From NCBI GenBank assembly GCA_017935675.1, contig JAGBHE010000065.1, positions 62,001 to 126,000 on the forward strand: a stretch of DNA of 64,000 nucleotides. Direction: 5' to 3'. Source of the stretch: Clostridia bacterium. Its GTDB lineage: Bacteria; Bacillota; Clostridia; UBA1381. A model generated the notes under the pieces. That model saw only the letters and a list, made by a program, of their open reading frames with translations. It searched no databases and was not told where the DNA came from. Below, piece by piece: positions 1-64,000 of the stretch (position 1 is the first letter of the stretch; each line of letters opens with the position of its first letter). Both the position numbers and the translations under genes were made by a program.

Positions 1-24
1 GTTTTAATGTGTAGGAGTTAAATT

Positions 25-2505
25 ATGCTGAAATGCTATGAATTACTTACAGAATATATGGAAAATCCGATAGGGATAGACGGTATCCCTGCATTCTCAT
101 GGAAGCTTCAATCCGATAACGATAATGTGCTGCAGACGGCATACAGAATAATTGTTGAAGGCGCATGGGACAGCGGCCGCGTGTCGAGTGACAAATCAAC
201 ATATGTTGAGTATGAAGGCGAAAAACTGTTGCCCGAAACAAAATACAGCGTTAAGGTAATGGTATGGGATAATCATGAAGAGAAATCGGATTGGATTGAG
301 GGAACATTTGAAACGGGATTAACAGATACTTCTTTGTGGCAGGCTAAGTGGCTGACGCCGGAAAACAAAAATGATGTTGTTCCTGTTTTATCAAAAGAGA
401 TTAATGTATCGGGGACGGTAAGGAATGCCAGAATATACGCGTCCGCATATGGTCTTTATGAAATATACATAAACGGCAGGAAGCTTTCGGACAGATTGCT
501 TACACCCGGATTTACAAGCTATAAAAAGAGATTACAGTATCAAACCTACGAGGCAGAGGACTATCTTGCCGAGGGCAGGAATGTAATTGAAATTTATCTT
601 GCAAAGGGGTGGTGTACCGGAAGATATCCTTTCCAAGGGGGAATTAATCCATATAATATGGAGCCTTCTGTAATTATGCAGATGAAAGTGGTAACCGATG
701 CAGGAGAATTTATTGCCGTAACAGACGAAACATGGTCTTGTGCCGAGTCAAAGCTCAGGTTTTCGGAAATTTATGACGGTGAAATATTTGATAACAGCTT
801 TTGTGATACGGTTCCTGTTTCGTACAGCATTTCAGAGCATGGCTGCAAAAACCTGATCGCGCAGGTTAACGAGCCTGTAAGAGTTGTTGAAACATTACAG
901 CCTGTTGAGCTGATAAAAACTCCCAAAGGTGAAACAGTAATTGATTTCGGACAAAACATGACAGGATGGGTTTGTTTTAAGGTCAAAGGTAAATGTGGCG
1001 ACAGAGTAAAATTGTCGCACGCTGAGGTTTTGGATAAGGACGGCAATTTCTATACGGAAAATTTAAGAACAGCAAAGCAAAACATAGAATACATTTTGTC
1101 CGGTAGCGGAGAAGAAAACTATCATTCAAGAATGTCTTTTCAGGGCTTCAGATATGTAAGAGTTGATGAATTTCCGGAAGAGGTAACTAAAGATAAATTT
1201 TCCGCCTGTGTTATTTGCAGCGATATGAAGCGTATCGGAAGCTTTGAGTGTTCGGATAAGCTGATTAACAGGTTATATCATAATGTGATATGGGGACATA
1301 AGGGTAATTTCGTGGATATTCCTACCGATTGCCCACAGCGTGATGAACGGGTAGGATGGACAGGAGATGCACAGGTTTTTTGTAAAACAGCCGCACAGAA
1401 TATGGATACGGCACTGTTTTTCAAAAAATGGCTCGGAGATATGAGAGCAGACCAAACAGAAGAAGGGGCGACTTTGATATTTGTTCCTTCAATGAACGAA
1501 ACCCTTACTGCTGCCGGTTGGGGAGATGCGGCAACGATATGCCCATGGGAAATATACTATGCCTATGGTGATGAAAGGGTATTACGCACACAATACCCTG
1601 CAATGAAAAAATGGGTTGAATACATAAAGGCGCAGGGAGATAATCCGTATCTTTGGAATACAGGCTTTCAGCTCGGGGATTGGCTTGCTTTGGATTGCCG
1701 CGAGGACAAACGTGACGGAATGACGTCTAAGGACTTTATCGCAAGTGCATACTATGCTTTATCATGCAAAATCCTGACAGATTCCGCAAAGGTTTTGGGC
1801 TATGTGGAGGATGCAAGGGAATACTCCGATTTGTATGAGAAAATAAAAGAGAACATAGCTTATGAGTTTATAACACCGTCAGGCAGAATGAGTGATAACA
1901 CACAGACGGCAAATGTATTGGCATTAAAATTCGGCATTGCCACAAACCCGAAAAGGAATGCCGAGACTCTTAACCGTTTGGTCGAGGAAAACGGAAACAA
2001 GCTTACAACAGGCTTTTTGGGTACACCGTATCTGCTTGATGCACTGTATGAAAATGGATATGTCGAGAAGGCGTATGACTTACTGCTTCAGCAGGAGTAT
2101 CCGTCGTGGTTGTTCTCGGTAAATCAAGGTGCTACAACCATTTGGGAGCATTGGGACGGAATAAAGCCCGACGGCTCATTCTGGAGTGACAGCATGAATT
2201 CATACAACCATTATGCTTATGGCTCGGTTGCAGATTTCATGTACACTAAGGTGGGCGGAATAACCCCGATTGAGGCAGGTTATAAGCGTATAAGAATACA
2301 GCCTGCAATTGACAAGCGTTTGAGCTTTGCAAAGACTTCTATTGAAACCGTATACGGCACAGTAAGTGCGGCGTGGAAAACAGAGGGGAATAAGTTTACG
2401 CTTAACATAACTGTACCTTGTAACACAACTGCGGAAATAATAATGCCTGACGGCACAGAATATGAATTAGGCTCAGGTAGCTACAGCTGTAGCACAGAGC
2501 TATAA
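25..2505 (+). CDS. Alpha-L-rhamnosidase, GH78 family
   Basis: This 826-residue enzyme should release terminal alpha-L-rhamnose from plant glycans or glycosides. N-terminal beta-sandwich domains occupy roughly the first 330 residues and the (alpha/alpha)6 catalytic domain follows. The GH78 signature TDCPQRDERVGWTGD lies near residue 433; its Glu in DER (about 442) is the expected general acid. TTIWEHWDG near residue 706 supplies the expected base Glu (about 709). There is no signal peptide, so it is probably cytoplasmic and acts on imported oligosaccharides. AGGAG at 13-17 precedes the ATG at the right distance. The stop is 17 bp before a GH2 gene, so the two probably form a glycan-degradation operon whose upstream part lies outside the window. 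Confidence 0.93.
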   Translation: MLKCYELLTEYMENPIGIDGIPAFSWKLQSDNDNVLQTAYRIIVEGAWDSGRVSSDKSTYVEYEGEKLLPETKYSVKVMVWDNHEEKSDWIEGTFETGLTDTSLWQAKWLTPENKNDVVPVLSKEINVSGTVRNARIYASAYGLYEIYINGRKLSDRLLTPGFTSYKKRLQYQTYEAEDYLAEGRNVIEIYLAKGWCTGRYPFQGGINPYNMEPSVIMQMKVVTDAGEFIAVTDETWSCAESKLRFSEIYDGEIFDNSFCDTVPVSYSISEHGCKNLIAQVNEPVRVVETLQPVELIKTPKGETVIDFGQNMTGWVCFKVKGKCGDRVKLSHAEVLDKDGNFYTENLRTAKQNIEYILSGSGEENYHSRMSFQGFRYVRVDEFPEEVTKDKFSACVICSDMKRIGSFECSDKLINRLYHNVIWGHKGNFVDIPTDCPQRDERVGWTGDAQVFCKTAAQNMDTALFFKKWLGDMRADQTEEGATLIFVPSMNETLTAAGWGDAATICPWEIYYAYGDERVLRTQYPAMKKWVEYIKAQGDNPYLWNTGFQLGDWLALDCREDKRDGMTSKDFIASAYYALSCKILTDSAKVLGYVEDAREYSDLYEKIKENIAYEFITPSGRMSDNTQTANVLALKFGIATNPKRNAETLNRLVEENGNKLTTGFLGTPYLLDALYENGYVEKAYDLLLQQEYPSWLFSVNQGATTIWEHWDGIKPDGSFWSDSMNSYNHYAYGSVADFMYTKVGGITPIEAGYKRIRIQPAIDKRLSFAKTSIETVYGTVSAAWKTEGNKFTLNITVPCNTTAEIIMPDGTEYELGSGSYSCSTEL

Positions 2506-2522
2506 TATCGGAGGAAAAACAA

Positions 2523-5333
2523 TTGGACGTATTTGCACAAATAGCCGCTAACGGAATAGGCGGCAGAGATGACCTTTTATATACTCCCGAGCCGGAGAAA
2601 TTTGATGAAAAAATATGCGTGCTTGATAAAAAGCAGAGCGCAATGAATATAACTCCCAAGATGTGTAATCGTGAGGAGCTTTACAAGGCACTTTCCGAGC
2701 TAAAGGAGAAGTATAAGCCGTTTTTGGCGGATTTAGCACCGAAGCTTGGCTCATTAAGAGATATAACTGAAATAAAGAGCTTTAAGCTTAATGGTGAGGA
2801 TATTACAATACCTCATTATGAAGGACCGCTCGGGAATCAAAAGCAGGTATATGAGGCTGTATTTAATGCCGAGGCGGCATCTGACAAGGCGGCATACATA
2901 TGCTTTGACGGTGCGGATTACTATGCTGTTGTATATGTAAACGGTGTATGCGTAGGTACTCACGAGGGCTTTTTCTCACCGTTTGAATTTGAGGTAACAG
3001 ACGTAATTAAAAACGGCGAAAATGAGCTTAAAATAGAACTGTATAACGATTATATCTACATGGGCAATGCGTTTGCCGACCAGGAGAAATGCGAGGGCGA
3101 CAAGCTGTATGCCGCAACAGGTCCGGGTTGGGACGATGCAAAAGAGGGGTGGCATCATTGTCCTGCAGGTATGGGCTTGTACAATTCTGTAAGATTTGAG
3201 GTTAGAAACAGACTTAACATAACCGACCTTTTCATAAGACCTATGGATAACGGAGCAGAGCTTTGGATCGAGGTTGAGAATGCGGATTATAAGGATAAGT
3301 ATATCGGAATAGATATATCAATCTATGGTCAGAATTTCAACAAAACTGTGGTTGAGGGCTACAGATATATTCCCGAAACCGTAAAGACCGTAGGACGTGG
3401 CGACAGCCTTACCGAGGCAATGGTTAAGGAGCAAATCGGAAAGGGTATACCGATGCCACTAAAGCATGGCAAGAATATATATAAAATATTTGTAGAGATT
3501 CCCGATGCGAAAAAATGGGAGCTTGACACTCCGTATCTGTATCAGGCACAGGTAAGCGTTGTACTTAATGATAAGGTTGAGGATTGCGTTAAACAGCAAT
3601 TCGGAATGAGAAGCTTTGTTCAGGATGCGGATGATACACCTAAGGGTATGTTCTATCTTAACGGAAGAAAAATACGATTGCGTGGTGCCAACACAATGGG
3701 CTTTGAACAACAAGACGTTATGAGGGGCGATATAGACCGGCTCATTGACGATATACTGCTTGCAAAGCTTTGTAATATGAATTTCTTAAGACTTACACAA
3801 AGACCTGTTCAGGACGAGGTTTATGAGTATTGCGACAAGCTCGGGCTTATGACACAAAGTGACCTGCCGTTGTTTGGCTGTATGCGCCGCACAAAGCTCT
3901 GTGAGGGGGTAAGGCAGGCGGAGGAAATGGAAAGGCTGGTACGGAAGCACCCGTGCAATGTGATTGTAAGCTATATTAATGAACCGTTTCCGAACGCAAA
4001 TAATGAGCCGCACAGACATCTTAATCGTGAGGAGCTTGAAAGCTTCTTTACAATGTGCGATATTGCAGTTCATATGCAGAATCCTGACAGGGTGATAAAG
4101 CATGTTGACGGCGACTATGACCCACCGACCGAGGGTATGCCCGATAACCATTGCTATCCGATGTGGTATAACGGTCACGGAATAGATATAGGCAGGCTTA
4201 ACAAGGGCTATTGGCTCAGCGTCAAGCCTGACTGGTACTACGGCTGCGGCGAGTACGGTGCAGAGGGCCTTGATTTTGCAGAGGTAATGCGTGAGGAATA
4301 TCCGAAGGAGTGGATAAAAGAGCCGTTTGACCCGAAGAATATAATAAGGGCACAAACAGGCAGCTTCCATTATTTCTTCTATGATACTCCCGACACAATA
4401 GATGAGTGGGTGGAGAAGAGTCAGCGGTTCCAGGCTTTTGCAGCTCAGATTATGACCGAGGCATTCAGGCGGGACAACCGTATGATTTCAAATGCAATAC
4501 ATCTGTTTATTGATGCATGGCCGTCAGGCTGGATGAAAACGATAATGGATTGCAGACGAAATCCGAAGCCGGCATATTTTGCATACAGAAATGCACTTGA
4601 GCCGATAATGATATCATTAAGAACAGACAGATTTGCATATTTCAGCGGTGAAAAAATTAAAATCGAAGCATATATTTGTAACGATACGAATATGTCCGGC
4701 GATTACAAGCTTAATTTTGAGTATTACACAGACGGTGAGTATACAGCCGGAAACGAAACGGATGTACATATTGATGACTGCAAGGCAGGGTACGCGGCAA
4801 CGGCAGAGTTTACTGCTGACGCATCAGACAGAAAAACGATAAAGCTCCGGGCTGTGTTGACAGATAAAAGCGGTGAAGTCATAACTTATAACGAAATTAC
4901 GGTTGAAGTATTTGCAGATACAAAAATCGAAAAGAACGATGACAATGTTCTTATAGAAAAGCTTCCTGTCGGCGAGCATGAAATAGCAGGTGAGAAGGTT
5001 GTGGTAAAGCCATGCGGAATGCTCCCGCTTCACTTCGTTTCAAGAAAAACAGGACATAGCGCTGTTGCGGAATTTAAGGAAAAGGATTTTTCGTATTGGT
5101 ATGACAGGGAAAGTGATATGATAACCCCGCTGCTTGAAACAACGTTTACGGCAAAGGGATTTACTCCTATTCTTACAAGCGGCAACACGGACGAAAGGGG
5201 AGAATGGAGCAAAGCTCTTGCGTGCGCGGAAAAGGTATATGAAGGTAAGCGTTATATCATATGTCAGGTTGATTTAAGACAGGAAAATCCTGTTGCAAAG
5301 AGATTTATAAGCAATCTTTATAAAAACGGATAA
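2523..5333 (+). CDS. Glycoside hydrolase family 2 protein
   Basis: A 936-residue protein with GH2 architecture: an N-terminal sugar-binding jelly roll (about residues 120-190), an immunoglobulin-like domain, a TIM barrel starting near GMFYLNGRKIRLRG (about 378), and C-terminal beta domains. INEPFPN near residue 487 holds the acid/base Glu. CGEYGAEG near residue 575 is the likely nucleophile segment. GH2 includes beta-galactosidases, beta-glucuronidases, beta-mannosidases and others; the substrate cannot be fixed from sequence. There is no signal peptide. The start is TTG at 2523, preceded by GGAGG at 2510-2514. It follows the rhamnosidase closely and probably acts on the same imported glycan. 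Confidence 0.88.
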   Translation: MDVFAQIAANGIGGRDDLLYTPEPEKFDEKICVLDKKQSAMNITPKMCNREELYKALSELKEKYKPFLADLAPKLGSLRDITEIKSFKLNGEDITIPHYEGPLGNQKQVYEAVFNAEAASDKAAYICFDGADYYAVVYVNGVCVGTHEGFFSPFEFEVTDVIKNGENELKIELYNDYIYMGNAFADQEKCEGDKLYAATGPGWDDAKEGWHHCPAGMGLYNSVRFEVRNRLNITDLFIRPMDNGAELWIEVENADYKDKYIGIDISIYGQNFNKTVVEGYRYIPETVKTVGRGDSLTEAMVKEQIGKGIPMPLKHGKNIYKIFVEIPDAKKWELDTPYLYQAQVSVVLNDKVEDCVKQQFGMRSFVQDADDTPKGMFYLNGRKIRLRGANTMGFEQQDVMRGDIDRLIDDILLAKLCNMNFLRLTQRPVQDEVYEYCDKLGLMTQSDLPLFGCMRRTKLCEGVRQAEEMERLVRKHPCNVIVSYINEPFPNANNEPHRHLNREELESFFTMCDIAVHMQNPDRVIKHVDGDYDPPTEGMPDNHCYPMWYNGHGIDIGRLNKGYWLSVKPDWYYGCGEYGAEGLDFAEVMREEYPKEWIKEPFDPKNIIRAQTGSFHYFFYDTPDTIDEWVEKSQRFQAFAAQIMTEAFRRDNRMISNAIHLFIDAWPSGWMKTIMDCRRNPKPAYFAYRNALEPIMISLRTDRFAYFSGEKIKIEAYICNDTNMSGDYKLNFEYYTDGEYTAGNETDVHIDDCKAGYAATAEFTADASDRKTIKLRAVLTDKSGEVITYNEITVEVFADTKIEKNDDNVLIEKLPVGEHEIAGEKVVVKPCGMLPLHFVSRKTGHSAVAEFKEKDFSYWYDRESDMITPLLETTFTAKGFTPILTSGNTDERGEWSKALACAEKVYEGKRYIICQVDLRQENPVAKRFISNLYKNG

Positions 5334-5462
5334 GCTGTTTGAAGCATGCAGATACAGACCGTCAGAAAAAAGATACCTTTATTGAAATGCATTGATTTGA
5401 CAAAAGTTTGTTTCTTTTTCTTCGATATGTTAACAGTAATAAATAAAAATATTCTTCCGAGC

Positions 5463-5491
5463 TTGAAAAATGAATTATTTTGGCGTATAAT
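5463..5491 (+). promoter_or_regulatory. Sigma-A type promoter for the HAD gene
   Basis: TTGAAA at 5463-5468 and TATAAT at 5486-5491 are separated by 17 bp and lie about 30 bp upstream of the HAD start. The 181-bp gap after the GH2 gene shows no clear terminator. Confidence 0.7.
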
Positions 5492-5520
5492 ATATTAAAA
5501 TCGAACGGAAGGAAATGTAT

Positions 5521-6180
5521 ATGATAAAGGCTTGTATTTTTGATTTGGACGGCACCGTTATGGACACGCTCCGGTCAATTGCATATTTTGTAAATTATAC
5601 TCTTGAAAAGCTTGGCGCAGAGCCGATAGACGTTGATGAATTCAGATATATGGCAGGAAGCGGCAGAGCGGTGCTGCTGCATAAGGCTTTGGCGTTCCGA
5701 GACTGTGATACACCGGAGCTTTTTGAAAAAGCATGTGAAATCTATGACCGGGCATATGAGGGCGATTTTATGCACCTGACGCGCCCCTTTGACGGAATTA
5801 AAGAAGCCGTCATTAAGCTTCATGAAAAAGGTATAAAAACAGCAGTGCTTTCAAACAAGCCTGATAATGTTACGCATTTTATAGTTGAAAAGGTTTTCGG
5901 AAAAAGCTTTTTTGACGCCGTTTGCGGTCAGTGTGACGGAATGCCGATTAAGCCTGACCCCACGGGCTTTCTGAAGCTTGCAGGAGAATTTGATGTTTTG
6001 CCGGAAGAATGTGTTATGATAGGTGACACAAATATAGACATCAAAACGGGAAGCAATGCCGGAGCGCATACCGTCGGCGTTTTGTGGGGCTTCAGGACGA
6101 GGGACGAGCTTATTGTCGCGGGCGCAGAGGCTTTGGCGGCTGCTCCGGGCGAATTAGCGGAAATAATAAAGATATTTTGA
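5521..6180 (+). CDS. HAD-superfamily phosphatase, phosphoglycolate-phosphatase-like
   Basis: A 219-residue cytoplasmic HAD hydrolase. Motif I is DLDGT (nucleophile and acid/base Asp), motif II Ser is in LSNKPD, motif III Lys in IKPDP, and motif IV is MIGDTNIDIKTG. The insertion between motifs I and II fits the helical cap of the Gph/PGMB subfamily. Phosphoglycolate phosphatase is the usual label, but family members vary widely in substrate. An ATG at 5515 is only 2 nt from the GGAAGG ribosome site, so the ATG at 5521 (8 nt) is preferred. A MATE transporter follows 14 bp downstream and probably shares the promoter. Confidence 0.85.
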   Translation: MIKACIFDLDGTVMDTLRSIAYFVNYTLEKLGAEPIDVDEFRYMAGSGRAVLLHKALAFRDCDTPELFEKACEIYDRAYEGDFMHLTRPFDGIKEAVIKLHEKGIKTAVLSNKPDNVTHFIVEKVFGKSFFDAVCGQCDGMPIKPDPTGFLKLAGEFDVLPEECVMIGDTNIDIKTGSNAGAHTVGVLWGFRTRDELIVAGAEALAAAPGELAEIIKIF

Positions 6181-6194
6181 AACGGTGATTTAAA

Positions 6195-7550
6195 GTGATA
6201 ACTGACCAACAACAGCAAAAATATATAAGAATGACAGCTGTTCCCGTAAAGCAGCTTGTTATTGAACTTGCAGTGCCGTCAACAGTCTGTATGCTTGTTA
6301 CGGCTCTTTATAATATGGCTGATACATTTTTTATCGGCAAAATAAGCACACAGGCAACGGGAGCTATCGGAATTGTGTTCACGTATATGGCACTGATTCA
6401 GTCAATCGCTTTCTTTTTCGGGCATGGCTCGGGAAATTATATTTCCCGCGAGCTTGGAAGAAAAAACGGTGAAAATGCCGAAAAAATGGCGGCGTTCGGC
6501 TTTTTTTCGGCGTTTGCCGTCGGAGTATTGATTGCAGTGCTTGGCTTTGTTTTCATGAATCCTGCTTTAAGACTTTTCGGCGCAACGGAAACCATATTGC
6601 CGGAAGCACGTCCGTACTTTTTTTATATTCTTCTTGCAACGCCGTTTATCATGACAACCTTTGTCATGAATAATCATATGAGATTTCAGGGAAATGCAAA
6701 TAAGGCAATGTTCGGTATTCTGACAGGTGCGGTTCTCAACGTGATACTTGACCCGATTCTTATATTCGGAGCAGGACTTGGAATCCGCGGAGCGTCAATG
6801 GCAACTGCTGTTTCTCAGATTGCAGGCTTTTTTGTCATGCTGCATATGACGGGAAAGGGCGGAGGAATAAAGATACGGCTTGCAAATTTTTCATTTTCAT
6901 GGGCAAGTCTTTGTGAGGTGGCGGCAGGAGGCTTGCCGTCTCTTGGGAGGCAAGGGCTTATGAGCGTGTCGGCTATATGCCTGAACCATGCTGCCGGCAT
7001 ATATGGTGACAGCGCCATTGCGGCGTTTTCGGTTGTCAGCCGTGCCACCATGATTGCAAACAGCGTTGTGATAGGCATTGGTCAGGGATTTCAGCCTGTA
7101 TGCGGATTTAATTACGGTGCGGGGAGATTTGACAGGGTCAGGGAGGCTGTTCGTTTCAGCTCTGTTTTAGTAACCGCACTGCTTGTTGTTTTCGGGATTT
7201 CCGGCGGTATTTTTGCGGAGCAGATAGTGAGGGTCTTCCGCGATGACGATTTGAAGCTTATTGAAATTGCGGTGTTCGCTTTGCGCGCGCAGTGTGTTAC
7301 TTTTCCCCTGCTCGGAGGAATAACAATAACAAATATGTATCTTCAGAACATAAGAAAAACCCTGCCTGCAACAATAGTTGCTGTATCAAGGCAGGGAGTG
7401 TTTCTCATAGCGGCTCTTTTGCTGCTTGGACCGCTTTTCGGAATAAGGGGAGTACAGCTTGCTCAGCCGGCGGCAGACGCCGCGGCGTTTTTGCTTGCGC
7501 TGCCCCTCGGCATATATTCGATTAAAGGCATGGGCAGAGATGCGGCTTAA
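6195..7550 (+). CDS. MATE-family multidrug/Na+ antiporter
   Basis: A 451-residue membrane protein with about twelve hydrophobic segments. The start resembles the DinF/NorM-type MATE fold (the first repeat contains NMADTFFIGKIS). These proteins expel cationic drugs or metabolites in exchange for Na+ or H+. A GTG start at 6195 is used with a weak GGTGATT ribosome site. It lies 14 bp behind the HAD gene, so cotranscription is likely. It converges on spoIIP, with only 7 bp between the stops and no evident terminator. The substrate is unknown. Confidence 0.88.
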   Translation: MITDQQQQKYIRMTAVPVKQLVIELAVPSTVCMLVTALYNMADTFFIGKISTQATGAIGIVFTYMALIQSIAFFFGHGSGNYISRELGRKNGENAEKMAAFGFFSAFAVGVLIAVLGFVFMNPALRLFGATETILPEARPYFFYILLATPFIMTTFVMNNHMRFQGNANKAMFGILTGAVLNVILDPILIFGAGLGIRGASMATAVSQIAGFFVMLHMTGKGGGIKIRLANFSFSWASLCEVAAGGLPSLGRQGLMSVSAICLNHAAGIYGDSAIAAFSVVSRATMIANSVVIGIGQGFQPVCGFNYGAGRFDRVREAVRFSSVLVTALLVVFGISGGIFAEQIVRVFRDDDLKLIEIAVFALRAQCVTFPLLGGITITNMYLQNIRKTLPATIVAVSRQGVFLIAALLLLGPLFGIRGVQLAQPAADAAAFLLALPLGIYSIKGMGRDAA

Positions 7551-7557
7551 AAGTTTT

Positions 7558-8679
7558 TTATTTCATACCTTCAAGTATAACCCTGCCGAGAGCGTCGGCG
7601 GCAAGAGCCGCCCCGTTTTTGGCTTCGGTCAGCGTATTCCCGTTGGTCCCGATTTCAAGAATAAGACTGCCGGAGGTGATATGCTGATTAAATCTTTCTT
7701 CGCGCAGGTTTATCGGCCGCATAAGTCCCGGATAAAGCTCAGCGGCCTTGTTTTGTATTTTAACGGCAAAATTTAAATTGTTTTGCCAGCCGGGATGTGA
7801 CAGCCCTGTTCCGTTTGTTCCGCAGACAATCATTACCTGAGCACATTTTTTTCCTGCCACTTCTGCGCTTAGCTTTACTCTTGTGCCGTCACTTTTCACG
7901 ATTGCGTCTCTGTGTACATCAAGAATAATGCAGATATTTTTGTTGCTTTCTGCATTCTTTTTTATGGTGGTAAGTGATCTTCCGTAAGCGCCTTGATAGC
8001 TGGGATAATCGTGAACGGTTTTGTCGTGGATAACCTTTATTCCCATTCCTTCAAGCTGTTCCCGTATTGTCTCACCGACTGCAACTATATTCTTTTGCTC
8101 GTCGACGCTTCTGCTGTTATCTATTTCCGTTACGGAGTTTTCCGGAGCATAGCTCTCTGTTGTGTGGGTATGAACTATAAGTACCTCTGCTGTTTGCGGA
8201 AATTCAAGCTGCTCATCTGCAAAGTCCTCCGCATTTATTTCATAGGAGGTATCGTTCTTGATTTGAGCAGCATTTGAAGATGTTGTTTTTTCTTCTATCT
8301 GAATCGGTACCGGCTCAGGCGTCGGTTCTGGAATTGCAGTTTCCTCCGGCGGTGCAGGTTCGGTTTCCGGAGTATCCTGCTTTGCTTCCTCAGGCTGATG
8401 TGTTTCCGCGGCTTCGGGAAAAATCGGCGCAAATTCCGAAATTATATCTGCTGATTTTTTATTCTTTTCCTTTTCAAAAAAGTCTTTCAGCTTTGTGATA
8501 ATCGATGGGTCATCATTTGTCGGCAGCGCCTCAGACAGAATTTCGGAGGCTGCTAGTTTAAAAACCGGAGCTGCAGCTTCGCGGCTTGTATTTTTTATTG
8601 CAAATACGGACAGAGGAATTATAACTGCGGCTGAAAGCGCCGCAGCAATGTGTTTTTTTGTAACAACAAAGCATTTCAC
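7558..8679 (-). CDS. spoIIP: Stage II sporulation protein P (SpoIIP)
   Basis: SpoIIP is a membrane-anchored peptidoglycan amidase/endopeptidase that works with SpoIID and SpoIIM to thin septal wall and drive engulfment. This 373-residue protein has an N-terminal transmembrane helix (about residues 10-27) and a long Pro/Glu-rich linker to about residue 135. The catalytic domain carries HTHTTESY (His170, His172, Glu176) and DVHRD near residue 254, the expected zinc and catalytic residues. The start is GTG at 8679 behind a GGAGGAG site. It lies 51 bp downstream of the lipoprotein gene, in line with spoIVA; no promoter was recognised in that gap, so it may depend on transcription from spoIVA. Confidence 0.93.
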   Translation of the reverse strand: MKCFVVTKKHIAAALSAAVIIPLSVFAIKNTSREAAAPVFKLAASEILSEALPTNDDPSIITKLKDFFEKEKNKKSADIISEFAPIFPEAAETHQPEEAKQDTPETEPAPPEETAIPEPTPEPVPIQIEEKTTSSNAAQIKNDTSYEINAEDFADEQLEFPQTAEVLIVHTHTTESYAPENSVTEIDNSRSVDEQKNIVAVGETIREQLEGMGIKVIHDKTVHDYPSYQGAYGRSLTTIKKNAESNKNICIILDVHRDAIVKSDGTRVKLSAEVAGKKCAQVMIVCGTNGTGLSHPGWQNNLNFAVKIQNKAAELYPGLMRPINLREERFNQHITSGSLILEIGTNGNTLTEAKNGAALAADALGRVILEGMK

Positions 8680-8730
8680 ATAATCTCCTCCTTTGTTCTT
8701 CCTTATGATTTCCGGCTGTTGTCAGCTCCT

Positions 8731-9417
8731 TCAGGGCAGATATTCCTCGTTTACATAGCCTCTGATTTTTTCAAGCGGAATCGGAAATTCAACCACTCCG
8801 CGGGCGTAGTAGGAAAGCTCATACGGTTCAAAGAATATTACAAGATTTTTGTCATCTAAATAAAATTTGTCTTCTCTTGTGCTGTCAATTTGCGGCTGCT
8901 CCCACAGGTCGTGATATGCTTCGCTGTCGTTTTCTATAAGCTCCTTCATTCGTTCGTTCAGAATTTTCGGATATGTATCATCGCAGAACAGATCAGAAAG
9001 CTTCAATGTTCTGTCCGGTGATGAATCATAGGTTTTTGCACTCCACCATGTATTTCCGTGGAGACCGGAAAGATAAACGTATTTTTCCGTTATAACACTG
9101 ATTATGCCGCCGCTGTTCCGCTTGACGGTCTGACGTATCTGAAGACAGGGAGGAGAGCTGCCGGGAACTGTTATCTGTGAAGCCCGGCTCTCGAAATCCT
9201 CAGTCCATTCGGTTATTTCTTTTTCAGCTTCCTCATTGAACTTCTGAATTCCCTCGCTGCTTCCTTCAAGGATTATCCGCTCTCCGTTTATGCTGAATGT
9301 ATCTGTCTCACGGGACACGTTTTCAATTCGTGATTTGATTCCGCCGCTTTGTGCCGTGCAGGCACAGAGAAAGAACAGCGCAAAGACTGATGTGACAGCT
9401 TTTAAAGAATGATGCAA
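8731..9417 (-). CDS. DUF4163/DUF3298 (RsiV-like) lipoprotein
   Basis: A 228-residue secreted lipoprotein. The hydrophobic signal ALFFLCAC contains a lipobox Cys. The body resembles DUF4163 followed by DUF3298: an early GERIILEGSS strand and a late FYLDDKNLVIFFEPYELS segment typical of the PdaC/RsiV fold. A longer reading frame reaches 9564, but its first 49 residues are out-of-frame spoIVA sequence. The likely start is TTG at 9417, with GGTGG six bases upstream. This overlaps the end of spoIVA, suggesting translational coupling. It lies between spoIVA and spoIIP, so a role in sporulation is inferred, not shown. Confidence 0.75.
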   Translation of the reverse strand: MHHSLKAVTSVFALFFLCACTAQSGGIKSRIENVSRETDTFSINGERIILEGSSEGIQKFNEEAEKEITEWTEDFESRASQITVPGSSPPCLQIRQTVKRNSGGIISVITEKYVYLSGLHGNTWWSAKTYDSSPDRTLKLSDLFCDDTYPKILNERMKELIENDSEAYHDLWEQPQIDSTREDKFYLDDKNLVIFFEPYELSYYARGVVEFPIPLEKIRGYVNEEYLP

Positions 9418-9671
9418 ATCAAACCACCGCTTCCCTCGTTTATTATTCTCTGAAGTGTTTCCCTCAGCTTGTTCCTTGACTCGTTCGACATCCTTGAAAG
9501 CTTGTTGTGAAGTCCTTCGTTTACAAGCTCGTACAGAGATTTCCCGAATATGTTTGACTCCCATATCTTTTTCGGATCAGCTTCAAATTCCTCCAGCAGA
9601 TAATGAATAAGCTCCTCACTCTGCTTTTCCGTTCCCACAATCGGACTTACCTCAGTTTCAATCATGGCTTG
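9402..9671 (-). CDS. spoIVA: spoIVA 3' segment (codons 404-492), separated from the 5' segment by the element
   Basis: This segment encodes the last 89 residues of SpoIVA: MIETEVSPIVGTEKQSEE, then SNIFGKSLYELVNEG and the terminal NEGSGGLICIIL. It continues in frame from the 13-bp repeat at 9672-9684 (IHMM). Upstream the frame runs into element DNA as far as an ATG at 9743, adding 24 unrelated residues, so as it stands it is not an intact gene. In B. subtilis the C-terminal part of SpoIVA is needed for localisation on the forespore, so the 5' segment alone should be non-functional. Joined to codons 1-403 at 22532-21324, it gives exactly 492 codons. Confidence 0.93.
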   Translation of the reverse strand, partial: QAMIETEVSPIVGTEKQSEELIHYLLEEFEADPKKIWESNIFGKSLYELVNEGLHNKLSRMSNESRNKLRETLQRIINEGSGGLICIIL

Positions 9672-9684
9672 CATCATATGTATA
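9672..9684. other. Left attachment-site core of the spoIVA element
   Basis: CATCATATGTATA is identical to 21324-21336 and in the same orientation. Both copies encode the same spoIVA codons (Ile-His-Met-Met on the minus strand), so recombination between them leaves the reading frame unchanged. On the element side, GCAGCAAACAGA at 9689-9700 is the exact reverse complement of 21311-21322 at the other end. Confidence 0.9.
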
Positions 9685-9715
9685 ATGAGCAGCAAACAGA
9701 AGTGTTTACATCTAA

Positions 9716-9745
9716 ATTGTATGATTTTGCCGGCTTTTTGCATGA
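9716..9745 (-). promoter_or_regulatory. Weak candidate sigma-E promoter reading out of the left end
   Basis: On the minus strand CATACAAT (9716-9723) matches the sigma-E -10 consensus fully. The upstream TCATGCA (9739-9745, 15-bp spacer) matches the -35 poorly. It would transcribe from the element into the spoIVA 3' segment, the lipoprotein gene and spoIIP. An 8-base match in AT-rich DNA could be chance. Confidence 0.25.
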
Positions 9746-9792
9746 TTTTTAAATATATTTCAATAAAATTAATTATTTTTAAATTATTATAC

Positions 9793-9820
9793 TTGAAATT
9801 ATAATAATTTGTGGTATAAT
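9793..9820 (+). promoter_or_regulatory. Promoter for the COG1672-type ATPase gene
   Basis: TTGAAA at 9793-9798 and TATAAT at 9815-9820 have a 16-bp spacer. The predicted transcript starts with the structured repeat at 9812-9960 before the coding region at 9981. A second TATAAT, at 9939-9944 inside the repeated sequence, lacks a good -35. Confidence 0.5.
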
Positions 9821-9960
9821 ATTCTCATAGGAGCTTTGCTTCGAGCCGTATTTTACGGCTTGCAAAATTTCATTTTGCCTATGAGAATATTGACGGCTGC
9901 GTAAAAATGCCCTTGCGAGCAAGCATTTTTACTTATGGTATAATATTCTCATAGGAGCTT
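9812..9960 (+). repeat. Structured leader repeat, copy 1
   Basis: A unit of about 124 bp flanked by a perfect 25-bp direct repeat (9812-9836 and 9936-9960) that includes TATAAT. Inside are three hairpins: GCCGTATTTTACGGC; GCAAAATTTCATTTTGC; and a long one with arms GTAAAAATGC (9901-9910) and GCATTTTTAC (9923-9932). An outer inverted pair, AATATTCTCATAGG and CCTATGAGAATATT (ending at 9891), encloses the first two. A diverged copy lies in opposite orientation at 18931-19057. Both copies sit between a promoter and the first gene of an operon, so they would be 5' leader RNA. Confidence 0.8.
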
Positions 9961-9980
9961 AATCGGAAGGAGCAGTATTT

Positions 9981-11363
9981 ATGTTTATAGACAGAGAAAA
10001 TGAGATGCAAACCTTAGAGAGTGAGTATGCCCGCCAAGGTTCATCGCTTGTTATAATGTACGGTCGCCGCAGAGTAGGTAAAACTACGCTTATCTCCGAG
10101 TTTATCAAAAATAAAAATGCTCTGTTCTTCTTGGCGAGTGAAGAGGCAGAAGTGCAGAACAGAATGGTATTCAAGAATAAAGCGGCAGACTTTATAGGAA
10201 GCGAGCTTTTAAAAAATGCAAAGGTTTCGGATTGGGATACAATCTTTAAAGCGATAATGGAAACGAGCTTTACCCGGAAACCAATAATAGTTATAGACGA
10301 ATTTCAGTATCTCGGAAAATCTAATCCGGCATTTCCATCTGTTTTTCAGCGCATATGGGAGGAACACCTGAAAAGTAAAGCTGTTATGGTTATTCTTTGC
10401 GGCTCGCTCATATCCATGATGAAATCGCAAACGCTTGATTATTCAAGTCCGCTGTATGGCAGACGAACTGCGCAGATAAGATTGAAACCGCTTTCTTTTA
10501 AATACTACAAGAAATTTTTCCCGCAAAAAAAAGAAAAAGATTTAATCCCTATGTATGCGGTAACAGGAGGTATACCTAAATATATAGAACTGTTTTCAGA
10601 CAGTGATGATGTTTTCACGTCTATTGAAAGATGCGTGCTAAATCCATCAGGCTATTTGTATGATGAGCCGCATTTTTTGCTTCAACAGGAGGTTTCTGAA
10701 ATTGGAAGTTATTTTTCAATAATAAAAGCGATTGCCGCAGGGAACACCAAGCTTTCCGCAATATCGGCTGTACTCGAAATAAAGGCAACCGGCTTGACAA
10801 AATATTTAAAAACGCTTATAGATTTAGATGTTTTGGAGCGTGAAGTGCCGGTCACGGAAGATAATCCCGAAAAGAGTAAAAAGGGACTTTATAAAATCAA
10901 AGATAACTACATCAGATTTTGGTTTGCCTTTGTTTATCCGAATATGAGCTTTATCGAAAGCGGAAACAGTGAGATTGTAATAAATAAAATACGAAGAGAC
11001 TTAAATTCAAGGCAGGTATCATATGTTTATGAAGATATATGCAGAGAAAAAATGTGGGATATGAACGTATCGGGTGTATGGCCCTTCAACTTCACTAAAT
11101 TAGGAAGATATTGGAATAATAAAGATGAGATTGATATTGCCGCTGTTGATACCGAGGGCAATAACCTGATATTAGGTGAATGTAAGTATTGGAGCGAACC
11201 TGTCGGTATTAACATCTTGACTGCACTTGAAGAAAAAGCGGCAAGCGTAGATTGGAAAAAAGGCAGCCGTAATGTCCATTATGTTATATTTTCTGCATCC
11301 GGTTTTACACCCGAACTCACAAAGCTTGCCCGCAGCAGACCTGATGTTGTGCTTGCAGAGTAA
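9981..11363 (+). CDS. COG1672-type ATPase with C-terminal nuclease-like domain
   Basis: A 460-residue P-loop ATPase. Walker A is GRRRVGKTT near residue 29 and Walker B is IIVIDEFQYL near residue 102. A winged-helix region follows (about 230-290). The C-terminal part resembles DUF234, with DEIDIAAVD and LGECKYW (near residues 390-405) forming an E/D...ExK pattern like PD-(D/E)XK nucleases. The biological role of this family is unsettled; defence or toxin-like functions are often suggested. GGAAGGAG lies just upstream of the ATG at 9981. It is transcribed alone behind a long structured leader and ends at a terminator shared with the recombinase gene. Confidence 0.8.
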   Translation: MFIDRENEMQTLESEYARQGSSLVIMYGRRRVGKTTLISEFIKNKNALFFLASEEAEVQNRMVFKNKAADFIGSELLKNAKVSDWDTIFKAIMETSFTRKPIIVIDEFQYLGKSNPAFPSVFQRIWEEHLKSKAVMVILCGSLISMMKSQTLDYSSPLYGRRTAQIRLKPLSFKYYKKFFPQKKEKDLIPMYAVTGGIPKYIELFSDSDDVFTSIERCVLNPSGYLYDEPHFLLQQEVSEIGSYFSIIKAIAAGNTKLSAISAVLEIKATGLTKYLKTLIDLDVLEREVPVTEDNPEKSKKGLYKIKDNYIRFWFAFVYPNMSFIESGNSEIVINKIRRDLNSRQVSYVYEDICREKMWDMNVSGVWPFNFTKLGRYWNNKDEIDIAAVDTEGNNLILGECKYWSEPVGINILTALEEKAASVDWKKGSRNVHYVIFSASGFTPELTKLARSRPDVVLAE

Positions 11364-11376
11364 TCTGTATTGAATA

Positions 11377-11413
11377 GAAAATCTCCCTGTCCGGATGAGA
11401 CAAGGAGATTTTC
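11377..11413. terminator. Bidirectional terminator between the ATPase and recombinase genes
   Basis: Arms GAAAATCTCC (11377-11386) and GGAGATTTTC (11404-11413) form a 10-bp stem, extended by GTC/GAC pairing inside. A T-rich run follows on the plus strand and an A-rich one precedes it. The two genes converge here. Confidence 0.75.
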
Positions 11414-11417
11414 ATTT

Positions 11418-13142
11418 TTAGACAGAGTAACAGAGGTCGTAATTAAAAATAAGCTCATATTCCTTCACAGACCTTGAGTTGCCGCCGCGGGTTTGAGCGA
11501 TACTGCCGGATGAGAGAAGCAGCCGATGCTCGTTATGGGGCAGACTGTCCTTTTGCCAAGGAATATTTTTCGGCATAAGCTTCAGAAAGATTTTAAGGTC
11601 AATCCGGTTTGGAACATCGCTTTTATAAACAACGATTTTATCAATAAAGCTGTCAATAACATTTTTGCCGAGTTCATCAGAAAAATCCAGTTCATCGGAA
11701 ATAGCAGAGCGGAGATTTTCAATACTTTCTTTAATATTAATTTTTTTTTGCTCTTCTTTATCAAGCCTTGTGAGCTCAGATTTTAATTTTTCAATTTGCT
11801 TATTGAAGCTGTTGTTCCTCTGTTCAAATTCCTCATTTGAAAGTCTGTTGTCCAGGCTTAAATCAAGCAGCTTGTCTTTCTTGGCAATAACAGCGTTAAT
11901 GTCAGAAATAATTTTATGCTTTGATTTAGCAATTGCCTTTTCAGAGCCGTTTTCCTTATAAAGTTCAATAAGCTCACTTACAATAGTTGTTTTCTCGCAT
12001 ACAACCTGATTATATACTTCTCTCATAACAGCGTCAAGCTCTGATGTATAAATAATCGGATTGCGGCATTTATTGCCATTACCGTACTCCTTGCAAGCCC
12101 ACAGTTCCTTATTGCCTGACTTGTATTTGTAGACTGTATGATGATAACAAGTCCCATGCTCACCGCATACAATCCTGCCGGAATACAGATACTTGTTTTG
12201 ATAGCTCGTCTTATTTTCACTTGTCATTTTGCTGCTTCGCTCTTTGAGCTTTCGGTTCGCCTTGTCCCAAAGCTCAGGAGATACAATGGGAGGTACCTTT
12301 TCATTATCCTTATATATAACCCATTCATCAGGGGGGAGGTATTTAACATCATTATGTCTGAAATCAATTTTGTGCGTTTTATGTCCGCAGTAATAGCCTT
12401 TATATTTTGGATTGACCAAAATACCTTTAACAGAAGAAAAAGAAAAAGGATTACCGTTTGTGTTTCTGTAGCCTGAATCGGTAATAGCTTTTGCAATTTT
12501 TCTGACACCCATATTTTCATTTGCGTACAAATCAAAAATCATACGAACCATTTCTGCTTCTTCCGGTACAATAACCAGCTTGCCTTGTTCCTTGCGATAT
12601 CCCCAAATACAATCGTTGCCGAGTACAACCCCTTTATTTATGGATTCTCTGAAGCCAAACTTAACACGCTCCGAGATTTTTCTGGTCTCATCCTGTGCAA
12701 TGCTCGACATAATCGTAAGTCGAAGCTCGGCGTCAGGGTCAAGAGTATTGATGTTATCACTTTCAAAAATAACACCTACGCCGTTTCTTAAAAGCTCTTG
12801 TGTATATGACAAGCTATCTATGGTATTTCTCGCAAATCTTGAAATTTCTTTAGTAAGGATTAAATCAAATTTGTGTGATTTGGCATCGCGTATCATTCTC
12901 AGAAAATTGTCTCTGTTTTTTACTGAGGTTGCCGATATACCTTCGTCAATGTAGCCTCTGATTAAGGTCCAGTTTGAATTCCCGGCAACCAATTCTTCAA
13001 AATGCTTCTGCTGTGCTGATAACGAATGCAATTGCTCGTCCTTGTCTGTTGAAACTCTGGCGTAATATACCACCTTTAAATCAAGATCCGATAATTTTTT
13101 ATTATTTTTTTTGATTTCTTCTCTTATCGTATAAATATCCAT
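11418..13142 (-). CDS. Large serine recombinase (site-specific integrase/excisionase)
   Basis: A 574-residue large serine recombinase that should integrate and excise the element. The N-terminal resolvase domain starts with YYARVSTDKDEQ, whose Ser attacks DNA, followed by the SRFAR and DETRKISERV segments. Next come the recombinase domain (GYRKEQGKLVIVPEEA), a zinc-ribbon region (CGEHGTCYHH...CKEYGNGNKC) and a coiled-coil-rich C-terminal part (about 400-480). This is the SpoIVCA/phiC31 type. AGGAGGG precedes the ATG. It lies 1.7 kb from the left end, 44 bp behind a 53-residue gene likely in the same transcript. It is the only recombinase in the element. Confidence 0.96.
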   Translation of the reverse strand: MDIYTIREEIKKNNKKLSDLDLKVVYYARVSTDKDEQLHSLSAQQKHFEELVAGNSNWTLIRGYIDEGISATSVKNRDNFLRMIRDAKSHKFDLILTKEISRFARNTIDSLSYTQELLRNGVGVIFESDNINTLDPDAELRLTIMSSIAQDETRKISERVKFGFRESINKGVVLGNDCIWGYRKEQGKLVIVPEEAEMVRMIFDLYANENMGVRKIAKAITDSGYRNTNGNPFSFSSVKGILVNPKYKGYYCGHKTHKIDFRHNDVKYLPPDEWVIYKDNEKVPPIVSPELWDKANRKLKERSSKMTSENKTSYQNKYLYSGRIVCGEHGTCYHHTVYKYKSGNKELWACKEYGNGNKCRNPIIYTSELDAVMREVYNQVVCEKTTIVSELIELYKENGSEKAIAKSKHKIISDINAVIAKKDKLLDLSLDNRLSNEEFEQRNNSFNKQIEKLKSELTRLDKEEQKKINIKESIENLRSAISDELDFSDELGKNVIDSFIDKIVVYKSDVPNRIDLKIFLKLMPKNIPWQKDSLPHNEHRLLLSSGSIAQTRGGNSRSVKEYELIFNYDLCYSV

Positions 13143-13186
13143 GAGATGTCCCTCCTGTCAGCAGCCGCGTCATGGCAGGTACACCT

Positions 13187-13348
13187 TCAGCTTGCCGGTT
13201 TCACTAAAATTTCTTTTGCAGTCCGGTACATTTCCTCGGATATCAGCTTTTTATCGAATAATTTCTGATTGACAAACATCTTAAGCTCGTTGTTGAATTG
13301 TTCCCTGTTTTTTCTAAGCGTATCATCTGCTTGTACAGTTTTTGTCAT
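13187..13348 (-). CDS. Small protein upstream of the recombinase, candidate directionality factor
   Basis: A 53-residue, charged, probably helical protein (starts MTKTVQADDTLRKNRE, ends AKEILVKPAS). The start is ATG at 13348, with AGG about 9 bases upstream; the longer frame to 13390 lacks a ribosome site. I do not recognise a named family; the C-terminal half loosely resembles SHOCT-like segments. It lies just upstream of the recombinase in the same direction. In SP-beta and the C. difficile skin element, a small separate protein (SprB, CD1234) switches the serine recombinase to excision. Position and size make this the best candidate for that role here, by inference only. Confidence 0.6.
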   Translation of the reverse strand: MTKTVQADDTLRKNREQFNNELKMFVNQKLFDKKLISEEMYRTAKEILVKPAS

Positions 13349-13371
13349 ATAGAATACCTGCCTTTCAATGC

Positions 13372-13418
13372 GTTTTATGTATTTGTACATAAATATGAAG
13401 GCATTTTAAAAAATATGA
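13372..13418 (-). promoter_or_regulatory. Candidate sigma-E promoters for the 53-residue gene and recombinase
   Basis: Two minus-strand TCATATT -35-like motifs occur: 13412-13418 pairs with CATATTTA (13390-13397) at 14 bp, and 13392-13398 pairs with CATAAAAC (13372-13379) at 12 bp. Each fits the sigma-E pattern only partly. The same TCATATT and a 14-bp spacer occur in the better spoIVA promoter. The DNA is AT-rich, so chance is possible. Confidence 0.35.
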
Positions 13419-13434
13419 ATGATATTTCGTAATT

Positions 13435-13677
13435 TTATTCGGAAGTGTTTTGCAAAGGATGATTTTCGTTTATTATATATCCTCTTGAGTTAAGATAAAT
13501 ATCAATATCATTATTGATGTAATTATGTCCTGTAGTATGCAGAACATCGTAAAATTCGCGAATGTAATCAAATACTCCGTATCTATCGAAAAGCAAGGAA
13601 ACTTCCCGACCGTTTAAATTTCGGTATGTTTTGTAATTTCCCAAGCAAAACACAGTAAATGCCATTTCTTTACTCAT
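13435..13677 (-). CDS. DUF3791 family protein
   Basis: An 80-residue protein with the DUF3791 pattern: VFCLGNYKTYRNLNGREVS, LFDRYGVFDYI, then VLHTTGHNYINNDIDIYL. This family is usually found beside DUF3990 genes in Clostridia, where the pair is suspected to be a toxin-antitoxin-like module; the mechanism is unknown to me. AAGGAG precedes the ATG at 13677. It is last in a three-gene minus-strand run whose first member is a truncated DUF3990 gene. Confidence 0.75.
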   Translation of the reverse strand: MSKEMAFTVFCLGNYKTYRNLNGREVSLLFDRYGVFDYIREFYDVLHTTGHNYINNDIDIYLNSRGYIINENHPLQNTSE

Positions 13678-13689
13678 TGCTAAATCTCC

Positions 13690-13926
13690 TTATACATCCG
13701 GGAACTGAATATTTCCGTATTTTTCTTCCTGCTCAAATAAACTGTACAACATATGTGTGCTATATTGCCAAACCTTGGTTTCTTCATTTTCAAGTGCCGC
13801 ATACAATTTTGAAGAATAGAGTTTTTTTATCGCATCTTCTTCAGAAATGTTTTGCTTTTCAACTATCAATGAAACTAAATCCGTGCTTATATAAGGCATC
13901 ATTGCAATAAATTGTTCCTGTCTCAT
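13690..13926 (-). CDS. Conserved small protein of the DUF3990/DUF3791 locus
   Basis: A 78-residue protein starting MRQEQFIAMMPYISTD and ending near EKYGNIQFPDV. The ATG at 13926 has AGGAGG six bases upstream; a longer frame to 13959 overlaps the upstream gene and is not preferred. I do not recognise a named domain, though proteins of this kind often accompany DUF3791 genes. It lies 12 bp before the DUF3791 gene and 10 bp behind the DUF3990 remnant, so all three were probably one operon. Confidence 0.65.
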   Translation of the reverse strand: MRQEQFIAMMPYISTDLVSLIVEKQNISEEDAIKKLYSSKLYAALENEETKVWQYSTHMLYSLFEQEEKYGNIQFPDV

Positions 13927-13936
13927 AAATATCCTC

Positions 13937-14287
13937 CTATTTGACTTCTTTCGCTTCAATAAAGTTCAAATATTTTAAAATTTCATCGCTATGCAAAGTC
14001 CATTGATCATGTAATACTTCTGTTTTTAATTTCTTAACGGTATACTCTGCATCGTAGGCACCTGTTTCAAATAATCGAATAGATTGATATATGTTATCAT
14101 CTGCAACAGGACCGATATGCATATCTGTTTTGCTATCAATTATATTACCTTTGCGATTATTTACAACAAATAATAACCATTCTTCATCTGCATTATTAAA
14201 TCTTTTTATAGTAAGTTTCTTTTCTGCATTTTCTATATCAAATTCATATATAGACACATAACCTAAATTGACGTTTTTTCTGCGCAT
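13937..14287 (-). pseudogene. DUF3990 protein, N-terminally truncated
   Basis: The 116 codons match the C-terminal half of DUF3990: GYVSIYEFD, EEWLLFVVNNRKG and the IGPVADDNIYQSI segment. DUF3990 proteins normally begin with an ADP-ribosyltransferase-like region (LYHGS...), which is missing. A stop codon lies in frame directly upstream of the ATG at 14287, there is no ribosome-binding site, and the DNA beyond does not restore the domain. It is most likely an inactivated remnant. Another DUF3990 fragment lies at 19171-19302. Confidence 0.65.
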
Positions 14288-14397
14288 TTAAATCAACATT
14301 TTTGTGTGATAAAATTTGTTGTGGTTACGTTAGAAAAGTTTTAGTACTATGCACCGCATTTCATTTTAATATATCACAAATGAGCCGACAGTCATAT

Positions 14398-14874
14398 TTA
14401 TCCTTTACATTGTATTGTTTCAGCAAAGTTGTAAATTTTAATATTTTTTTGCTTTTGTGCATATTTCAGCGTTTGAGCAGCGCCGCCCCAGGAGTATTTA
14501 ACAAAGCATATCATAAATTGAGAGCTTTCAACCATGTACTGATTGCATTTTAGTATCATAAATCTTTTCGGGGTTTTTTCGGAAATAGCGGCAATTAAAA
14601 TATTGTCATAATTCTTGTAATACAGATTTTTATTTTCATTTATTGTGTTTGTCAGATAAGGAATAACAAGATTTAATTGAATATGCGGATACTTCTTTTT
14701 TACTTCTCTGACAGCCCGTGCTGCAAGACTGTCAAAGCTTCCGTAGTTTCCAACCTGGAATTCCGACACATTTTTATTTATTATAAGCTCTTCAATCTTG
14801 CTTGATATTTGACTAAACAGCTTATCACTTTCATATATTTTGCTGTGCCCGGCAAAACAACATACATTTGACAT
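14398..14874 (-). CDS. SLOG-superfamily (DUF1273/YpsA-like) protein
   Basis: A 158-residue protein beginning VCCFAGHSKIYES, close to the CCFTGHR-type opening of DUF1273/YpsA proteins. NYGSFDSLAARAVREVKKKYP matches the second SLOG signature, a Gly-Ser/Asp turn then a helix. SLOG folds bind nucleotides or nucleotide-derived ligands and occur in conflict and stress systems; the ligand here is unknown. TGAGGTG precedes the ATG at 14874. It is divergent from the XRE regulator at 15055, which may control it. Confidence 0.7.
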   Translation of the reverse strand: MSNVCCFAGHSKIYESDKLFSQISSKIEELIINKNVSEFQVGNYGSFDSLAARAVREVKKKYPHIQLNLVIPYLTNTINENKNLYYKNYDNILIAAISEKTPKRFMILKCNQYMVESSQFMICFVKYSWGGAAQTLKYAQKQKNIKIYNFAETIQCKG

Positions 14875-15054
14875 TTTATTTTCACCTCATACTAAAATAT
14901 AAAAACACTTCTTTTAATTGTAAATGCAAACAATTTAATTGTATTATATCACATATTAAACAAAAATGCAATCATTTTATTCTCTTTTAAGAAAATATTG
15001 ATTGTCGATAATGATATTAATTTGGAATATAATATATTACAGAGGTGAGAGTGG
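14875..15054. promoter_or_regulatory. Divergent control region between SLOG-like and XRE genes
   Basis: This 180-bp AT-rich gap serves two divergent genes. A palindrome AATTGT-N8-ACAATT at 14916-14935 lies on the SLOG-gene side and could be the regulator's operator. TATAAT at 15028-15033 lies 22 bp before the XRE start, but no good -35 is visible. Confidence 0.35.
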
Positions 15055-15282
15055 ATGAAAAATAAGAATTTTGATGTCTGGCTTGGTATAGGTCTGAACA
15101 TTTTGCATTATAGAAAGGAACAGGGAATGACACAGATACAGTTAGCGGAGAAATGCGGTATAAGCAGAACATATATGCAGAAAATCGAAACTGCCGCTTG
15201 CTCCTGTACACTTGATACATTGATTGACATAGCGGAAGCTCTTAATGTTCCGCTTAAGAAATTGTTTGAATTTAAGGATTAA
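15055..15282 (+). CDS. XRE-family HTH transcriptional regulator
   Basis: A 75-residue single-domain Cro/CI-type DNA-binding protein. The helix-turn-helix is MTQIQLAEKCGISRTYMQKIE (about residues 25-45), followed by DTLIDIAEALNVPLKKLF. It has no sensor domain, so it is probably a simple repressor of its own promoter or the divergent SLOG-like gene. AGAGGTGAG precedes the ATG. It ends at a terminator shared with the convergent DUF4143 ATPase gene. Confidence 0.88.
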   Translation: MKNKNFDVWLGIGLNILHYRKEQGMTQIQLAEKCGISRTYMQKIETAACSCTLDTLIDIAEALNVPLKKLFEFKD

Positions 15283-15284
15283 AA

Positions 15285-15316
15285 AAGAGAGACTCTTTTT
15301 GATTTAAGTCTCTCTT
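15285..15316. terminator. Bidirectional terminator after the XRE gene
   Basis: Arms AAGAGAGACT (15285-15294) and AGTCTCTCTT (15307-15316) form a perfect 10-bp stem with a 12-nt loop. It lies between two convergent genes. The flanking A-run favours termination of the minus-strand gene. Confidence 0.75.
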
Positions 15317-15323
15317 CAGAATT

Positions 15324-16685
15324 TTACACTGTCATAGTGCCTTCTGCAAGGTCTTTTGCAACAAAGGGGATAAAGTAGAAGGGCACTGTCAAAAGCTTTT
15401 GTTTTTCATTATAATCGTAGTTGTTTTTTGATACTTTTATTGCAAATTCAAACTTGTTATGATTTGAGAATTTTTCAAGTGAGTTCAGCACACCTCTGCC
15501 TTTTTTTACATCTATAGGATACAGCTTGTTGTCTGATTCTATTATAAATTCAAGCTCTGCTGAGGATCTCCCTTTCCAATAGAACAGCTTATGACCTTTT
15601 GCAACAAGCTCGTTTGCAGCAAAATTCTCAAAGAAAATTCCCGATAATGTGTTATCTCTGTCGTTTGAAATGAAAGATGCCGCATTGATTCCGCTTTGAT
15701 ATGAGAACATTCCGATATCGCCGAGGAATAGGCGGAAATTGCTTTCGTTATCGGTCATAAGCGGTGTTGTGATATGTTCTTTTAACTGAAAAGATTGATT
15801 TATAATATGCGCCATTGTCAGCCACTGAACAGATGTTACAAAATCTCTTGTTTTACTCTTTGCTTCAATTAGTCCGGGTGAAAAATTTTTGGATTCTTTA
15901 TTCAGTTCCCTGTAGATGTTGGAGAACAGATTGCGGGAACGAAGAACCGCCTCTCTGCTCGCCTGATACAAGTCCATATCAGAAAGGTAATTGTCGTAAA
16001 GAACCTTTAAAATTTCTCTCGATTCAAAAAGATTATCATCTTCTATATATGTTTCAACTGCTTCCGGCATACCGCCTACAAGTAAATATTTATATACCTG
16101 TTCCAACGCAAGCCGGTGAATTTTCGTATCAAGTGATTTTTTGTTTTCGTATGCTGTTTTTATTGTGTCGTACAGCATTTTATTGCTATTCATCAAAAAT
16201 TCGTCAAAGGTCATAGGATAAACCGTAATCTGATTTATTTTGCCGACAGGGAATAAAAACTTACCGTTTTCACCCATACCTCTTTTGTGAGTTTCCCTTT
16301 GAATTTTAATACGTACCATTGAACCGGTGGCGATAACGGGAATTGTTCTGAAATCCTGGCAAAAATATTTAAGCGATGACACGATATTTGGGCATTCCTG
16401 AACTTCATCAAAAATCAGCAGCGTGTTTTCGGTTATTTTTTTACCTTTAAGCAGAGAAATATATTCTATAATCTTTTCCGCATTTGCCGTTCCGGAACAA
16501 AACTCGCGAATTTCGTCCTCAATCTTGCAGTCAATGTAGATGTAGTTATTTTTATAATAAGCTTCTGCAAACATATCTTTAATAAGGTATGTTTTTCCAA
16601 CCTGCCTTGCACCCCACACGATTAAAGGCTTTCTTCTTTTGTTATTATTCCAATCAATCAGTTTTTGCGTTGCATTTCGTTCCAT
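15324..16685 (-). CDS. AAA_14/DUF4143 ATPase with nuclease-like tail, copy A
   Basis: A 453-residue protein. Walker A is GARQVGKT near residue 25 and Walker B is LLIFDEVQECPN near residue 90. A DUF4143 winged-helix region (around RSRNLFSNIYREL) follows, and the C-terminus has AELEFIIES...YPIDVKKG, a D/E...DxK pattern resembling PD-(D/E)XK nucleases. The physiological role of this family is not established. The start is ATG at 16685 with GGAGG seven bases upstream; the longer frame to 16745 overlaps the promoter. It is monocistronic. Confidence 0.82.
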   Translation of the reverse strand: MERNATQKLIDWNNNKRRKPLIVWGARQVGKTYLIKDMFAEAYYKNNYIYIDCKIEDEIREFCSGTANAEKIIEYISLLKGKKITENTLLIFDEVQECPNIVSSLKYFCQDFRTIPVIATGSMVRIKIQRETHKRGMGENGKFLFPVGKINQITVYPMTFDEFLMNSNKMLYDTIKTAYENKKSLDTKIHRLALEQVYKYLLVGGMPEAVETYIEDDNLFESREILKVLYDNYLSDMDLYQASREAVLRSRNLFSNIYRELNKESKNFSPGLIEAKSKTRDFVTSVQWLTMAHIINQSFQLKEHITTPLMTDNESNFRLFLGDIGMFSYQSGINAASFISNDRDNTLSGIFFENFAANELVAKGHKLFYWKGRSSAELEFIIESDNKLYPIDVKKGRGVLNSLEKFSNHNKFEFAIKVSKNNYDYNEKQKLLTVPFYFIPFVAKDLAEGTMTV

Positions 16686-16716
16686 ATATAAACCTCCGAT
16701 AATATAGGTTATTTCT

Positions 16717-16745
16717 ATTTTACCATAACTCACACTAAATTGCAA
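16717..16745 (-). promoter_or_regulatory. Promoter for the DUF4143 ATPase gene (copy A)
   Basis: On the minus strand TTGCAA (16740-16745) and TAAAAT (16717-16722) are separated by 17 bp, about 30 bp upstream of the ATG at 16685. Nothing else was recognised between 16746 and 16869. Confidence 0.65.
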
Positions 16746-16869
16746 GTATTTTAAAGCATTATTTGCACCTTTTACGAGGTTTTATTTTTAATTATTTGCA
16801 CCTACAGCTTTTTTTATGCGATCGCAAAGTTCATTATAGATAAAAGCATGATCTTTTCCATATCAACAC

Positions 16870-17478
16870 CTACTTTAAATCTTCCGTTTTAAAGGTAGTA
16901 TAGCCCTCGTAGTAATAACTTGTATCAATACCCTTCATATACACTTCACGGCTCTGTATTTTGTCTGTAAGGGCATTTTTGAGTATATGCTTAATCTCAA
17001 TATCTCTGATAGGACTTCTCTCCATAGCAAGGAGATAATCTTCCTTTGAAACCTTGCTCCAATCTACAACCTTGCCCTGTTCCTTTTTCAAGATTAAATC
17101 TAACCAGATACGTGTTGCTCTGCCATTGCCCTCACGGAAAGGATGAGCAATGTTCATTTCAACATATTTTTCAATAATTGTATCAAAATCAGATTGCGGC
17201 ATTTTGTCGATGTTGTCAAGTGCCGCATGCAAATACATAAGCGGAGCAAATCTGAAATTGCCTTTTGCTATATTGACATCTCGCATCTTACCTGCAAAAT
17301 CGTAGATTTCATCAAAAAGATATTTGTGTATGAGTGAAAGACTTTCAAATGTTCCTGCTGTCAGGGTATCAAGATAACCCGATTCAAACAGTTCAAGAGC
17401 TTTCTTTTTACTGATTTTTTCTTCTTCACGGGCAAGGCTAGCTGCATCTGTTATGCCCAATTTATTTTTAAGTGCCAT
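16870..17478 (-). CDS. Fic-domain protein (probable AMP-transferase)
   Basis: A 202-residue Fic protein. The motif HPFREGNGRATR (near residue 113) has the catalytic His and phosphate-binding loop intact, so it should transfer AMP or another nucleotide group to a target protein. I see no internal inhibitory (S/T)xxxE(G/N) helix, which in class I Fic toxins is supplied by a separate antitoxin. TTGGAGG precedes the ATG at 17478. It follows the HipA-like kinase by 14 bp and is the last gene of a three-gene operon. The target is unknown. Confidence 0.88.
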   Translation of the reverse strand: MALKNKLGITDAASLAREEEKISKKKALELFESGYLDTLTAGTFESLSLIHKYLFDEIYDFAGKMRDVNIAKGNFRFAPLMYLHAALDNIDKMPQSDFDTIIEKYVEMNIAHPFREGNGRATRIWLDLILKKEQGKVVDWSKVSKEDYLLAMERSPIRDIEIKHILKNALTDKIQSREVYMKGIDTSYYYEGYTTFKTEDLK

Positions 17479-17492
17479 AAAATAGCCTCCAA

Positions 17493-18530
17493 TTACCTTT
17501 CCATGAGGTTATAACCATTCATAATAAACTCTGTTATTTCTTTTGATTTTACACGCATTCCCACGGCTTTAATTGCATTTTTTATTAAATCTTCCGAGAG
17601 AGTAGGAATATACTTTTTCAGACCTTCATCATAATGCATCAGTTTGTTAAATAATTTTATAAGCAAATCATTTTTGCGTGTGATGTTTTTCGGATAACCT
17701 CTTGATATAAGTGCCATATTGTTATCAAAATTAGGTGCTAAACCTAAAATCCTGCCGCTGTCAACATCTCTCAAAATACCAAAGTTAAAAGTGTGTCTGT
17801 CAGGATTTGCACAGATTGTATCTAAAAATAACATCTTTACATAATCACCAACTGCATTCGGACAAAGAGTTTTAAGCATTTCAACAGATTTGATGTAATC
17901 TTCATCATCCCCCAGAATGTTAAATGCCGGTTCAAAATTTACAGAGGCGTTACCTGTAAAATCTTTTGTTTTAATAACACTGTTGCCACGCTCGTATTCT
18001 GCCATGTTAAAACCAAGTGCTCTGCCGAGTTCGTATATGAAAAGCTCGGAAAACATTTCATTATGGTTAGCCTTTTTGAACACCCACCATTGACCATTTT
18101 TTAGCTTCCAGCACTTTTCAAAGCTTCCGATATTGGTTAGCTCGGGGGTTTTAGAGCTTTTGCTGTTTGCAGCCTTGTTAAAACTGTCATAGCTGCCTGT
18201 CAGAGCAAGATTTGCGAAGTAATCATTATCAAATCTGACATCTTCATAGGTTAAATCTGAATCTAAGAGTTTTATCCAGTAATTATCCGTAATCGTGACA
18301 GCATTAACCGATAAAACAGTTGAAACATCATCCTTTTCAGTTAAGCGAAGTGCCTTTTTTAATAATCTGGAATTTGCTCTATGACAATCTATTGCCCTTG
18401 TTTCAAGCCATTTTTTTACATTGCCTGTATTTTGCAAATATAAAGGCAGCAGATTTTTATTTATTACTTCAAGATTATTGTTTTGCCATTTTGCCGCCAC
18501 AGCGTCCCGTGACATAATATAGAAGTCCAT
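17493..18530 (-). CDS. HipA-like serine/threonine kinase-fold protein
   Basis: A 345-residue protein. CANPDRHTFNFGIL (near residue 240) corresponds to the HipA catalytic loop NxDRHxxNxG, and LAPNFDNNMAL (near 263) to the metal-binding D-N segment. WWVFKKANHNEMFSELF carries the expected ATP-binding Lys and a downstream Glu. The first 100 residues differ from E. coli HipA and there is no HipB-type antitoxin beside it. AAGGAGGG precedes the ATG at 18530. It sits between a 106-residue conserved protein (upstream) and Fic (downstream). A toxin-like role is inferred. Confidence 0.8.
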   Translation of the reverse strand: MDFYIMSRDAVAAKWQNNNLEVINKNLLPLYLQNTGNVKKWLETRAIDCHRANSRLLKKALRLTEKDDVSTVLSVNAVTITDNYWIKLLDSDLTYEDVRFDNDYFANLALTGSYDSFNKAANSKSSKTPELTNIGSFEKCWKLKNGQWWVFKKANHNEMFSELFIYELGRALGFNMAEYERGNSVIKTKDFTGNASVNFEPAFNILGDDEDYIKSVEMLKTLCPNAVGDYVKMLFLDTICANPDRHTFNFGILRDVDSGRILGLAPNFDNNMALISRGYPKNITRKNDLLIKLFNKLMHYDEGLKKYIPTLSEDLIKNAIKAVGMRVKSKEITEFIMNGYNLMER

Positions 18531-18556
18531 AACAAACCCTCCTTATTCTCGAAACA

Positions 18557-18877
18557 TTAGCATGATCTTCCCATCAGAAACCGCACAGCTTCCTGTAAAT
18601 CGCTGCTGAAATCTTCAATATCTTTAAAATCAATCGCACCATCTCTAATTAAGCAAACAAGATCAAAGGGCATATCTTGCTTGTTCATTCTTATTAACAC
18701 GCCTTTATTTCTTTTGTCATTCTTGATTCGTTTTTCTAATGCCCAGAACTTCTCGGACGGAGTACCGTTGCCCTCAAGGAGCTCTATATATTCATTATTA
18801 AGTTTTTCCATGTACGATTCTTGCCAATTGGCAATCTTTTCACAAAAGAGCTTCCAATCTTGTTTTGAAACTTCCAT
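18557..18877 (-). CDS. Conserved protein of the HipA-Fic operon
   Basis: A 106-residue acidic, helical protein (starts MEVSKQDWKLFCEKIA, contains EKFWALEKRIKND and ends near AVRFLMGRSC). ATG 18877 has AAAGGAG upstream; the longer frame to 18922 is disfavoured. I recognise it as a conserved protein often placed before HipA-like kinase genes, but know no function. As the first gene of the operon, upstream of two putative toxins, it could be the neutralising partner. Its transcript would begin with the structured leader repeat, copy 2. Confidence 0.65.
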   Translation of the reverse strand: MEVSKQDWKLFCEKIANWQESYMEKLNNEYIELLEGNGTPSEKFWALEKRIKNDKRNKGVLIRMNKQDMPFDLVCLIRDGAIDFKDIEDFSSDLQEAVRFLMGRSC

Positions 18878-18930
18878 AACATTCGCTCCTTTAAAAGCTT
18901 GATTTAACAAGTTTTTCTGCAATTATTATA

Positions 18931-19057
18931 CTATAAGTAAAAAAGCTTGCTCGCAAGGGCATTTTTACGCAGCCGTCATTATACTCATATGCAAAATGAA
19001 ATTTTGCATGCCGTAAAATACGGCTTTGAACAAAGTTCTATGAAGATATTATACCAT
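18931..19057 (-). repeat. Structured leader repeat, copy 2 (inverted relative to copy 1)
   Basis: Read on the minus strand, this is a diverged copy of 9812-9960. It begins TGGTATAATAT and keeps the hairpins GCCGTATTTTACGGC and GCAAAATTTCATTTTGC and the CCCTTGCGAGCAAG hairpin. A second TATAAT lies at the far end. The outer inverted pair is only partly conserved. It lies between the promoter at 19048-19076 and the first gene of the HipA-Fic operon. Confidence 0.8.
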
Positions 19058-19076
19058 ATCATTTATAACAAATCAA
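19048..19076 (-). promoter_or_regulatory. Promoter for the HipA-Fic operon
   Basis: On the minus strand TTGATT (19071-19076) and TATAAT (19048-19053) have a 17-bp spacer. The -10 is part of leader repeat copy 2, as in copy 1 at 9812. Confidence 0.55.
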
Positions 19077-19138
19077 CAGTTTTGTTATAAAATATGAAAT
19101 CGTTTCACTTTTATTTCAAGAAAACTTTTGAAGGTTTA

Positions 19139-19167
19139 TTGACAAAGTATTCTTTTGGGAGTATAAT
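19139..19167 (+). promoter_or_regulatory. Consensus sigma-A promoter upstream of the 153-residue protein
   Basis: TTGACA (19139-19144) and TATAAT (19162-19167) with a 17-bp spacer match consensus fully. The DUF3990-like fragment starts immediately after. The nearest intact gene begins at 19320. Confidence 0.75.
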
Positions 19168-19170
19168 ATA

Positions 19171-19302
19171 AACAGAAATGGATATGCCAACATCTATGAA
19201 ATAGAAACAGATTCTCTTGATATTCTTGATTTAAACGGTGATAAATATATTATTTTGCATTGGTTGGCGATTTTACTTGAAAACCGTGACACAAATTATT
19301 GA
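19171..19302 (+). pseudogene. DUF3990 fragment
   Basis: An open frame of 43 codons reads NRNGYANIYEIETDSLDI, then LDLNGDKYIILHWLAILLENR, ending at TGA 19300-19302. It matches the middle of DUF3990 proteins (the LNWLAILLxNR region). The N-terminal ADP-ribosyltransferase-like part and the C-terminus are missing. The fragment begins at the same family position as the remnant at 13937-14287 (the GYxxIYE strand). It precedes a 153-residue protein of a kind often found beside DUF3990 genes. Confidence 0.6.
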
Positions 19303-19319
19303 TGAGGAGATGTCCGCAA

Positions 19320-19781
19320 ATGATTCACGCTTACGATAAAGCGTATCTTGATAAGGCAAGAACGAATCTTGCAAGGATGTTAGATTTTGCGGTTTATGAT
19401 TTGAAATATAATATTTCAGATTTTTTTGATATGTTTTTGAGTTCAGGCCTTGCCGCAAGATTTGAAAAGGGAGATTTTCAGATTGTTGCAGGTAAATCCG
19501 GCGCAGAGCTTGCTTATGACGTCTTGGAAATCTTGGGAGAAGATAAAAGAGATATTAAGCCCAAATATACTGCAAACAGGAGCGAAGAGTACTGGACCGG
19601 ATGGGCACTTGCGTATTATCAGTGGGAAACGGGACTTACATTTGCTGAGATTGTAAAGTATATTTCTATTTCTGAAATATTAAGATTATATAATCCTTAC
19701 CATGAGATGGATATAAGGCAATTTGTTGATAAAATGAATGAACTGTACAGAGCGGCAAAACCTGACACAAATCTCTTTTAG
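19320..19781 (+). CDS. Conserved protein associated with DUF3990 loci
   Basis: A 153-residue protein starting MIHAYDKAYLDKARTNLAR, with a distinctive SEEYWTGWALAYYQWETGL segment and ending MNELYRAAKPDTNLF. I recognise the family as common in clostridial genomes beside DUF3990/DUF3791 genes, but it has no function I can name. GAGGAG at 19304-19309 fits ATG 19320; the longer frame from a TTG at 19299 is unlikely. The promoter at 19139 probably drives it. Confidence 0.75.
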   Translation: MIHAYDKAYLDKARTNLARMLDFAVYDLKYNISDFFDMFLSSGLAARFEKGDFQIVAGKSGAELAYDVLEILGEDKRDIKPKYTANRSEEYWTGWALAYYQWETGLTFAEIVKYISISEILRLYNPYHEMDIRQFVDKMNELYRAAKPDTNLF

Positions 19782-19858
19782 AATATTGACATTATGATGC
19801 TTTTGTGGTAATATAACTATAGAAAATCGCAAAAAGGTGCAAAAATCTCTTTTAGAAT
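19769..19858 (+). repeat. 16-bp direct repeat and promoter between two genes
   Basis: AAATCTCTTTTAGAAT occurs at 19769-19784 (the end of the upstream gene) and again at 19843-19858. The second copy creates an ATG at 19857 without a ribosome site. Between the copies, TTGACA (19786-19791) and TAATAT (19809-19814), 17 bp apart, form a likely promoter for the ATPase gene. Confidence 0.6.
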
Positions 19859-19868
19859 GGTGATTGAT

Positions 19869-21164
19869 ATGGAAATTAAGCGGGATTTATATTTGAATAA
19901 GCTGATAAACCTTAAACATAACGGGTTAATTAAGGTTATAACGGGTATCAGAAGATGCGGAAAATCCTATCTTTTAAATGATATATTTTATAATCATCTA
20001 TTGGAATGCGGAGTAGATGAAAGTCATATTATCCGCTTTGCCTTCGATTCCGGTGATGATTTGGATTTAATCGGCGAAAGCATCATAGAAATAGAAAAAA
20101 AGAACAGAAAAGTTAATCCCGAAAAGTTTATGGCATATATCCGCACCAAGATGACAGATAATGAAGTGTACTATCTTCTTTTAGACGAGGTGCAGATGCT
20201 TGATTGCTTTGAAACTGTTTTAAATGGTTATCTGCGCAAGAAGAATATGGATGTATATGTTACCGGTAGTAATGCGAAATTTTTGTCCAGGGATATTATT
20301 ACGGAATTTGCCGGCCGTGGTGATGAAATTCATATGTATCCCCTGAGTTTTTCTGAATTTATGACAGTATATAAGGGCGATAAATATGAGGGCTTGTCAG
20401 AATATATGCTTTATGGCGGCATTCCCTTGATAGTTCTCCGAGACGGACAGGCAAATAAAGCATCTGCACTTGAAAATCTTTTCAGTGAAATCTATGTAAG
20501 AGATATTCAGCAAAGAAACAAGATCAGAAATATAGGCGAGCTTGAAGATTTGCTCAATATAGTATCTTCAGCCATAGGTTCGCTTACTAACCCTGAAAAG
20601 CTGAAAAACACTTTTAAATCGATTAAGAATTCAAAAATAACCTCAACAACGATAAAAAAATATCTTGATTGTTTTGAAGATGCATTTTTGATTGAATCGG
20701 CACAAAGGTATGATATTAAAGGAAAATCTTATATAGAAACACCTAAAAAGTATTATTTTTCCGATATGGGGCTTCGTAATGCCCGTATAAATTTCCTACA
20801 GTTTGAGCAACCCCACGCAATGGAGAATGTAATCTATAACGAGCTCAGAATGCGCGGGTACAGAGTGGATGTTGGTGTCGTTCCTATTACAGAAAAAGAC
20901 AAAAAAGGCAAAACTGTCAGAAAACAGTTAGAGGTTGATTTTATATGCAATCTTGGTTCAATGAAATACTATATTCAGTCTGCATTTGCAATGCCGGATG
21001 AGGAAAAGAGAACCCGGGAAATCAGACCGTTTAAGAAAATCAATGATTCATTTAAGAAAATTATAATAACAAAGGACATTGTTCCGGCTTATTATGATGA
21101 AAATGGTATCTTAACAATGAATATATATGATTTTCTGCTTGATGAAAAGAGCTTGGAAAAATAG
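19869..21164 (+). CDS. AAA_14/DUF4143 ATPase with nuclease-like tail, copy B
   Basis: A 431-residue protein. Walker A is GIRRCGKSY near residue 26 and Walker B is YYLLLDEVQML near residue 100. A TGSN sensor segment, a DUF4143 region (IVSSAIGSLTNPEKLK) and a C-terminal QLEVDFICNL...YYIQSAF follow; the last Lys of the ExK pattern is not evident, so the nuclease-like fold may be inactive. It is distant from copy A. ATG 19869, five bases after GGTGA, is preferred over 19857. It is the last gene before the right end of the element. Its role is unknown. Confidence 0.8.
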   Translation: MEIKRDLYLNKLINLKHNGLIKVITGIRRCGKSYLLNDIFYNHLLECGVDESHIIRFAFDSGDDLDLIGESIIEIEKKNRKVNPEKFMAYIRTKMTDNEVYYLLLDEVQMLDCFETVLNGYLRKKNMDVYVTGSNAKFLSRDIITEFAGRGDEIHMYPLSFSEFMTVYKGDKYEGLSEYMLYGGIPLIVLRDGQANKASALENLFSEIYVRDIQQRNKIRNIGELEDLLNIVSSAIGSLTNPEKLKNTFKSIKNSKITSTTIKKYLDCFEDAFLIESAQRYDIKGKSYIETPKKYYFSDMGLRNARINFLQFEQPHAMENVIYNELRMRGYRVDVGVVPITEKDKKGKTVRKQLEVDFICNLGSMKYYIQSAFAMPDEEKRTREIRPFKKINDSFKKIIITKDIVPAYYDENGILTMNIYDFLLDEKSLEK

Positions 21165-21168
21165 AAAT

Positions 21169-21212
21169 GGAGCCCGTTGCCTATAGAGGCGGGGGACATC
21201 TTACTTTTAGTT
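21169..21212 (-). repeat. IS200/IS605-end-like hairpin repeat, copy 1
   Basis: A 44-bp segment whose reverse complement is nearly identical to 54223-54266. It includes CCCCCGCCTCTATAGGC and AAGATGTC. Such hairpins are common at the ends of IS200/IS605-type elements in Firmicutes. No tnpA or tnpB gene is present here. The family assignment is from memory of the motif. Confidence 0.55.
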
Positions 21213-21249
21213 ATAAAATGCTTGCGAAACTTTTCTTGTAATTCTATAA

Positions 21250-21277
21250 AAAGCACAGACCATCACATCTGTGCTTT
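21250..21277. terminator. Hairpin terminator at the right end of the element
   Basis: Arms AAAGCACAGA (21250-21259) and TCTGTGCTTT (21268-21277) form a 10-bp stem with an 8-nt loop. It would separate the ATPase gene (plus strand) from the truncated spoIVA frame (minus strand, stop at 21291). Confidence 0.65.
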
Positions 21278-21290
21278 AAAAATGCCTATT

Positions 21291-22532
21291 TTATGCAGCA
21301 TTTAAGAACCTCTGTTTGCTGCACATCATATGTATACTCGGTGCTGATGCTTTAAGCTTTACTCCGAATCTGCCGCCTTGTTTAACTATTTTTGGCTCAT
21401 CAAGGGTCAACTCGTCGGTGCAGGGGGAAACTATTCCGTAGCCTGTTTCCCTTACGTCTTTCAGCGCCGCGGCGATTTTATCATATTCGGATTTTGTTGC
21501 GGCAAGCTCACGCATAAGGCGCATAAGCGACATTTCATCATTGACGCTGAAGCCGGTTTCCTCGCCGAGAATTTTATAGAACATTCCGGGAGTGATTTCA
21601 GCGCGCATAACAACCTCGCCAACGCCGAGATCCATGCCTTCTATTGATGAGCTTTCAATAAATTCAAATTCTTCAATAGATTTGGCAAGGGCTCTTGTAT
21701 GCCGAACCTTGCTTATGTCATTCATTTTTTCGAGTATACCCTCGTTTATGGATTTCTTCAGCCAGTGTCCGTTATCAAGGGTGGACAGCCATGACGGGAC
21801 TTTAATGCTGATTTCACGGAGAGGAAACTCAAAAAGAACAGCTTCTATTATTCTGTGAATATCTGCCGCCTCAAGTTGTGCGCAGTTTACCGGAACTACA
21901 GGCACCTCATATTCTGCCTCCATGCTTTCCTTAAGCTGCATTGTTTCGTCACTTCCCGGTGAAACGTTGTTAAGAAGCACTATAAAGGGCTTGTTTATCT
22001 CGCGAAGCTCGTTAATTACCCGTTTTTCTGCAGTGACGTAATCTTCTCTCGGTATTTCCGTTATGCTTCCGTCCGTTGTTATAACAAGTCCGATATTTGA
22101 ATGCTCGCATATAACCTTTTTTGTTCCTATTTCCGCCGCTTCAAAAAACGGTATCGGACTGTCATTCCATGGTGTTGAAACCATGCGCGGCGCTTCATCT
22201 TCAATATATCCGAGGGCGCTGTCAACGATGTACCCGACGCAGTCTATCATCCGCACCTTAAGGCGCGCATTGTCACCGAGTGAAATTTCCACGGCCTCGT
22301 TAGGAATGAATTTCGGCTCTGTTGTCATTATTGTTCTGCCGCCGGCAGACTGGGGAAGCTCATCCTTTGCCCGCTCGGCTTGATAGCTGTTTCTGATATT
22401 GGGGATAACCAACAAGTCCATAAATTTTTTAATAAAAGTTGACTTGCCTGTTCGCACCGGACCTACAACGCCTATATAAACGTCGCCTCCGGAGCGTTCA
22501 GCTATATCGCCGTAAATATTGTATTCTGCCAT
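21291..22532 (-). CDS. spoIVA: spoIVA 5' segment (codons 1-403 plus 10 element-derived codons)
   Basis: SpoIVA is the ATPase that polymerises on the forespore as the basement layer of the spore coat. This segment starts MAEYNIYGDIAERSGGD, has Walker A GPVRTGKSTFIKKF near residue 23 and MIDCVGYIVDSA near residue 95, and reaches ...APSIHMM at residue 403. It then reads ten foreign residues (CSKQRFLNAA) and stops at 21291. The missing 89 residues are at 9671-9402. ATG 22532 has GGAGG ten bases upstream; the eight extra codons to 22556 are excluded. Unexcised, the 413-residue product lacks the C-terminal localisation region. Confidence 0.95.
   Translation of the reverse strand: MAEYNIYGDIAERSGGDVYIGVVGPVRTGKSTFIKKFMDLLVIPNIRNSYQAERAKDELPQSAGGRTIMTTEPKFIPNEAVEISLGDNARLKVRMIDCVGYIVDSALGYIEDEAPRMVSTPWNDSPIPFFEAAEIGTKKVICEHSNIGLVITTDGSITEIPREDYVTAEKRVINELREINKPFIVLLNNVSPGSDETMQLKESMEAEYEVPVVPVNCAQLEAADIHRIIEAVLFEFPLREISIKVPSWLSTLDNGHWLKKSINEGILEKMNDISKVRHTRALAKSIEEFEFIESSSIEGMDLGVGEVVMRAEITPGMFYKILGEETGFSVNDEMSLMRLMRELAATKSEYDKIAAALKDVRETGYGIVSPCTDELTLDEPKIVKQGGRFGVKLKASAPSIHMMCSKQRFLNAA
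21324..21336. other. Right attachment-site core of the spoIVA element
   Basis: CATCATATGTATA matches 9672-9684 exactly, in the same orientation. On the spoIVA side, codons for Ala-Pro-Ser lead into it. On the element side, TCTGTTTGCTGC at 21311-21322 pairs with 9689-9700 after circularisation. Confidence 0.9.
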
Positions 22533-22568
22533 AAGTAAAGTTCCTCCTTCACGCATTTGTTTATTACA

Positions 22569-22597
22569 GCTATATGCTGAAAATAAAATGAATATGA
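22569..22597 (-). promoter_or_regulatory. Sigma-E-like promoter of spoIVA
   Basis: On the minus strand TCATATT (22591-22597) and CATATAGC (22569-22576) are separated by 14 bp, close to the sigma-E consensus (KMATATT, then CATACAMT). It lies 37 bp upstream of the spoIVA ATG. In known spore formers spoIVA is an early mother-cell gene under sigma-E. Confidence 0.65.
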
Positions 22598-22692
22598 CAT
22601 AAAAATTTCTGCATGTCTTTTTTTTTGTGTCAGATGACCATATTTTAAATAAATATATAATAGCTGTATAGAATTTTCGGTCAGTATTTCTA

Positions 22693-22721
22693 TTGACAAG
22701 TGCGCTTTTTTGAATTATAAT
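22693..22721 (+). promoter_or_regulatory. Sigma-A promoter for the cardiolipin synthase gene
   Basis: TTGACA (22693-22698) and TATAAT (22716-22721), 17 bp apart, match consensus fully. They lie 41 bp upstream of the TTG start and are divergent from the spoIVA promoter. Confidence 0.8.
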
Positions 22722-22762
22722 ATATAATGGTATGGTAAACGCTTGTATCGGAGGTGAAATAA

Positions 22763-24193
22763 TTGTCGCTTGGAAATTACATGGTCTGGATATATATTCT
22801 GAACTTTATTGCGCTTATTATTTTCATATGCTTTGAAAGGCGCGATCCCGTAGTCAGCCTTGCGTGGGTGCTGGGATTTACGGCGATCCCCGTGCTGGGG
22901 TTTGTGATTTTTCTGATATTCGGCACCGGTCTTAAAAGAAAGACTGCAAAGAAATATGCGGAAAAATGGCATATGAATATGGACTTGTCTGAGAGAATGT
23001 CTATTGAGGACGAGAAAAAAAAGATTAAGGAATACGGGTTTTTGCCTCATGCGGATTTGATATCATATCTGCTTAATACGAACAACAGTGTAATTACCGA
23101 CGGTAACAATGTTGAAATTCTTCCGAGCGCGGAGCTGAAGTTTAAGGCGCTTATCGATGACATACGAAATGCAAAGGATTCTGTTCATCTTCTGTACTTT
23201 ATTATTCGTGATGATGAAATAAGCCATGAAATTTTATCCCTGCTGTGTGAAAAAGCGCGCAGCGGCGTGAAGGTTCGGTTTGTTTATGACGATATCGGCT
23301 GTTTCTTTACAAAAAGAAGTATATTTGATGAGCTTAAGGCTGCGGGAGGAATGGTAAGTCCCTTTTTCCCTATGAAGCTTGGAACATATTCAAAAGTAAA
23401 TCATAGAAATCACAGAAAAATTGCGGTAATAGACGGAAAAGTAGGCTATCTCGGAGGGATAAATATCGGAGATGAGTATTTCGGCAAAAAGAAGCTTTCT
23501 CCGTGGAGAGATACTCATATCAGGCTGACAGGGCCTGCGGTAAGATATGTGCAGAAGGCTTTTTCTCTTGACTGGGCGTTTTCAACAGGAGAGGATTTGT
23601 CGGGAAGCATTGCAAGATATTTTCCGCTCTGCGAAAAGCAGCCTCAGAATAAAAGCGTTCAGATTGCATGCAGCGGTCCCGACTCTAAGGAGGAGGAAAT
23701 CAAATGCGCAATTATTAAAATGATAAACAGCGCAAAGGACCATATTTATATAGAAACTCCTTATTTCGTTCCGGATCAGAGCTTCATGACTGCTCTGAAG
23801 CTTGCCGCAAATTCCGGGGTTGATGTGAGAGTTATAATACCGGGAATACCTGATAAAAAATATGTTTATTATTCAACCGAATCATATATCGGAGAGCTTT
23901 TGAATGCCGGGGTGCGCGTTTATAAGTATAACGGTTTTCTCCATGCTAAAATGGTTGTTGCCGACGGTGATATATGTACTATCGGAACAACGAACATTGA
24001 CATAAGAAGCTTTCAGCTCCATTTTGAGATAAATGCATTTATATATGATTCGTTCACAGCGGCGGAGTGCAACAGTTTATTCCGTGACGATATACATGAC
24101 AGTGTTGAAGTGACAAATACTCAGTATGCGCGGCGCGGTATGTGGCAGCTTATGTGCGAGGGCTTTTTCAGGCTTTTTTCGCCGATTATGTAA
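22763..24193 (+). CDS. cls: Cardiolipin synthase (phospholipase D family)
   Basis: A 476-residue membrane enzyme that condenses two phosphatidylglycerols into cardiolipin and glycerol. Two N-terminal transmembrane segments lie within residues 5-60. Two HKD motifs follow: NHRNHRKIAVIDGKVGYLGG near residue 213 and HAKMVVADGDICTIGTTNID near residue 393. This is the Cls2/ClsA arrangement, and the length is usual. The start is TTG at 22763, eight bases behind GGAGG, and it has its own promoter. An rRNA methyltransferase gene follows 17 bp downstream. Confidence 0.93.
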   Translation: MSLGNYMVWIYILNFIALIIFICFERRDPVVSLAWVLGFTAIPVLGFVIFLIFGTGLKRKTAKKYAEKWHMNMDLSERMSIEDEKKKIKEYGFLPHADLISYLLNTNNSVITDGNNVEILPSAELKFKALIDDIRNAKDSVHLLYFIIRDDEISHEILSLLCEKARSGVKVRFVYDDIGCFFTKRSIFDELKAAGGMVSPFFPMKLGTYSKVNHRNHRKIAVIDGKVGYLGGINIGDEYFGKKKLSPWRDTHIRLTGPAVRYVQKAFSLDWAFSTGEDLSGSIARYFPLCEKQPQNKSVQIACSGPDSKEEEIKCAIIKMINSAKDHIYIETPYFVPDQSFMTALKLAANSGVDVRVIIPGIPDKKYVYYSTESYIGELLNAGVRVYKYNGFLHAKMVVADGDICTIGTTNIDIRSFQLHFEINAFIYDSFTAAECNSLFRDDIHDSVEVTNTQYARRGMWQLMCEGFFRLFSPIM

Positions 24194-24210
24194 ACTGAAA
24201 AGGACATGCT

Positions 24211-25494
24211 ATGAAATTACCTGAATTGTTTTTAGAACGTATGAAAGGGCTTTCGGATTTTGATTTTAACGCCTTTGAAAAAACATATGACAGACCTGCT
24301 GAGGCAGGAATAAGACTGAATCCGGCAAAGGAAAACGGATACACGCTTTTTAAGGAAGCGTTCGGTGATCTTGAACGGGTGCCGTGGTGCGAATATGGAT
24401 TTTATGCGGGGGATGCGGATATACGCGGTACTCACCCGTATCATGCGGCAGGCTTGTTTTATTTTCAGGAGCCGTCGGCGATGTGTGCGGCAGAGCTTTT
24501 GCCTCTTTGCGGGGGTGACCTTGTTCTTGATTTGTGCGCCGCCCCGGGAGGGAAGACAACTCAGCTTGCGGCAAACAAAAATATAACCCTTGTTTCCAAT
24601 GAAATTATTCCGAAGCGGTGCAGAGTTCTGAGCGAAAATGTAGAGCGGATGGGCTTCGGGAATGTTATTGTGACAAATGAAACGCCTGAGCGGCTTGCCG
24701 AGGTATATAAGGGGATGTTTAACAAAATAATCATAGACGCCCCATGCTCCGGAGAGGGTATGTTTAAAAAAGAGCCTGCGGCGGCTGAGGCATGGAGCCC
24801 TGAGCATGTTGCTTCCTGTGCTGTCAGGCAGAGAAAAATTATTGACAGTGCGATGGAGCTTCTTTCTCCGGGCGGCGCCGTTGTATATTCGACCTGTACA
24901 TTTTCCGAATCGGAAAATGAAGAAAACGCCGCATACATTGAAAGAACGTATCCGTATATGAAGCAGCTCAGGACTGAAAAGCTGTATCCGCATATTGTCA
25001 GAGGGGAAGGTCATTTTGCAGTTTTGCTCAAGGATATGCGCGAAGAAAAAAATAATTCCGGGGCGCGCGGGGAGGACAAGCGTGCCGATAATGAATTTGC
25101 GGGGCTGTACAGGGAGTTTGAAAAAAAATACTTAAATGTTTCATTAGATGGTGATTTTATCATGTTCGGAGAAAATCTGTATCTGAAGCCCGGAGGAATT
25201 CCGGTGGAAGGAATAAGGACTCCGAGACCCGGACTGCATCTCGGGACCTGCAAAAAAGGACGCTTTGAGCCTGCGCATGCGCTGGCAAAATATCTTGACG
25301 GCAAGGCGTTTCGTTTTTCTGTTAATTTCGGCAGGGAGGAGCTTTTGACGAAGAAATACCTGCATGGTGAAACGCTGCCGGGTGATTTTGAAGGCTTCGG
25401 TGCAGTTTTATGTGACGGACTGCCCCTCGGCTGGTGCAAGGGCAGCGGGGGAATACTTAAAAATCGTTATCCGAAGGGATTGCGGCTTTATTAA
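24211..25494 (+). CDS. RsmF/NOL1-NOP2-Sun family rRNA m5C methyltransferase
   Basis: A 427-residue cytoplasmic enzyme that should methylate a cytosine at C5, probably in 16S rRNA. The SAM-binding motif LDLCAAPGGKTTQLA lies near residue 110. DAPCSGEGMFKK (near 183) holds one catalytic Cys and STCTFSESENEEN (near 229) the other. The C-terminal 140 residues resemble the RsmF_B/PUA-like RNA-binding extension. AAAAGGA precedes the ATG. It is transcribed with the upstream cls and probably the downstream ftsK-type gene. The exact target base is not determined here. Confidence 0.9.
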   Translation: MKLPELFLERMKGLSDFDFNAFEKTYDRPAEAGIRLNPAKENGYTLFKEAFGDLERVPWCEYGFYAGDADIRGTHPYHAAGLFYFQEPSAMCAAELLPLCGGDLVLDLCAAPGGKTTQLAANKNITLVSNEIIPKRCRVLSENVERMGFGNVIVTNETPERLAEVYKGMFNKIIIDAPCSGEGMFKKEPAAAEAWSPEHVASCAVRQRKIIDSAMELLSPGGAVVYSTCTFSESENEENAAYIERTYPYMKQLRTEKLYPHIVRGEGHFAVLLKDMREEKNNSGARGEDKRADNEFAGLYREFEKKYLNVSLDGDFIMFGENLYLKPGGIPVEGIRTPRPGLHLGTCKKGRFEPAHALAKYLDGKAFRFSVNFGREELLTKKYLHGETLPGDFEGFGAVLCDGLPLGWCKGSGGILKNRYPKGLRLY

Positions 25495-25513
25495 ATAAGG
25501 AGGAGTGCATGTA

Positions 25514-27982
25514 ATGGCACAAACAAAAAAGAAAGCATCTACAAAAGGAAAAAGCAGAAAGAAACAAAAGAACAAGGTAAATCCCACAGGTCTTGCCGCG
25601 GGATTTATTATCGGCGGAGTTCTTTTGGCAGTTTTTCTTTTTCTTGATGCGGAGGCCCCGGTAAACGGCTTTTTTAAGAAAATATTGCTTGGTCTTTTCG
25701 GAAAACCTGCCGTTTTGCTGCCTTTTATACTTATCGGACTGGGCATATATTGTTTTAACAGACAGGACAGAGTGGCAGAAAAAACAGTACTTTCATTTTT
25801 GTCTTTAATATGTGTGAGCGCACTTTTTCATTTGTGTACGGGCGGAATGATAATTTCGGTTGCCGACAGCTATCAGGTTGCTTCCGGGCAGTACTTATCG
25901 GAAAGCATCGGCGGAGGCGTGTTCGGAGCTGTAATTTCCTGTCCGCTTTGCTATATGATACATAGGGTAGCATCGTTTATTATAATTTTTATAGCGTTTC
26001 TGATATTTATAAGCCTTCTTATACGTTATTCCATTTTTGCGGCTATTTTCGGCGGAGCAAAGGGGATATACGGTGCTGTTAAGGAATCGGCGAAGGAAAT
26101 AGACACGAAAAAAGACTTTGAACAGGCATATATTCATTCGAAGGAGGCGGCGAAAAAAATAACCTCCGGACGTTCAATGAGCGGTGAGGAAATACTTGAT
26201 GCCGCTAAAGGCTTTTCTGAGGATAAGCATAAAAATAAGAATGTGAAGCCGGAACCGGTAAAAAGCAGGCGCAGGACCGATACACCTGCGGCTGAAGCCA
26301 AGGAGGAAAAATTTGAAACGGGAATAGAGCAGGTTTTCAGCGATATATTCAGCGGGTCTGAGCCTGCTGATGATAAGACGCCTGAGACAACAACAGACAG
26401 GGAAGAGAGACGTGAACCGGCGCCGGAGCCGGCTGAAGAGCTGATTCGGCATATGGAAATGGAGCCTGAAAAGAAAAAGAAGGAAAAGAGGCTTACCGAA
26501 GAGGAACAGACTGCCTTTGCTCAGGAGATAAATGACGGTCTTGATGCAGAAGCTCCGGAATATGTTTATCCTACAGCTGAGCTTTTAAACAAGCCGAAAA
26601 ACAGCGGCGGCGACTCAAGGCAGCAGATGTATGAGACATCAAACCGGCTTATTTCCATTCTTGATAATTTCGGCGTGAAGGCAAAGCTTCTTCAGGTAAC
26701 TCAGGGACCTGCCGTGACGCGGTATGAAATACTTCCGAGCTCCGGAGTTAAGCTGAGCAAAATTGTAGGACTTGCTGATGACCTTGCGCTTAATCTTGCT
26801 GTTACAACAGTACTTGTTGCACCGGTGCCCGGAAAAGCCGCAGTCGGTATTGAAGTCCCGAACAAGGAAACGGCAGCTGTGTCCGCAAGGGAAATGCTTG
26901 AATCGGACGAGTTTGTAAAATCCAAATCAAAGCTTTCAATTGCTCTCGGACGTGATATCGGCGGCAGAGTGGTTGTCGGAGATATTGCAAAAATGCCGCA
27001 TCTCCTTATTGCCGGTTCAACCGGCTCAGGTAAGAGTGTGTGTATAAACACGATTATAACAAGTCTTCTTTTTAAAGCCTCCCCGGAGGAGGTTAAGCTT
27101 ATAATGGTTGACCCGAAGGTTGTTGAGCTTGGCGTGTATAACGGGATTCCCCATCTTCTTATACCTGTTGTAACTGATCCGAAAAAGGCGGCCGGCGCTC
27201 TTAACTGGGCTGTAAGCGAGATGATGCGCAGATATGATATATTTGCGGAAAATGCTGTGAAAAACCTTGAGGGCTATAATCAGCTGATGGATAAGACAGG
27301 CGGTGCAAGACTTCCGCAGATTGTAATAATAATAGACGAGCTTGCAGACCTTATGATGGTTGCCGCAAAAGAGGTTGAAGATTATATCTGCCGTCTGGCT
27401 CAGCTTGCCCGTGCCGCAGGACTTCATCTTATAGTAGCAACCCAGCGTCCGACTGTTGATGTTATAACAGGACTTATAAAGGCTAATATTCCGTCAAGAA
27501 TAGCCTTTGCCGTTGCCAGTCAGGTTGACAGCCGTACAATAATTGACCGAGGCGGCGCAGATAAGCTTCTCGGCCGCGGTGACATGCTGTATGCTCCGCA
27601 GGGCTGCCGTTCTCCTTTGCGTGTGCAGGGAGCATATGTTTCTGACGATGAGATAGAGCGTCTGCTTGATTTCCTTAAGAGTCAGAATGAGGATGCTCAT
27701 TACAGCGAGGATCTTGAAGAGCATATAGAGAGGGTTTCAACCGGGGAAAACGGTGTAACACCCGACAGTGATGATGATGGAGATGAGCTTCTCCCTCAGG
27801 CAATTGAGCTTGCGGTGGAGCTTGGTCAGATATCAACCGCTATGATACAAAGACGGCTTAAGGTCGGATATTCACGTGCGGGAAGGATTATAGACCAGAT
27901 GGAGGAGCGGGGAGTTATCGGCCCCGCCAACGGCTCAAAGCCGAGACAGGTTTATATAAGTCATGCGGATTTAAACGTTTGA
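25514..27982 (+). CDS. DNA translocase FtsK/SpoIIIE
   Basis: An 822-residue hexameric DNA pump that moves chromosomes through the division or sporulation septum. A Lys-rich N-terminus precedes four hydrophobic segments (about residues 20-185). A charged linker runs to about 360. The motor has Walker A GSTGSGKS near residue 501, Walker B IIIDELADL near 610, and VATQRPTVDVITG. The C-terminal gamma winged helix (QRRLKVGYSRAGRIIDQME) reads DNA polarity. GGAGGAG fits ATG 25514; a GTG at 25505 touches the ribosome site and is rejected. Whether it is the vegetative FtsK or the sporulation SpoIIIE cannot be decided from sequence. Confidence 0.93.
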   Translation: MAQTKKKASTKGKSRKKQKNKVNPTGLAAGFIIGGVLLAVFLFLDAEAPVNGFFKKILLGLFGKPAVLLPFILIGLGIYCFNRQDRVAEKTVLSFLSLICVSALFHLCTGGMIISVADSYQVASGQYLSESIGGGVFGAVISCPLCYMIHRVASFIIIFIAFLIFISLLIRYSIFAAIFGGAKGIYGAVKESAKEIDTKKDFEQAYIHSKEAAKKITSGRSMSGEEILDAAKGFSEDKHKNKNVKPEPVKSRRRTDTPAAEAKEEKFETGIEQVFSDIFSGSEPADDKTPETTTDREERREPAPEPAEELIRHMEMEPEKKKKEKRLTEEEQTAFAQEINDGLDAEAPEYVYPTAELLNKPKNSGGDSRQQMYETSNRLISILDNFGVKAKLLQVTQGPAVTRYEILPSSGVKLSKIVGLADDLALNLAVTTVLVAPVPGKAAVGIEVPNKETAAVSAREMLESDEFVKSKSKLSIALGRDIGGRVVVGDIAKMPHLLIAGSTGSGKSVCINTIITSLLFKASPEEVKLIMVDPKVVELGVYNGIPHLLIPVVTDPKKAAGALNWAVSEMMRRYDIFAENAVKNLEGYNQLMDKTGGARLPQIVIIIDELADLMMVAAKEVEDYICRLAQLARAAGLHLIVATQRPTVDVITGLIKANIPSRIAFAVASQVDSRTIIDRGGADKLLGRGDMLYAPQGCRSPLRVQGAYVSDDEIERLLDFLKSQNEDAHYSEDLEEHIERVSTGENGVTPDSDDDGDELLPQAIELAVELGQISTAMIQRRLKVGYSRAGRIIDQMEERGVIGPANGSKPRQVYISHADLNV

Positions 27983-28054
27983 GCCGCGATTCTGTCTTTT
28001 ATATATTTTTTAATCAAATCAGAAAGAAAACTTCAATAATGTGCTTGTAATGAA

Positions 28055-28091
28055 AAAAGCAGTAAATCCGCTATATGGATTTACTGCTTTT
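28055..28091. terminator. Bidirectional terminator after the FtsK/SpoIIIE gene
   Basis: Arms AAAAGCAGTAAATCC (28055-28069) and GGATTTACTGCTTTT (28077-28091) form a 15-bp perfect stem, with A and T runs at either end. It separates two convergent transcription units. Confidence 0.85.
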
Positions 28092-28120
28092 CAGTTGCCG
28101 CCAAAGGGGCGGTAATACAA

Positions 28121-28813
28121 TTACTTATTTAAAAATTTATCAATGAAATCATTTAAGGATATAAAATCCAATGTGCAGCCGCAGTTATCGTATTTGTTAA
28201 TCTCTGCTTGGTGGGCTTGGTAATATTTTTTTACTTTTTCTTGTATTCGCCTTGTGGCTTCGGCAAAATCCGGAGAACCTTTATAGCTTGCTCCATAGTA
28301 TTTTATCTGTTCGGCGTGAATTTTTGCCATCATATATTTAATTATCTCAAACCTCGAAAATACAATTGAATTGTCATTTGCTTTTCGCAGAATGCAAACG
28401 CTTAATTTTTCGGGTGAAATAGTCATATCGGTGCAACCATTTTCAAAATTTCTTTCATTCTTTATTCCTGTTCCGTCAAATCTCAGATATACTCCTTCGC
28501 CCAAATATTCAGAAAGATTTTCAGATTTTAATAATTGCTTTTTTACAAATTCATCTGTTACTTGCATCTGTTCTTTTTTTACTCTCTCAAATACGATATC
28601 AAAATCTACAAACAGAGCGATTGCACCTTCAAATCCTTCAGAGAAAAACACTTTAACTTTTTCTTCTCCGATAAGTTTTCCGTTATTTTCATTTTTAGGA
28701 ATCAATCCCTGTTCTGCAATTGAATACAGATTATTTAAAGATGTCATATGATAATAATACATATTGCTTTCACTCAACGATAATATATTTTTAACACCGT
28801 TTTTTACGGTCAT
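28121..28813 (-). CDS. Uncharacterised protein, possibly ADP-ribosyltransferase-like
   Basis: A 230-residue cytoplasmic protein I cannot assign firmly. YYHMTSLNNLYSIAEQGLIP near residue 19 resembles the first strand-helix of ADP-ribosyltransferase-fold proteins such as DarT or Tpt1-like enzymes, where a His and Thr bind NAD. KVKVFFSEGFEGAIALF could be the second strand. No catalytic Glu can be placed with confidence. Its ATG overlaps the esterase stop (ATGA at 28810-28813), implying translational coupling. An internal Met at residue 18 is an alternative start. Confidence 0.55.
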   Translation of the reverse strand: MTVKNGVKNILSLSESNMYYYHMTSLNNLYSIAEQGLIPKNENNGKLIGEEKVKVFFSEGFEGAIALFVDFDIVFERVKKEQMQVTDEFVKKQLLKSENLSEYLGEGVYLRFDGTGIKNERNFENGCTDMTISPEKLSVCILRKANDNSIVFSRFEIIKYMMAKIHAEQIKYYGASYKGSPDFAEATRRIQEKVKKYYQAHQAEINKYDNCGCTLDFISLNDFIDKFLNK

Positions 28814-29616
28814 TTATTTTTTTTGATATAATCGGCCATGATTTTGCCGACGTTTTTTCCAACCTCGTTATAAGCGGCTTGGTTATAATGATACTCGTCT
28901 ATCATATTCTTTAAATGTCCTTCAAAACTGCCTGCAAGAATAAAATCATCATTACTCCTGCACAGTTCCGTCTGCGCGTTACGGATTACGCTGTAACGTT
29001 TGTCATATTCTTCGGCCGTAATATCTGTACCGCTGTCAGGATAATTAATATAATTGTAATGTCCTATCTGTACCAAAAAACATTTTTCCACACCGTGTTT
29101 TTTTAGTTTATCAAACAATTCAAGGGTGTTTTTCGTATATGTCTGAGCCGAAACACCTGCACTGCCGTCAGTCTCTCCCTGGCACCATACCGCAAAAATA
29201 TGGCCTGTGCGTATATTATTCTTTTTCAAAAAAGCCTTTGCGGCATCAAGTCTTTCTGCCGCGTCATTTATGTAATTGTTTTTCCATGCCTCTGTTGATG
29301 TACCTCCTATAGACGCAGATACGGCCGCAATTTGTCTTTTTGTTTGATGATAATATTCATTAACAACACTTGATACCATACTGCCGCGCCGCCTTGTCCC
29401 GCCGCCAGAGTCACGGTCATCAATGGCGCCTGCCTTATCCTCATTCAAACCGAAAGGTTCGGTTATGGGGACAAGCATGGTTGGATTACTGACAGCTTTA
29501 TATTCAAAACCCGCATTTGCGTCACATACGGTTGCTTCTGCCGCATTACCGCGTCCGGACATATTTGATTGCCCCGCAAATATTACAATATCCACAATTT
29601 CATTTATATTTTCCAA
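28810..29616 (-). CDS. SGNH-type sialate O-acetylesterase-like esterase (CE6-like)
   Basis: A 268-residue SGNH hydrolase that should remove acetyl groups from a sugar. GQSNMSGRG near residue 13 is block I with the nucleophilic Ser. SASIGGTSTEAW supplies the block II Gly, WCQGETDG the conserved block, and DEYHYNQAAYNEVG near residue 245 the Asp-His pair. There is no signal peptide, so it is intracellular. TTG 29616, six bases after GGAGG, is preferred; the longer frame to 29673 reads through the ribosome site. Acetylxylan or acetylated host glycans are plausible substrates; neither is proven. Confidence 0.82.
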   Translation of the reverse strand: MENINEIVDIVIFAGQSNMSGRGNAAEATVCDANAGFEYKAVSNPTMLVPITEPFGLNEDKAGAIDDRDSGGGTRRRGSMVSSVVNEYYHQTKRQIAAVSASIGGTSTEAWKNNYINDAAERLDAAKAFLKKNNIRTGHIFAVWCQGETDGSAGVSAQTYTKNTLELFDKLKKHGVEKCFLVQIGHYNYINYPDSGTDITAEEYDKRYSVIRNAQTELCRSNDDFILAGSFEGHLKNMIDEYHYNQAAYNEVGKNVGKIMADYIKKNK

Positions 29617-29629
29617 AATAATCCTCCAT

Positions 29630-29833
29630 GCCGCCTTTAGGCGGCTCAAATCCATAACGTGGAAAAGAAGCAAGCAGGTTGCCTTCTTGAGGGGCGACGG
29701 CGTATGTTTATACTCCGAGTCCCGAAAGGAGGCAAGATGCGCCGCTTATTTTTCACGTTAATTATCCTTTGATATAAGACATATGCTGTTATCATTTTCG
29801 GAGCAAAACACCAAGAAAATGATAACAGCATAT
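29630..29833. repeat. Cluster of inverted repeats between the esterase and secF
   Basis: This 266-bp gap has no gene. It holds a short hairpin (GCCGCC-TTTA-GGCGGC, 29630-29645), an outer inverted pair AACGTGGAAAA (29656-29666) and TTTTTCACGTT (29749-29759), and a 19-bp perfect inverted repeat with arms at 29781-29799 and 29815-29833 around a 15-nt loop. No T-run follows the last hairpin, so it is not a classic intrinsic terminator, though it lies just past the secF stop. Confidence 0.6.
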
Positions 29834-29882
29834 TCTGAGATTTGTATTTAATTTAGCGTTTTAAAAGCTTCGAAATCCGATT

Positions 29883-30797
29883 TTATTTGGATTTCTTTGC
29901 TCTTGCGGCAGCTGCTTTTGCATCTCTTTCAGACTGCTTCCATACTGCCCAGAAGGGACCTGCGATAAAAATTGATGTATACGCACCAATTATAATACCA
30001 ACAATAAGCGGAAGCGCGAATTCTCTGATTGCGGATACGCCTATAATGTAAAGAAGAACTATGGTTATAAGCGTTGTTATTGTTGAGTTGATAGTACGCC
30101 CGAGGCTTTCCTTAATACTGTTATCAACTATATCGGTTATGCTGCTGCCCTTCTTGCCGCCGAATTGCTTCATGTTTTCACGGATTCTGTCGAATATAAC
30201 AATCGTGTTGTTTATTGAATATCCGATAACCGTAAGCATTGCCGCAATAAAGGTCGTGTTCATTGCAATATTTGTTATTGAATACACGCTGTACATTACA
30301 AACACGTTTATCGCAAGACCGATAACGGCCATAATAGCCGAGCGCCATTCAAATCTGAAAGCAATGTATACGAGAATGCAGAGAATAGCAAGAAGTGTGT
30401 AGATAAATGCCTTTCTCTGAACCTCAGTACCAAAGCTTGCAGAAGCACTGGAGGTTGACATAAGAGCTGAATCCTCCAATGAATACTTTTCCTTTAAGGT
30501 GTTGAAAATTTCATTTTTAACATTTTCTTCAACAGGAGGTGTTTTAACTATAACCTGTGTATCAACACTGCCCTTTTGAACGGTTACCTTAACGCCGTTT
30601 GAATCCTCAATAAGCTTTACAAGCTCATCATTGTCATATGCCGTGCCAAGGTCAACCTGCATTCTGATACCGCCCATAAACTCAATATCATAGTTAAATC
30701 CGCCGCGGATTATAAGAAAAACAATTCCTAATACAATTATAGCGGCAGGAAGTAAAACAAACTTCCATCTGTTTGCTGTAAATTTTATCTGTTTCAT
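29883..30797 (-). CDS. secF: Protein translocase subunit SecF
   Basis: A 304-residue membrane protein that assists SecYEG with preprotein release using the proton or sodium gradient. It has the SecF pattern: an N-terminal helix, DIEFMGGIRMQVD near residue 36, a periplasmic-type loop, then five more helices including GYSINNTIVIFDRIREN. The start overlaps the secD stop by four bases (ATGA), the usual coupling. The length is normal for a separate SecF. Confidence 0.95.
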   Translation of the reverse strand: MKQIKFTANRWKFVLLPAAIIVLGIVFLIIRGGFNYDIEFMGGIRMQVDLGTAYDNDELVKLIEDSNGVKVTVQKGSVDTQVIVKTPPVEENVKNEIFNTLKEKYSLEDSALMSTSSASASFGTEVQRKAFIYTLLAILCILVYIAFRFEWRSAIMAVIGLAINVFVMYSVYSITNIAMNTTFIAAMLTVIGYSINNTIVIFDRIRENMKQFGGKKGSSITDIVDNSIKESLGRTINSTITTLITIVLLYIIGVSAIREFALPLIVGIIIGAYTSIFIAGPFWAVWKQSERDAKAAAARAKKSK

Positions 30798-32107
30798 GCT
30801 TCCGGCCCCCTTTCTGCATTCTTCTTTTCAGAATAGAACAGGGAACGCTTTGTAAGACCGATTCCGACAAGCTGCTTTAAAAGGAACTTTGTTATGATAA
30901 TGGCTGTAAACATACTTACTACCACACCAAGACCGAGAGTTGTTGCAAAGCCGGTTACTGTTCCGATGCCTGAGATGTAAAGAACAACACAGGTGATAAT
31001 TGTTGTAACATTTGAATCAAGGATTGCTGAAAATGCTTTATGGAATCCGGATTCAACCGATGCACGGATGGTTTTTCCGAGACGAAGCTCTTCCTTCATA
31101 CGTTCAAATATGATAACGTTTGCATCGACCGCCATACCTATTGAAAGCACAATACCCGCAATACCCGACAGGCTGAGATTTACTCTCAGAAGACCAAGCA
31201 CGAGGGATACTATACCAACATAGATTGCAAGTGACAAATCAGCAATAAGACCCGGTATGCGATACATGATAATCATGAACAGCATTATCAGAATAATGCC
31301 TATGCCGGCAGCAAGAAGGCTTTTCGGAAGTGCGGTTGCACCAAGCTCTGCTCCTACTGTTTCCTGTGTTATAACCGACAGGTCAAAAGGAAGGTTACCT
31401 GACTTAATCTGGCTTGCAAGCTCGCTTGCCGCTTCATTTGTGAAGCTGCCCGAAATTATAGTTTTATCGGAGTTGATTCCGGTTGAAGCGTATTTTGAGT
31501 CAACGCTTGCCTGTGAAATAATTGCATCATCCATTTTGATTATGATGTAATTGTTGCCCGAGCCTGCGCTTGCAGCCTCTTTTGTGGCTTCCGTAAACTT
31601 TTGTCTGCCCTCCGGAGTGAATTCGATTTCAACATAAGCCTCGGAAGAAACAGCTGTTTCGCTTGTTTTTCCGTATTTGTTAGCAGCACTCTTAACGAAG
31701 GTTCCGTCAAAAATTTCATCGCCATTCGCCTTGCAGAAGGTAAGCTTTGCAGTTTTTCCGAGCACCTCGGCTGCCTCATCTGTGTTGAACACAGAAGGGA
31801 TTTCAACTGTGATTTTGCCGCCCTCTGTTGAGCTTATTCTTGCCTCGGTATAGCCGAGATCTGTGAGTCGCTTGTTGAATACAGCCTCAACAGAAGCCAT
31901 ATCCTCAGGAGTGGGGTTGTCTGTATTTGCCTGGAAGGTAATAACCGAGCCTCCCGCAAGGTCAATACCCTTTCTTATACCCTTTTCCTCATCGAAAATA
32001 CCGCCGTAGGTGAAGCCTGAAATATTATAGCCGAAAAATGCCACATAGTTCAGAATAACGGCGATAACAACGAAAAGGCAAAGGATAGCAATGCTTTTCT
32101 TTTTCAT
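30794..32107 (-). CDS. secD: Protein translocase subunit SecD
   Basis: A 437-residue membrane partner of SecF. An N-terminal helix leads to KGIDLAGGSVITFQ near residue 48. P1/P4-type domains run to about residue 260, and five transmembrane segments include SIGMAVDANVIIFERMKEE, the conserved helix with the charged relay. It is 59 bp downstream of secG and coupled to secF. A GGATGATAA stretch serves as a weak ribosome site. Confidence 0.95.
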   Translation of the reverse strand: MKKKSIAILCLFVVIAVILNYVAFFGYNISGFTYGGIFDEEKGIRKGIDLAGGSVITFQANTDNPTPEDMASVEAVFNKRLTDLGYTEARISSTEGGKITVEIPSVFNTDEAAEVLGKTAKLTFCKANGDEIFDGTFVKSAANKYGKTSETAVSSEAYVEIEFTPEGRQKFTEATKEAASAGSGNNYIIIKMDDAIISQASVDSKYASTGINSDKTIISGSFTNEAASELASQIKSGNLPFDLSVITQETVGAELGATALPKSLLAAGIGIILIMLFMIIMYRIPGLIADLSLAIYVGIVSLVLGLLRVNLSLSGIAGIVLSIGMAVDANVIIFERMKEELRLGKTIRASVESGFHKAFSAILDSNVTTIITCVVLYISGIGTVTGFATTLGLGVVVSMFTAIIITKFLLKQLVGIGLTKRSLFYSEKKNAERGPEA

Positions 32108-32165
32108 TCCTTATTATCATCCTTTCATTTGTCATTTGGTTCTCCGATGCAGCCGGATCGCTTGC

Positions 32166-32411
32166 TTAACCTGCGAGCATTACCAGCGTCATAGTTGTTA
32201 TGAGAAACAGGATTGAAAGTGCTACGGTGACCTTTGACATCATTGATTTCTTTGTGCTTCCGCCGTTCTGACTGAAGAATGAATCACCCGCGTCAGGAGC
32301 TGTGCCGGAAATACCTCTCATTCCCGGATCTTTTCCTTCCTGGGCAAGAACAATAACTATGAGCAGAACCGTAACAATCAAATGCATTACAGTAAATGCA
32401 GTTACCATCAT
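32166..32411 (-). CDS. secG: Preprotein translocase subunit SecG
   Basis: An 81-residue protein with two transmembrane segments (about residues 5-23 and 60-79) joined by a loop with GKDPGMRGISG and a Ser/Gln/Asn-rich stretch, typical of SecG. It is the non-essential third subunit of the SecYEG channel. Two adjacent ATGs (32411 and 32408) follow GGGAGG; either may be used. Its position before secDF makes a small export operon. Confidence 0.88.
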   Translation of the reverse strand: MMVTAFTVMHLIVTVLLIVIVLAQEGKDPGMRGISGTAPDAGDSFFSQNGGSTKKSMMSKVTVALSILFLITTMTLVMLAG

Positions 32412-32572
32412 GTGAACCTCCCTCCGTGAAAATATTTGACATACTCATTAATTATATCATATTTTTAAAATATTTCAAGTCTTTTTTTGAAAATTTATTG
32501 TTTTTTTTAGCTATATAACGTTTTTTACAAAAAATAATGCCTCTTGCCTTGATAACTTATAGATTACGGCTA

Positions 32573-33382
32573 TCACTTTTTTGCTGTTTTCCGCAATGCA
32601 TATACTGCAAAATAGCATAAAACCGATATTATTATAATTGTTGCTCCGGACGGAATATTGAAATAATATGATATGCACAGACCGCCGGTGCAGTACATGA
32701 TGCCGAGGAGCACAGATAAAAGCATTCTTTTTCCGAGCTTTTTTGTAACGAGGGAAGCGGCAGCGGCAGGAGCTGTCAGGAGAGCAAGAATAAGTACTAT
32801 TCCCACAACACGTATAAGGATGACCGCCGCAAGAGCAGTCATTATAAGCAGGCTGTATTCAAGAAGCGTTGTCCAAAGACCTATAATCCCGGCAAATTCA
32901 CTGTCAAACAGGTATGATTTCCAGTCGTTATAGAAAATCAGAACAATTGCAAGGACTATAATGCATATTCCGGCTTCAAGGTACAAATCAAGCTTCGTAA
33001 CCGACAGAATATTTCCGAAAAGATACGAGTTGAGATCCGGCGGATATCCGGGCATAAGTGCAATAAACACTATACCCAAAGCCATTCCGAAGGACCACAG
33101 CATTGCAGTTATGACATCGGAGGACGCTCCCTTGCGGCGGTTAACAGCTCCTATCCCGCAGGCGGCGCATATTGCGAAGCCAAGGGCGCCGAGCAGGGGT
33201 TCAAAGCCGCATAAATATCCAAGGCCGACGCCGCCGTAAGCGGTATGTGCGATGCCGCCGCTGAGCATAACAAGCTTTTTTTCTGCTATAATTACACCTA
33301 TGATTCCGCAAACAATGCTTGTAAGAATGCCGGCAGCAAGCGCAAGCCGGATAAACTGGTAATTAATCAGCGCGTTCAGCAA
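32573..33382 (-). CDS. znuB: Zinc/manganese ABC transporter permease
   Basis: A 269-residue permease of the ABC-3 family with about eight hydrophobic segments, for example GVVGIVLILALLTAPAAAA near residue 185. It forms the channel for Zn2+ or Mn2+ import with the ATPase and binding protein encoded upstream. It overlaps the ATPase gene by seven bases. The metal preference cannot be read from the permease. Confidence 0.9.
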   Translation of the reverse strand: MLNALINYQFIRLALAAGILTSIVCGIIGVIIAEKKLVMLSGGIAHTAYGGVGLGYLCGFEPLLGALGFAICAACGIGAVNRRKGASSDVITAMLWSFGMALGIVFIALMPGYPPDLNSYLFGNILSVTKLDLYLEAGICIIVLAIVLIFYNDWKSYLFDSEFAGIIGLWTTLLEYSLLIMTALAAVILIRVVGIVLILALLTAPAAAASLVTKKLGKRMLLSVLLGIMYCTGGLCISYYFNIPSGATIIIISVLCYFAVYALRKTAKK

Positions 33383-34149
33383 CAGTGTTCACCTCCGTCG
33401 TGTTCCTTTAAAACTCTGTGAGGCAAACCGTGGGCTATAAGGTCTACGGGACAGCCGTAAAGCTCACTGACAACCTTTTCCGTCAGCCGCGGTTCGCCGT
33501 GATAAACAAGAGTTTCATTCAGACATGCAAGCTTTTTTACCTCTGATGAAATTGCAGTCATGTCATGTGTTACCATAATTATTGTTATTTTTTTGTTAAG
33601 CTTGCCGAGAAGACCATAAATCAGCTCTCTCGATTTTGGGTCGACGCTGGCAGTTGGCTCATCAAGAAGAAGTACGGACGGACCGGCAGCAAGGGCTCTT
33701 GCAATAAGGAGCCTTTGCAGCTCTCCTCCGGAAAGCTGAGATATGCTTCTGTCCGAATAGCCTGACAGACCTACAGCCTCAAGGCTTTTTTCCGCTTCCT
33801 CACGCTGCTGCTTTGAAAAGCGGAAAAAGGGGTGAAGCCCACCTTTTTGCATTGACGTAAGAACCACCTCGCCGACGCTTATGGGAAAACTTCTGTCAAG
33901 ATCTGAAAATTGCGGTACATAACCGAGTATTTTTTTGTTATCGTGCAGTGTATTCCCGAAAATTCTGATTTCTCCGGATTTTGCCGGAACAAGTCCGAGA
34001 ATCGCTTTCAGAAGCGTGGACTTTCCGCTGCCGTTTGGGCCCATAATTCCGAGATATTCACCTTCCTCGACAGAAAGCGAAATATCACGCAGCGCCGTAT
34101 GCTTCCCGTAGGAAACATTCAGATTTTTGATTTCAATGGCATCTTTCAT
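33376..34149 (-). CDS. znuC: Zinc/manganese ABC transporter ATP-binding protein
   Basis: A 257-residue ABC ATPase with Walker A GPNGSGKST near residue 37, signature LSGGELQRL near 138, Walker B VLLLDEPTASVD near 158, and a switch His in VTHD. A Cys/His-containing tail (EHDGGEHCC) ends the protein. It overlaps the permease gene and lies 44 bp behind the binding-protein gene. Confidence 0.92.
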   Translation of the reverse strand: MKDAIEIKNLNVSYGKHTALRDISLSVEEGEYLGIMGPNGSGKSTLLKAILGLVPAKSGEIRIFGNTLHDNKKILGYVPQFSDLDRSFPISVGEVVLTSMQKGGLHPFFRFSKQQREEAEKSLEAVGLSGYSDRSISQLSGGELQRLLIARALAAGPSVLLLDEPTASVDPKSRELIYGLLGKLNKKITIIMVTHDMTAISSEVKKLACLNETLVYHGEPRLTEKVVSELYGCPVDLIAHGLPHRVLKEHDGGEHCC

Positions 34150-34193
34150 TTATTCTGACCTCTTTGCCTAAAATTTCCCGCGGAAGAACAAAA

Positions 34194-35057
34194 TTATTCC
34201 GTATTATCTGCTCCGGCGATTGCTTTCGCCATGCGTATAAGATTTTCGGTGTAGTCCTCAGCAAGGGGAGAAAGGGGCACCGCTTTTCCTCCGATTTCCT
34301 CTGCAAACGCGCGTGCCTGATGGCCGTCGGTTTCCTGCTGATAAAATATAGCTGTTATTCCTTTGGTTTCAGCCATATCCGCAAGCTGCGCAAGCCTTGA
34401 CGCGGTTGCCTCCTTGCCCTCTTCCTCAAGGGCGGTCATTATGAGACCGTATTCGTCCGCAAAATATCCGAAAGCAGGATGAAAAACGATAAAATCCTTG
34501 TTTTTTGCAGATGACAGGATTTCAGAGGCTTCGGCTGACGCTGATGTGATTTTCTCAGTATATGAGCTGCTTCCCGCAGAAAAGGTTTGGCTCATTTCGG
34601 GGCAGAGCTCCGACAGCCGTTCGGTGATTAGCTTTGTCATAAGCGCAGCGCGGCGTGCTGACAGCCATATATGAGGGTCACGTTCTTCGCCGAGAGTGAG
34701 CTCAGGATACGTTTCCGCGCATTTTTCCGCAAGATCATATACTTCAAGCTCCTTTACGTTCGGCAGAATGTTTGATTGTTCGGCCGGAACGCCGATTGTA
34801 AAATAAATATCGGCTTCGTTCAGCTTTTCTATATCTCTCGGCGCGGGCTCGTATGTTTCCGGGCTGTAGCCTGCCGGAATTACTGTAATAATTTCGACCG
34901 AATCGCCGCAGATGTTTTTTATGAAATCAGCCTGCGGCGGTATAGATACGGCAATCTTCGGCTTGTCCGCCGCCTCTTCCTTCCTATTATTTGCACAGGA
35001 GGCAAGAGGGGCTGAGACTGCCGCAGCTAAAAGCAGGGATAAAAATATTTTTTTCAT
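34194..35057 (-). CDS. znuA: Metal-binding lipoprotein of the zinc/manganese ABC transporter
   Basis: A 287-residue cluster A-I solute-binding lipoprotein. The signal ends in a lipobox, LASC near residue 20. Metal-ligand segments are DPHIWLSARRAA and FHPAFGYFADEYG; a helix with GKEATASRLAQLAD joins the lobes. The His-rich loop typical of many zinc-specific members is absent, so zinc or manganese remains open. ATG 35057, behind GGAG, is chosen over the longer frame to 35105, which would add residues before the signal peptide. It is the first gene of the importer operon. Confidence 0.88.
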   Translation of the reverse strand: MKKIFLSLLLAAAVSAPLASCANNRKEEAADKPKIAVSIPPQADFIKNICGDSVEIITVIPAGYSPETYEPAPRDIEKLNEADIYFTIGVPAEQSNILPNVKELEVYDLAEKCAETYPELTLGEERDPHIWLSARRAALMTKLITERLSELCPEMSQTFSAGSSSYTEKITSASAEASEILSSAKNKDFIVFHPAFGYFADEYGLIMTALEEEGKEATASRLAQLADMAETKGITAIFYQQETDGHQARAFAEEIGGKAVPLSPLAEDYTENLIRMAKAIAGADNTE

Positions 35058-35110
35058 AGGGTCTCCGTTTCTAAATAAAGCAATGGTTACGTCCGTCTGG
35101 AACAAGTTAA

Positions 35111-35139
35111 ATTATATCACTATTATTATAAAAAGTCAA
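35111..35139 (-). promoter_or_regulatory. Promoter of the metal-importer operon
   Basis: On the minus strand TTGACT (35134-35139) and TATAAT (35111-35116) are 17 bp apart. No clear Zur or MntR box was recognised near it. Confidence 0.7.
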
Positions 35140-35220
35140 TATTTTACTGAATTTTTTTGAAGCTGCCTGAATCTGAAATATGTACATATTGTAAAATTTC
35201 ATACATTTTTAAAAAAGCTA

Positions 35221-35249
35221 TTGAAATTTTATTTTCTTTATGATATTAT
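35221..35249 (+). promoter_or_regulatory. Promoter for galM
   Basis: TTGAAA (35221-35226) and TATTAT (35244-35249) are spaced by 17 bp, 65 bp upstream of the start. Confidence 0.5.
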
Positions 35250-35313
35250 TAATCAAGAATTATTTGCCGGCATTATGTTTTTTTAGTGTGCCGGAATGAA
35301 AGGAAGATTTATT

Positions 35314-36366
35314 ATGTCTGTTGAAAGCAGGGTATTCGGGAAATGCGGCAGGGACACCGTTACGGAGTACATAATGAAAAACAAGGGAGGAATGACCGTC
35401 GGCATTCTTGACAGGGGAGGAATTATCAGAAGCATTGTTATAAAGGATAAATTCGGAAATGATGTTGATGTTGTTCTTGCGAATAAGGATGCTGAATCGC
35501 TTATAAAAAATGCCGGATATATGGGCTCGGCAGTAGGACGATATGCCAACAGGCTGGCGGCAGGAGAGTTTGAAATTAACGGAATAAGCTACAATGTGCC
35601 CAAAAATGACGGAGAAAACAGTCTGCACGGCGGAATATGCGGCTTTGACAAGAAAATGTGGAGCGTTGAAGTCGCCGGTACAGACGATGCCCCGGAGCTT
35701 ATTCTCAGCCTTTGCTCAGAGGACGGCGAGGAGGGCTACCCCGGACGGCTTGAAATAAAAATGACCTATACGCTTACAGCTGATAATGCTTTTGTTATAA
35801 GATACGAAGCCGTATCGGATAAGGATACTATTGTAAACCTTACAAATCACAGCTATTTTAATCTCGGCGGACATGCTTCCGGAACTATAGACAATCAGAT
35901 TCTTAAAATGAACAGCAGCTTTTTTACGCCTAACTCCGAGGATTGCATGCCGACGGGAGAAATACTGTCAGTTCAGGGCAATGCATTTGATTTCAGAATG
36001 GGAAAAGCTTTTGCTGACGGCTTCGCAAGTGATTACGGTCAGGTGCGTATGTTCGGCGGCTTTGACCATAACTTCATAATTGACGGGCGTGGATTCAGAG
36101 AATGTGCCGTTGCGGAAAATCCCGAAAACGGAATTGTTATGGAGGTTAAAACAAATAAGCCCGGTGTGCAGCTTTACACCTGCAATATGATGAGCGAAGG
36201 CACGGTCGGAAAAGACGGTGCTGTATACGGGAAGCATTCGGCATTTTGTCTTGAAACTCAGTATTTCCCGAATTCCATGAAATGCGCTCATTTCCCAAGC
36301 CCTGTTCTGCGTGCTGGTGAAAAGTACGATTTTACGACATCTTACGCTTTTTCTTTAAAAAAATAA
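35314..36366 (+). CDS. galM: Aldose 1-epimerase (galactose mutarotase)
   Basis: A 350-residue cytoplasmic enzyme that interconverts alpha and beta anomers of galactose or other aldoses. NSLHGGICGFD near residue 98, NLTNHSYFNLGG near 174 (catalytic His) and CLETQYFPN near 310 (catalytic Glu) are the family landmarks. AAAGGA lies nine bases before ATG 35314; an upstream ATG at 35296 falls on the ribosome site. It stands alone between the metal importer and the fatty-acid operon and probably supports sugar use. Confidence 0.92.
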   Translation: MSVESRVFGKCGRDTVTEYIMKNKGGMTVGILDRGGIIRSIVIKDKFGNDVDVVLANKDAESLIKNAGYMGSAVGRYANRLAAGEFEINGISYNVPKNDGENSLHGGICGFDKKMWSVEVAGTDDAPELILSLCSEDGEEGYPGRLEIKMTYTLTADNAFVIRYEAVSDKDTIVNLTNHSYFNLGGHASGTIDNQILKMNSSFFTPNSEDCMPTGEILSVQGNAFDFRMGKAFADGFASDYGQVRMFGGFDHNFIIDGRGFRECAVAENPENGIVMEVKTNKPGVQLYTCNMMSEGTVGKDGAVYGKHSAFCLETQYFPNSMKCAHFPSPVLRAGEKYDFTTSYAFSLKK

Positions 36367-36461
36367 AAAAATTGCTTTCATGATAAATGTGAAGTAATTA
36401 CAAAAAAACACCCGTTTTGCAGCACTGTTTTGAGCAATACACAGCATTTGAGGAAAAAATA

Positions 36462-36490
36462 TTGACAAATCCGTTAAACCGTTATATAAT
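36462..36490 (+). promoter_or_regulatory. Sigma-A promoter of the fatty-acid synthesis operon
   Basis: TTGACA (36462-36467) and TATAAT (36485-36490) have a 17-bp spacer. The leader of about 85 nt contains a hairpin, GCAAAAAC-TAAGG-GTTTTTGC (36531-36551). No FapR- or FabT-type operator was recognised. Confidence 0.75.
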
Positions 36491-36583
36491 TAAATGAAGA
36501 ACCTGTGCTTGCTGCTATATCGGAGCAATAGCAAAAACTAAGGGTTTTTGCGGTAAAAATAATTGAATTGAGGCAGAGTATTT

Positions 36584-37546
36584 ATGGGATTTAGTATAAT
36601 TGGTACGGGAAAATCCGTGCCGGGTCATGTTGTTACAAATGAAATGCTAAGTAGGTTCCTTGAAACTAATGATGAGTGGATTTCATCAAGAACCGGAATA
36701 AAAAACAGAAATGTAATCACGGATGAAACCTTGCTCGGACTTGCTTCGGAGGCGGCCGAGGCTGCTGTTTCGGACGCCGGAATTTCGGTTGCCGATATTG
36801 ATATGATTGTTGTATCAACATTGCAGGGAGATTTTGTTTCTCCGGCGCTTTCATGCCTGGTGGCTCAGAAAATCGGTTCATCTGCCGATAAGGTTTTTGA
36901 TATAAATATGGGGTGCTGCGGTTTTGTGTTCGCCCTTGATCTTGCCGACACTTATCTTTCGGCAGGCAAGGCTGAATGCGTGCTTGTTGTATGTGCGGAG
37001 TCTCTTTCAAAGCTTGTTGATTGGACTGACCGTTCAACCTGTGTGCTTTTCGGTGACGGAGCCGGAGCTGTGGTATTAAAGAAAAGTGATAATAAAGCGG
37101 AAATCATTACAAAAATAGAAGGCGGTTATGAAAACCTTTATATTCCCGGCCGTATGGGAAACAGCCCGTATGCCGTTAAAAAAGACGGCTCCGAATACCT
37201 TGCAATGAACGGACGGGAAATTTTTAAGTTCGCGGTGTCTTCAATTGTTGAGGATATCGGTACCGTGCTTGAAAATAACAGCCTCAGCTGCGAGGATGTT
37301 TCATATTTTCTGCTGCATCAGGCAAACCTCAGAATTATTAATTTTTCAAGGCAGAGACTTGGTCAGCCGGAGGAAAAGTTTCCGCATAATGTCGAAAATT
37401 ACGGAAATACTTCTTCGGCATCCATCCCGATACTTCTTGATGACTTAAATAAGCAGGGAATGTTAAAAAAGGATGATTTAATTGTTTTCAGCGCCTTTGG
37501 TGCCGGTCTTGCAAGAGGTACATGCCTTATTAAATGGGGCAGATAA
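36584..37546 (+). CDS. fabH: Beta-ketoacyl-ACP synthase III
   Basis: FabH condenses acetyl- or branched acyl-CoA with malonyl-ACP to start each fatty acid. In this 320-residue protein the Cys of MGCCGFVFAL (about residue 113), the His of LLHQANLRI (about 244) and the Asn of ENYGNTSSASIP (about 274) form the catalytic triad. It is the first gene of an eleven-gene operon and is preceded by a GAGG site. Confidence 0.95.
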   Translation: MGFSIIGTGKSVPGHVVTNEMLSRFLETNDEWISSRTGIKNRNVITDETLLGLASEAAEAAVSDAGISVADIDMIVVSTLQGDFVSPALSCLVAQKIGSSADKVFDINMGCCGFVFALDLADTYLSAGKAECVLVVCAESLSKLVDWTDRSTCVLFGDGAGAVVLKKSDNKAEIITKIEGGYENLYIPGRMGNSPYAVKKDGSEYLAMNGREIFKFAVSSIVEDIGTVLENNSLSCEDVSYFLLHQANLRIINFSRQRLGQPEEKFPHNVENYGNTSSASIPILLDDLNKQGMLKKDDLIVFSAFGAGLARGTCLIKWGR

Positions 37547-37654
37547 TTGTTTTATGAAATTAAGGAAGCGCAGTGAGGAATAAATACCCGAGCGCGGTTT
37601 CTTAGTATAAAAAGTGCGGAGTTATCCGCAAATACAAATATGGAGGAATTTAAA

Positions 37655-37879
37655 ATGGTATTGGAAAAGGTAATTGACATGCTGGCTGATTATTCTGATG
37701 TGGAGTCTGATAAAATAACCGAGGACAGCACATTTGAAGAGCTGGGACTTGATTCTCTTGATACTGTTGAGCTTATTATGGGTATTGAGGATGAATTCGG
37801 TGTTACAATTGAAATGAGCGATGAATTCAAGACGGTGGGTTCGGTTGTAAAGTACATCGAAGACAATATGGAGCAGTAA
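37655..37879 (+). CDS. acpP: Acyl carrier protein
   Basis: A 74-residue acidic carrier that holds growing acyl chains on phosphopantetheine attached to the Ser of GLDSLDTVEL (about residue 34). ATG 37655 has GGAGG nine bases upstream; the ATG at 37640 overlaps that site. It lies between fabH and fabK, as in streptococcal fab clusters. Confidence 0.95.
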   Translation: MVLEKVIDMLADYSDVESDKITEDSTFEELGLDSLDTVELIMGIEDEFGVTIEMSDEFKTVGSVVKYIEDNMEQ

Positions 37880-37892
37880 TATCATATTGCCC

Positions 37893-37921
37893 GGGGCTGC
37901 TGCTTAACACGCAACAGCCCC
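37893..37921 (+). other. Intra-operon hairpin after acpP
   Basis: GGGGCTG (37893-37899) pairs with CAGCCCC (37915-37921), and pairing extends inward with one mismatch. Without a T-run it is more likely an mRNA processing or stabilising hairpin than a terminator, and could keep acpP mRNA abundant. Confidence 0.5.
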
Positions 37922-37995
37922 GAAAGCTTATTTGCGTGAAAATGTCGATTTAAGGGGCAGTTTATGCCTCGTAGCAGAGAAGGAATGGTAATAAA

Positions 37996-38943
37996 ATGAT
38001 CAGAACACCGATTTGTGAAATGCTTGGCATTGAATATCCGATTTTTCAGGGAGGAATGGCATGGGTTGCCGACGCATCACTTGCTTCTGCGGTTTCAAAC
38101 GCCGGAGGACTCGGAATTATTGCGGCGATGAACAGCAATGGTGAACAGCTTAGGGCTGAAATTAAAAAATGCAAGGAAATGACGGATAAGCCCTTCGGAG
38201 TAAATGTTATGCTTATGAGTCCGTTTGCAGATGAAGCCGCGCGTGTTGTCATTGAGGAAAATGTCAGCGTTGTAACTACCGGAGCGGGAAATCCGTCAAA
38301 ATATATGAAGGAATGGACTGAGGCGGGAATAAAGGTAATACCTGTTGTTCCGTCTGTTGCGCTGGCAAGAATGGTTGAGCGTGTAGGCGCTTCGGCGGTT
38401 ATTGCCGAGGGCGGTGAGTCGGGAGGACATGTTGGTGAAATTACAACTATGGCTCTTGTTCCGCAGGTGGCTTCCGCAGTGTCAATTCCTGTTATCGCTG
38501 CCGGAGGCATCGGGGACGGGCGCGGAATTGCAGCGGCGTTTATGCTCGGTGCTGTCGGTGTGCAGCTGGGGACAAGATTTCTTGTCGCTGAGGAATGCAC
38601 AATCAGCGGGGTTTACAAGGAAAAGGTACTTAAGGCTAAGGATATCGACACAATTACTACCGGCAAGCGTCTCGGACATCCTGTGAGAAGTCTTAAAACG
38701 CCTTTTTCGAGAAGAATGTTCAAATGTGAGTATGATATGAATGTGTCTGATGAGGAGCTTGAACAGATGGGAGTCGGCAGTCTCAGGAAGGCAGCTCGTG
38801 AGGGAGACCTTGAAAACGGCTCTTTCCTTGCCGGACAGATAGCCGGTATGGTCAGCAAGACGCAGACATGTCATGAGATTGTTACTGAAATTTTTGAGGA
38901 AGCCGAGGCTGTCCTGAAGGGAGCGGGCAAATGGGTAAAATAG
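37996..38943 (+). CDS. fabK: FMN-dependent enoyl-ACP reductase II
   Basis: FabK reduces trans-2-enoyl-ACP with NAD(P)H and FMN. This 315-residue TIM-barrel protein has PIFQGGMAWVADASLA near the start, EGGESGGHVG near residue 137 and AAGGIGDGRGIAAA near 168 for FMN phosphate binding. FabK replaces FabI here; no fabI gene is in the window. Its end overlaps fabD by 13 bp. Confidence 0.93.
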   Translation: MIRTPICEMLGIEYPIFQGGMAWVADASLASAVSNAGGLGIIAAMNSNGEQLRAEIKKCKEMTDKPFGVNVMLMSPFADEAARVVIEENVSVVTTGAGNPSKYMKEWTEAGIKVIPVVPSVALARMVERVGASAVIAEGGESGGHVGEITTMALVPQVASAVSIPVIAAGGIGDGRGIAAAFMLGAVGVQLGTRFLVAEECTISGVYKEKVLKAKDIDTITTGKRLGHPVRSLKTPFSRRMFKCEYDMNVSDEELEQMGVGSLRKAAREGDLENGSFLAGQIAGMVSKTQTCHEIVTEIFEEAEAVLKGAGKWVK

Positions 38944-39851
38944 CTTTTGTTTTTGCCGGTCAGGGTGCGCAGTATCCCGGTATGGGGAAGGAAATATATG
39001 AAAGCTCAGAGGCCGGAAAACGCGTCTTTGATGTTGTTCAAAATATTCGTCCCGGATTAAAGGAGCTGTGTTTTTCGGGAAGCGCCGAGGAGCTTTCCGT
39101 TACTGTAAATACACAGCCTGCTCTTTTTGCGGTTGACCTTGCATGCGCTGCTGTCATGGAGGAGCTTGGCGTAGTACCTGATGGGGCGGCAGGTTTTTCT
39201 CTGGGTGAGATTCCAGCCCTTGCTTTTGCCGGCGCCTTTTCTTACGAGGCGGGTGCTGAGCTTGTGATGAAGCGTGCGGTTCTTATGCAGGAAAGCAGTG
39301 AGAAAAATCCGGGTGCAATGGCGGCAGTTTTGAAGCTTGATGATGAAGCTGTTGAAGGACTTTGCCGTGAAATCGGAGATATATATCCGGTAAATTATAA
39401 TTCTCCCGGTCAGCTTGTATGCGCCGGGAAAAAAGAAAAAATCGATATATTGGTAAATGAAGCTGCAGCAGCGGGGGGCCGCGCATTGCCGCTTGCCGTG
39501 AGCGGAGCTTTTCACTGCCCGTTTATGGACGCGGCTGCTGACGGCATGAAGAAATATCTTGAGGATAAGGAGCTTGATGCTTTCAGGTTCCCGGTATATT
39601 CAAATGCGGCAGCAAAGCCCTACGGCGGAAAGGAGCTTATTTCGAAGCAAATAAACAGTCCTGTCAGATGGAAGGAAATTGTTTCGGAAATGATAAGCGG
39701 CGGATTTGACACCTTTGTTGAGGTGGGAGCCGGAAAAACTCTTTCCGGTTTGATAAAGAAAATTGACCGCAGCGTGCGCGTTATGAACGTGCAGACTTAT
39801 GATGATGCGTTACAGGCTGCGGATTTAATAAAGGAGAATGCAAATGTTTAA
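38931..39851 (+). CDS. fabD: Malonyl-CoA:ACP transacylase
   Basis: FabD loads malonyl groups onto ACP. This 306-residue protein has the GQGAQYPGMG opening, the nucleophile Ser in GFSLGEIPAL (about residue 90) and the catalytic His in GAFHCPFMD (about 197). The start lies inside the end of fabK and the end overlaps the fabG start region, so the three genes are translationally coupled. Confidence 0.94.
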   Translation: MGKIAFVFAGQGAQYPGMGKEIYESSEAGKRVFDVVQNIRPGLKELCFSGSAEELSVTVNTQPALFAVDLACAAVMEELGVVPDGAAGFSLGEIPALAFAGAFSYEAGAELVMKRAVLMQESSEKNPGAMAAVLKLDDEAVEGLCREIGDIYPVNYNSPGQLVCAGKKEKIDILVNEAAAAGGRALPLAVSGAFHCPFMDAAADGMKKYLEDKELDAFRFPVYSNAAAKPYGGKELISKQINSPVRWKEIVSEMISGGFDTFVEVGAGKTLSGLIKKIDRSVRVMNVQTYDDALQAADLIKENANV

Positions 39852-40581
39852 GGATAAGGTTGCGCTTGTAACAGGCGGCAGCCGCGGAATCGGTTTTGAA
39901 ATTGCGCGGACTCTTGCCTCCCATGGCGCACAGATTGCAATTATATATGCCGGCTCTGATGAGGCGGCGGAAAATGCCTGCAAGCTGATATCGTTGGAGG
40001 GCAGATGCAAAGCTTATAAATGTGATGTTTCTGATTTTGAAAACAGTGGAAAAACAGTCGAAGCAGTCATTTCCGATTTCGGAAGGGTAGATATACTGGT
40101 AAATAATGCAGGGATAACACGTGACAAGCTTATTATGCAGATGTCTGAGCAGGATTTTGACGATTGTATTAATGTTAATCTGAAGGGTGCTTTTAATTTT
40201 ATAAAACATCTTTCAAGGCGCTTTCTTAAACAGCGCAGCGGCAGAATTATAAACATAAGCTCTGTTGTGGGTCTTATGGGAAATGCCGGACAGATAAACT
40301 ACGCCTCCTCAAAAGCCGGAATTATCGGGCTGACCAAATCGGCTGCAAAGGAGCTTGCGCCAAGAGGAATAACCTGCAATGCTGTTGCACCGGGGTATAT
40401 TGAAACTTATATGACGGCGGCGCTCAGCGAGGAAATAAGAGCAGGTTTTGTTGAGGCGATACCGCTTAAAAGGGCAGGAAGTCCTGCTGATGTGGCGGCT
40501 GCTGTACTGTTTCTGGCGTCCGACGCTGCCGGATACATAACAGGACAGGTCCTTAAGGTTGACGGAGGTATGTATATTTAA
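39844..40581 (+). CDS. fabG: 3-oxoacyl-ACP reductase
   Basis: FabG reduces 3-ketoacyl-ACP with NADPH. This 245-residue short-chain dehydrogenase has TGGSRGIG near residue 10, NNAGITRD near 85, and the Ser-Tyr-Lys set in ISSVVG and YASSKAG (about 136-156). ATG 39844 has AAGGAG seven bases upstream; the ATG at 39838 is too close. Confidence 0.94.
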   Translation: MFKDKVALVTGGSRGIGFEIARTLASHGAQIAIIYAGSDEAAENACKLISLEGRCKAYKCDVSDFENSGKTVEAVISDFGRVDILVNNAGITRDKLIMQMSEQDFDDCINVNLKGAFNFIKHLSRRFLKQRSGRIINISSVVGLMGNAGQINYASSKAGIIGLTKSAAKELAPRGITCNAVAPGYIETYMTAALSEEIRAGFVEAIPLKRAGSPADVAAAVLFLASDAAGYITGQVLKVDGGMYI

Positions 40582-40683
40582 GGAATAAAGCACTGCAGCC
40601 AATCGGTGCTTCCTTAAGTCTGAACATGGACTCTCGGGAGAATAATCCCATATATTCAGGTTACGAAAGGGGTTTTTTACAGA

Positions 40684-41919
40684 ATGAACAGAGTAGTTAT
40701 TACCGGAATGGGAGCCGTTACTCCTGTAGGGAATAATACGGCTGAATTTTGGAACAGCATTAAAGGCGGCGTCTGCGGAATAGATTTTATAACTAAATTT
40801 GACACGGACGACCTTAAGGTTAAAATTGCGGCAGAGGTAAAGGGTTTTGACCCTCTTGAATATTTTGAGGGCAAAAGCGAGCTGAGAAAAACAGATTTGT
40901 TTGTTCAGTACGCTGTTGCTGCAGCTGCTCAGGCAGCGAAGGACAGCGGTATTTCCGGTACAGTTCCGCAGGAGCGTCTCGGAGTTTATGTGGGCAGCGG
41001 AATCGGCGGAATAAGCACCTTTGCCGATGAGACTATAAAGCTTCATGAAAGGGGACCGTCAAGGGTATCGCCTCATTTTATACCTCAGATGATAGGTAAT
41101 ATGGCGTCGGGAGTTATTGCTATCAAGCATAAAGCCAAGGGACCGTGTCTTCCTGTTGTAACAGCGTGCGCAACATCGACACATGCAATCGGCGAGGCGT
41201 TCAGAGCTATTAAGTTCGGGTATGCAGACGCTTGCTTTGCCGGAGGAGCTGAGGCGGCAATTACACCTCTTGCGGTTGCCGGTTTTACAAATTGCATGGC
41301 GCTTTCGACAAAAAATGACCCTGCGCGCGCCTCGATTCCCTTTGATAAGGAACGTGACGGTTTTGTAATGGGCGAAGGCAGCGGAATACTTATTCTTGAG
41401 GAATATGAACATGCAAAGGCACGCGGAGCGCATATTTATGCTGAGGTCTGCGGTTATGGCAATACGTGTGATGCATATCATGTAACAGCTCCCGACCCTG
41501 AGGCTGAGGGCGGTGCCAGAGCACTTAGACTTGCTCTTGATGAAGCAGAGATTACTTCATATGAAAAGCTTTATATAAATGCTCACGGCACCGGAACGCC
41601 GCTTAACGATAAATCGGAAACTCTTGTAATAAAGAAAGCTCTCGGCGTGACGGCGGCAAAGGCTGCATATATCAGTTCAACAAAATCCATGACAGGTCAT
41701 ATGCTCGGAGCTGCTGGAGCTGCTGAGGCGATCGTCTGCGCTCTTGCTCTTGAGAACGGTATAATTCCTCCGACTATCGGATATAAGGTTCCGGATCCGG
41801 AGTGTGATCTTAACTATGTTCCGGGCAAGGCGCTTGAAATGGCTGCGGAATGTGCGGTTTCACTGTCCTTGGGATTTGGAGGACATAATGCATGTATAGC
41901 CCTTAAAAAGGCTCAGTGA
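40684..41919 (+). CDS. fabF: Beta-ketoacyl-ACP synthase II
   Basis: FabF elongates acyl-ACP with malonyl-ACP. This 411-residue thiolase-fold enzyme has the catalytic Cys in TACATSTHAIG (about residue 162), His in NAHGTGTPLND (about 302) and His in STKSMTGHMLGA (about 338). A 102-bp gap with GAAAGGGG separates it from fabG. Its stop overlaps the accB region. Confidence 0.95.
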   Translation: MNRVVITGMGAVTPVGNNTAEFWNSIKGGVCGIDFITKFDTDDLKVKIAAEVKGFDPLEYFEGKSELRKTDLFVQYAVAAAAQAAKDSGISGTVPQERLGVYVGSGIGGISTFADETIKLHERGPSRVSPHFIPQMIGNMASGVIAIKHKAKGPCLPVVTACATSTHAIGEAFRAIKFGYADACFAGGAEAAITPLAVAGFTNCMALSTKNDPARASIPFDKERDGFVMGEGSGILILEEYEHAKARGAHIYAEVCGYGNTCDAYHVTAPDPEAEGGARALRLALDEAEITSYEKLYINAHGTGTPLNDKSETLVIKKALGVTAAKAAYISSTKSMTGHMLGAAGAAEAIVCALALENGIIPPTIGYKVPDPECDLNYVPGKALEMAAECAVSLSLGFGGHNACIALKKAQ

Positions 41920-41933
41920 GTGTGGAGGTTGCT

Positions 41934-42371
41934 ATGAATTTAAAACAAATAAAAGCTCTTGCAGCAATGATGAATGAGGAAGGTCTTACCCGTGTGGAGA
42001 TCAGCGAAGGGGAAACCGTAATAAAGCTTGAAAAAGAAGCGAAGATTCTCAGCGCTCCGGCAGCTCCCGCTTTAAAGGCGGAAGCGGTATCAGAAGCAAA
42101 AGCCGGAGTTTCGGTATCAGCGGCAGTTTCCTCCGGCGACCGTGAAATAAAATCGCCTATGGTCGGTGTGTTTTATTCTGCATCTGCCCCGGGTGAGGAG
42201 CCGTTTGTATCGGTCGGAAGCCGCGTCAAAAAGGGCGATGTTGTATGCATAATAGAAGCTATGAAGCTTATGAATGAAATAACAGCTGATTCTGACGGAG
42301 AAATTACGGAAATCTGCGTGTCAAATGAGCAGATTGTTGAATACGGCCAGCCGCTGTTCAGACTGCGCTGA
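41934..42371 (+). CDS. accB: Biotin carboxyl carrier protein of acetyl-CoA carboxylase
   Basis: A 145-residue carrier with an N-terminal helical region, an Ala/Pro/Ser-rich linker (about residues 45-70) and a C-terminal biotinyl domain with the target Lys in IEAMKLMNEI (about 109). GGAGG lies before ATG 41934; a frame from GTG 41916 overlaps fabF and lacks a site. Confidence 0.94.
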   Translation: MNLKQIKALAAMMNEEGLTRVEISEGETVIKLEKEAKILSAPAAPALKAEAVSEAKAGVSVSAAVSSGDREIKSPMVGVFYSASAPGEEPFVSVGSRVKKGDVVCIIEAMKLMNEITADSDGEITEICVSNEQIVEYGQPLFRLR

Positions 42372-42392
42372 CCGAAAAACTGGAGCTATGCT

Positions 42393-42812
42393 ATGAACAG
42401 AGATGAGATAAAGAAAATTTTGCCTCATCGCGAGCCTATGCTGCTTGTGGACGAGGCGTACCTTGATGAAAATAATGTTGCGCACGGCAGCTATACCGTG
42501 CGCGGCGATGAGTTTTTTCTTCAGGGGCATTTTCCGGGCAATCCTGTTGTACCCGGTGTTATTCAGTGTGAGATGGCGGCACAGACCTGCTGTGTTTTGC
42601 TCAGTGATAAAATTGACGGAGCTACGCCTATGTACACAGGTATTAATAATGTTAAGTTCAAAAAACCGGTTAAGCCCGGCGATACAATTGCTTTTGAATG
42701 TGAGCTTGTGAGAGTAAAGGAACCCTTTTATTTTGCAAAGGGTACGGGGCGTGTTGACGGAAAAGTTTGTGTAAGCGGAGAGTTTTCTTTCGCTGTTGTT
42801 AAAGGAGTGTAG
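42393..42812 (+). CDS. fabZ: 3-hydroxyacyl-ACP dehydratase
   Basis: FabZ removes water from 3-hydroxyacyl-ACP. This 139-residue hot-dog-fold protein has LPHREPMLLVDE near residue 9, the catalytic His in GHFPGNPVVPGV (about 48) and Glu in QCEMAAQ (about 62). It follows accB by 21 bp. No fabA, fabM or fabN gene was recognised nearby, so the route to unsaturated acids is not explained by this operon. Confidence 0.94.
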   Translation: MNRDEIKKILPHREPMLLVDEAYLDENNVAHGSYTVRGDEFFLQGHFPGNPVVPGVIQCEMAAQTCCVLLSDKIDGATPMYTGINNVKFKKPVKPGDTIAFECELVRVKEPFYFAKGTGRVDGKVCVSGEFSFAVVKGV

Positions 42813-42815
42813 GCT

Positions 42816-44153
42816 TTGTTTTCAAAAATTCTGATTGCTAACCGCGGAGAAATTGCAGTGCGGATAATAAGGGCATGCAAGGACATGGGAATAAGTACCG
42901 TAGCGGTTTTTTCGGAAGCGGACAGGGAAGCTCTTCATGTTTCGCTTGCTGATGAAGCTTACTGCATCGGTCCTGCGATGGTCAAGGACAGTTATCTTAA
43001 TATGACAGCCATAATTTCGGCAGCTGTGGCGGCACATGCAGAGGCAATCCATCCCGGCTACGGGCTGCTTTCCGAAAATCCGAAATTTGCAGCCCTTTGC
43101 GAGGAATGCAATATAACCTTTATCGGACCGAAAAGTGAAATAATAAAGAAGATGGGCGATAAGGATAACGCCAGAAGAACAATGAAATCAGTGGGCGTAC
43201 CGGTAGTGCCGGGGAGTGATTTGCTGAAAAATTCTGAGGATGCGGCGAGGATTGCCGGAGAAATAGGATATCCTGTTCTTATAAAGGCCCGTGCCGGAGG
43301 CGGCGGCCGAGGAATCAGGCTTGCAAATACTCCGGAGGAAATAGGCAAGGCTTTTTCGTCCGCAAAAGCTGAGGCAGAGGCGGCATTCGGTGACGGTAAT
43401 CTTTATATGGAGAAATTTGTACAGCCTGTAAAGCATATAGAAATGCAGGTTATTGCCGATAATTTCGGAAACGTTGTGTGTCTTGGTGAAAGGGAATGCT
43501 CAGTTCAGCGAAAAAATCAGAAGCTCATTGAGGAAAGCCCGTCGCCTGCAATTAATGATGAAACAAGGCAGAAAATGTCCGAGGCGGCAAAAAAAGCAGT
43601 CCGTGCCACAAGCTATACAGGTCTTGGAACAATTGAGTTTTTATATGATAAACAAGGCAACTTTTATTTTACGGAAATGAATACAAGACTTCAGGTTGAG
43701 CATACTGTAACGGAAATGGTTACCGGAATTGACTTGGTGCACTGGCAGATTCGTGTTGCGGCAGACATCCCTCTCGGCTTCAGTCAGGAGGATGTAAGAC
43801 CTAACGGTCATGCCATTGAATGCAGAATAAATGCCGAGGACCCGGAAAACGGCTTTAAGCCGTCATGCGGGCGTATAGAGCTTCTTCATATACCGGGAGG
43901 ACCATGGGTAAGGTTTGATACCGCAATCTACCAGGATTATGTTGTGCCGCCCTTTTATGATTCAATGATAGGCAAGCTGATTGTTTGCGCCAATAACCGT
44001 GAGGAAGCAATACGAAAAATGCGCGCGGCTTTGTGTGAGCTTGTAGTTGAAGGAATAGTAAATAATACGGATTTACATCTTGATATACTTTCCGCACCTG
44101 AATTTAACAGCGGTGAGTATACAACGGATTTTTTGCAAAGCAGAGGAGTGTAA
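42816..44153 (+). CDS. accC: Biotin carboxylase subunit of acetyl-CoA carboxylase
   Basis: AccC carboxylates the biotin of AccB using ATP and bicarbonate. The 445-residue protein has the [12 protein letters not shown] opening, the glycine-rich ATP-grasp loop [11 protein letters not shown] (about residue 160), [14 protein letters not shown] (about 288) and a usual C-terminus. It starts at TTG 42816, three bases after the fabZ stop, with AAAGGAG inside the fabZ end. Confidence 0.95.
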
Positions 44154-44156
44154 TTA

Positions 44157-45029
44157 ATGCTTGATAGAATGCTTTTCCGAAAGCCTAAAAACGAGCTTGA
44201 GGGCAACAGGGATAAAAAGGCTGCGTCAAACGTACCGGATTCGATGTGCGTGGCATGTCCTCAGTGCAAGAAAACGCTGATAAAAAGCGATATACCGGAT
44301 TATTACAACACGTGCCAGTACTGCGGACATCATTTCCGCATGAATGCCCGTCAGAGGATTAATATGATAGCTGATAAGGGTACTTTTTCGGAGCGTATGC
44401 GCGGAGTGTCAGCTATTAATTTTCTTGATTTTCCGGGCTATGAAACCAAGCTTGAAAATGCGGTTCTTGAAACAGCTGAAAATGAGGGCGTGGTATGCGG
44501 CAGGTGTGAAATAAACGGAAGCCCGTGCTTTATCTTTGTTATGGAGCCGTCATTTATGATGGGCAGTATGGGTACTGTGATTGGTGAAAAAATAACCTCT
44601 TTGTTTGAGGAAGCCCTTGAAGAAGGACTGCCTGTTATAGGCTATACTGTGTCCGGCGGTGCCAGAATGCAGGAGGGTATTTTATCGCTTATGCAGATGG
44701 CAAAGGTAAGCGGCGCCGTAAAAAGGCACAGTGACGCGGGAAATCTTTATATCGTTGTGCTTACAGACCCCACAACAGGCGGTGTAACCGCAAGCTTTGC
44801 AATGGAGGGAGACATTATTCTTGCCGAGCCCGGTGCGCTTATCTGCTTTGCCGGACCGAGAGTTATTGAACAGACCATAAGGCAGAAGCTTCCCGCAGGT
44901 TTTCAGCGTGCGGAATTCCTGCTTTCAAAGGGATTTATTGATGAGATAGTTTCGAGAAAGGATCAGAAGGCTTATTTATCAAAGCTTCTGAAGCTGCATG
45001 ACAGGAGGGAAAGCAATGACGCCGTATGA
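44157..45029 (+). CDS. accD: Acetyl-CoA carboxylase carboxyltransferase beta subunit
   Basis: A 290-residue subunit that, with AccA, transfers the carboxyl group to acetyl-CoA. The N-terminal zinc finger has CPQCKK and CQYCGHHF (about residues 37-59). Crotonase-fold landmarks include SGGARMQEG and TGGVTASFAMEGD. It overlaps accA by 14 bp, which helps keep the subunits in equal amounts. Confidence 0.95.
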   Translation: MLDRMLFRKPKNELEGNRDKKAASNVPDSMCVACPQCKKTLIKSDIPDYYNTCQYCGHHFRMNARQRINMIADKGTFSERMRGVSAINFLDFPGYETKLENAVLETAENEGVVCGRCEINGSPCFIFVMEPSFMMGSMGTVIGEKITSLFEEALEEGLPVIGYTVSGGARMQEGILSLMQMAKVSGAVKRHSDAGNLYIVVLTDPTTGGVTASFAMEGDIILAEPGALICFAGPRVIEQTIRQKLPAGFQRAEFLLSKGFIDEIVSRKDQKAYLSKLLKLHDRRESNDAV

Positions 45030-45789
45030 AAAGGTTAAGGCAGTTCGTTCCGGTGATAGACTTACATCTGTTGATTTTATAAAGAATATTTTTACTGAGT
45101 TCACGGAACTGCACGGTGACAGGCGTTTCGGTGATGACTCCGCAATAATTGCCGGGATAGCGAGACTTTCCGGTATGCCTGTAACTGTTATAGGAATAGA
45201 AAAGGGACATGATACAAAAACGAAAATAAAAAGAAATTTCGGCATGGCACATCCGGAGGGCTACAGAAAGGCTTTGCGTCAGATGAAGCTTGCCGAGAAA
45301 TTTAACCGTCCTGTAATCTGCTTTGTTGATACGTCAGGCGCATACTGCGGAATCGGAGCGGAGGAAAGAGGTCAGGCGCAGGCTATTGCCGAGAATCTTT
45401 CGGAAATGATGACCTTGCGCGTGCCGATTTTGTCCGTACTTATAGGCGAAGGCGGCAGCGGCGGTGCGATTGCTCTTGCGGTGGCTGACGAGGTATGGAT
45501 GCTTGAAAATGCCGTGTATTCGGTAATATCACCTGAGGGCTGCGCAAGTATATTGTGGAAGAATCCCGAAAAGGTAGAAGAAGCGGCAAAATGCCTTAAA
45601 ATGACTGCTAAGGACCTTAAAGAGCTTGGTGTTATAGAAAAAATCATCGCTGAGCCTTCTAAAATCAGTAATTTTTATGAGGAACTCGGCAGAATCATGA
45701 CGGAGACTATTGAAAAAAATATGAGTCTGCCCGTTGATGAGCTCCTCGGCAGAAGATACGAAAAATTCCGGAAAATAGGAAGAAGATAA
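45016..45789 (+). CDS. accA: Acetyl-CoA carboxylase carboxyltransferase alpha subunit
   Basis: A 257-residue partner of AccD. DTSGAYCGIGAEERGQ (about residue 101) and GEGGSGGAIALAVAD (about 140) form the acetyl-CoA and biotin pocket; SPEGCASILWK is another family landmark. CAGGAGGG precedes ATG 45016; the longer frame from 44998 is not favoured. It is the last gene of the operon. Confidence 0.95.
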   Translation: MTPYEKVKAVRSGDRLTSVDFIKNIFTEFTELHGDRRFGDDSAIIAGIARLSGMPVTVIGIEKGHDTKTKIKRNFGMAHPEGYRKALRQMKLAEKFNRPVICFVDTSGAYCGIGAEERGQAQAIAENLSEMMTLRVPILSVLIGEGGSGGAIALAVADEVWMLENAVYSVISPEGCASILWKNPEKVEEAAKCLKMTAKDLKELGVIEKIIAEPSKISNFYEELGRIMTETIEKNMSLPVDELLGRRYEKFRKIGRR

Positions 45790-45838
45790 ACCTTAAGGAA
45801 TCCGTATGTTGTTTTTTGAGTTTTTTTCGTAAAACATA

Positions 45839-45867
45839 TAGACAAATCGGATTTATTGTAGTATAAT
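45839..45867 (+). promoter_or_regulatory. Promoter for upp
   Basis: TAGACA (45839-45844) and TATAAT (45862-45867) have a 17-bp spacer, about 37 bp upstream of the ATG. Confidence 0.6.
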
Positions 45868-45904
45868 AAGGTAAAATGCTATGAGCTGGAAAGGGATAAT
45901 TTAA

Positions 45905-46534
45905 ATGAACGAAAAAGTACATGTAATGGATCATCCTCTTATCCTTCACAAAATTTCAATGATGAGAGATAAGGATGCAACGGTTAAGGATTTCCGTGAG
46001 CTTGTTTATGAAATTGCTTTGCTTATGGGTTATGAGTCAACAAGGGATCTTACTTTGATTGACAAAGAGGTGCAGACGCCTATGGGCATTGCAAAGGGAA
46101 AGGCTATTGTAAAGCAGGTGGCAATAGTTCCCATACTTCGTGCAGGTCTCGGAATGGTTGACGCACTTATGAGCCTTATTCCTGCTGCTAAGGTAGGACA
46201 TATCGGTCTTTACAGAGATCACGAAACGCTTGAGCCGGTGGAATATTACTGCAAGCTTCCGCCTGAAATTGAAAACAGACAGGTTATTGTTCTTGACCCG
46301 ATGCTTGCAACCGGAGGCAGTGCGATTGCTGCAATAAACTTTATTAAAAAAAGAGGCGCCAAAAACATTAAATTCATGTGTTTGATTGCTGCCCCGGAGG
46401 GAATAAAAAGCCTTACGGAGGCACATCCTGACGTTGAGATATACTGCGGCGCGGTTGATGAAAAGCTTAATGAAAACGGTTATATCGTACCCGGTCTCGG
46501 AGACGCCGGTGACAGACTGTTCGGAACGGTTTGA
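45905..46534 (+). CDS. upp: Uracil phosphoribosyltransferase
   Basis: Upp salvages uracil with PRPP to make UMP. This 209-residue protein has [12 protein letters not shown] near residue 76, the PRPP-binding loop [11 protein letters not shown] near 129, and the C-terminal uracil-binding [12 protein letters not shown]. It is a single-gene unit with its own promoter and terminator. Confidence 0.96.
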
Positions 46535-46548
46535 TATATGACTGTACC

Positions 46549-46598
46549 CGGGGCTGCTGCACGATGTGTTTATGTTCATTGTGCGGCAGTCCCGTTTT
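46549..46598 (+). terminator. Intrinsic terminator of upp
   Basis: A long stem pairs 46549-46566 with 46577-46594 around a 10-nt loop with a few mismatches, followed by TTTT and a T-rich stretch. Confidence 0.85.
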
Positions 46599-46638
46599 CT
46601 GTTTTCGAATTGCATACTCTATGAAAAGAGGTTAATTT

Positions 46639-48315
46639 GTGAGGATTTTGCTTGTAGCTGTTAATTCAAAGTATATACACACGTCTCTTTCCGTACGGAC
46701 TCTTTCAGCAAACGCGGGAGGACTTGACTTTATTGAGCTTACAATTAATGAGGATATAACAGAGCTTCTTTCGGCGGTTTACGAAAGGCGTCCCGATGTT
46801 ATATGTTTTTCCTGCTATGTATGGAATATAGAATACATTTTAAAAGCAGCTTCAAGCTTAAAAAGCATGCTGCCCGAAGCGCTGATAGTTTTCGGAGGTC
46901 CTGAGGTCAGCTTCTGCGCCGGTGAAATTCTTCAAAGACATGAGTTTGTTGATGCTGTTATAAGAGGCGAGGGCGAAGAGACTGTAGCAGCACTTGCCGG
47001 AAACGGTTTTAAATTTGACGGTGTAAGAGGTGTAACCTACAGGGGAAAGAATATTATCGAAAATCCGGACGCTCCTCCTGTCCAAGATCTTGATTCTCTT
47101 GTTTTTCCGTATACCGATGAGGACCTTGCCGAAAATTCGCGCAAGCTTATTTATTATGAAAGCTCAAGGGGATGTCCGTACCGCTGCAGCTATTGTCTTT
47201 CGTCAACCGAGCACAGCGTAAGATATAAAAGCGTCGGAAAAGTAAAGGCTGAGCTTGGCAGGATAATTGCAGCAAAGCCGCAAACCGTAAAGTTTACCGA
47301 CCGCACTTTTAATTCTGATGCAAAACGGGGAGCGCAGCTTCTTCTTTATATGCTTGAAAACGGACAGGGAATCACATTCCATTTTGAGCTTGCCGCACAT
47401 ACTCTTACGGAGGAGTTTATGGAAATCGCCGCCCGCGCGCCTGAGGGAATGTTCAGGTTTGAAATAGGACTGCAATCGACTAATCATGACACCTTGAAGG
47501 CGATAAAAAGAAGCACGGAGCTTGCAAGGCTTTTTAAAAATGTTTCGAGGCTTACTTCGATGAAAAACATCCATGTTCATCTTGATTTGATAGCAGGTCT
47601 GCCATTTGAGGATTATAAATCCTTCGGAAAATCCTTTAACGACGCCGTGGGTCTTCGTCCGACGGTACTTCAGCTTGGCTTTCTCAAGCTCTTGAGGGGT
47701 ACCGACGCAAGGGCGGAAGCCTTTCGGCACGGCTATAAGTATCGTTCATATCCTCCTTATGAGGTTATAGAAAATGCTTACATCTCCTGCGGCGAGCTTT
47801 TAAAGCTCAAGCGCATAGAAGCGGTATTCGATATGTATTATAACAGCGGCGCTTTTAAAAAATCTGTTCTGTATCTTGAAAGGCTTTGCGGGAACTCCTT
47901 CAGGCTGTTTGAACTGCTTGCCGAACAGTTTGAAAATAAAAGGCTGTTTTCCGTTCAGCTTTCCCGTTCGGCGCTTTATGAAAAGCTTTGTGAATTTGCG
48001 GTCAGCCTCGGCGCGGAGGATTTGTTTTTTGATTTGCTTAAGGCTGATTACCTGACCTCAAATAAAAACGCAGTGACGCCTTCGTGGTCTTTGCGGCCGT
48101 ATAACACTGAGCTTCATAAAAAACGTACTGAGATTATTGAGGGAGATAACAGGGAGCTTTTCAGCTGCTTCGGGGACATGCCTGTGCGCGATATTCTGAA
48201 GCGTGTGCATTTTGAGGAATTTTCCTATCGTGTGCATGATGATTGTTCTTTTAAAAGGTGTGTGCTTGCGTTTTCAAAAAGCGGAGACCTTCTGGGGGAA
48301 ATTATTGGTTATTAA
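46639..48315 (+). CDS. B12-binding-domain radical SAM protein
   Basis: A 558-residue protein with an N-terminal cobalamin-binding-like Rossmann domain (to about residue 140), a radical SAM domain with CPYRCSYCLSS near residue 178 for the [4Fe-4S] cluster, and a C-terminal region like DUF4080. The class methylates or rearranges unreactive carbons; the substrate is unknown. A GTG start with AGAGG upstream is used. It lies between the upp terminator and a separate promoter, so it may be transcribed alone. Confidence 0.85.
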   Translation: MRILLVAVNSKYIHTSLSVRTLSANAGGLDFIELTINEDITELLSAVYERRPDVICFSCYVWNIEYILKAASSLKSMLPEALIVFGGPEVSFCAGEILQRHEFVDAVIRGEGEETVAALAGNGFKFDGVRGVTYRGKNIIENPDAPPVQDLDSLVFPYTDEDLAENSRKLIYYESSRGCPYRCSYCLSSTEHSVRYKSVGKVKAELGRIIAAKPQTVKFTDRTFNSDAKRGAQLLLYMLENGQGITFHFELAAHTLTEEFMEIAARAPEGMFRFEIGLQSTNHDTLKAIKRSTELARLFKNVSRLTSMKNIHVHLDLIAGLPFEDYKSFGKSFNDAVGLRPTVLQLGFLKLLRGTDARAEAFRHGYKYRSYPPYEVIENAYISCGELLKLKRIEAVFDMYYNSGAFKKSVLYLERLCGNSFRLFELLAEQFENKRLFSVQLSRSALYEKLCEFAVSLGAEDLFFDLLKADYLTSNKNAVTPSWSLRPYNTELHKKRTEIIEGDNRELFSCFGDMPVRDILKRVHFEEFSYRVHDDCSFKRCVLAFSKSGDLLGEIIGY

Positions 48316-48379
48316 CCGCTCTGAATTTGTGATAAAAATATTAATAATTCATAAAATTTAGAAAAACAATAAAACCGTA

Positions 48380-48408
48380 TTGACAACGACTGATTATTTT
48401 GATACTAT
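48380..48408 (+). promoter_or_regulatory. Promoter for the methyltransferase-zapA gene set
   Basis: TTGACA (48380-48385) and TACTAT (48403-48408) are 17 bp apart; a TATAAT at 48406-48411 has a 20-bp spacer instead. Confidence 0.5.
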
Positions 48409-48438
48409 AATATAGTAATTATTTTTTCGGAGGCTGCC

Positions 48439-49596
48439 GTGAATAAAAAATCTGTTGATAAAGCAATGCTGTTTTTTTCCGGTTTATGGAGCAGAATGAA
48501 GGAAAACAGCGATTATTTTGAAAATATAAAAATAACCTTGCGCTCAGGTACAAGAGAGTATTTCGCCCGGTTTACATATGAGAGGGGCGAAATATACAGG
48601 GACTACCTCGGCGAAAGAAAAAAATGCTCCGATTATAACAGTCTGCCTGAAATTTTAAGGGAATATGACAGCGCTCTGATAAGCTATAACGAAAGAGGAA
48701 CCGAAATTCTTATTGAAGCCGATGACAAAAATGTCAGAATGAAAAACAGGGAGAAACAGACGGAGCCCGCAAGGCTTTCTACGGTAAAATCGGGAAGGGA
48801 ATACCTCTTGAGCCCCGGCAAGGCTGCTCCGCTTTTGAGGGAGCTCGGAATTCTTGCCGAAAACGGGAAGATTAAGAATGATAAGGTGCGCAAATATAAT
48901 CAGATAGATTATTTTCTTGAGCTTGCCGACGGGATTTTAAAGGATGTGACGCCGGACAGGGAGCTGCTTGTACTTGACTGCGCATGCGGGAAAAGCTATC
49001 TTTCCTTTGCCATGAACTGCTATTTTACAGAGGTGAAAAGAAGAAAATGCCGTTTTATCGGCGTTGACGTATCTCCGGAGGTCATAAAAGCTTCGGAGCG
49101 TACCGCAAAGAATCTGAATTATAAAAATATGACATTTGTGTGCAGCGACCTTGCGGAATATATGCCGCACACGCCGCCCGACCTTGTGATTTCTCTTCAT
49201 GCCTGCGATACTCTTACCGATATGGCTCTTGCCTTCGGAATTCGCTCAAGGGCGAGTGCCGTTATGAGTGTTCCGTGCTGTCATAAGGATATTTTAAAGC
49301 AGTATTCCTATGAGCCGTTTTCGATGGTGACAAAGCACGGAATATTAAAAGCAAGGCTGGCGGACACGCTTACCGATGCACTGAGGGCAGCGTATCTTGA
49401 GGCGTCGGGATATGAGGTTTCATTGATTGAATATATTTCTCCCCTTGAAACTCCGAAGAATATAATGATTCGTGCGGTTTATACGGGGAAGCGCTCAGAA
49501 GAGGCGGCGCAGAATTACAAAGCGTTGAAGGAAATGATACATGTCAGTCCTGCAATTGAAAAATTCGGCAAAAAAATTCAGGAAAGAGGTTTATAA
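48439..49596 (+). CDS. SAM-dependent methyltransferase (Methyltransf_32-like)
   Basis: A 385-residue protein. The second half is a Rossmann methyltransferase with LVLDCACGKSYLSFA (about residue 176) and FIGVDVSPEVI. DLVISLHACDTLTDMAL and VMSVPCCHKDI fit the Methyltransf_32 pattern, suggesting an RNA or protein substrate. The first 130 residues are unassigned. A Nudix gene begins immediately after its stop. Confidence 0.8.
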   Translation: MNKKSVDKAMLFFSGLWSRMKENSDYFENIKITLRSGTREYFARFTYERGEIYRDYLGERKKCSDYNSLPEILREYDSALISYNERGTEILIEADDKNVRMKNREKQTEPARLSTVKSGREYLLSPGKAAPLLRELGILAENGKIKNDKVRKYNQIDYFLELADGILKDVTPDRELLVLDCACGKSYLSFAMNCYFTEVKRRKCRFIGVDVSPEVIKASERTAKNLNYKNMTFVCSDLAEYMPHTPPDLVISLHACDTLTDMALAFGIRSRASAVMSVPCCHKDILKQYSYEPFSMVTKHGILKARLADTLTDALRAAYLEASGYEVSLIEYISPLETPKNIMIRAVYTGKRSEEAAQNYKALKEMIHVSPAIEKFGKKIQERGL

Positions 49597-50139
49597 ATGG
49601 ATTTAACTGAAAAAACTATCGGTACGGAAAGTATTTATAAGGGCAGAGTTGTTGACCTGAGGGTTGACACAGTGACCCTGCCGGACGGAGGCACGGCGAC
49701 AAGAGAGATCATTGCGCACCCGGGCGGCGTTTCAATGCTTGCCGTTGATGATGAAAAAAATGTGCTTATGGTAAGGCAGTTCAGAAAGCCGACGGAGCAG
49801 GTGCTTCTGGAAATACCTGCAGGAAAGCTTGAATACGGAGAAAACCCTCTTGAAGCCGGAATTCGTGAGCTTGAGGAGGAGACCGGGACGGTCGCTTCCG
49901 AAATTATACCGATGGGCTTTTTTTATCCAACGCCTGCATATTGTCAGGAAAAGACTTATATGTTTTTTGCCCGCGGGCTTAAACGTACAAAACAGCACCT
50001 TGATGAGGGTGAATTTCTTGAGGTTGTAAAGGTTCCTTATGATAAGCTTTATGAGCTTGTTATGAACGACGAAATCCCGGACGGAAAAACCGCGCTTGCT
50101 GTTTTGAAGGCAAGGGCGCATATTTATCCCGGAGAATGA
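49597..50139 (+). CDS. Nudix hydrolase, ADP-ribose pyrophosphatase type
   Basis: A 180-residue cytoplasmic Nudix enzyme. The box runs from GENPLEAGIRELEEETG near residue 86, with the metal-binding REXXEE set intact, followed by the Pro of FYPTPAYCQEKTY typical of ADP-ribose-cleaving members. It should hydrolyse ADP-ribose to AMP and ribose-5-phosphate. It follows the methyltransferase with no gap and precedes zapA by 14 bp. Confidence 0.88.
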   Translation: MDLTEKTIGTESIYKGRVVDLRVDTVTLPDGGTATREIIAHPGGVSMLAVDDEKNVLMVRQFRKPTEQVLLEIPAGKLEYGENPLEAGIRELEEETGTVASEIIPMGFFYPTPAYCQEKTYMFFARGLKRTKQHLDEGEFLEVVKVPYDKLYELVMNDEIPDGKTALAVLKARAHIYPGE

Positions 50140-50153
50140 AAGGATTTTAGCAA

Positions 50154-50549
50154 ATGGAAAAAAACAGATTAACTGTGACGATAAACGGAAGGATGTATAC
50201 CCTTGTTTCCGAGGAAACTCCCGAATATATGGATGAGATTTCAGCATACGTAAATGAAAAGGTCGCTGAGGTTAAAAAGAATAATCCGGGGCTCCTTGGA
50301 GAGCGGCCGATTGTTCTTGCAGCCCTTAATATTTGCGATGAATATTTAAAGGCTGAAAAAGGCGGCAAGCTTTTACTGGACAAGGCTTCCCGGAAATATG
50401 ACGAGATTGTTGCCGAAAACAAGGAGCTTCGCGGACTTCTGAATGATTCCGAATATGAAATTGACATTGCGGCGCTGAGACATCAGCTTGAGAACGCGAA
50501 TAATGAAATCGCACGGCTTAAAAAGAAGCTTGGCGGCAGTAATAAATAA
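50154..50549 (+). CDS. zapA: Cell division protein ZapA
   Basis: A 131-residue FtsZ-ring stabiliser. The N-terminal ZapA domain has VTINGRMYTLVSEETPEYM and VLAALNICDEYLKAE. The C-terminal half (about residues 65-128) is a coiled coil. It promotes bundling of FtsZ filaments at midcell. AAAGGA lies before the ATG. The longer coiled coil is usual in Clostridia. Confidence 0.88.
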   Translation: MEKNRLTVTINGRMYTLVSEETPEYMDEISAYVNEKVAEVKKNNPGLLGERPIVLAALNICDEYLKAEKGGKLLLDKASRKYDEIVAENKELRGLLNDSEYEIDIAALRHQLENANNEIARLKKKLGGSNK

Positions 50550-50564
50550 AGGAGGTAACCGTAC

Positions 50565-52598
50565 GTGGAGCTTTTGTTGCCGGCGGGGTCGCCCGATGCG
50601 CTTGTCGGCGCTGTTCAAAGCGGTGCGGACGCAGTATATCTCGGCGGTGAAAAATTCGGCGCCAGGCGCGGCGCGAAAAACTTTAACAGGGCTGAAATGA
50701 AAGCATGGATTGATTACTGTCATCTTTATGGTGTAAAGGTATATGTAACGGTAAATACCCTTGTAAAAGACGGTGAGCTTGAAGAGCTGGCTCAGTATGT
50801 GAGGGATTTGTCGGATATGAATGCCGATGCTGTTTTGGTTCAGGATTTCGGTGTGCTTGAGGTTATTAAAGAAGCTGCGCCGATGCTGCCTGTTCATGCA
50901 AGCACACAAATGACTGTTACAGCTCCGGAGGATGTGGATTTTCTTGAAAAGCAGGGATTTTCAAGAGTTGTGCTTTCAAGGGAGCTTTCAGCGTCTGAAA
51001 TAAAGCGGATTTGTTCTGAATGCAGCTGTGAAATTGAGGTTTTTGTTCATGGAGCATTGTGCATGTCATATTCGGGACAATGTCTTTTCAGCAGCATAAT
51101 AGGCGGCAGGAGCGGAAACAGAGGCTGCTGCGCACAGCCTTGCAGGCTTCCGTATGCCCTTGAAAAGGACGGCAGGACAGTATCAAACGGATTTTTGCTC
51201 AGCCCGCGGGATTTGTGTCTTGCGCCGAGGCTTCGGGAGCTTAAGGAGTCGGGAGCAGCATCACTCAAGGTTGAAGGCAGGCTTAAGCGGCCGGAATATG
51301 CTGCAACCGTTGCAGAGGTTTACAGAAGGTGTATTGATAATAACTTTGAATTTTCTGCCCATGATATGCGTCTTCTTTCGGAGGCATTCGGAAGAGGGTT
51401 TACTCAGGGACTTTACGGCGGCGAGCGAGGCAGAAAAATGATGAATTTTGAAAATTCATCAAATGCCGCAGAAAATATCTTTACCGATGATGTGAAAAGA
51501 CGCTGCCGTGAGGATGCAAATTTTAAGAAAATTCCTGTTTTTATACATGGAGAAGCAAAAATTGGGAAAACTATAAAAGTGACTATCAGCGGAGAAGACG
51601 GGACATCTGTTTCGGCAGAGGGTGATATTCGGTGCGCAGAGGCTGTAAAATCGCCGACGGGAGCAGAGAGATTTAAAAGTGCGCTGCAAAAGCTCGGAGC
51701 AACTCCGTATGAATGTATGGATATAACTGTTGATATTGATAACAATGCGGCTGTTCCTGTTTCTGAAATAAATGCCGTGCGCAGAGCAGCCTGTGAAAAA
51801 ATGACTGAATTAAGAATTTTCAGGGAAAAAAGAGAAACGGCAGCTTATTTCGTAAAGTCTCCCGCTCCCTTTAAGCGCAAGCCGCTCAACATTGTTTGTG
51901 ACGTTACAACAGCAAAGCAGGCTGAAGCGGCGTTTGAACTTGGAATAAAAACAGTTTTTGCACCTGCAGGGGTTTTGCCTGAAAAGACGGTAACGAAGTG
52001 CCCGCCGATTACTAAAGGGACAATTGTTTCCGGCAATAGTTTTTGCATATCAAACGCCGGGCAGCTTGAAATATGCGGCAAAAGGGCAGTATACGGAGGA
52101 CAGAGGCTTAATATAACGAACTCTGTCAGTGCGGATTTTTACTGCGCATATCTTAAGGGCGCTGTTTTGTCTCCCGAACTGAGATTTGAGGAAATAAAGG
52201 ATATTACCTCACGCACCCGCCTTGAATGCGGAGCTGTTGCTTACGGCAGGCTTGATCTTATGCTTTGCGAAAACTGTCCTGTGAAGGCGGCAGGACAATG
52301 TACAAAAGGGAAGAGCAGTTTTTTTCTGCGGGACAGAAAGGGGGAGAGGTTTCCTCTTGTCTGCTCTGAGGGCTGTCGGATGAGAATACTTAACTCCAAG
52401 CCTGTATATATGGCTGATAAATGGTCTGATATTGAAAAATCGGGGCTTGATTTTGTAAGCCTTGTGTTTACGCTGGAGGACAGAGAGGAGTGCTCGGAAA
52501 TAATTAAAGCCTATCTTGACGCCGCTGCCGGGAAAGCCGCATCACCCATGAAGGAAAATACTTTTACACGCGGTCATTTTTACCGCGGGGTTCTGTAA
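50565..52598 (+). CDS. U32-family peptidase / RlhA-like protein
   Basis: A 677-residue protein with the U32 TIM-barrel core. ELLLPAGSPDAL opens it, and VFVHGALCMSYSGQCLFSS then GRSGNRGCCAQPCRLPY (near residues 160-210) is the U32 signature with its cluster-binding Cys. A long C-terminal part fits the DUF3656-containing subgroup. E. coli RlhA of this family hydroxylates 23S rRNA C2501; U32 proteins are also called collagenase-like. The former activity is more likely here. It starts at GTG 50565 behind AAAGGAGG. Confidence 0.85.
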   Translation: MELLLPAGSPDALVGAVQSGADAVYLGGEKFGARRGAKNFNRAEMKAWIDYCHLYGVKVYVTVNTLVKDGELEELAQYVRDLSDMNADAVLVQDFGVLEVIKEAAPMLPVHASTQMTVTAPEDVDFLEKQGFSRVVLSRELSASEIKRICSECSCEIEVFVHGALCMSYSGQCLFSSIIGGRSGNRGCCAQPCRLPYALEKDGRTVSNGFLLSPRDLCLAPRLRELKESGAASLKVEGRLKRPEYAATVAEVYRRCIDNNFEFSAHDMRLLSEAFGRGFTQGLYGGERGRKMMNFENSSNAAENIFTDDVKRRCREDANFKKIPVFIHGEAKIGKTIKVTISGEDGTSVSAEGDIRCAEAVKSPTGAERFKSALQKLGATPYECMDITVDIDNNAAVPVSEINAVRRAACEKMTELRIFREKRETAAYFVKSPAPFKRKPLNIVCDVTTAKQAEAAFELGIKTVFAPAGVLPEKTVTKCPPITKGTIVSGNSFCISNAGQLEICGKRAVYGGQRLNITNSVSADFYCAYLKGAVLSPELRFEEIKDITSRTRLECGAVAYGRLDLMLCENCPVKAAGQCTKGKSSFFLRDRKGERFPLVCSEGCRMRILNSKPVYMADKWSDIEKSGLDFVSLVFTLEDREECSEIIKAYLDAAAGKAASPMKENTFTRGHFYRGVL

Positions 52599-52623
52599 TA
52601 ATACGGCACAATGGAGGATTGAA

Positions 52624-53217
52624 ATGAAATACAAGGTAATTCTTGCTTCCGGTTCGCCGAGGCGATGTGAAATATTAAAAAATATAGGATTGGAATTTTC
52701 GGTTATAAAATCCGGAGCGGATGAAAGTCTTGTAAATCCTGACGGGATACCGGTAGATATTTATGTGCAGGAGCTTGCAATGCTGAAAGCCGGTGACGTC
52801 TGCGGACAGATTACAGCAGCCGCACCGGCGCTTGTGATAGGGGCGGATACCGTTGTTTCCCTTGACGGGAAAATACTCGGTAAGCCCGGGGATGCCGGTG
52901 CCGCCTTTGATATGCTGAAAATGCTTTCCGGAAAAGAGCATGAGGTATATACCGGATTTTGCGTGATGCGAACCGTAGACGGTCTTTCTGTCTGCGGAAG
53001 TGAGCGGACAAAGGTAAAATTTGCCGATTTTACAGATGATGAGATAGATAAATATGTTAAGACAGGAGAGCCGATGGATAAAGCGGGCGCATATGGAATA
53101 CAGGGGAAGGGTGTTATGCTTGTTGAGGGAATAAGCGGAGATTATTTTAACGTTGTTGGACTTCCCGTAAGAAGCCTTATTAATCTTATGAAAAAAGAAT
53201 TTGATTTTGAATATTAA
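52624..53217 (+). CDS. maf: Maf-family nucleotide pyrophosphatase
   Basis: A 197-residue house-cleaning enzyme that hydrolyses dTTP, UTP or modified nucleotides to monophosphates. ASGSPRRCEIL opens the protein, GADTVVSLDG lies near residue 74, and KAGAYGIQGKG near 155 completes the active site. Maf can also inhibit septation when overexpressed. It often precedes mreB, as here, and so is the first gene of the shape cluster. TGGAGG precedes the ATG. Confidence 0.93.
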   Translation: MKYKVILASGSPRRCEILKNIGLEFSVIKSGADESLVNPDGIPVDIYVQELAMLKAGDVCGQITAAAPALVIGADTVVSLDGKILGKPGDAGAAFDMLKMLSGKEHEVYTGFCVMRTVDGLSVCGSERTKVKFADFTDDEIDKYVKTGEPMDKAGAYGIQGKGVMLVEGISGDYFNVVGLPVRSLINLMKKEFDFEY

Positions 53218-53237
53218 AATAAAGGCAGGAAAGAATA

Positions 53238-54224
53238 ATGGGATTTTTTTCAAAAAGTATAGGTATAGATCTTGGAACCGCAAGTACTCAGATTTATAAA
53301 AAGGGAAGCGGAATTGTTTTAAACGAGCCGTCTGTCGTTGCGGTTGATAAATTTGACGGCAAGGTTCTTGCCGTCGGTGCTGAAGCTAATGAGATGATAG
53401 GAAGAACTCCTGACAGCATAGTTGCGATAAGACCGATTAAGGATGGAGTTATTGCTGATTTTGATATAACGCGCGCCATGCTGAGAAGCTTTATTATCGA
53501 CAGCGCAGTCGGAGGCATACTGAAGCCGAAGGTTTTTGTCGCTGTTCCGTCGGGAATTACAGAGGTTGAGAAAAGAGCTGTTGAAGAGGCGGCTGTGACA
53601 GCGGGAGCAAAATCCGTTACCTTTGTTGAAGAGCCTATGGCAGCTGCTATAGGCGCCGGACTTTCGGTGGACGATGCGGCAGGAAATATGATAGTTGATA
53701 TCGGCGGCGGCACAACAGAGGTGGCTGTTATCAGCCTTGGAGGAATTGTTGCTTCAAAATCCGTAAGAATAGCCGGAGACGCCCTTGACAGCGCCATTAT
53801 TAATTTTGTTAAAAAGGAACATGGAATAAATATCGGTGACCGAATGGCAGAGGAAGTAAAAATAGCAATCGGAAATGCTTTTGATACAGGGGAAAGCAAG
53901 CAGTTTGCTTTGCGCGGACGCGATGTTTCAACAGGACTTCCGAAGCAGGAAACGGTAACATCTTCGGAAATAAGAGAGGCTATGAGTGAAAATATGTCTC
54001 AGATAATGGAAGCAATACGCGTTACCCTTGAACATACGCCGCCGGAGCTTGCAGCCGATGTCATGGAGCGCGGAATTATTCTTTCCGGCGGAAGCGCCGC
54101 GATAAGCGGACTTTGCGAGCTTATAAAAAGTGAGCTTGATATAGAAGCGCATGTTGCCGAGGAGCCTCAGAACTGCGTTGCAATCGGTACGGGACTGTCA
54201 ATAAGCCGGGCTGCAAGAAAATAA
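53238..54224 (+). CDS. mreB: Rod shape-determining protein MreB
   Basis: A 328-residue actin homologue forming membrane filaments that guide lateral wall synthesis. GIDLGTAST is the first phosphate loop, VDIGGGTTEVAVIS the second and ILSGGSAAISG the adenosine motif. GGCAGGAAAG precedes the ATG. Unusually, its stop overlaps the start of an IS-end-like repeat that separates it from mreC. Confidence 0.95.
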   Translation: MGFFSKSIGIDLGTASTQIYKKGSGIVLNEPSVVAVDKFDGKVLAVGAEANEMIGRTPDSIVAIRPIKDGVIADFDITRAMLRSFIIDSAVGGILKPKVFVAVPSGITEVEKRAVEEAAVTAGAKSVTFVEEPMAAAIGAGLSVDDAAGNMIVDIGGGTTEVAVISLGGIVASKSVRIAGDALDSAIINFVKKEHGINIGDRMAEEVKIAIGNAFDTGESKQFALRGRDVSTGLPKQETVTSSEIREAMSENMSQIMEAIRVTLEHTPPELAADVMERGIILSGGSAAISGLCELIKSELDIEAHVAEEPQNCVAIGTGLSISRAARK

Positions 54225-54345
54225 CTAAAAGCAAGATGTCCCCCGCCTCTATAGGCGGCGGGTTCCACTTACTTTTTGGGGGTGGAGGTACAATCCCCTA
54301 CTGAAACGTTGAATGACGGGGCTTTGCCCCTTATTGAATCTTCGG
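54223..54345 (+). repeat. IS200/IS605-end-like hairpin repeat, copy 2, in the mreB-mreC gap
   Basis: 54223-54266 is nearly identical to the reverse complement of 21169-21212. It begins at the last base pair of the mreB stop codon. The next stretch (about 54275-54345) would encode VEVQSPTETLNDGALPLIES, which resembles the C-terminal tail of some TnpB proteins, and holds a GGGGCTTTGCCCC hairpin. It is probably a remnant of a TnpB-type element; no transposase gene survives. Confidence 0.5.
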
Positions 54346-54356
54346 AGATGATGGAT

Positions 54357-55175
54357 TTGAAGAATACTTTTGGGAAAAAACTGACTGTGACAGCCGTAAT
54401 AATTACAGCTGCTCTTGCCGTTTTTACGATAATCTTCGGTAATAATAATTTTCTGGTAAGCGGCGTAAGAACAATTTTTTCTCCGTTCCTGTCCCTTACT
54501 TCAAGGGCGGCTCATGAGATTAAGGATATGCAGTCATATTTTACGGAGCTTAAAAGCTACAAGGAGGAAAATACCAGGCTCGCCGAAGAAAATGCTGACC
54601 TTAAACGATCCGGTCTTTCGGTTGCTGAGTATAAGGCGGAGAATGACAGGCTGAAAGAATTGCTTGAGCTTCAGGATGAGATGGAGGGACGCTTCCGGAC
54701 GACTGCTGCCCTTGTTGTTTCCTATGAGCCCAATAACTGGTTTGATACAATTGTAATTAATAAAGGTAAATGGAGCGGCATTTCCGTGGGAGATGCGGTA
54801 GTTGCAAGCGGCGGAATTGTCGGCAAAATAACCGAGGTGGGAGCAGGCTACAGCGTTATTTCAACAATGCTTAACAGCGAAAACTCCATCGGCGTCAGAA
54901 TAGTGAGAAACGGCGAACTTGCCGTAGTGGAAGGAGATGCGGAGCTTTCAAAGAATAAGCTTTGCAGAATGAGCTTTATAGAGAAAGCCGGAGGCGTTAA
55001 TTTGGGAGACCTTGTTGAAACAACCGGCTCCGGCGGAGTGTATCCGTCGGGAATAAATGTTGGGACAGTAAAGGAAATAAAGGCTGAAAATTCTGTTCAG
55101 TATGCGGTAATCGAACCGGCTGTCAATGTATCGGAGCTTTATGAGGTGCTTGTTATAAGCGGAGGTGACGAGTGA
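54357..55175 (+). CDS. mreC: Rod shape-determining protein MreC
   Basis: A 272-residue membrane protein that links MreB to the wall-synthesis enzymes. One N-terminal helix (about residues 9-29) is followed by a coiled coil (KSYKEENTRLAEENADLKR) and two beta domains in the outer face (NNWFDTIVINKGKWSGI). The frame extends to 54276, but the first residues derive from the repeat above. TTG 54357, nine bases after GGAG, is the likeliest start; ATG 54348 or 54351 are alternatives too close to that site. Confidence 0.88.
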   Translation: MKNTFGKKLTVTAVIITAALAVFTIIFGNNNFLVSGVRTIFSPFLSLTSRAAHEIKDMQSYFTELKSYKEENTRLAEENADLKRSGLSVAEYKAENDRLKELLELQDEMEGRFRTTAALVVSYEPNNWFDTIVINKGKWSGISVGDAVVASGGIVGKITEVGAGYSVISTMLNSENSIGVRIVRNGELAVVEGDAELSKNKLCRMSFIEKAGGVNLGDLVETTGSGGVYPSGINVGTVKEIKAENSVQYAVIEPAVNVSELYEVLVISGGDE

Positions 55176-55660
55176 TGAAATACATAAAAGCTGCTGTATG
55201 GATTTTTGTACTGTCACTTGTTTACGCAAGCGGAATACTGCGTATTTTTAATATATCGGCAGAGCTTCTTATGATATTTTGCGGTATTTTTGCTTTTTTG
55301 TCAGAAAGTTTCAGAGCTTCTGCGGTTGTGTCGATAATATGCGCTGTGCTGATGAGCGGTCTCGGAGGCAGGGGATTTGCTTTCTGTGTATTGTCATGCG
55401 TTTACTTTGCTCTTCTGTGTCTTTGGGTTCGGCCGACAAGAAAGCCGATGCTGAAATTTACCGTTGTCGGCGGGGGGTATGCGTTTATTTTTGAGGCGGC
55501 ATTTTATCTGTTATTCTGCCGGAGTGAAATGGATCCGGCGGCAGCGCTCAGAAGTGTAATTTGTCCGTCATTTGTATATAATACTCTGCTTTGTATGATA
55601 CTGTATCCCGCTGTGCGGAAAAGCTTTGAGGAAAAGGAAAGATATATTTTTGAAAATTGA
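55175..55660 (+). CDS. mreD: Rod shape-determining protein MreD
   Basis: A 161-residue, very hydrophobic protein with about five transmembrane segments and little sequence conservation; assignment rests on size, topology and position between mreC and mrdA. GGAGG lies nine bases before ATG 55175, which overlaps the mreC stop by one base. Confidence 0.8.
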   Translation: MKYIKAAVWIFVLSLVYASGILRIFNISAELLMIFCGIFAFLSESFRASAVVSIICAVLMSGLGGRGFAFCVLSCVYFALLCLWVRPTRKPMLKFTVVGGGYAFIFEAAFYLLFCRSEMDPAAALRSVICPSFVYNTLLCMILYPAVRKSFEEKERYIFEN

Positions 55661-55672
55661 GGTGAATAAGCA

Positions 55673-57742
55673 TTGCTTGGTGCAAGAGGCAGATTTAGAT
55701 TTATTTATTTAATAATTGTTATTGCTTTTGCTTGTCTGCTTGTCAGGCTTTCGGAATTGCAGCTTATCAACGGCAGCGAATATGACAAGCTTGCCGGGAG
55801 CAAGCTTACAATGAATCTTGCGGATAAAGCGCCGCGCGGCGAAATAACCGACAGATACGGCGAGCTTCTTGTCGGAAATAAGACAAGCTATTCTCTTGCA
55901 CTGCTGAAAACCGATATAAGCGATGATGAGCTTAACGGAATAATTTTTAAGGTACTTAACATGCTTGAGGAAGAAGGACAGGTTTTTGAGGACAGCCTTC
56001 CGATTGATGCGGAGAATTTGCAGTTTACCTTTGGAAGCGACGAGGAGCGTATTGAATGGATAAATAAATCAGGCCATGAAAAGCTGCTGGGCGGCGTGGA
56101 AAACGGAGCACAGGCACTTTCTGTCCTTGCTTCGGAGGTTTATCATATAAATTTGTCGTATTCACAGCAGGATGTGCGCAGAATCGCAGGTGTGCGGTAT
56201 GAAGCGGAAAAAAGAGGATTTTCTCCGCTGTCTCCGTTTATAATAGCGGAGGATGTTTCAATAGCTCTTGTTTCTAAAATTAAGGAGTCGGGTGATGAAT
56301 TCCCGTGTATTGCCGTTACAAACAGCTTTGTCAGGGAATATTTTAATGATGGCTTTGCTTCTCACATTCTCGGGCGTGTAGGTAAGATGAATGAGGAGGA
56401 ATACAAGAAATATAAAGAGCAGGGCTACGGTTATAACGATAATATAGGAAAACAGGGTGTGGAGAAGCTTGCGGAAGCATATCTTCGCGGTGTCGACGGA
56501 GTCAAGGGAAGCGCGGAGGGAACCGGAAGCAAGGTCAGCCTTATTGACAAAACACCGACTAAGCCGGGCTCAAACATCGTTCTTACCATAGACATGGATT
56601 TGCAGAGAACTCTTGAAGAATCTCTTAAAACCCGTATTGAAAAAATAAGCAGGTCAGGCGGGGAGAAAACAGGGGCTGATGCAAATGCGGGCGCAGGTGT
56701 CGTAATTGATGTTAAAAACGGTGATATTCTTGCATGTGCATCATATCCTTCATATGATTTGTCAGATTTTAAGGAGCTTTACTCAAAATTGTCGGAGGAT
56801 GACGATAAGCCGCTTTGGAACCGCGCTGTCAGCGGAACATATACGCCCGGTTCAACCTTTAAGCCTCTTGTTGCCATTGCTGCTCTTGAAACGGGAAATC
56901 TGAAAACTTCGGAAAAAATTGTTGATGAGGGAATTTACAAGTTTTACGAGGGCTACAGACCGAGATGCTGGATATGGTCTGAGTATCAAACTACTCACGG
57001 CAGCATCAATGTCACGGAAGCTATTGAAAAATCATGTAACTACTTTTTCTATGAAGCCGGCAGAAGAACGGGAATTGATAAAATGGACGAGTACGGAGCA
57101 TTGTTCGGGCTTGGCGAGTACACCGGAACAGGACTCCCGGAGGAGGTAAAGGGTTATATTGCAAGTCCCGAAAGCAAGAAGAGAGTTGTTAAAACGGTAA
57201 CCGAGCAAGGCTGGTACGGCGCCGATACCCTACAGGCGGCTATAGGTCAGTCAATACATTCCTTTACTCCCCTTCAGATAGCAAATTATATTGCAACAAT
57301 TGCAAACGGCGGTACGAGATATAAGCTTAATCTTATAAAAAGTGTGAGATCCGGAATTGACGGAAGTCTTATCCGGGACGTTCAGCCGCAGGTTGAAGCA
57401 CAGATAGACATAAGTCCCGCCAATCTGAATGCTGTGCGGCTTGGTATGAAAAATGTGGTGGAAGAGGGATCGGCACGCGCTATTTTTACCGGATATCCAA
57501 TACAAATAGGAGGTAAAACAGGAACGGCTCAGGTTGGGACAAAGGTTTCGAATAATGCGCTTTTTGCGGCATTTGCACCCTTTGATAACCCTGAAATCGC
57601 TGTTTGCATAGTGATAGAGCATGGTGTGCGCGGAGCAAATGCAGCTTATGTTGCGAAGGAGATCTTTGATGAGTATTTCGGTCTTAAGGATGACGCGGTT
57701 TCCGCATTTGTGGAGCTTGAGGATTACGGACTGAACGGCTGA
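55673..57742 (+). CDS. mrdA: Penicillin-binding protein 2 (elongation transpeptidase)
   Basis: A 689-residue class B PBP that cross-links peptidoglycan during elongation. It has an N-terminal membrane anchor (about residues 7-24), a pedestal domain with PRGEITDRYGELLVGN, and the transpeptidase with the SxxK Ser in GSTFKPL (about residue 395), SCN in EKSCNYFF (about 453) and KTGTAQ (about 614). The start is TTG 55673 behind GAGGTGAA. It is the MreBCD partner and a beta-lactam target. Confidence 0.93.
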   Translation: MLGARGRFRFIYLIIVIAFACLLVRLSELQLINGSEYDKLAGSKLTMNLADKAPRGEITDRYGELLVGNKTSYSLALLKTDISDDELNGIIFKVLNMLEEEGQVFEDSLPIDAENLQFTFGSDEERIEWINKSGHEKLLGGVENGAQALSVLASEVYHINLSYSQQDVRRIAGVRYEAEKRGFSPLSPFIIAEDVSIALVSKIKESGDEFPCIAVTNSFVREYFNDGFASHILGRVGKMNEEEYKKYKEQGYGYNDNIGKQGVEKLAEAYLRGVDGVKGSAEGTGSKVSLIDKTPTKPGSNIVLTIDMDLQRTLEESLKTRIEKISRSGGEKTGADANAGAGVVIDVKNGDILACASYPSYDLSDFKELYSKLSEDDDKPLWNRAVSGTYTPGSTFKPLVAIAALETGNLKTSEKIVDEGIYKFYEGYRPRCWIWSEYQTTHGSINVTEAIEKSCNYFFYEAGRRTGIDKMDEYGALFGLGEYTGTGLPEEVKGYIASPESKKRVVKTVTEQGWYGADTLQAAIGQSIHSFTPLQIANYIATIANGGTRYKLNLIKSVRSGIDGSLIRDVQPQVEAQIDISPANLNAVRLGMKNVVEEGSARAIFTGYPIQIGGKTGTAQVGTKVSNNALFAAFAPFDNPEIAVCIVIEHGVRGANAAYVAKEIFDEYFGLKDDAVSAFVELEDYGLNG

Positions 57743-57788
57743 TTACTTGCCTGCACGGAGGTGCAGAGCAAAGGAGGTGCTCGGAAGA

Positions 57789-58478
57789 GTGGAAAAAAAG
57801 GATGCTGTGATTTTTAAAGGAACGGCGCAGGGGCTTAAAATGATAATTGACGATAAAACTCCGGTTATGGAAATACTGGAGGCCGTACGTGAAAAAATCA
57901 AGGCCTCGGCAGGTTTCTTTAAGGGTGACTGTGACATATATGTAGTCGGACGGGAACTGAATTCCTCGGATAAAATCAGAGTAACCTCCGTCATGCAGAC
58001 GCTTTATCCGGAGGCAAAGGTCATTTTCGGAGACATACCGCATAAAAATCACACGGATTTCGGAGCAAGGTTCATAGAGGACCTGGGCAGAGTGGCTGAA
58101 TCCTCAAAGGAAATGCTTAAATCAGACAGAAAACAGAAAAAACTTATTCCAACAAAATCAGATATGCAATTTTATGACGGCAGTATTTTTGATGGTGAGG
58201 AGCTGAATGCTGCCGGAGATATTCTTGTTTTGGGGAATGTGGAAAAGGGAGCTAAGATTACGGCTTCCGGAAGTATTTACATACTCGGAGGACTGTTCGG
58301 CGAGGCGTCAGCAGGGAGCTCCGGAGATGAAAAAGCAAAAATTGCAGCTGTGAAATTCAGCCCTACTGTTATTTCAATTGCAGGAATTAATTTGAATTTT
58401 AATGAAAATGCACAAGAAAACGGTGCAGAAATAGCACATTTGATGAATCATACAATTTTTTTGAATGAAATTTTGTAA
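57789..58478 (+). CDS. minC: Septum site-determining protein MinC
   Basis: MinC blocks FtsZ polymerisation near the poles. This 229-residue protein has an N-terminal FtsZ-binding domain (VIFKGTAQGLKMIID) and a C-terminal beta-helix (YDGSIFDGEELNAAGDILVLG, then ITASGSIYILGGLFG) that binds MinD. The GTG at 57789 follows GGAGGTG at a normal distance; the frame from 57747 is longer but lacks a site. No minE is present, so placement probably relies on DivIVA-type proteins elsewhere. Confidence 0.9.
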   Translation: MEKKDAVIFKGTAQGLKMIIDDKTPVMEILEAVREKIKASAGFFKGDCDIYVVGRELNSSDKIRVTSVMQTLYPEAKVIFGDIPHKNHTDFGARFIEDLGRVAESSKEMLKSDRKQKKLIPTKSDMQFYDGSIFDGEELNAAGDILVLGNVEKGAKITASGSIYILGGLFGEASAGSSGDEKAKIAAVKFSPTVISIAGINLNFNENAQENGAEIAHLMNHTIFLNEIL

Positions 58479-58484
58479 ATAATA

Positions 58485-58513
58485 TGGACAAATCAAAAAA
58501 TATATGTTATAAT
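58485..58513 (+). promoter_or_regulatory. Promoter upstream of minD
   Basis: TGGACA (58485-58490) and TATAAT (58508-58513) are 17 bp apart, so minD and following genes can be transcribed separately from minC. Confidence 0.6.
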
Positions 58514-58554
58514 AAGGAATGTGGGGTAAATTACTCATCATCGGAGGTCTGCTT

Positions 58555-59328
58555 ATGGGAGAAATCATTGTTGTTGCTTCCGGCAAGGGCGGTGTAGGTA
58601 AGACTGCGCTGACCGCCGGTATAGGCGAAGCATTGGACTCATATGATAAAAAAGTGCTGCTTATTGATACTGATATGGGGCTCAGAAATCTTGATATTGC
58701 ACTTGGAGTAGAAAACGAGGTTGTTTTTGATGTTCTTGACTGCATTGACGGCAGATGCGGGATTAATGATGCTTTAATTAAAATTTCGTGTAAAAACGGC
58801 GGACTTTCATTCTTGCCTGCCGCGCAGAGCCGCGGCGGAAAACATGCGGATGCGGAAAAATTCAGCAGCTTCTGCTCAGGCCTTAAGAATGATTTTGATT
58901 TTATTATTCTTGACAGCCCGGCAGGGCTTGGTATCGGGCTTTCTTCATGCTGCTGTGATTCGGCAATTGTCGTTGTTCAGCCGTACATAGCGTCTGTAAG
59001 AGATGCGGACAGATGCATTGATATCCTTGAGAGAAACAATATTTCCGGATTGAAGCTTGTTATAAACGGAGTCCGTCCGGAACTGATAAGCAAGGGTATT
59101 ATGTGGAATGTTGATGATATTGTTGATTTACTCGGAATACCTTTGCTTGGCATTGTTCCGTTTGATGATGAGCTCCTGAAAGGGGCTTTGGCAAATAAAC
59201 AGTCCATTGCTTTTGAAGCTTTCGGTAATATCGCAGGCCGCATGGCCGGCGAAAATATACCTGTTATTGACATTAACAGAAAAAAGATCGGGTTAACCGA
59301 TCGGATAAAAAAATTTTTAAAAAAATAA
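58555..59328 (+). CDS. minD: Septum site-determining ATPase MinD
   Basis: A 257-residue deviant Walker ATPase that recruits MinC to the membrane. SGKGGVGKTALTAG is the deviant Walker A, LLIDTDMGLRNLD and FIILDSPAGLG follow, and the C-terminal DRIKKFLKK is the amphipathic membrane-targeting helix. ATG 58555 has GGAGG upstream; the longer frame from 58519 is not used. Confidence 0.93.
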   Translation: MGEIIVVASGKGGVGKTALTAGIGEALDSYDKKVLLIDTDMGLRNLDIALGVENEVVFDVLDCIDGRCGINDALIKISCKNGGLSFLPAAQSRGGKHADAEKFSSFCSGLKNDFDFIILDSPAGLGIGLSSCCCDSAIVVVQPYIASVRDADRCIDILERNNISGLKLVINGVRPELISKGIMWNVDDIVDLLGIPLLGIVPFDDELLKGALANKQSIAFEAFGNIAGRMAGENIPVIDINRKKIGLTDRIKKFLKK

Positions 59329-59352
59329 TAACGAATTTGGGGGTTTGTTACT

Positions 59353-59757
59353 GTGAATATTGCACTGATTGCGCACGATAAGAAAAAGGAATTGATGGTA
59401 CAATTTTGTATCGCATATAAGGGCATACTTGAAAAACACGTTTTGTTCGCAACAGGAACAACCGGTAAGCTTGTTATAGAAGGCACAGGTTTGAATGTTT
59501 ACAGATTTCTGTCCGGACCTCAGGGCGGGGATCAGCAAATTGGCGCAAGGATAGCTTATAATGAGATAGATCTTGTACTGTTTTTCCGTGACCCTCTGAG
59601 CGGTGAAGGCTATGAGCCTGATGTTTTTTCACTTCTGAGGCTTTGTGATATGCATAATATTCCCATTGCAACAAATGTTGCTACAGCCGAGGTTCTTATA
59701 CATGGACTTGACCGCGGAGATCTTGACTGGCGTGATATAGTAAATCCGAAAAAGTAA
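59353..59757 (+). CDS. mgsA: Methylglyoxal synthase
   Basis: A 134-residue enzyme that converts dihydroxyacetone phosphate to methylglyoxal and phosphate. [12 protein letters not shown] opens it; [10 protein letters not shown] binds phosphate, and [14 protein letters not shown] and the Asp of FFRDPLSG complete the active site. The start is GTG 59353. It relieves sugar-phosphate stress, an odd but recurring neighbour of minD in Clostridia. Confidence 0.94.
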
Positions 59758-59782
59758 AATTTAAATTTCCCGGAGGATTAGT

Positions 59783-60595
59783 ATGAGTGAATGTAGTCAT
59801 AATTGTGAAAGCTGCTTGGAAAATTGTGCAGAGCGGAGTGCAGAGTCCTTTGCGGCAGAGCAGAATATGTTTTCAGATGTAAAAAAGGTTATAGGTGTAG
59901 TCAGCGGAAAGGGCGGCGTAGGAAAATCCTCGGTATGCGGAATGCTTGCTGTCGAGTGCAGCCGGAGAGGACTTAAAACAGCTGTGCTTGACGCTGATAT
60001 AACAGGCCCGTCAATTCCGAAGATGTTCGGAATAACCGAACAGGCGAAAGGCAGTGAGGACGGAATTTATCCGGTTAATACAAAATCCGGAATTGAGGTT
60101 ATGTCGATAAATCTGCTGCTTGAAAACCAGACTGACCCCGTTGTCTGGAGAGGACCTGTAATCGGCGGAACGGTAAAGCAGTTCTGGACTGATGTAATAT
60201 GGGGTGATGTGGATATAATGTTTATTGACATGCCGCCCGGAACAGGTGATGTACCTCTTACTGTATTTCAGTCACTGCCGGTTGATGGCATAATTGTAGT
60301 AACATCTCCGCAGGAGCTTGTTTCAATGATAGTTGAAAAGGCTGTAAAAATGGCTGAGATGATGAATATCGAGGTACTCGGTCTTGTTGAAAATATGAGT
60401 TATATTCTCTGCCCTGACTGCGGAAAGAAAATTGAGGTTTTCGGCAAAAGCAGAATCAATGAAGTCGCCGGAAAAAATAATATTTCCGATTTCGTATCAC
60501 TGCCGCTTGACCCTGAAATTGCAGCGCTTTGTGATGCCGGAAGGATTGAAGAGTATAAGGGCGGGGCGCTTGGAGTATTTACAAACAAGCTTTGA
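59783..60595 (+). CDS. Mrp/ApbC-family iron-sulfur carrier ATPase
   Basis: A 270-residue P-loop protein that probably carries or inserts Fe-S clusters. SGKGGVGKSSVCG near residue 40 is the deviant Walker A. The C-terminal CPDCGKK (about 212) is the CxxC pair that bridges a cluster between two subunits. An additional N-terminal Cys set (C4, C8, C11, C15) could bind a second cluster, a feature of many clostridial Mrp proteins. Confidence 0.9.
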   Translation: MSECSHNCESCLENCAERSAESFAAEQNMFSDVKKVIGVVSGKGGVGKSSVCGMLAVECSRRGLKTAVLDADITGPSIPKMFGITEQAKGSEDGIYPVNTKSGIEVMSINLLLENQTDPVVWRGPVIGGTVKQFWTDVIWGDVDIMFIDMPPGTGDVPLTVFQSLPVDGIIVVTSPQELVSMIVEKAVKMAEMMNIEVLGLVENMSYILCPDCGKKIEVFGKSRINEVAGKNNISDFVSLPLDPEIAALCDAGRIEEYKGGALGVFTNKL

Positions 60596-60630
60596 TATAT
60601 TTTTACTGAAGCTGAAAGGGCTGATATAAA

Positions 60631-61080
60631 TTGAGCGAAAAAGCCGAAGAAGCACGCAGGCTTTTTATGGAGGGTTATAATTGTACGCAGGCTGTAGTCG
60701 GAGCTTTTGCGGGCGAGCTTGGAATTGATTTTGAAACTGCAATGAGATTTTCTTCTTCTTTCGGAGGAGGTATGGGAAGACTGCGCGAGGTGTGCGGAGC
60801 TGTAAGCGGTATGTTTATGGTGGCAGGTTTAAAGTTCGGATATTCATCACCGGACGCATTCCTTGAAAAATCGGAACATTATAAGCGTATTCAGGAGCTT
60901 GCCGAGAAATTCAGCGACAAGAACGGATCCATAGTTTGCAGGGATATCTTAAAGCTCAGAACACATAAGGACACACCGAATCCCGAGCCTCGGACAAAGG
61001 AATACTATAAAAACAGACCTTGTGCCGAGATCGTTGCCGGGGCGGCTGCCATAATAGATGAATATATTAAAAATAACTGA
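60631..61080 (+). CDS. C_GCAxxG_C_C family protein
   Basis: A 149-residue protein with the Cys pattern of this probable redox family: YNCTQAVV, then FGGGMGRLREVCGAVSGMF, a Cys in VCRDIL and one in PCAEIV. Such proteins are thought to bind a metal or flavin, but their function is not established. It starts at TTG 60631 behind AAAGGG and follows mrp by 35 bp. Confidence 0.82.
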   Translation: MSEKAEEARRLFMEGYNCTQAVVGAFAGELGIDFETAMRFSSSFGGGMGRLREVCGAVSGMFMVAGLKFGYSSPDAFLEKSEHYKRIQELAEKFSDKNGSIVCRDILKLRTHKDTPNPEPRTKEYYKNRPCAEIVAGAAAIIDEYIKNN

Positions 61081-61084
61081 CAAA

Positions 61085-61117
61085 AAATCTCAGCTGTAAT
61101 GCAGCTGAGATTTTTTT
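61085..61117. terminator. Bidirectional terminator between C_GCAxxG_C_C and AraC genes
   Basis: Arms AAATCTCAGCTG (61085-61096) and CAGCTGAGATTT (61102-61113) make a 12-bp perfect stem with a five-base loop, followed by more Ts and preceded by an A-run. Confidence 0.9.
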
Positions 61118-61118
61118 G

Positions 61119-61964
61119 TCAGTTATGCAGACTGCTGTATTTTTTACGCATTTCAAGGGGAGACGCGCCTGCGTATTTTCTGAAAATCCTGTAAAAGAAA
61201 TTAACATCGGAGTAGCCGACCGAGAAAGCAATTTCGGAAATTTTCTTGTTGGTGTTGGCAAGAAGCCTGCAAGCCTCATTTATACGTTTTTTTTCAAGAT
61301 ACTCCGTGAACCCCATTCCGGTTGCTGTTTTAAATTTGAGGCTGAGATATGAGGTGCTGTAGCAAAGCTCATGAGACAGCTCTGTCAGGGTGATTTTATT
61401 CATGTAATTTTTTTCAACGCGGTCTGTAATATATATTATTGCATCATCGGTTTTTTCCGAATCCCTTGTGACTGTACGCATTGTTATAATGAAAAGCTCA
61501 ATCAGCTGACATCTTATCATTTCCGTAAAGCCCGGTGCTTTCTGATTGTATTCGTCCATCATGCTTCTCAGCAGCATATATATTTTCCCGTCCTTGTCCC
61601 TGAACTGATAGTTTGATGGGTTTACATACATGTTTCGGACGCTCATTTTGATAAGATAATGATTGAGAAGCTCTGAAAAGCTTCTGCAATGCACAAGGCT
61701 CCGGTCTATAAGATCAGGTAAAAACAAACAGTTTATAACCTCAAAGCCTCTGTCATCAATGCTTTTATAGCTGTGAGATGTGCCGTAATCAATAACAAGA
61801 TAGTCGCCTTTTCGGATTATTGACTCATTTTCTGCCACATAATGCTTTGCCGCGCCTTTTGTAACATAGACAAGCTCAAGAAAATCATGCTTGTGAGGTG
61901 CCGCATACTCGGAAGCACAGGGTTCAATTATTATTGGTTCATTTTTTTTTGATGTGTAAAACAT
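61119..61964 (-). CDS. AraC-family transcriptional regulator
   Basis: A 281-residue regulator with an N-terminal cupin sensor (PHKHDFLELVYVTKGAA near residue 22) and a C-terminal pair of helix-turn-helices (LTELSHELCYSTSYLSLKF, then KISEIAFSVGYSDVNFFYRIF near residue 245). It probably senses a sugar and activates the divergent GH106-like gene. ATG 61964 follows GGTGATT; the frame extends to 62018 without a site. Confidence 0.92.
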   Translation of the reverse strand: MFYTSKKNEPIIIEPCASEYAAPHKHDFLELVYVTKGAAKHYVAENESIIRKGDYLVIDYGTSHSYKSIDDRGFEVINCLFLPDLIDRSLVHCRSFSELLNHYLIKMSVRNMYVNPSNYQFRDKDGKIYMLLRSMMDEYNQKAPGFTEMIRCQLIELFIITMRTVTRDSEKTDDAIIYITDRVEKNYMNKITLTELSHELCYSTSYLSLKFKTATGMGFTEYLEKKRINEACRLLANTNKKISEIAFSVGYSDVNFFYRIFRKYAGASPLEMRKKYSSLHN

Positions 61965-62004
61965 AAAATCACCATGTAAATATAAAAAATTATCTATTGA
62001 TTTT

Positions 62005-62033
62005 ATTGTATCACACATATATAATTATGTCAA
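62005..62033 (-). promoter_or_regulatory. Promoter of the AraC regulator gene
   Basis: On the minus strand TTGACA (62028-62033) and TACAAT (62005-62010) are 17 bp apart. The hydrolase gene on the other strand starts only 25 bp beyond, so the regulator could control both. Confidence 0.7.
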
Positions 62034-62058
62034 GGAAAAAACGAAAGGAGTTTTTGTA

Positions 62059-64000
62059 TTGCTTTATAAAAAGAATAAAAAATCAAACAGTCTTGATATG
62101 GAGCTTTTTAAGGCGCCTACAAGCGAGTACCGCGCAGCGCCGTTCTGGGCATGGAACTGCAAGCTTGAAAAGGAGGAGCTGTTGTGGCAGATTGAGCAGC
62201 TTAAAAAAATGGGCTTTGGAGGATTTCATATGCATTCCCGAAGCGGCATGAGCAGTCCTTATCTCAGCGAGGAATTTTTTGACCTTGTTAAAGGCTGTAC
62301 CGAAAAGGCTGAGAAGGAAAATATGCTTGCCTATCTTTATGATGAGGACAGATGGTCTTCAGGTGCGGCAGGAGGCTATGTTACAAAGGATCCGCGTTTC
62401 CGTCAAAAATTCCTATGCTTTTCAAAGGAATATCCGGAGGGGGCAGTGTCTCCCGAAGAAGGAAACAAGACGGGAAAGCCGTATGTTTTAGGCTGCTATG
62501 ATGTTGTGCTCACAGACGGAAAGCTTTCCGAATATAAAATGCTTGGTGAGGGCGAAAAAGCAAAAGGTGATAAATGGTATGCATATGTGCGTACACCTGA
62601 CTGCGACGGATGGTTCAATGGTTATACATATGTAGATGTTTTGTCCATTGATGCTATGAACAAATTCATAGAGATTACTTATGAAGCATACAAGAATGCT
62701 GTCGGAGACAGATTCGGGGAAAGTGTTCCCCTGATATTTACTGACGAGCCGAACTATGCCACCATAAATCAGCCCGCCTTTTCCGACAGTGATGAAGATT
62801 CGAGATATCCATGGACATATGATTTTAACGATACGTATATGGCTGCATACGGAGAAAGCCTTATACCGAAGCTGCCTGAGCTTCGTTGGGAGCCGGCGGA
62901 TGGCAGAGCGAATACAACAAGATACCGCTTTTTAGACCATGCTGCGGAAAGATTCTGCAGAGCCTTTGCGGATAACTGCGGAAGCTGGTGCAGCAAAAAC
63001 GGCTTGTATTTTTCAGGTCATGTTCTGTGTGAGGAAAATCTTTTCGGACAGACACGATGTGTCGGTGAAGCGATGAGGCTTTACAGAGGCTTCGGAATAC
63101 CGGGTATAGATATGCTTTGCAATAATGTAGAGCTTTCAACCGCAAAGCAGGCGCAGTCGGCCACGCATCAGTTCGGCAGGGAGGGGGTTCTCTCCGAGCT
63201 TTACGGAGTAACGGGCTGGACGTTTGATTTCAGAGGTCATAAATTCCAGGGTGACTGGCAGGCAGCTCTCGGCGTGACGGTAAGAGTGCCGCATCTTTCA
63301 TGGGTATCAATGAAGGGATCGGCTAAGAGGGATTACCCGGCTTCAATCAGCTATCAGTCACCATGGTATGAGGAATATTCCTATATCGAAGACCATTTTG
63401 CAAGGCTGAACACAGCGCTTACAAGAGGCAAGCCGGCAGTTAACATCGGTGTTATTCATCCGATTGAATCATATTGGCTTACCTACGGCAGCAATGATAA
63501 AACAGGTCTTGAACGAAATGCGCTGGAGGACAGCTTTCAGACCTGTGTCGAAAGTCTGCTTTTCTCTACACTGGATTTTGATTTTTTATGCGAATCACTG
63601 CTTCCCAAGCAGCAGACTAAGACAGAACACGGTCGCCTTAAGGTTGGTGAAATGAGTTATTCGGCTGTTATTGTACCCAATCTTAAAACAATGCGAAGCA
63701 CCACATTGGAGATTTTAAAGAATTTCAAAGACGGCGGAGGAAAGATTATTTTTATCGGTGACTGCCCGTATGCTGTTGACGGTGTAAACTGTGATGATGT
63801 ATATGAATTGTATGAGCAGTGTGAAAAGCTTCCGACTGCCGTGCGCGGACTTCCGGAGCTTCTCAGCGAGGAACGCTTTGTAAGCATTGTTAAGGAGGAC
63901 GGAAACAGCGCTGATTCCTATATATACAATGAGCGTATTGACGGAGAAGATATTTATCTGTTTATCGCCCGTGCAAAAGAGGATATATACCCCGATAATA
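62059..64000 (+). CDS. GH106-like glycosyl hydrolase (3' end beyond window)
   Basis: An open frame of 647 codons runs off the window. It begins at TTG 62059, nine bases after AAAGGAG, and reads APFWAWNCKLEKEELLWQIE then MGFGGFHMHSRSGMSSPYLS, the characteristic opening of GH106-like alpha-L-rhamnosidases. VPLIFTDEPNYA near residue 225 holds a likely catalytic Glu, and LYFSGHVLCEENL follows near 315. No signal peptide is seen. With the divergent AraC gene it forms an inducible unit for rhamnose-bearing glycans; the exact substrate is inferred. Confidence 0.82.
   Translation, partial: MLYKKNKKSNSLDMELFKAPTSEYRAAPFWAWNCKLEKEELLWQIEQLKKMGFGGFHMHSRSGMSSPYLSEEFFDLVKGCTEKAEKENMLAYLYDEDRWSSGAAGGYVTKDPRFRQKFLCFSKEYPEGAVSPEEGNKTGKPYVLGCYDVVLTDGKLSEYKMLGEGEKAKGDKWYAYVRTPDCDGWFNGYTYVDVLSIDAMNKFIEITYEAYKNAVGDRFGESVPLIFTDEPNYATINQPAFSDSDEDSRYPWTYDFNDTYMAAYGESLIPKLPELRWEPADGRANTTRYRFLDHAAERFCRAFADNCGSWCSKNGLYFSGHVLCEENLFGQTRCVGEAMRLYRGFGIPGIDMLCNNVELSTAKQAQSATHQFGREGVLSELYGVTGWTFDFRGHKFQGDWQAALGVTVRVPHLSWVSMKGSAKRDYPASISYQSPWYEEYSYIEDHFARLNTALTRGKPAVNIGVIHPIESYWLTYGSNDKTGLERNALEDSFQTCVESLLFSTLDFDFLCESLLPKQQTKTEHGRLKVGEMSYSAVIVPNLKTMRSTTLEILKNFKDGGGKIIFIGDCPYAVDGVNCDDVYELYEQCEKLPTAVRGLPELLSEERFVSIVKEDGNSADSYIYNERIDGEDIYLFIARAKEDIYPDN

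Follow-up and report, generated by a model that had tools for sequence, protein, structure and literature searches.

Introduction

Large serine recombinases (LSRs) integrate unaided, and their excision reaction requires a directionality factor (RDF). To our knowledge, RDFs have no common family sequence signature, and they are therefore hard to find, as membership of the class cannot be read from a sequence.

Several RDFs are known, or have been proposed, from elements that interrupt sporulation genes. Skr, a protein of 64 aa, is the RDF of the skin element of Bacillus subtilis, which interrupts sigK and encodes the LSR SpoIVCA; the skr gene overlaps the 5′ end of spoIVCA by 101 nt (PMC6957869). 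The phage SPbeta, which occupies spsM and encodes the LSR SprA, has the 58-aa RDF SprB, the gene of which is expressed from a mother-cell promoter and is induced by DNA damage as well (PMC4191935). In the Clostridioides difficile skin element (sigK), the 72-aa RDF CD1234 is driven by sigma-E and needs SpoIIID, and the gene of the LSR, CD1231, is under sigma-A (PMC5025042). For the yin element of Clostridium botulinum (yabG), HEQ52_18460 has been described as a putative RDF with a putative SigK promoter, and 72 and 53 aa are the sizes stated in that work for the pair HEQ52_18460 and CD1234 (PMC10747680).

The locus described here lies in a stretch of 64,000 nucleotides of a Clostridia genome, referred to below as the window. 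It contains an interrupted spoIVA gene, an LSR gene, and a small gene encoding a protein of 53 aa, which the preliminary description of the window had put forward as a candidate excision factor.

Results

An 11.65-kb element divides spoIVA

The element divides spoIVA at a 13-bp core and contains both the small gene and the LSR gene. Its main features are as follows.

21291..22556, minus strand: spoIVA 5′ part with the ATPase and middle domains, broken off after residue ~411 and followed by a 10-aa tail
9402..9684, minus strand: spoIVA 3′ part, residues ~407–500 (the last ~93 residues)
21324..21336, minus strand: att core TATACATATGATG at the spoIVA 5′ junction
9672..9684, minus strand: att core TATACATATGATG at the spoIVA 3′ junction
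9689..9699, minus strand: attP arm CTGTTTGCTGC, inverted repeat of the arm at 21312–21322
21312..21322, minus strand: attP arm GCAGCAAACAG
11418..13142, minus strand: LSR of 574 aa with Resolvase and Recombinase domains (PHROG_95 integrase, E=2e-118)

The ends of the element carry the two 11-bp arms in inverted orientation flanking the core, as expected for attP. When the two halves of spoIVA were joined, they gave an uninterrupted open frame of 500 codons, and the joined junction resembled that of intact relatives (ASAPSIHM...TEVSPIVG). A split gene with a restorable frame and a serine recombinase inside the element are also found in the intervening elements of other sporulation genes (skin, SPbeta/spsM, vfbin, gin, and yin), and we infer that the spoIVA element is excised in the mother cell during sporulation.

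The cargo of the element (9981–21164) resembles a toxin/defence island. Its domains include AAA_14/DUF4143 and ATPase_2/DUF234 ATPases, Fic, a HipA-like protein, DUF3791, and a YpsA/SLOG protein, and the DUF3791 protein is accompanied by an N-terminally truncated DUF3990.

Sequence and conservation of the small gene

13187..13348, minus strand: candidate RDF gene encoding the 53-aa small protein, with homologues in every assessable spoIVA element
13357..13366, minus strand: ribosome-binding site GAAAGGCAGG, recognized by sequence, 8 nt ahead of the ATG

The ORF encodes the 53-residue product MTKTVQADDTLRKNREQFNNELKMFVNQKLFDKKLISEEMYRTAKEILVKPAS, and the LSR gene starts 44 bp behind it, at 13142. 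The AlphaFold2 model of the protein consists of two helices (residues 2–32 and 38–49; mean pLDDT 86.8), and its computed pI is 9.45. The charged helical ORF with a good ribosome site 44 bp upstream of the recombinase, as first described, was thus confirmed by the sequence and by the predicted helices. An in-frame ATG farther upstream, at 13390, would extend the protein to 67 aa; this codon overlaps the predicted -10 region, and in the alignment of relatives conservation starts at the start codon of the 53-aa form, not at that of the 67-aa form.

In the spoIVA elements of other species, orthologues of the small gene were found directly upstream of orthologous LSR genes, in L002/G011 (68%), L003/G071 (79%), L004/G072 (51%), and G443 (87%), as well as in G115 and G392. 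Nucleotide changes among the orthologues fall mostly on third codon positions. In all pairs where both values could be computed, dN was well below dS: it was 0.04–0.5 in the gut group, where dS was above 1 or saturated, and 0.01–0.06 in the Ruminiclostridium-like group, where dS was 0.24–0.69 (one pair of identical genes left out). Since dN is well below dS, the small ORF is, as judged from its sequence, a real gene under purifying selection. In an alignment of 12 small-protein sequences, nine columns are invariant (M1, K23, N27, I36, E38, M40, Y41, A44, and K45).

Scans of the small protein against Pfam, NCBIfam, and PHROG gave sub-threshold matches only, e.g. to SHOCT_2 and YqgQ; the search against sequences of solved structures and the fold searches gave nothing significant, and neither a DNA-binding fold nor a Pfam DNA-binding domain was found. 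An Rfam search of the small-gene region returned no match. The SHOCT_2 (PF20612) match was weak and present in 8 of the 12 members, with E=0.0055 for the best of them; the window protein scored 16.1 bits and did not reach the gathering score of 24.

It could be argued that the insertion is dead and that the strain, as a spoIVA mutant, does not sporulate, a view to which the incomplete assembly of the window genome lends itself, but the in-frame restored junction, the intact att arms, and the catalytic serine motif YYARVST retained in the LSR all speak against it. Purifying selection acts moreover on the small gene, and many species have kept the same arrangement; we consider a dead insertion very unlikely.

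Linkage of the small gene to split spoIVA

A profile of four members of the small-gene family, all from spoIVA elements, was searched in 391 Clostridia genomes; although built from such elements, it would still catch close relatives elsewhere by similarity. Twelve genomes matched at E<=0.01, and in 11 of them spoIVA is split, at residue ~411 in ten and at 416–421 in G267. The sole match with an intact spoIVA, in G205, was marginal (E=0.0099). In a separate survey of the SpoIVA junction in the same 391 genomes, 279 had spoIVA, and a split gene was seen in 13; G129, where contigs overlap, and G421, with two whole spoIVA copies, were not counted as split. Two split genomes without a profile match were uninformative, as the contig of G184 starts inside the LSR gene and the contigs of G406 end at the att core. 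G362, represented by the 3′ part only, and G067, in which the 3′ part lies beside an LSR of 42–43%, were left unjudged; the best small-gene candidate of the latter was weak (E=0.24). Each of the 11 assessable split-spoIVA genomes, five of them from one genus, thus has the small gene, and none of the intact-spoIVA genomes in the sample of 391 has a confident match.

An RDF is expected to reside in the same element as its cognate LSR, and this was the case in 11 of 11 assessable elements. The two genes need not be adjacent: in G097, a genome outside the sample of 391, the small gene shares a contig with the spoIVA 5′ part and the LSR gene is on another one, beside the 3′ part. In the genus to which G229 belongs, 1.4 kb separate the small gene from the LSR gene, and in G229 itself a cargo gene lies between them. 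The small gene has thus been retained in the element even where it is displaced from the LSR gene (G097 and the R. cellulolyticum-like group).

Could the small gene be unrelated cargo, such as an antitoxin or stability gene, that came to lie near the recombinase by chance? The richness of the element in toxin/defence-like genes (Fic, HipA-like, DUF3791/DUF3990, and AAA_14/DUF4143) would be in line with this, but the other cargo varies, whereas the small gene accompanies every assessable split spoIVA and, confidently, no intact one. The ~5.9-kb element of G229, for example, has agr-like and dockerin-GH53 genes instead. An origin as chance cargo is therefore extremely improbable.

No relative of the small protein was found in phage records or IMG/VR. 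The 518 phage records contained only distant relatives of the LSR (<60% identity), the plasmid search likewise gave distant LSRs only, and the IMG/VR scan, which detects close relatives only, returned no LSR relative.

The small protein diverges with the recombinase

In a mirror-tree comparison of nine species, four of them from one genus, the distances between small proteins were correlated with those between LSRs when SpoIVA was controlled for (partial r 0.77). With the LSR controlled for, the partial r between small-protein and SpoIVA distances was 0.04 in the same nine species. Between the window and G071, which belongs to another family, the small protein is 79% and the LSR 71% conserved, but the SpoIVA 5′ part only 57%, and this difference suggests that the element, including the small gene, moves between hosts.

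As another possibility, the small protein might regulate the transcription of the LSR gene or of the element. It is a charged helical protein encoded upstream of the LSR gene, and the leader of the small gene contains an inverted repeat, TATGTACAAATACATA, in the window and in G071. A regulator is, however, difficult to reconcile with a divergence that follows the LSR protein, with the lack of a detectable DNA-binding fold or domain in the searches above, and with the retention of the gene where the LSR gene is distant, as in G097 and the R. cellulolyticum-like group. We regard this role as improbable.

Promoter sequences of the small gene and spoIVA

13390..13418, minus strand: sigma-E-like promoter of the small gene, TCATATT-N14-CATATTTA, of the same architecture as the spoIVA promoter
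22573..22597, minus strand: spoIVA promoter, TCATATT-N14-CATA (full form TCATATT-N14-CATATAGC)
21248..21277, minus strand: intrinsic terminator after the truncated spoIVA, with an 11-bp stem and a T run

The terminator at 21248–21277 ends the transcript of the truncated spoIVA, and therefore the small gene of the window needs a promoter of its own. No sigma-70-type promoter was found upstream of the small ORF on its strand. The preliminary description had noted two partial sigma-E-like motifs there, and TCATATT does occur twice (13412–13418 and 13392–13398), but the motifs resolve into one sigma-E-like promoter, the second TCATATT overlapping its -10 sequence. Bare TCATATT is more frequent in the window than expected (35 copies vs 15). 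The spaced pattern TCATATT-N14-CATA, which was set after inspection of the sequences, occurs exactly twice in the 64 kb (0.04 expected), before the small ORF (13394–13418) and before spoIVA, in agreement with the earlier remark that spoIVA uses the same TCATATT. A pattern search of the 4.1-Mb genome gave nine sites, vs five for the reversed control; five of the nine are inside long frames, and the other four precede the small ORF, spoIVA, a P-type ATPase gene, and one further gene. One P-type ATPase of B. subtilis, the Ca2+ ATPase YloB, is specific to sporulation.

The looser pattern HATAWW-N14-CATA was present at all seven separately promoted small genes (gut group and G097) and at one of ten LSR genes, and a sigma-E-like promoter sequence was thereby seen at the small gene in seven species. 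The small genes of the R. cellulolyticum-like group, G155, and G267 gave no match to the N14 promoter pattern. Scores against a broad sigma-E consensus were mostly weak for individual upstream regions and significant only when the species were combined (Fisher p=0.005); the spaced N14 pattern is more specific than this scoring. The promoter sequences suggest that the small gene may be under sigma-E control.

A 25-bp block upstream of the small gene, TTCATATTTATGTACAAATACATAA (13375–13399), is identical in the window and in L003 (upstream of 5751). It contains the inverted repeat TATGTA-CAAA-TACATA and is possibly a SpoIIID or autoregulatory site.

G011 has another arrangement. Its small gene is located 36 bp after the spoIVA 5′ part and ~20 bp before the LSR gene, and no stable hairpin or terminator-like structure was found between the spoIVA 5′ part and the small gene. 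Because the small gene directly follows the 5′ part with no such hairpin, the interrupted spoIVA's own promoter should drive both the small gene and the LSR gene. In G097, the LSR gene is preceded by a sigma-A-like TTGACA/TATAAT.

These data bear on a further explanation, i.e. that the small protein is a general partner of the LSR, a stabiliser or activator for integration as well as excision that does not set direction. Strict linkage and co-divergence with the LSR would suit any obligatory partner, and so would the weak SHOCT-like similarity (8 of 12 members, the window member being under the curated cut-off), since SHOCT domains are thought to mediate oligomerisation. Against this, LSRs normally integrate without help, as described for CD1231 (PMC5025042), and the sigma-E-like promoter is on the small gene but as a rule not on LSR genes, with the LSR gene of G097 having the sigma-A-like one. 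Separate regulation of the two genes is what an excision-only factor needs and therefore argues against a general partner, which we find unlikely.

Variant elements and related recombinases

In G229 (L083:6345-7988) and G097 (L057:15490-17142), the LSR frame extends across the attP arm as far as the att core, and excision would therefore alter the 3′ end of the recombinase gene; the LSR of G229 ends ...SVCCGQYI, with the stop inside the core. In a more divergent clade (LSR 42–43% identity), with G267 (L089:3597-5468) and G067 (L042:62-1936), the LSR gene has no stop codon of its own and its frame reads on into the SpoIVA 3′ part; the junction in G267 is at SpoIVA residue 416–421 instead of 411. 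This clade possibly goes back to a separate insertion event and has a frame in which LSR and SpoIVA are fused.

G229 appears to be Ruminiclostridium (Clostridium) cellulolyticum H10, and its ~5.9-kb element has a dockerin-GH53 gene of the cellulosomal galactanase type and an agr-like set consisting of AgrB, a 44-aa cysteine-containing peptide, and a GHKL kinase (L083:8014-11895). In the annotation of C. cellulolyticum H10, spoIVA was missing and had to be supplied by Galperin et al. 2012 (PMC3533761, Table 2); a split gene may be the reason.

The contigs of G406 (C73:27554, C33:8823; L096, L097) both break off precisely at the att core of spoIVA, which is what a sequenced population with a mixture of excised and integrated forms would give.

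LSRs outside spoIVA (40–43%) are preceded by ORFs of 45–117 aa with a SHOCT-like C-terminal stretch:

L045:4584-4721, L047:1603-1740, L043:9976-10161, L008:1200-1442, and L009:4336-4572: ORFs upstream of other LSRs

Comparison of these ORFs with the spoIVA candidate RDF family gave a weak match for set A4 (hhalign probability 81%, 28 columns) and no profile match for set A3. They may be RDFs, too. Inspection by eye of the genes adjoining these LSRs revealed no recognisable interrupted sporulation gene.

Discussion

Its size, position, promoter, obligatory linkage, and co-divergence lead us to conclude that the 53-aa protein is very probably the cognate RDF of the LSR of the spoIVA-intervening element. 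The proposal of a candidate RDF has thus gained support from the co-occurrence, the co-divergence with the LSR, the purifying selection, and a sigma-E-like promoter that is conserved ahead of the small gene and as a rule absent ahead of the LSR gene. During growth, the element would stay in place since the LSR alone would not join attL and attR. Activation of sigma-E in the mother cell would start transcription of the RDF gene, and in the window also of the downstream LSR gene, from the spoIVA-like promoter. Binding of the two-helix RDF to the LSR, with which the co-divergence of the two proteins is in keeping, would most likely involve the zinc/coiled-coil region at the C terminus of the LSR, and the RDF-bound LSR would then recombine attL with attR. 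The 11.65-kb element would leave as a circle, and the 500-codon spoIVA frame would be restored at the time SpoIVA is required.

It also appears fairly probable, though with less certainty, that these proteins form a new RDF family, which marks a widespread class of spoIVA-intervening elements able to pass from one bacterial family to another. In one or more lineages of this class, spoIVA′, the RDF gene, and the recombinase gene would form an operon read from the interrupted spoIVA promoter, and others would use a spoIVA-like promoter of their own. In such a single operon, switching spoIVA on would also repair spoIVA. The RDF assignment is based on the finding that all assessable elements of one class, in several bacterial families, have the gene together with a defined LSR and att sites. 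With spoIVA, a coat-basement gene of all spore-formers joins the sporulation genes that are apparently restored by excision, and the compact set of LSR, RDF, and att sites is possibly useful as a tool.

Comparison with known systems was made at the sequence level for SprB, and Skr, CD1234, and HEQ52_18460 were likened by description. The preliminary description had pointed to SprB and CD1234 as analogues in size and position without claiming sequence similarity. The analogy holds, and neither BLAST nor profile comparison found any similarity between SprB and the 53-aa family, but the best positional analogue is Skr instead. Both Skr and the 53-aa protein are small, and the gene of each stands in tandem with the LSR gene and directly ahead of it. 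Excision restores a mother-cell gene in the skin system and would do so here; expression of Skr is controlled by sigma-E, and the 53-aa gene has a sigma-E-like promoter. They differ in the target (sigK vs spoIVA) and in the 101-nt overlap of skr with the LSR gene vs the 44-bp gap here.

SprB resembles the small protein in size and in having an LSR gene expressed separately and an interrupted sporulation gene, and the mother-cell promoter of sprB has a putative counterpart in the sigma-E-like promoter of the small gene. Unlike the 53-aa protein (pI 9.45), SprB is acidic (pI 5.4), and sprB lies terminally in the 134-kb phage record. CD1234 is the product of a small sigma-E-driven RDF gene paired with a sigma-A LSR gene, as the sequence suggests for G097, but it has 72 aa and a pI of 5.5, and SpoIIID is needed. 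HEQ52_18460 is likewise a small candidate RDF in an intervening element of a sporulation gene and differs in its target, yabG, and its putative SigK promoter. SHOCT_2 resembles the family in its short two-helix C-terminal motif, but the window member scores below its gathering threshold. The open-access literature searched here describes intervening elements in sigK, spsM, spoVFB, gerE, yabG, and others, and none in spoIVA. The kind of system is known, and the spoIVA target, the RDF family, and the spoIVA′-RDF-LSR operon appear to be new.
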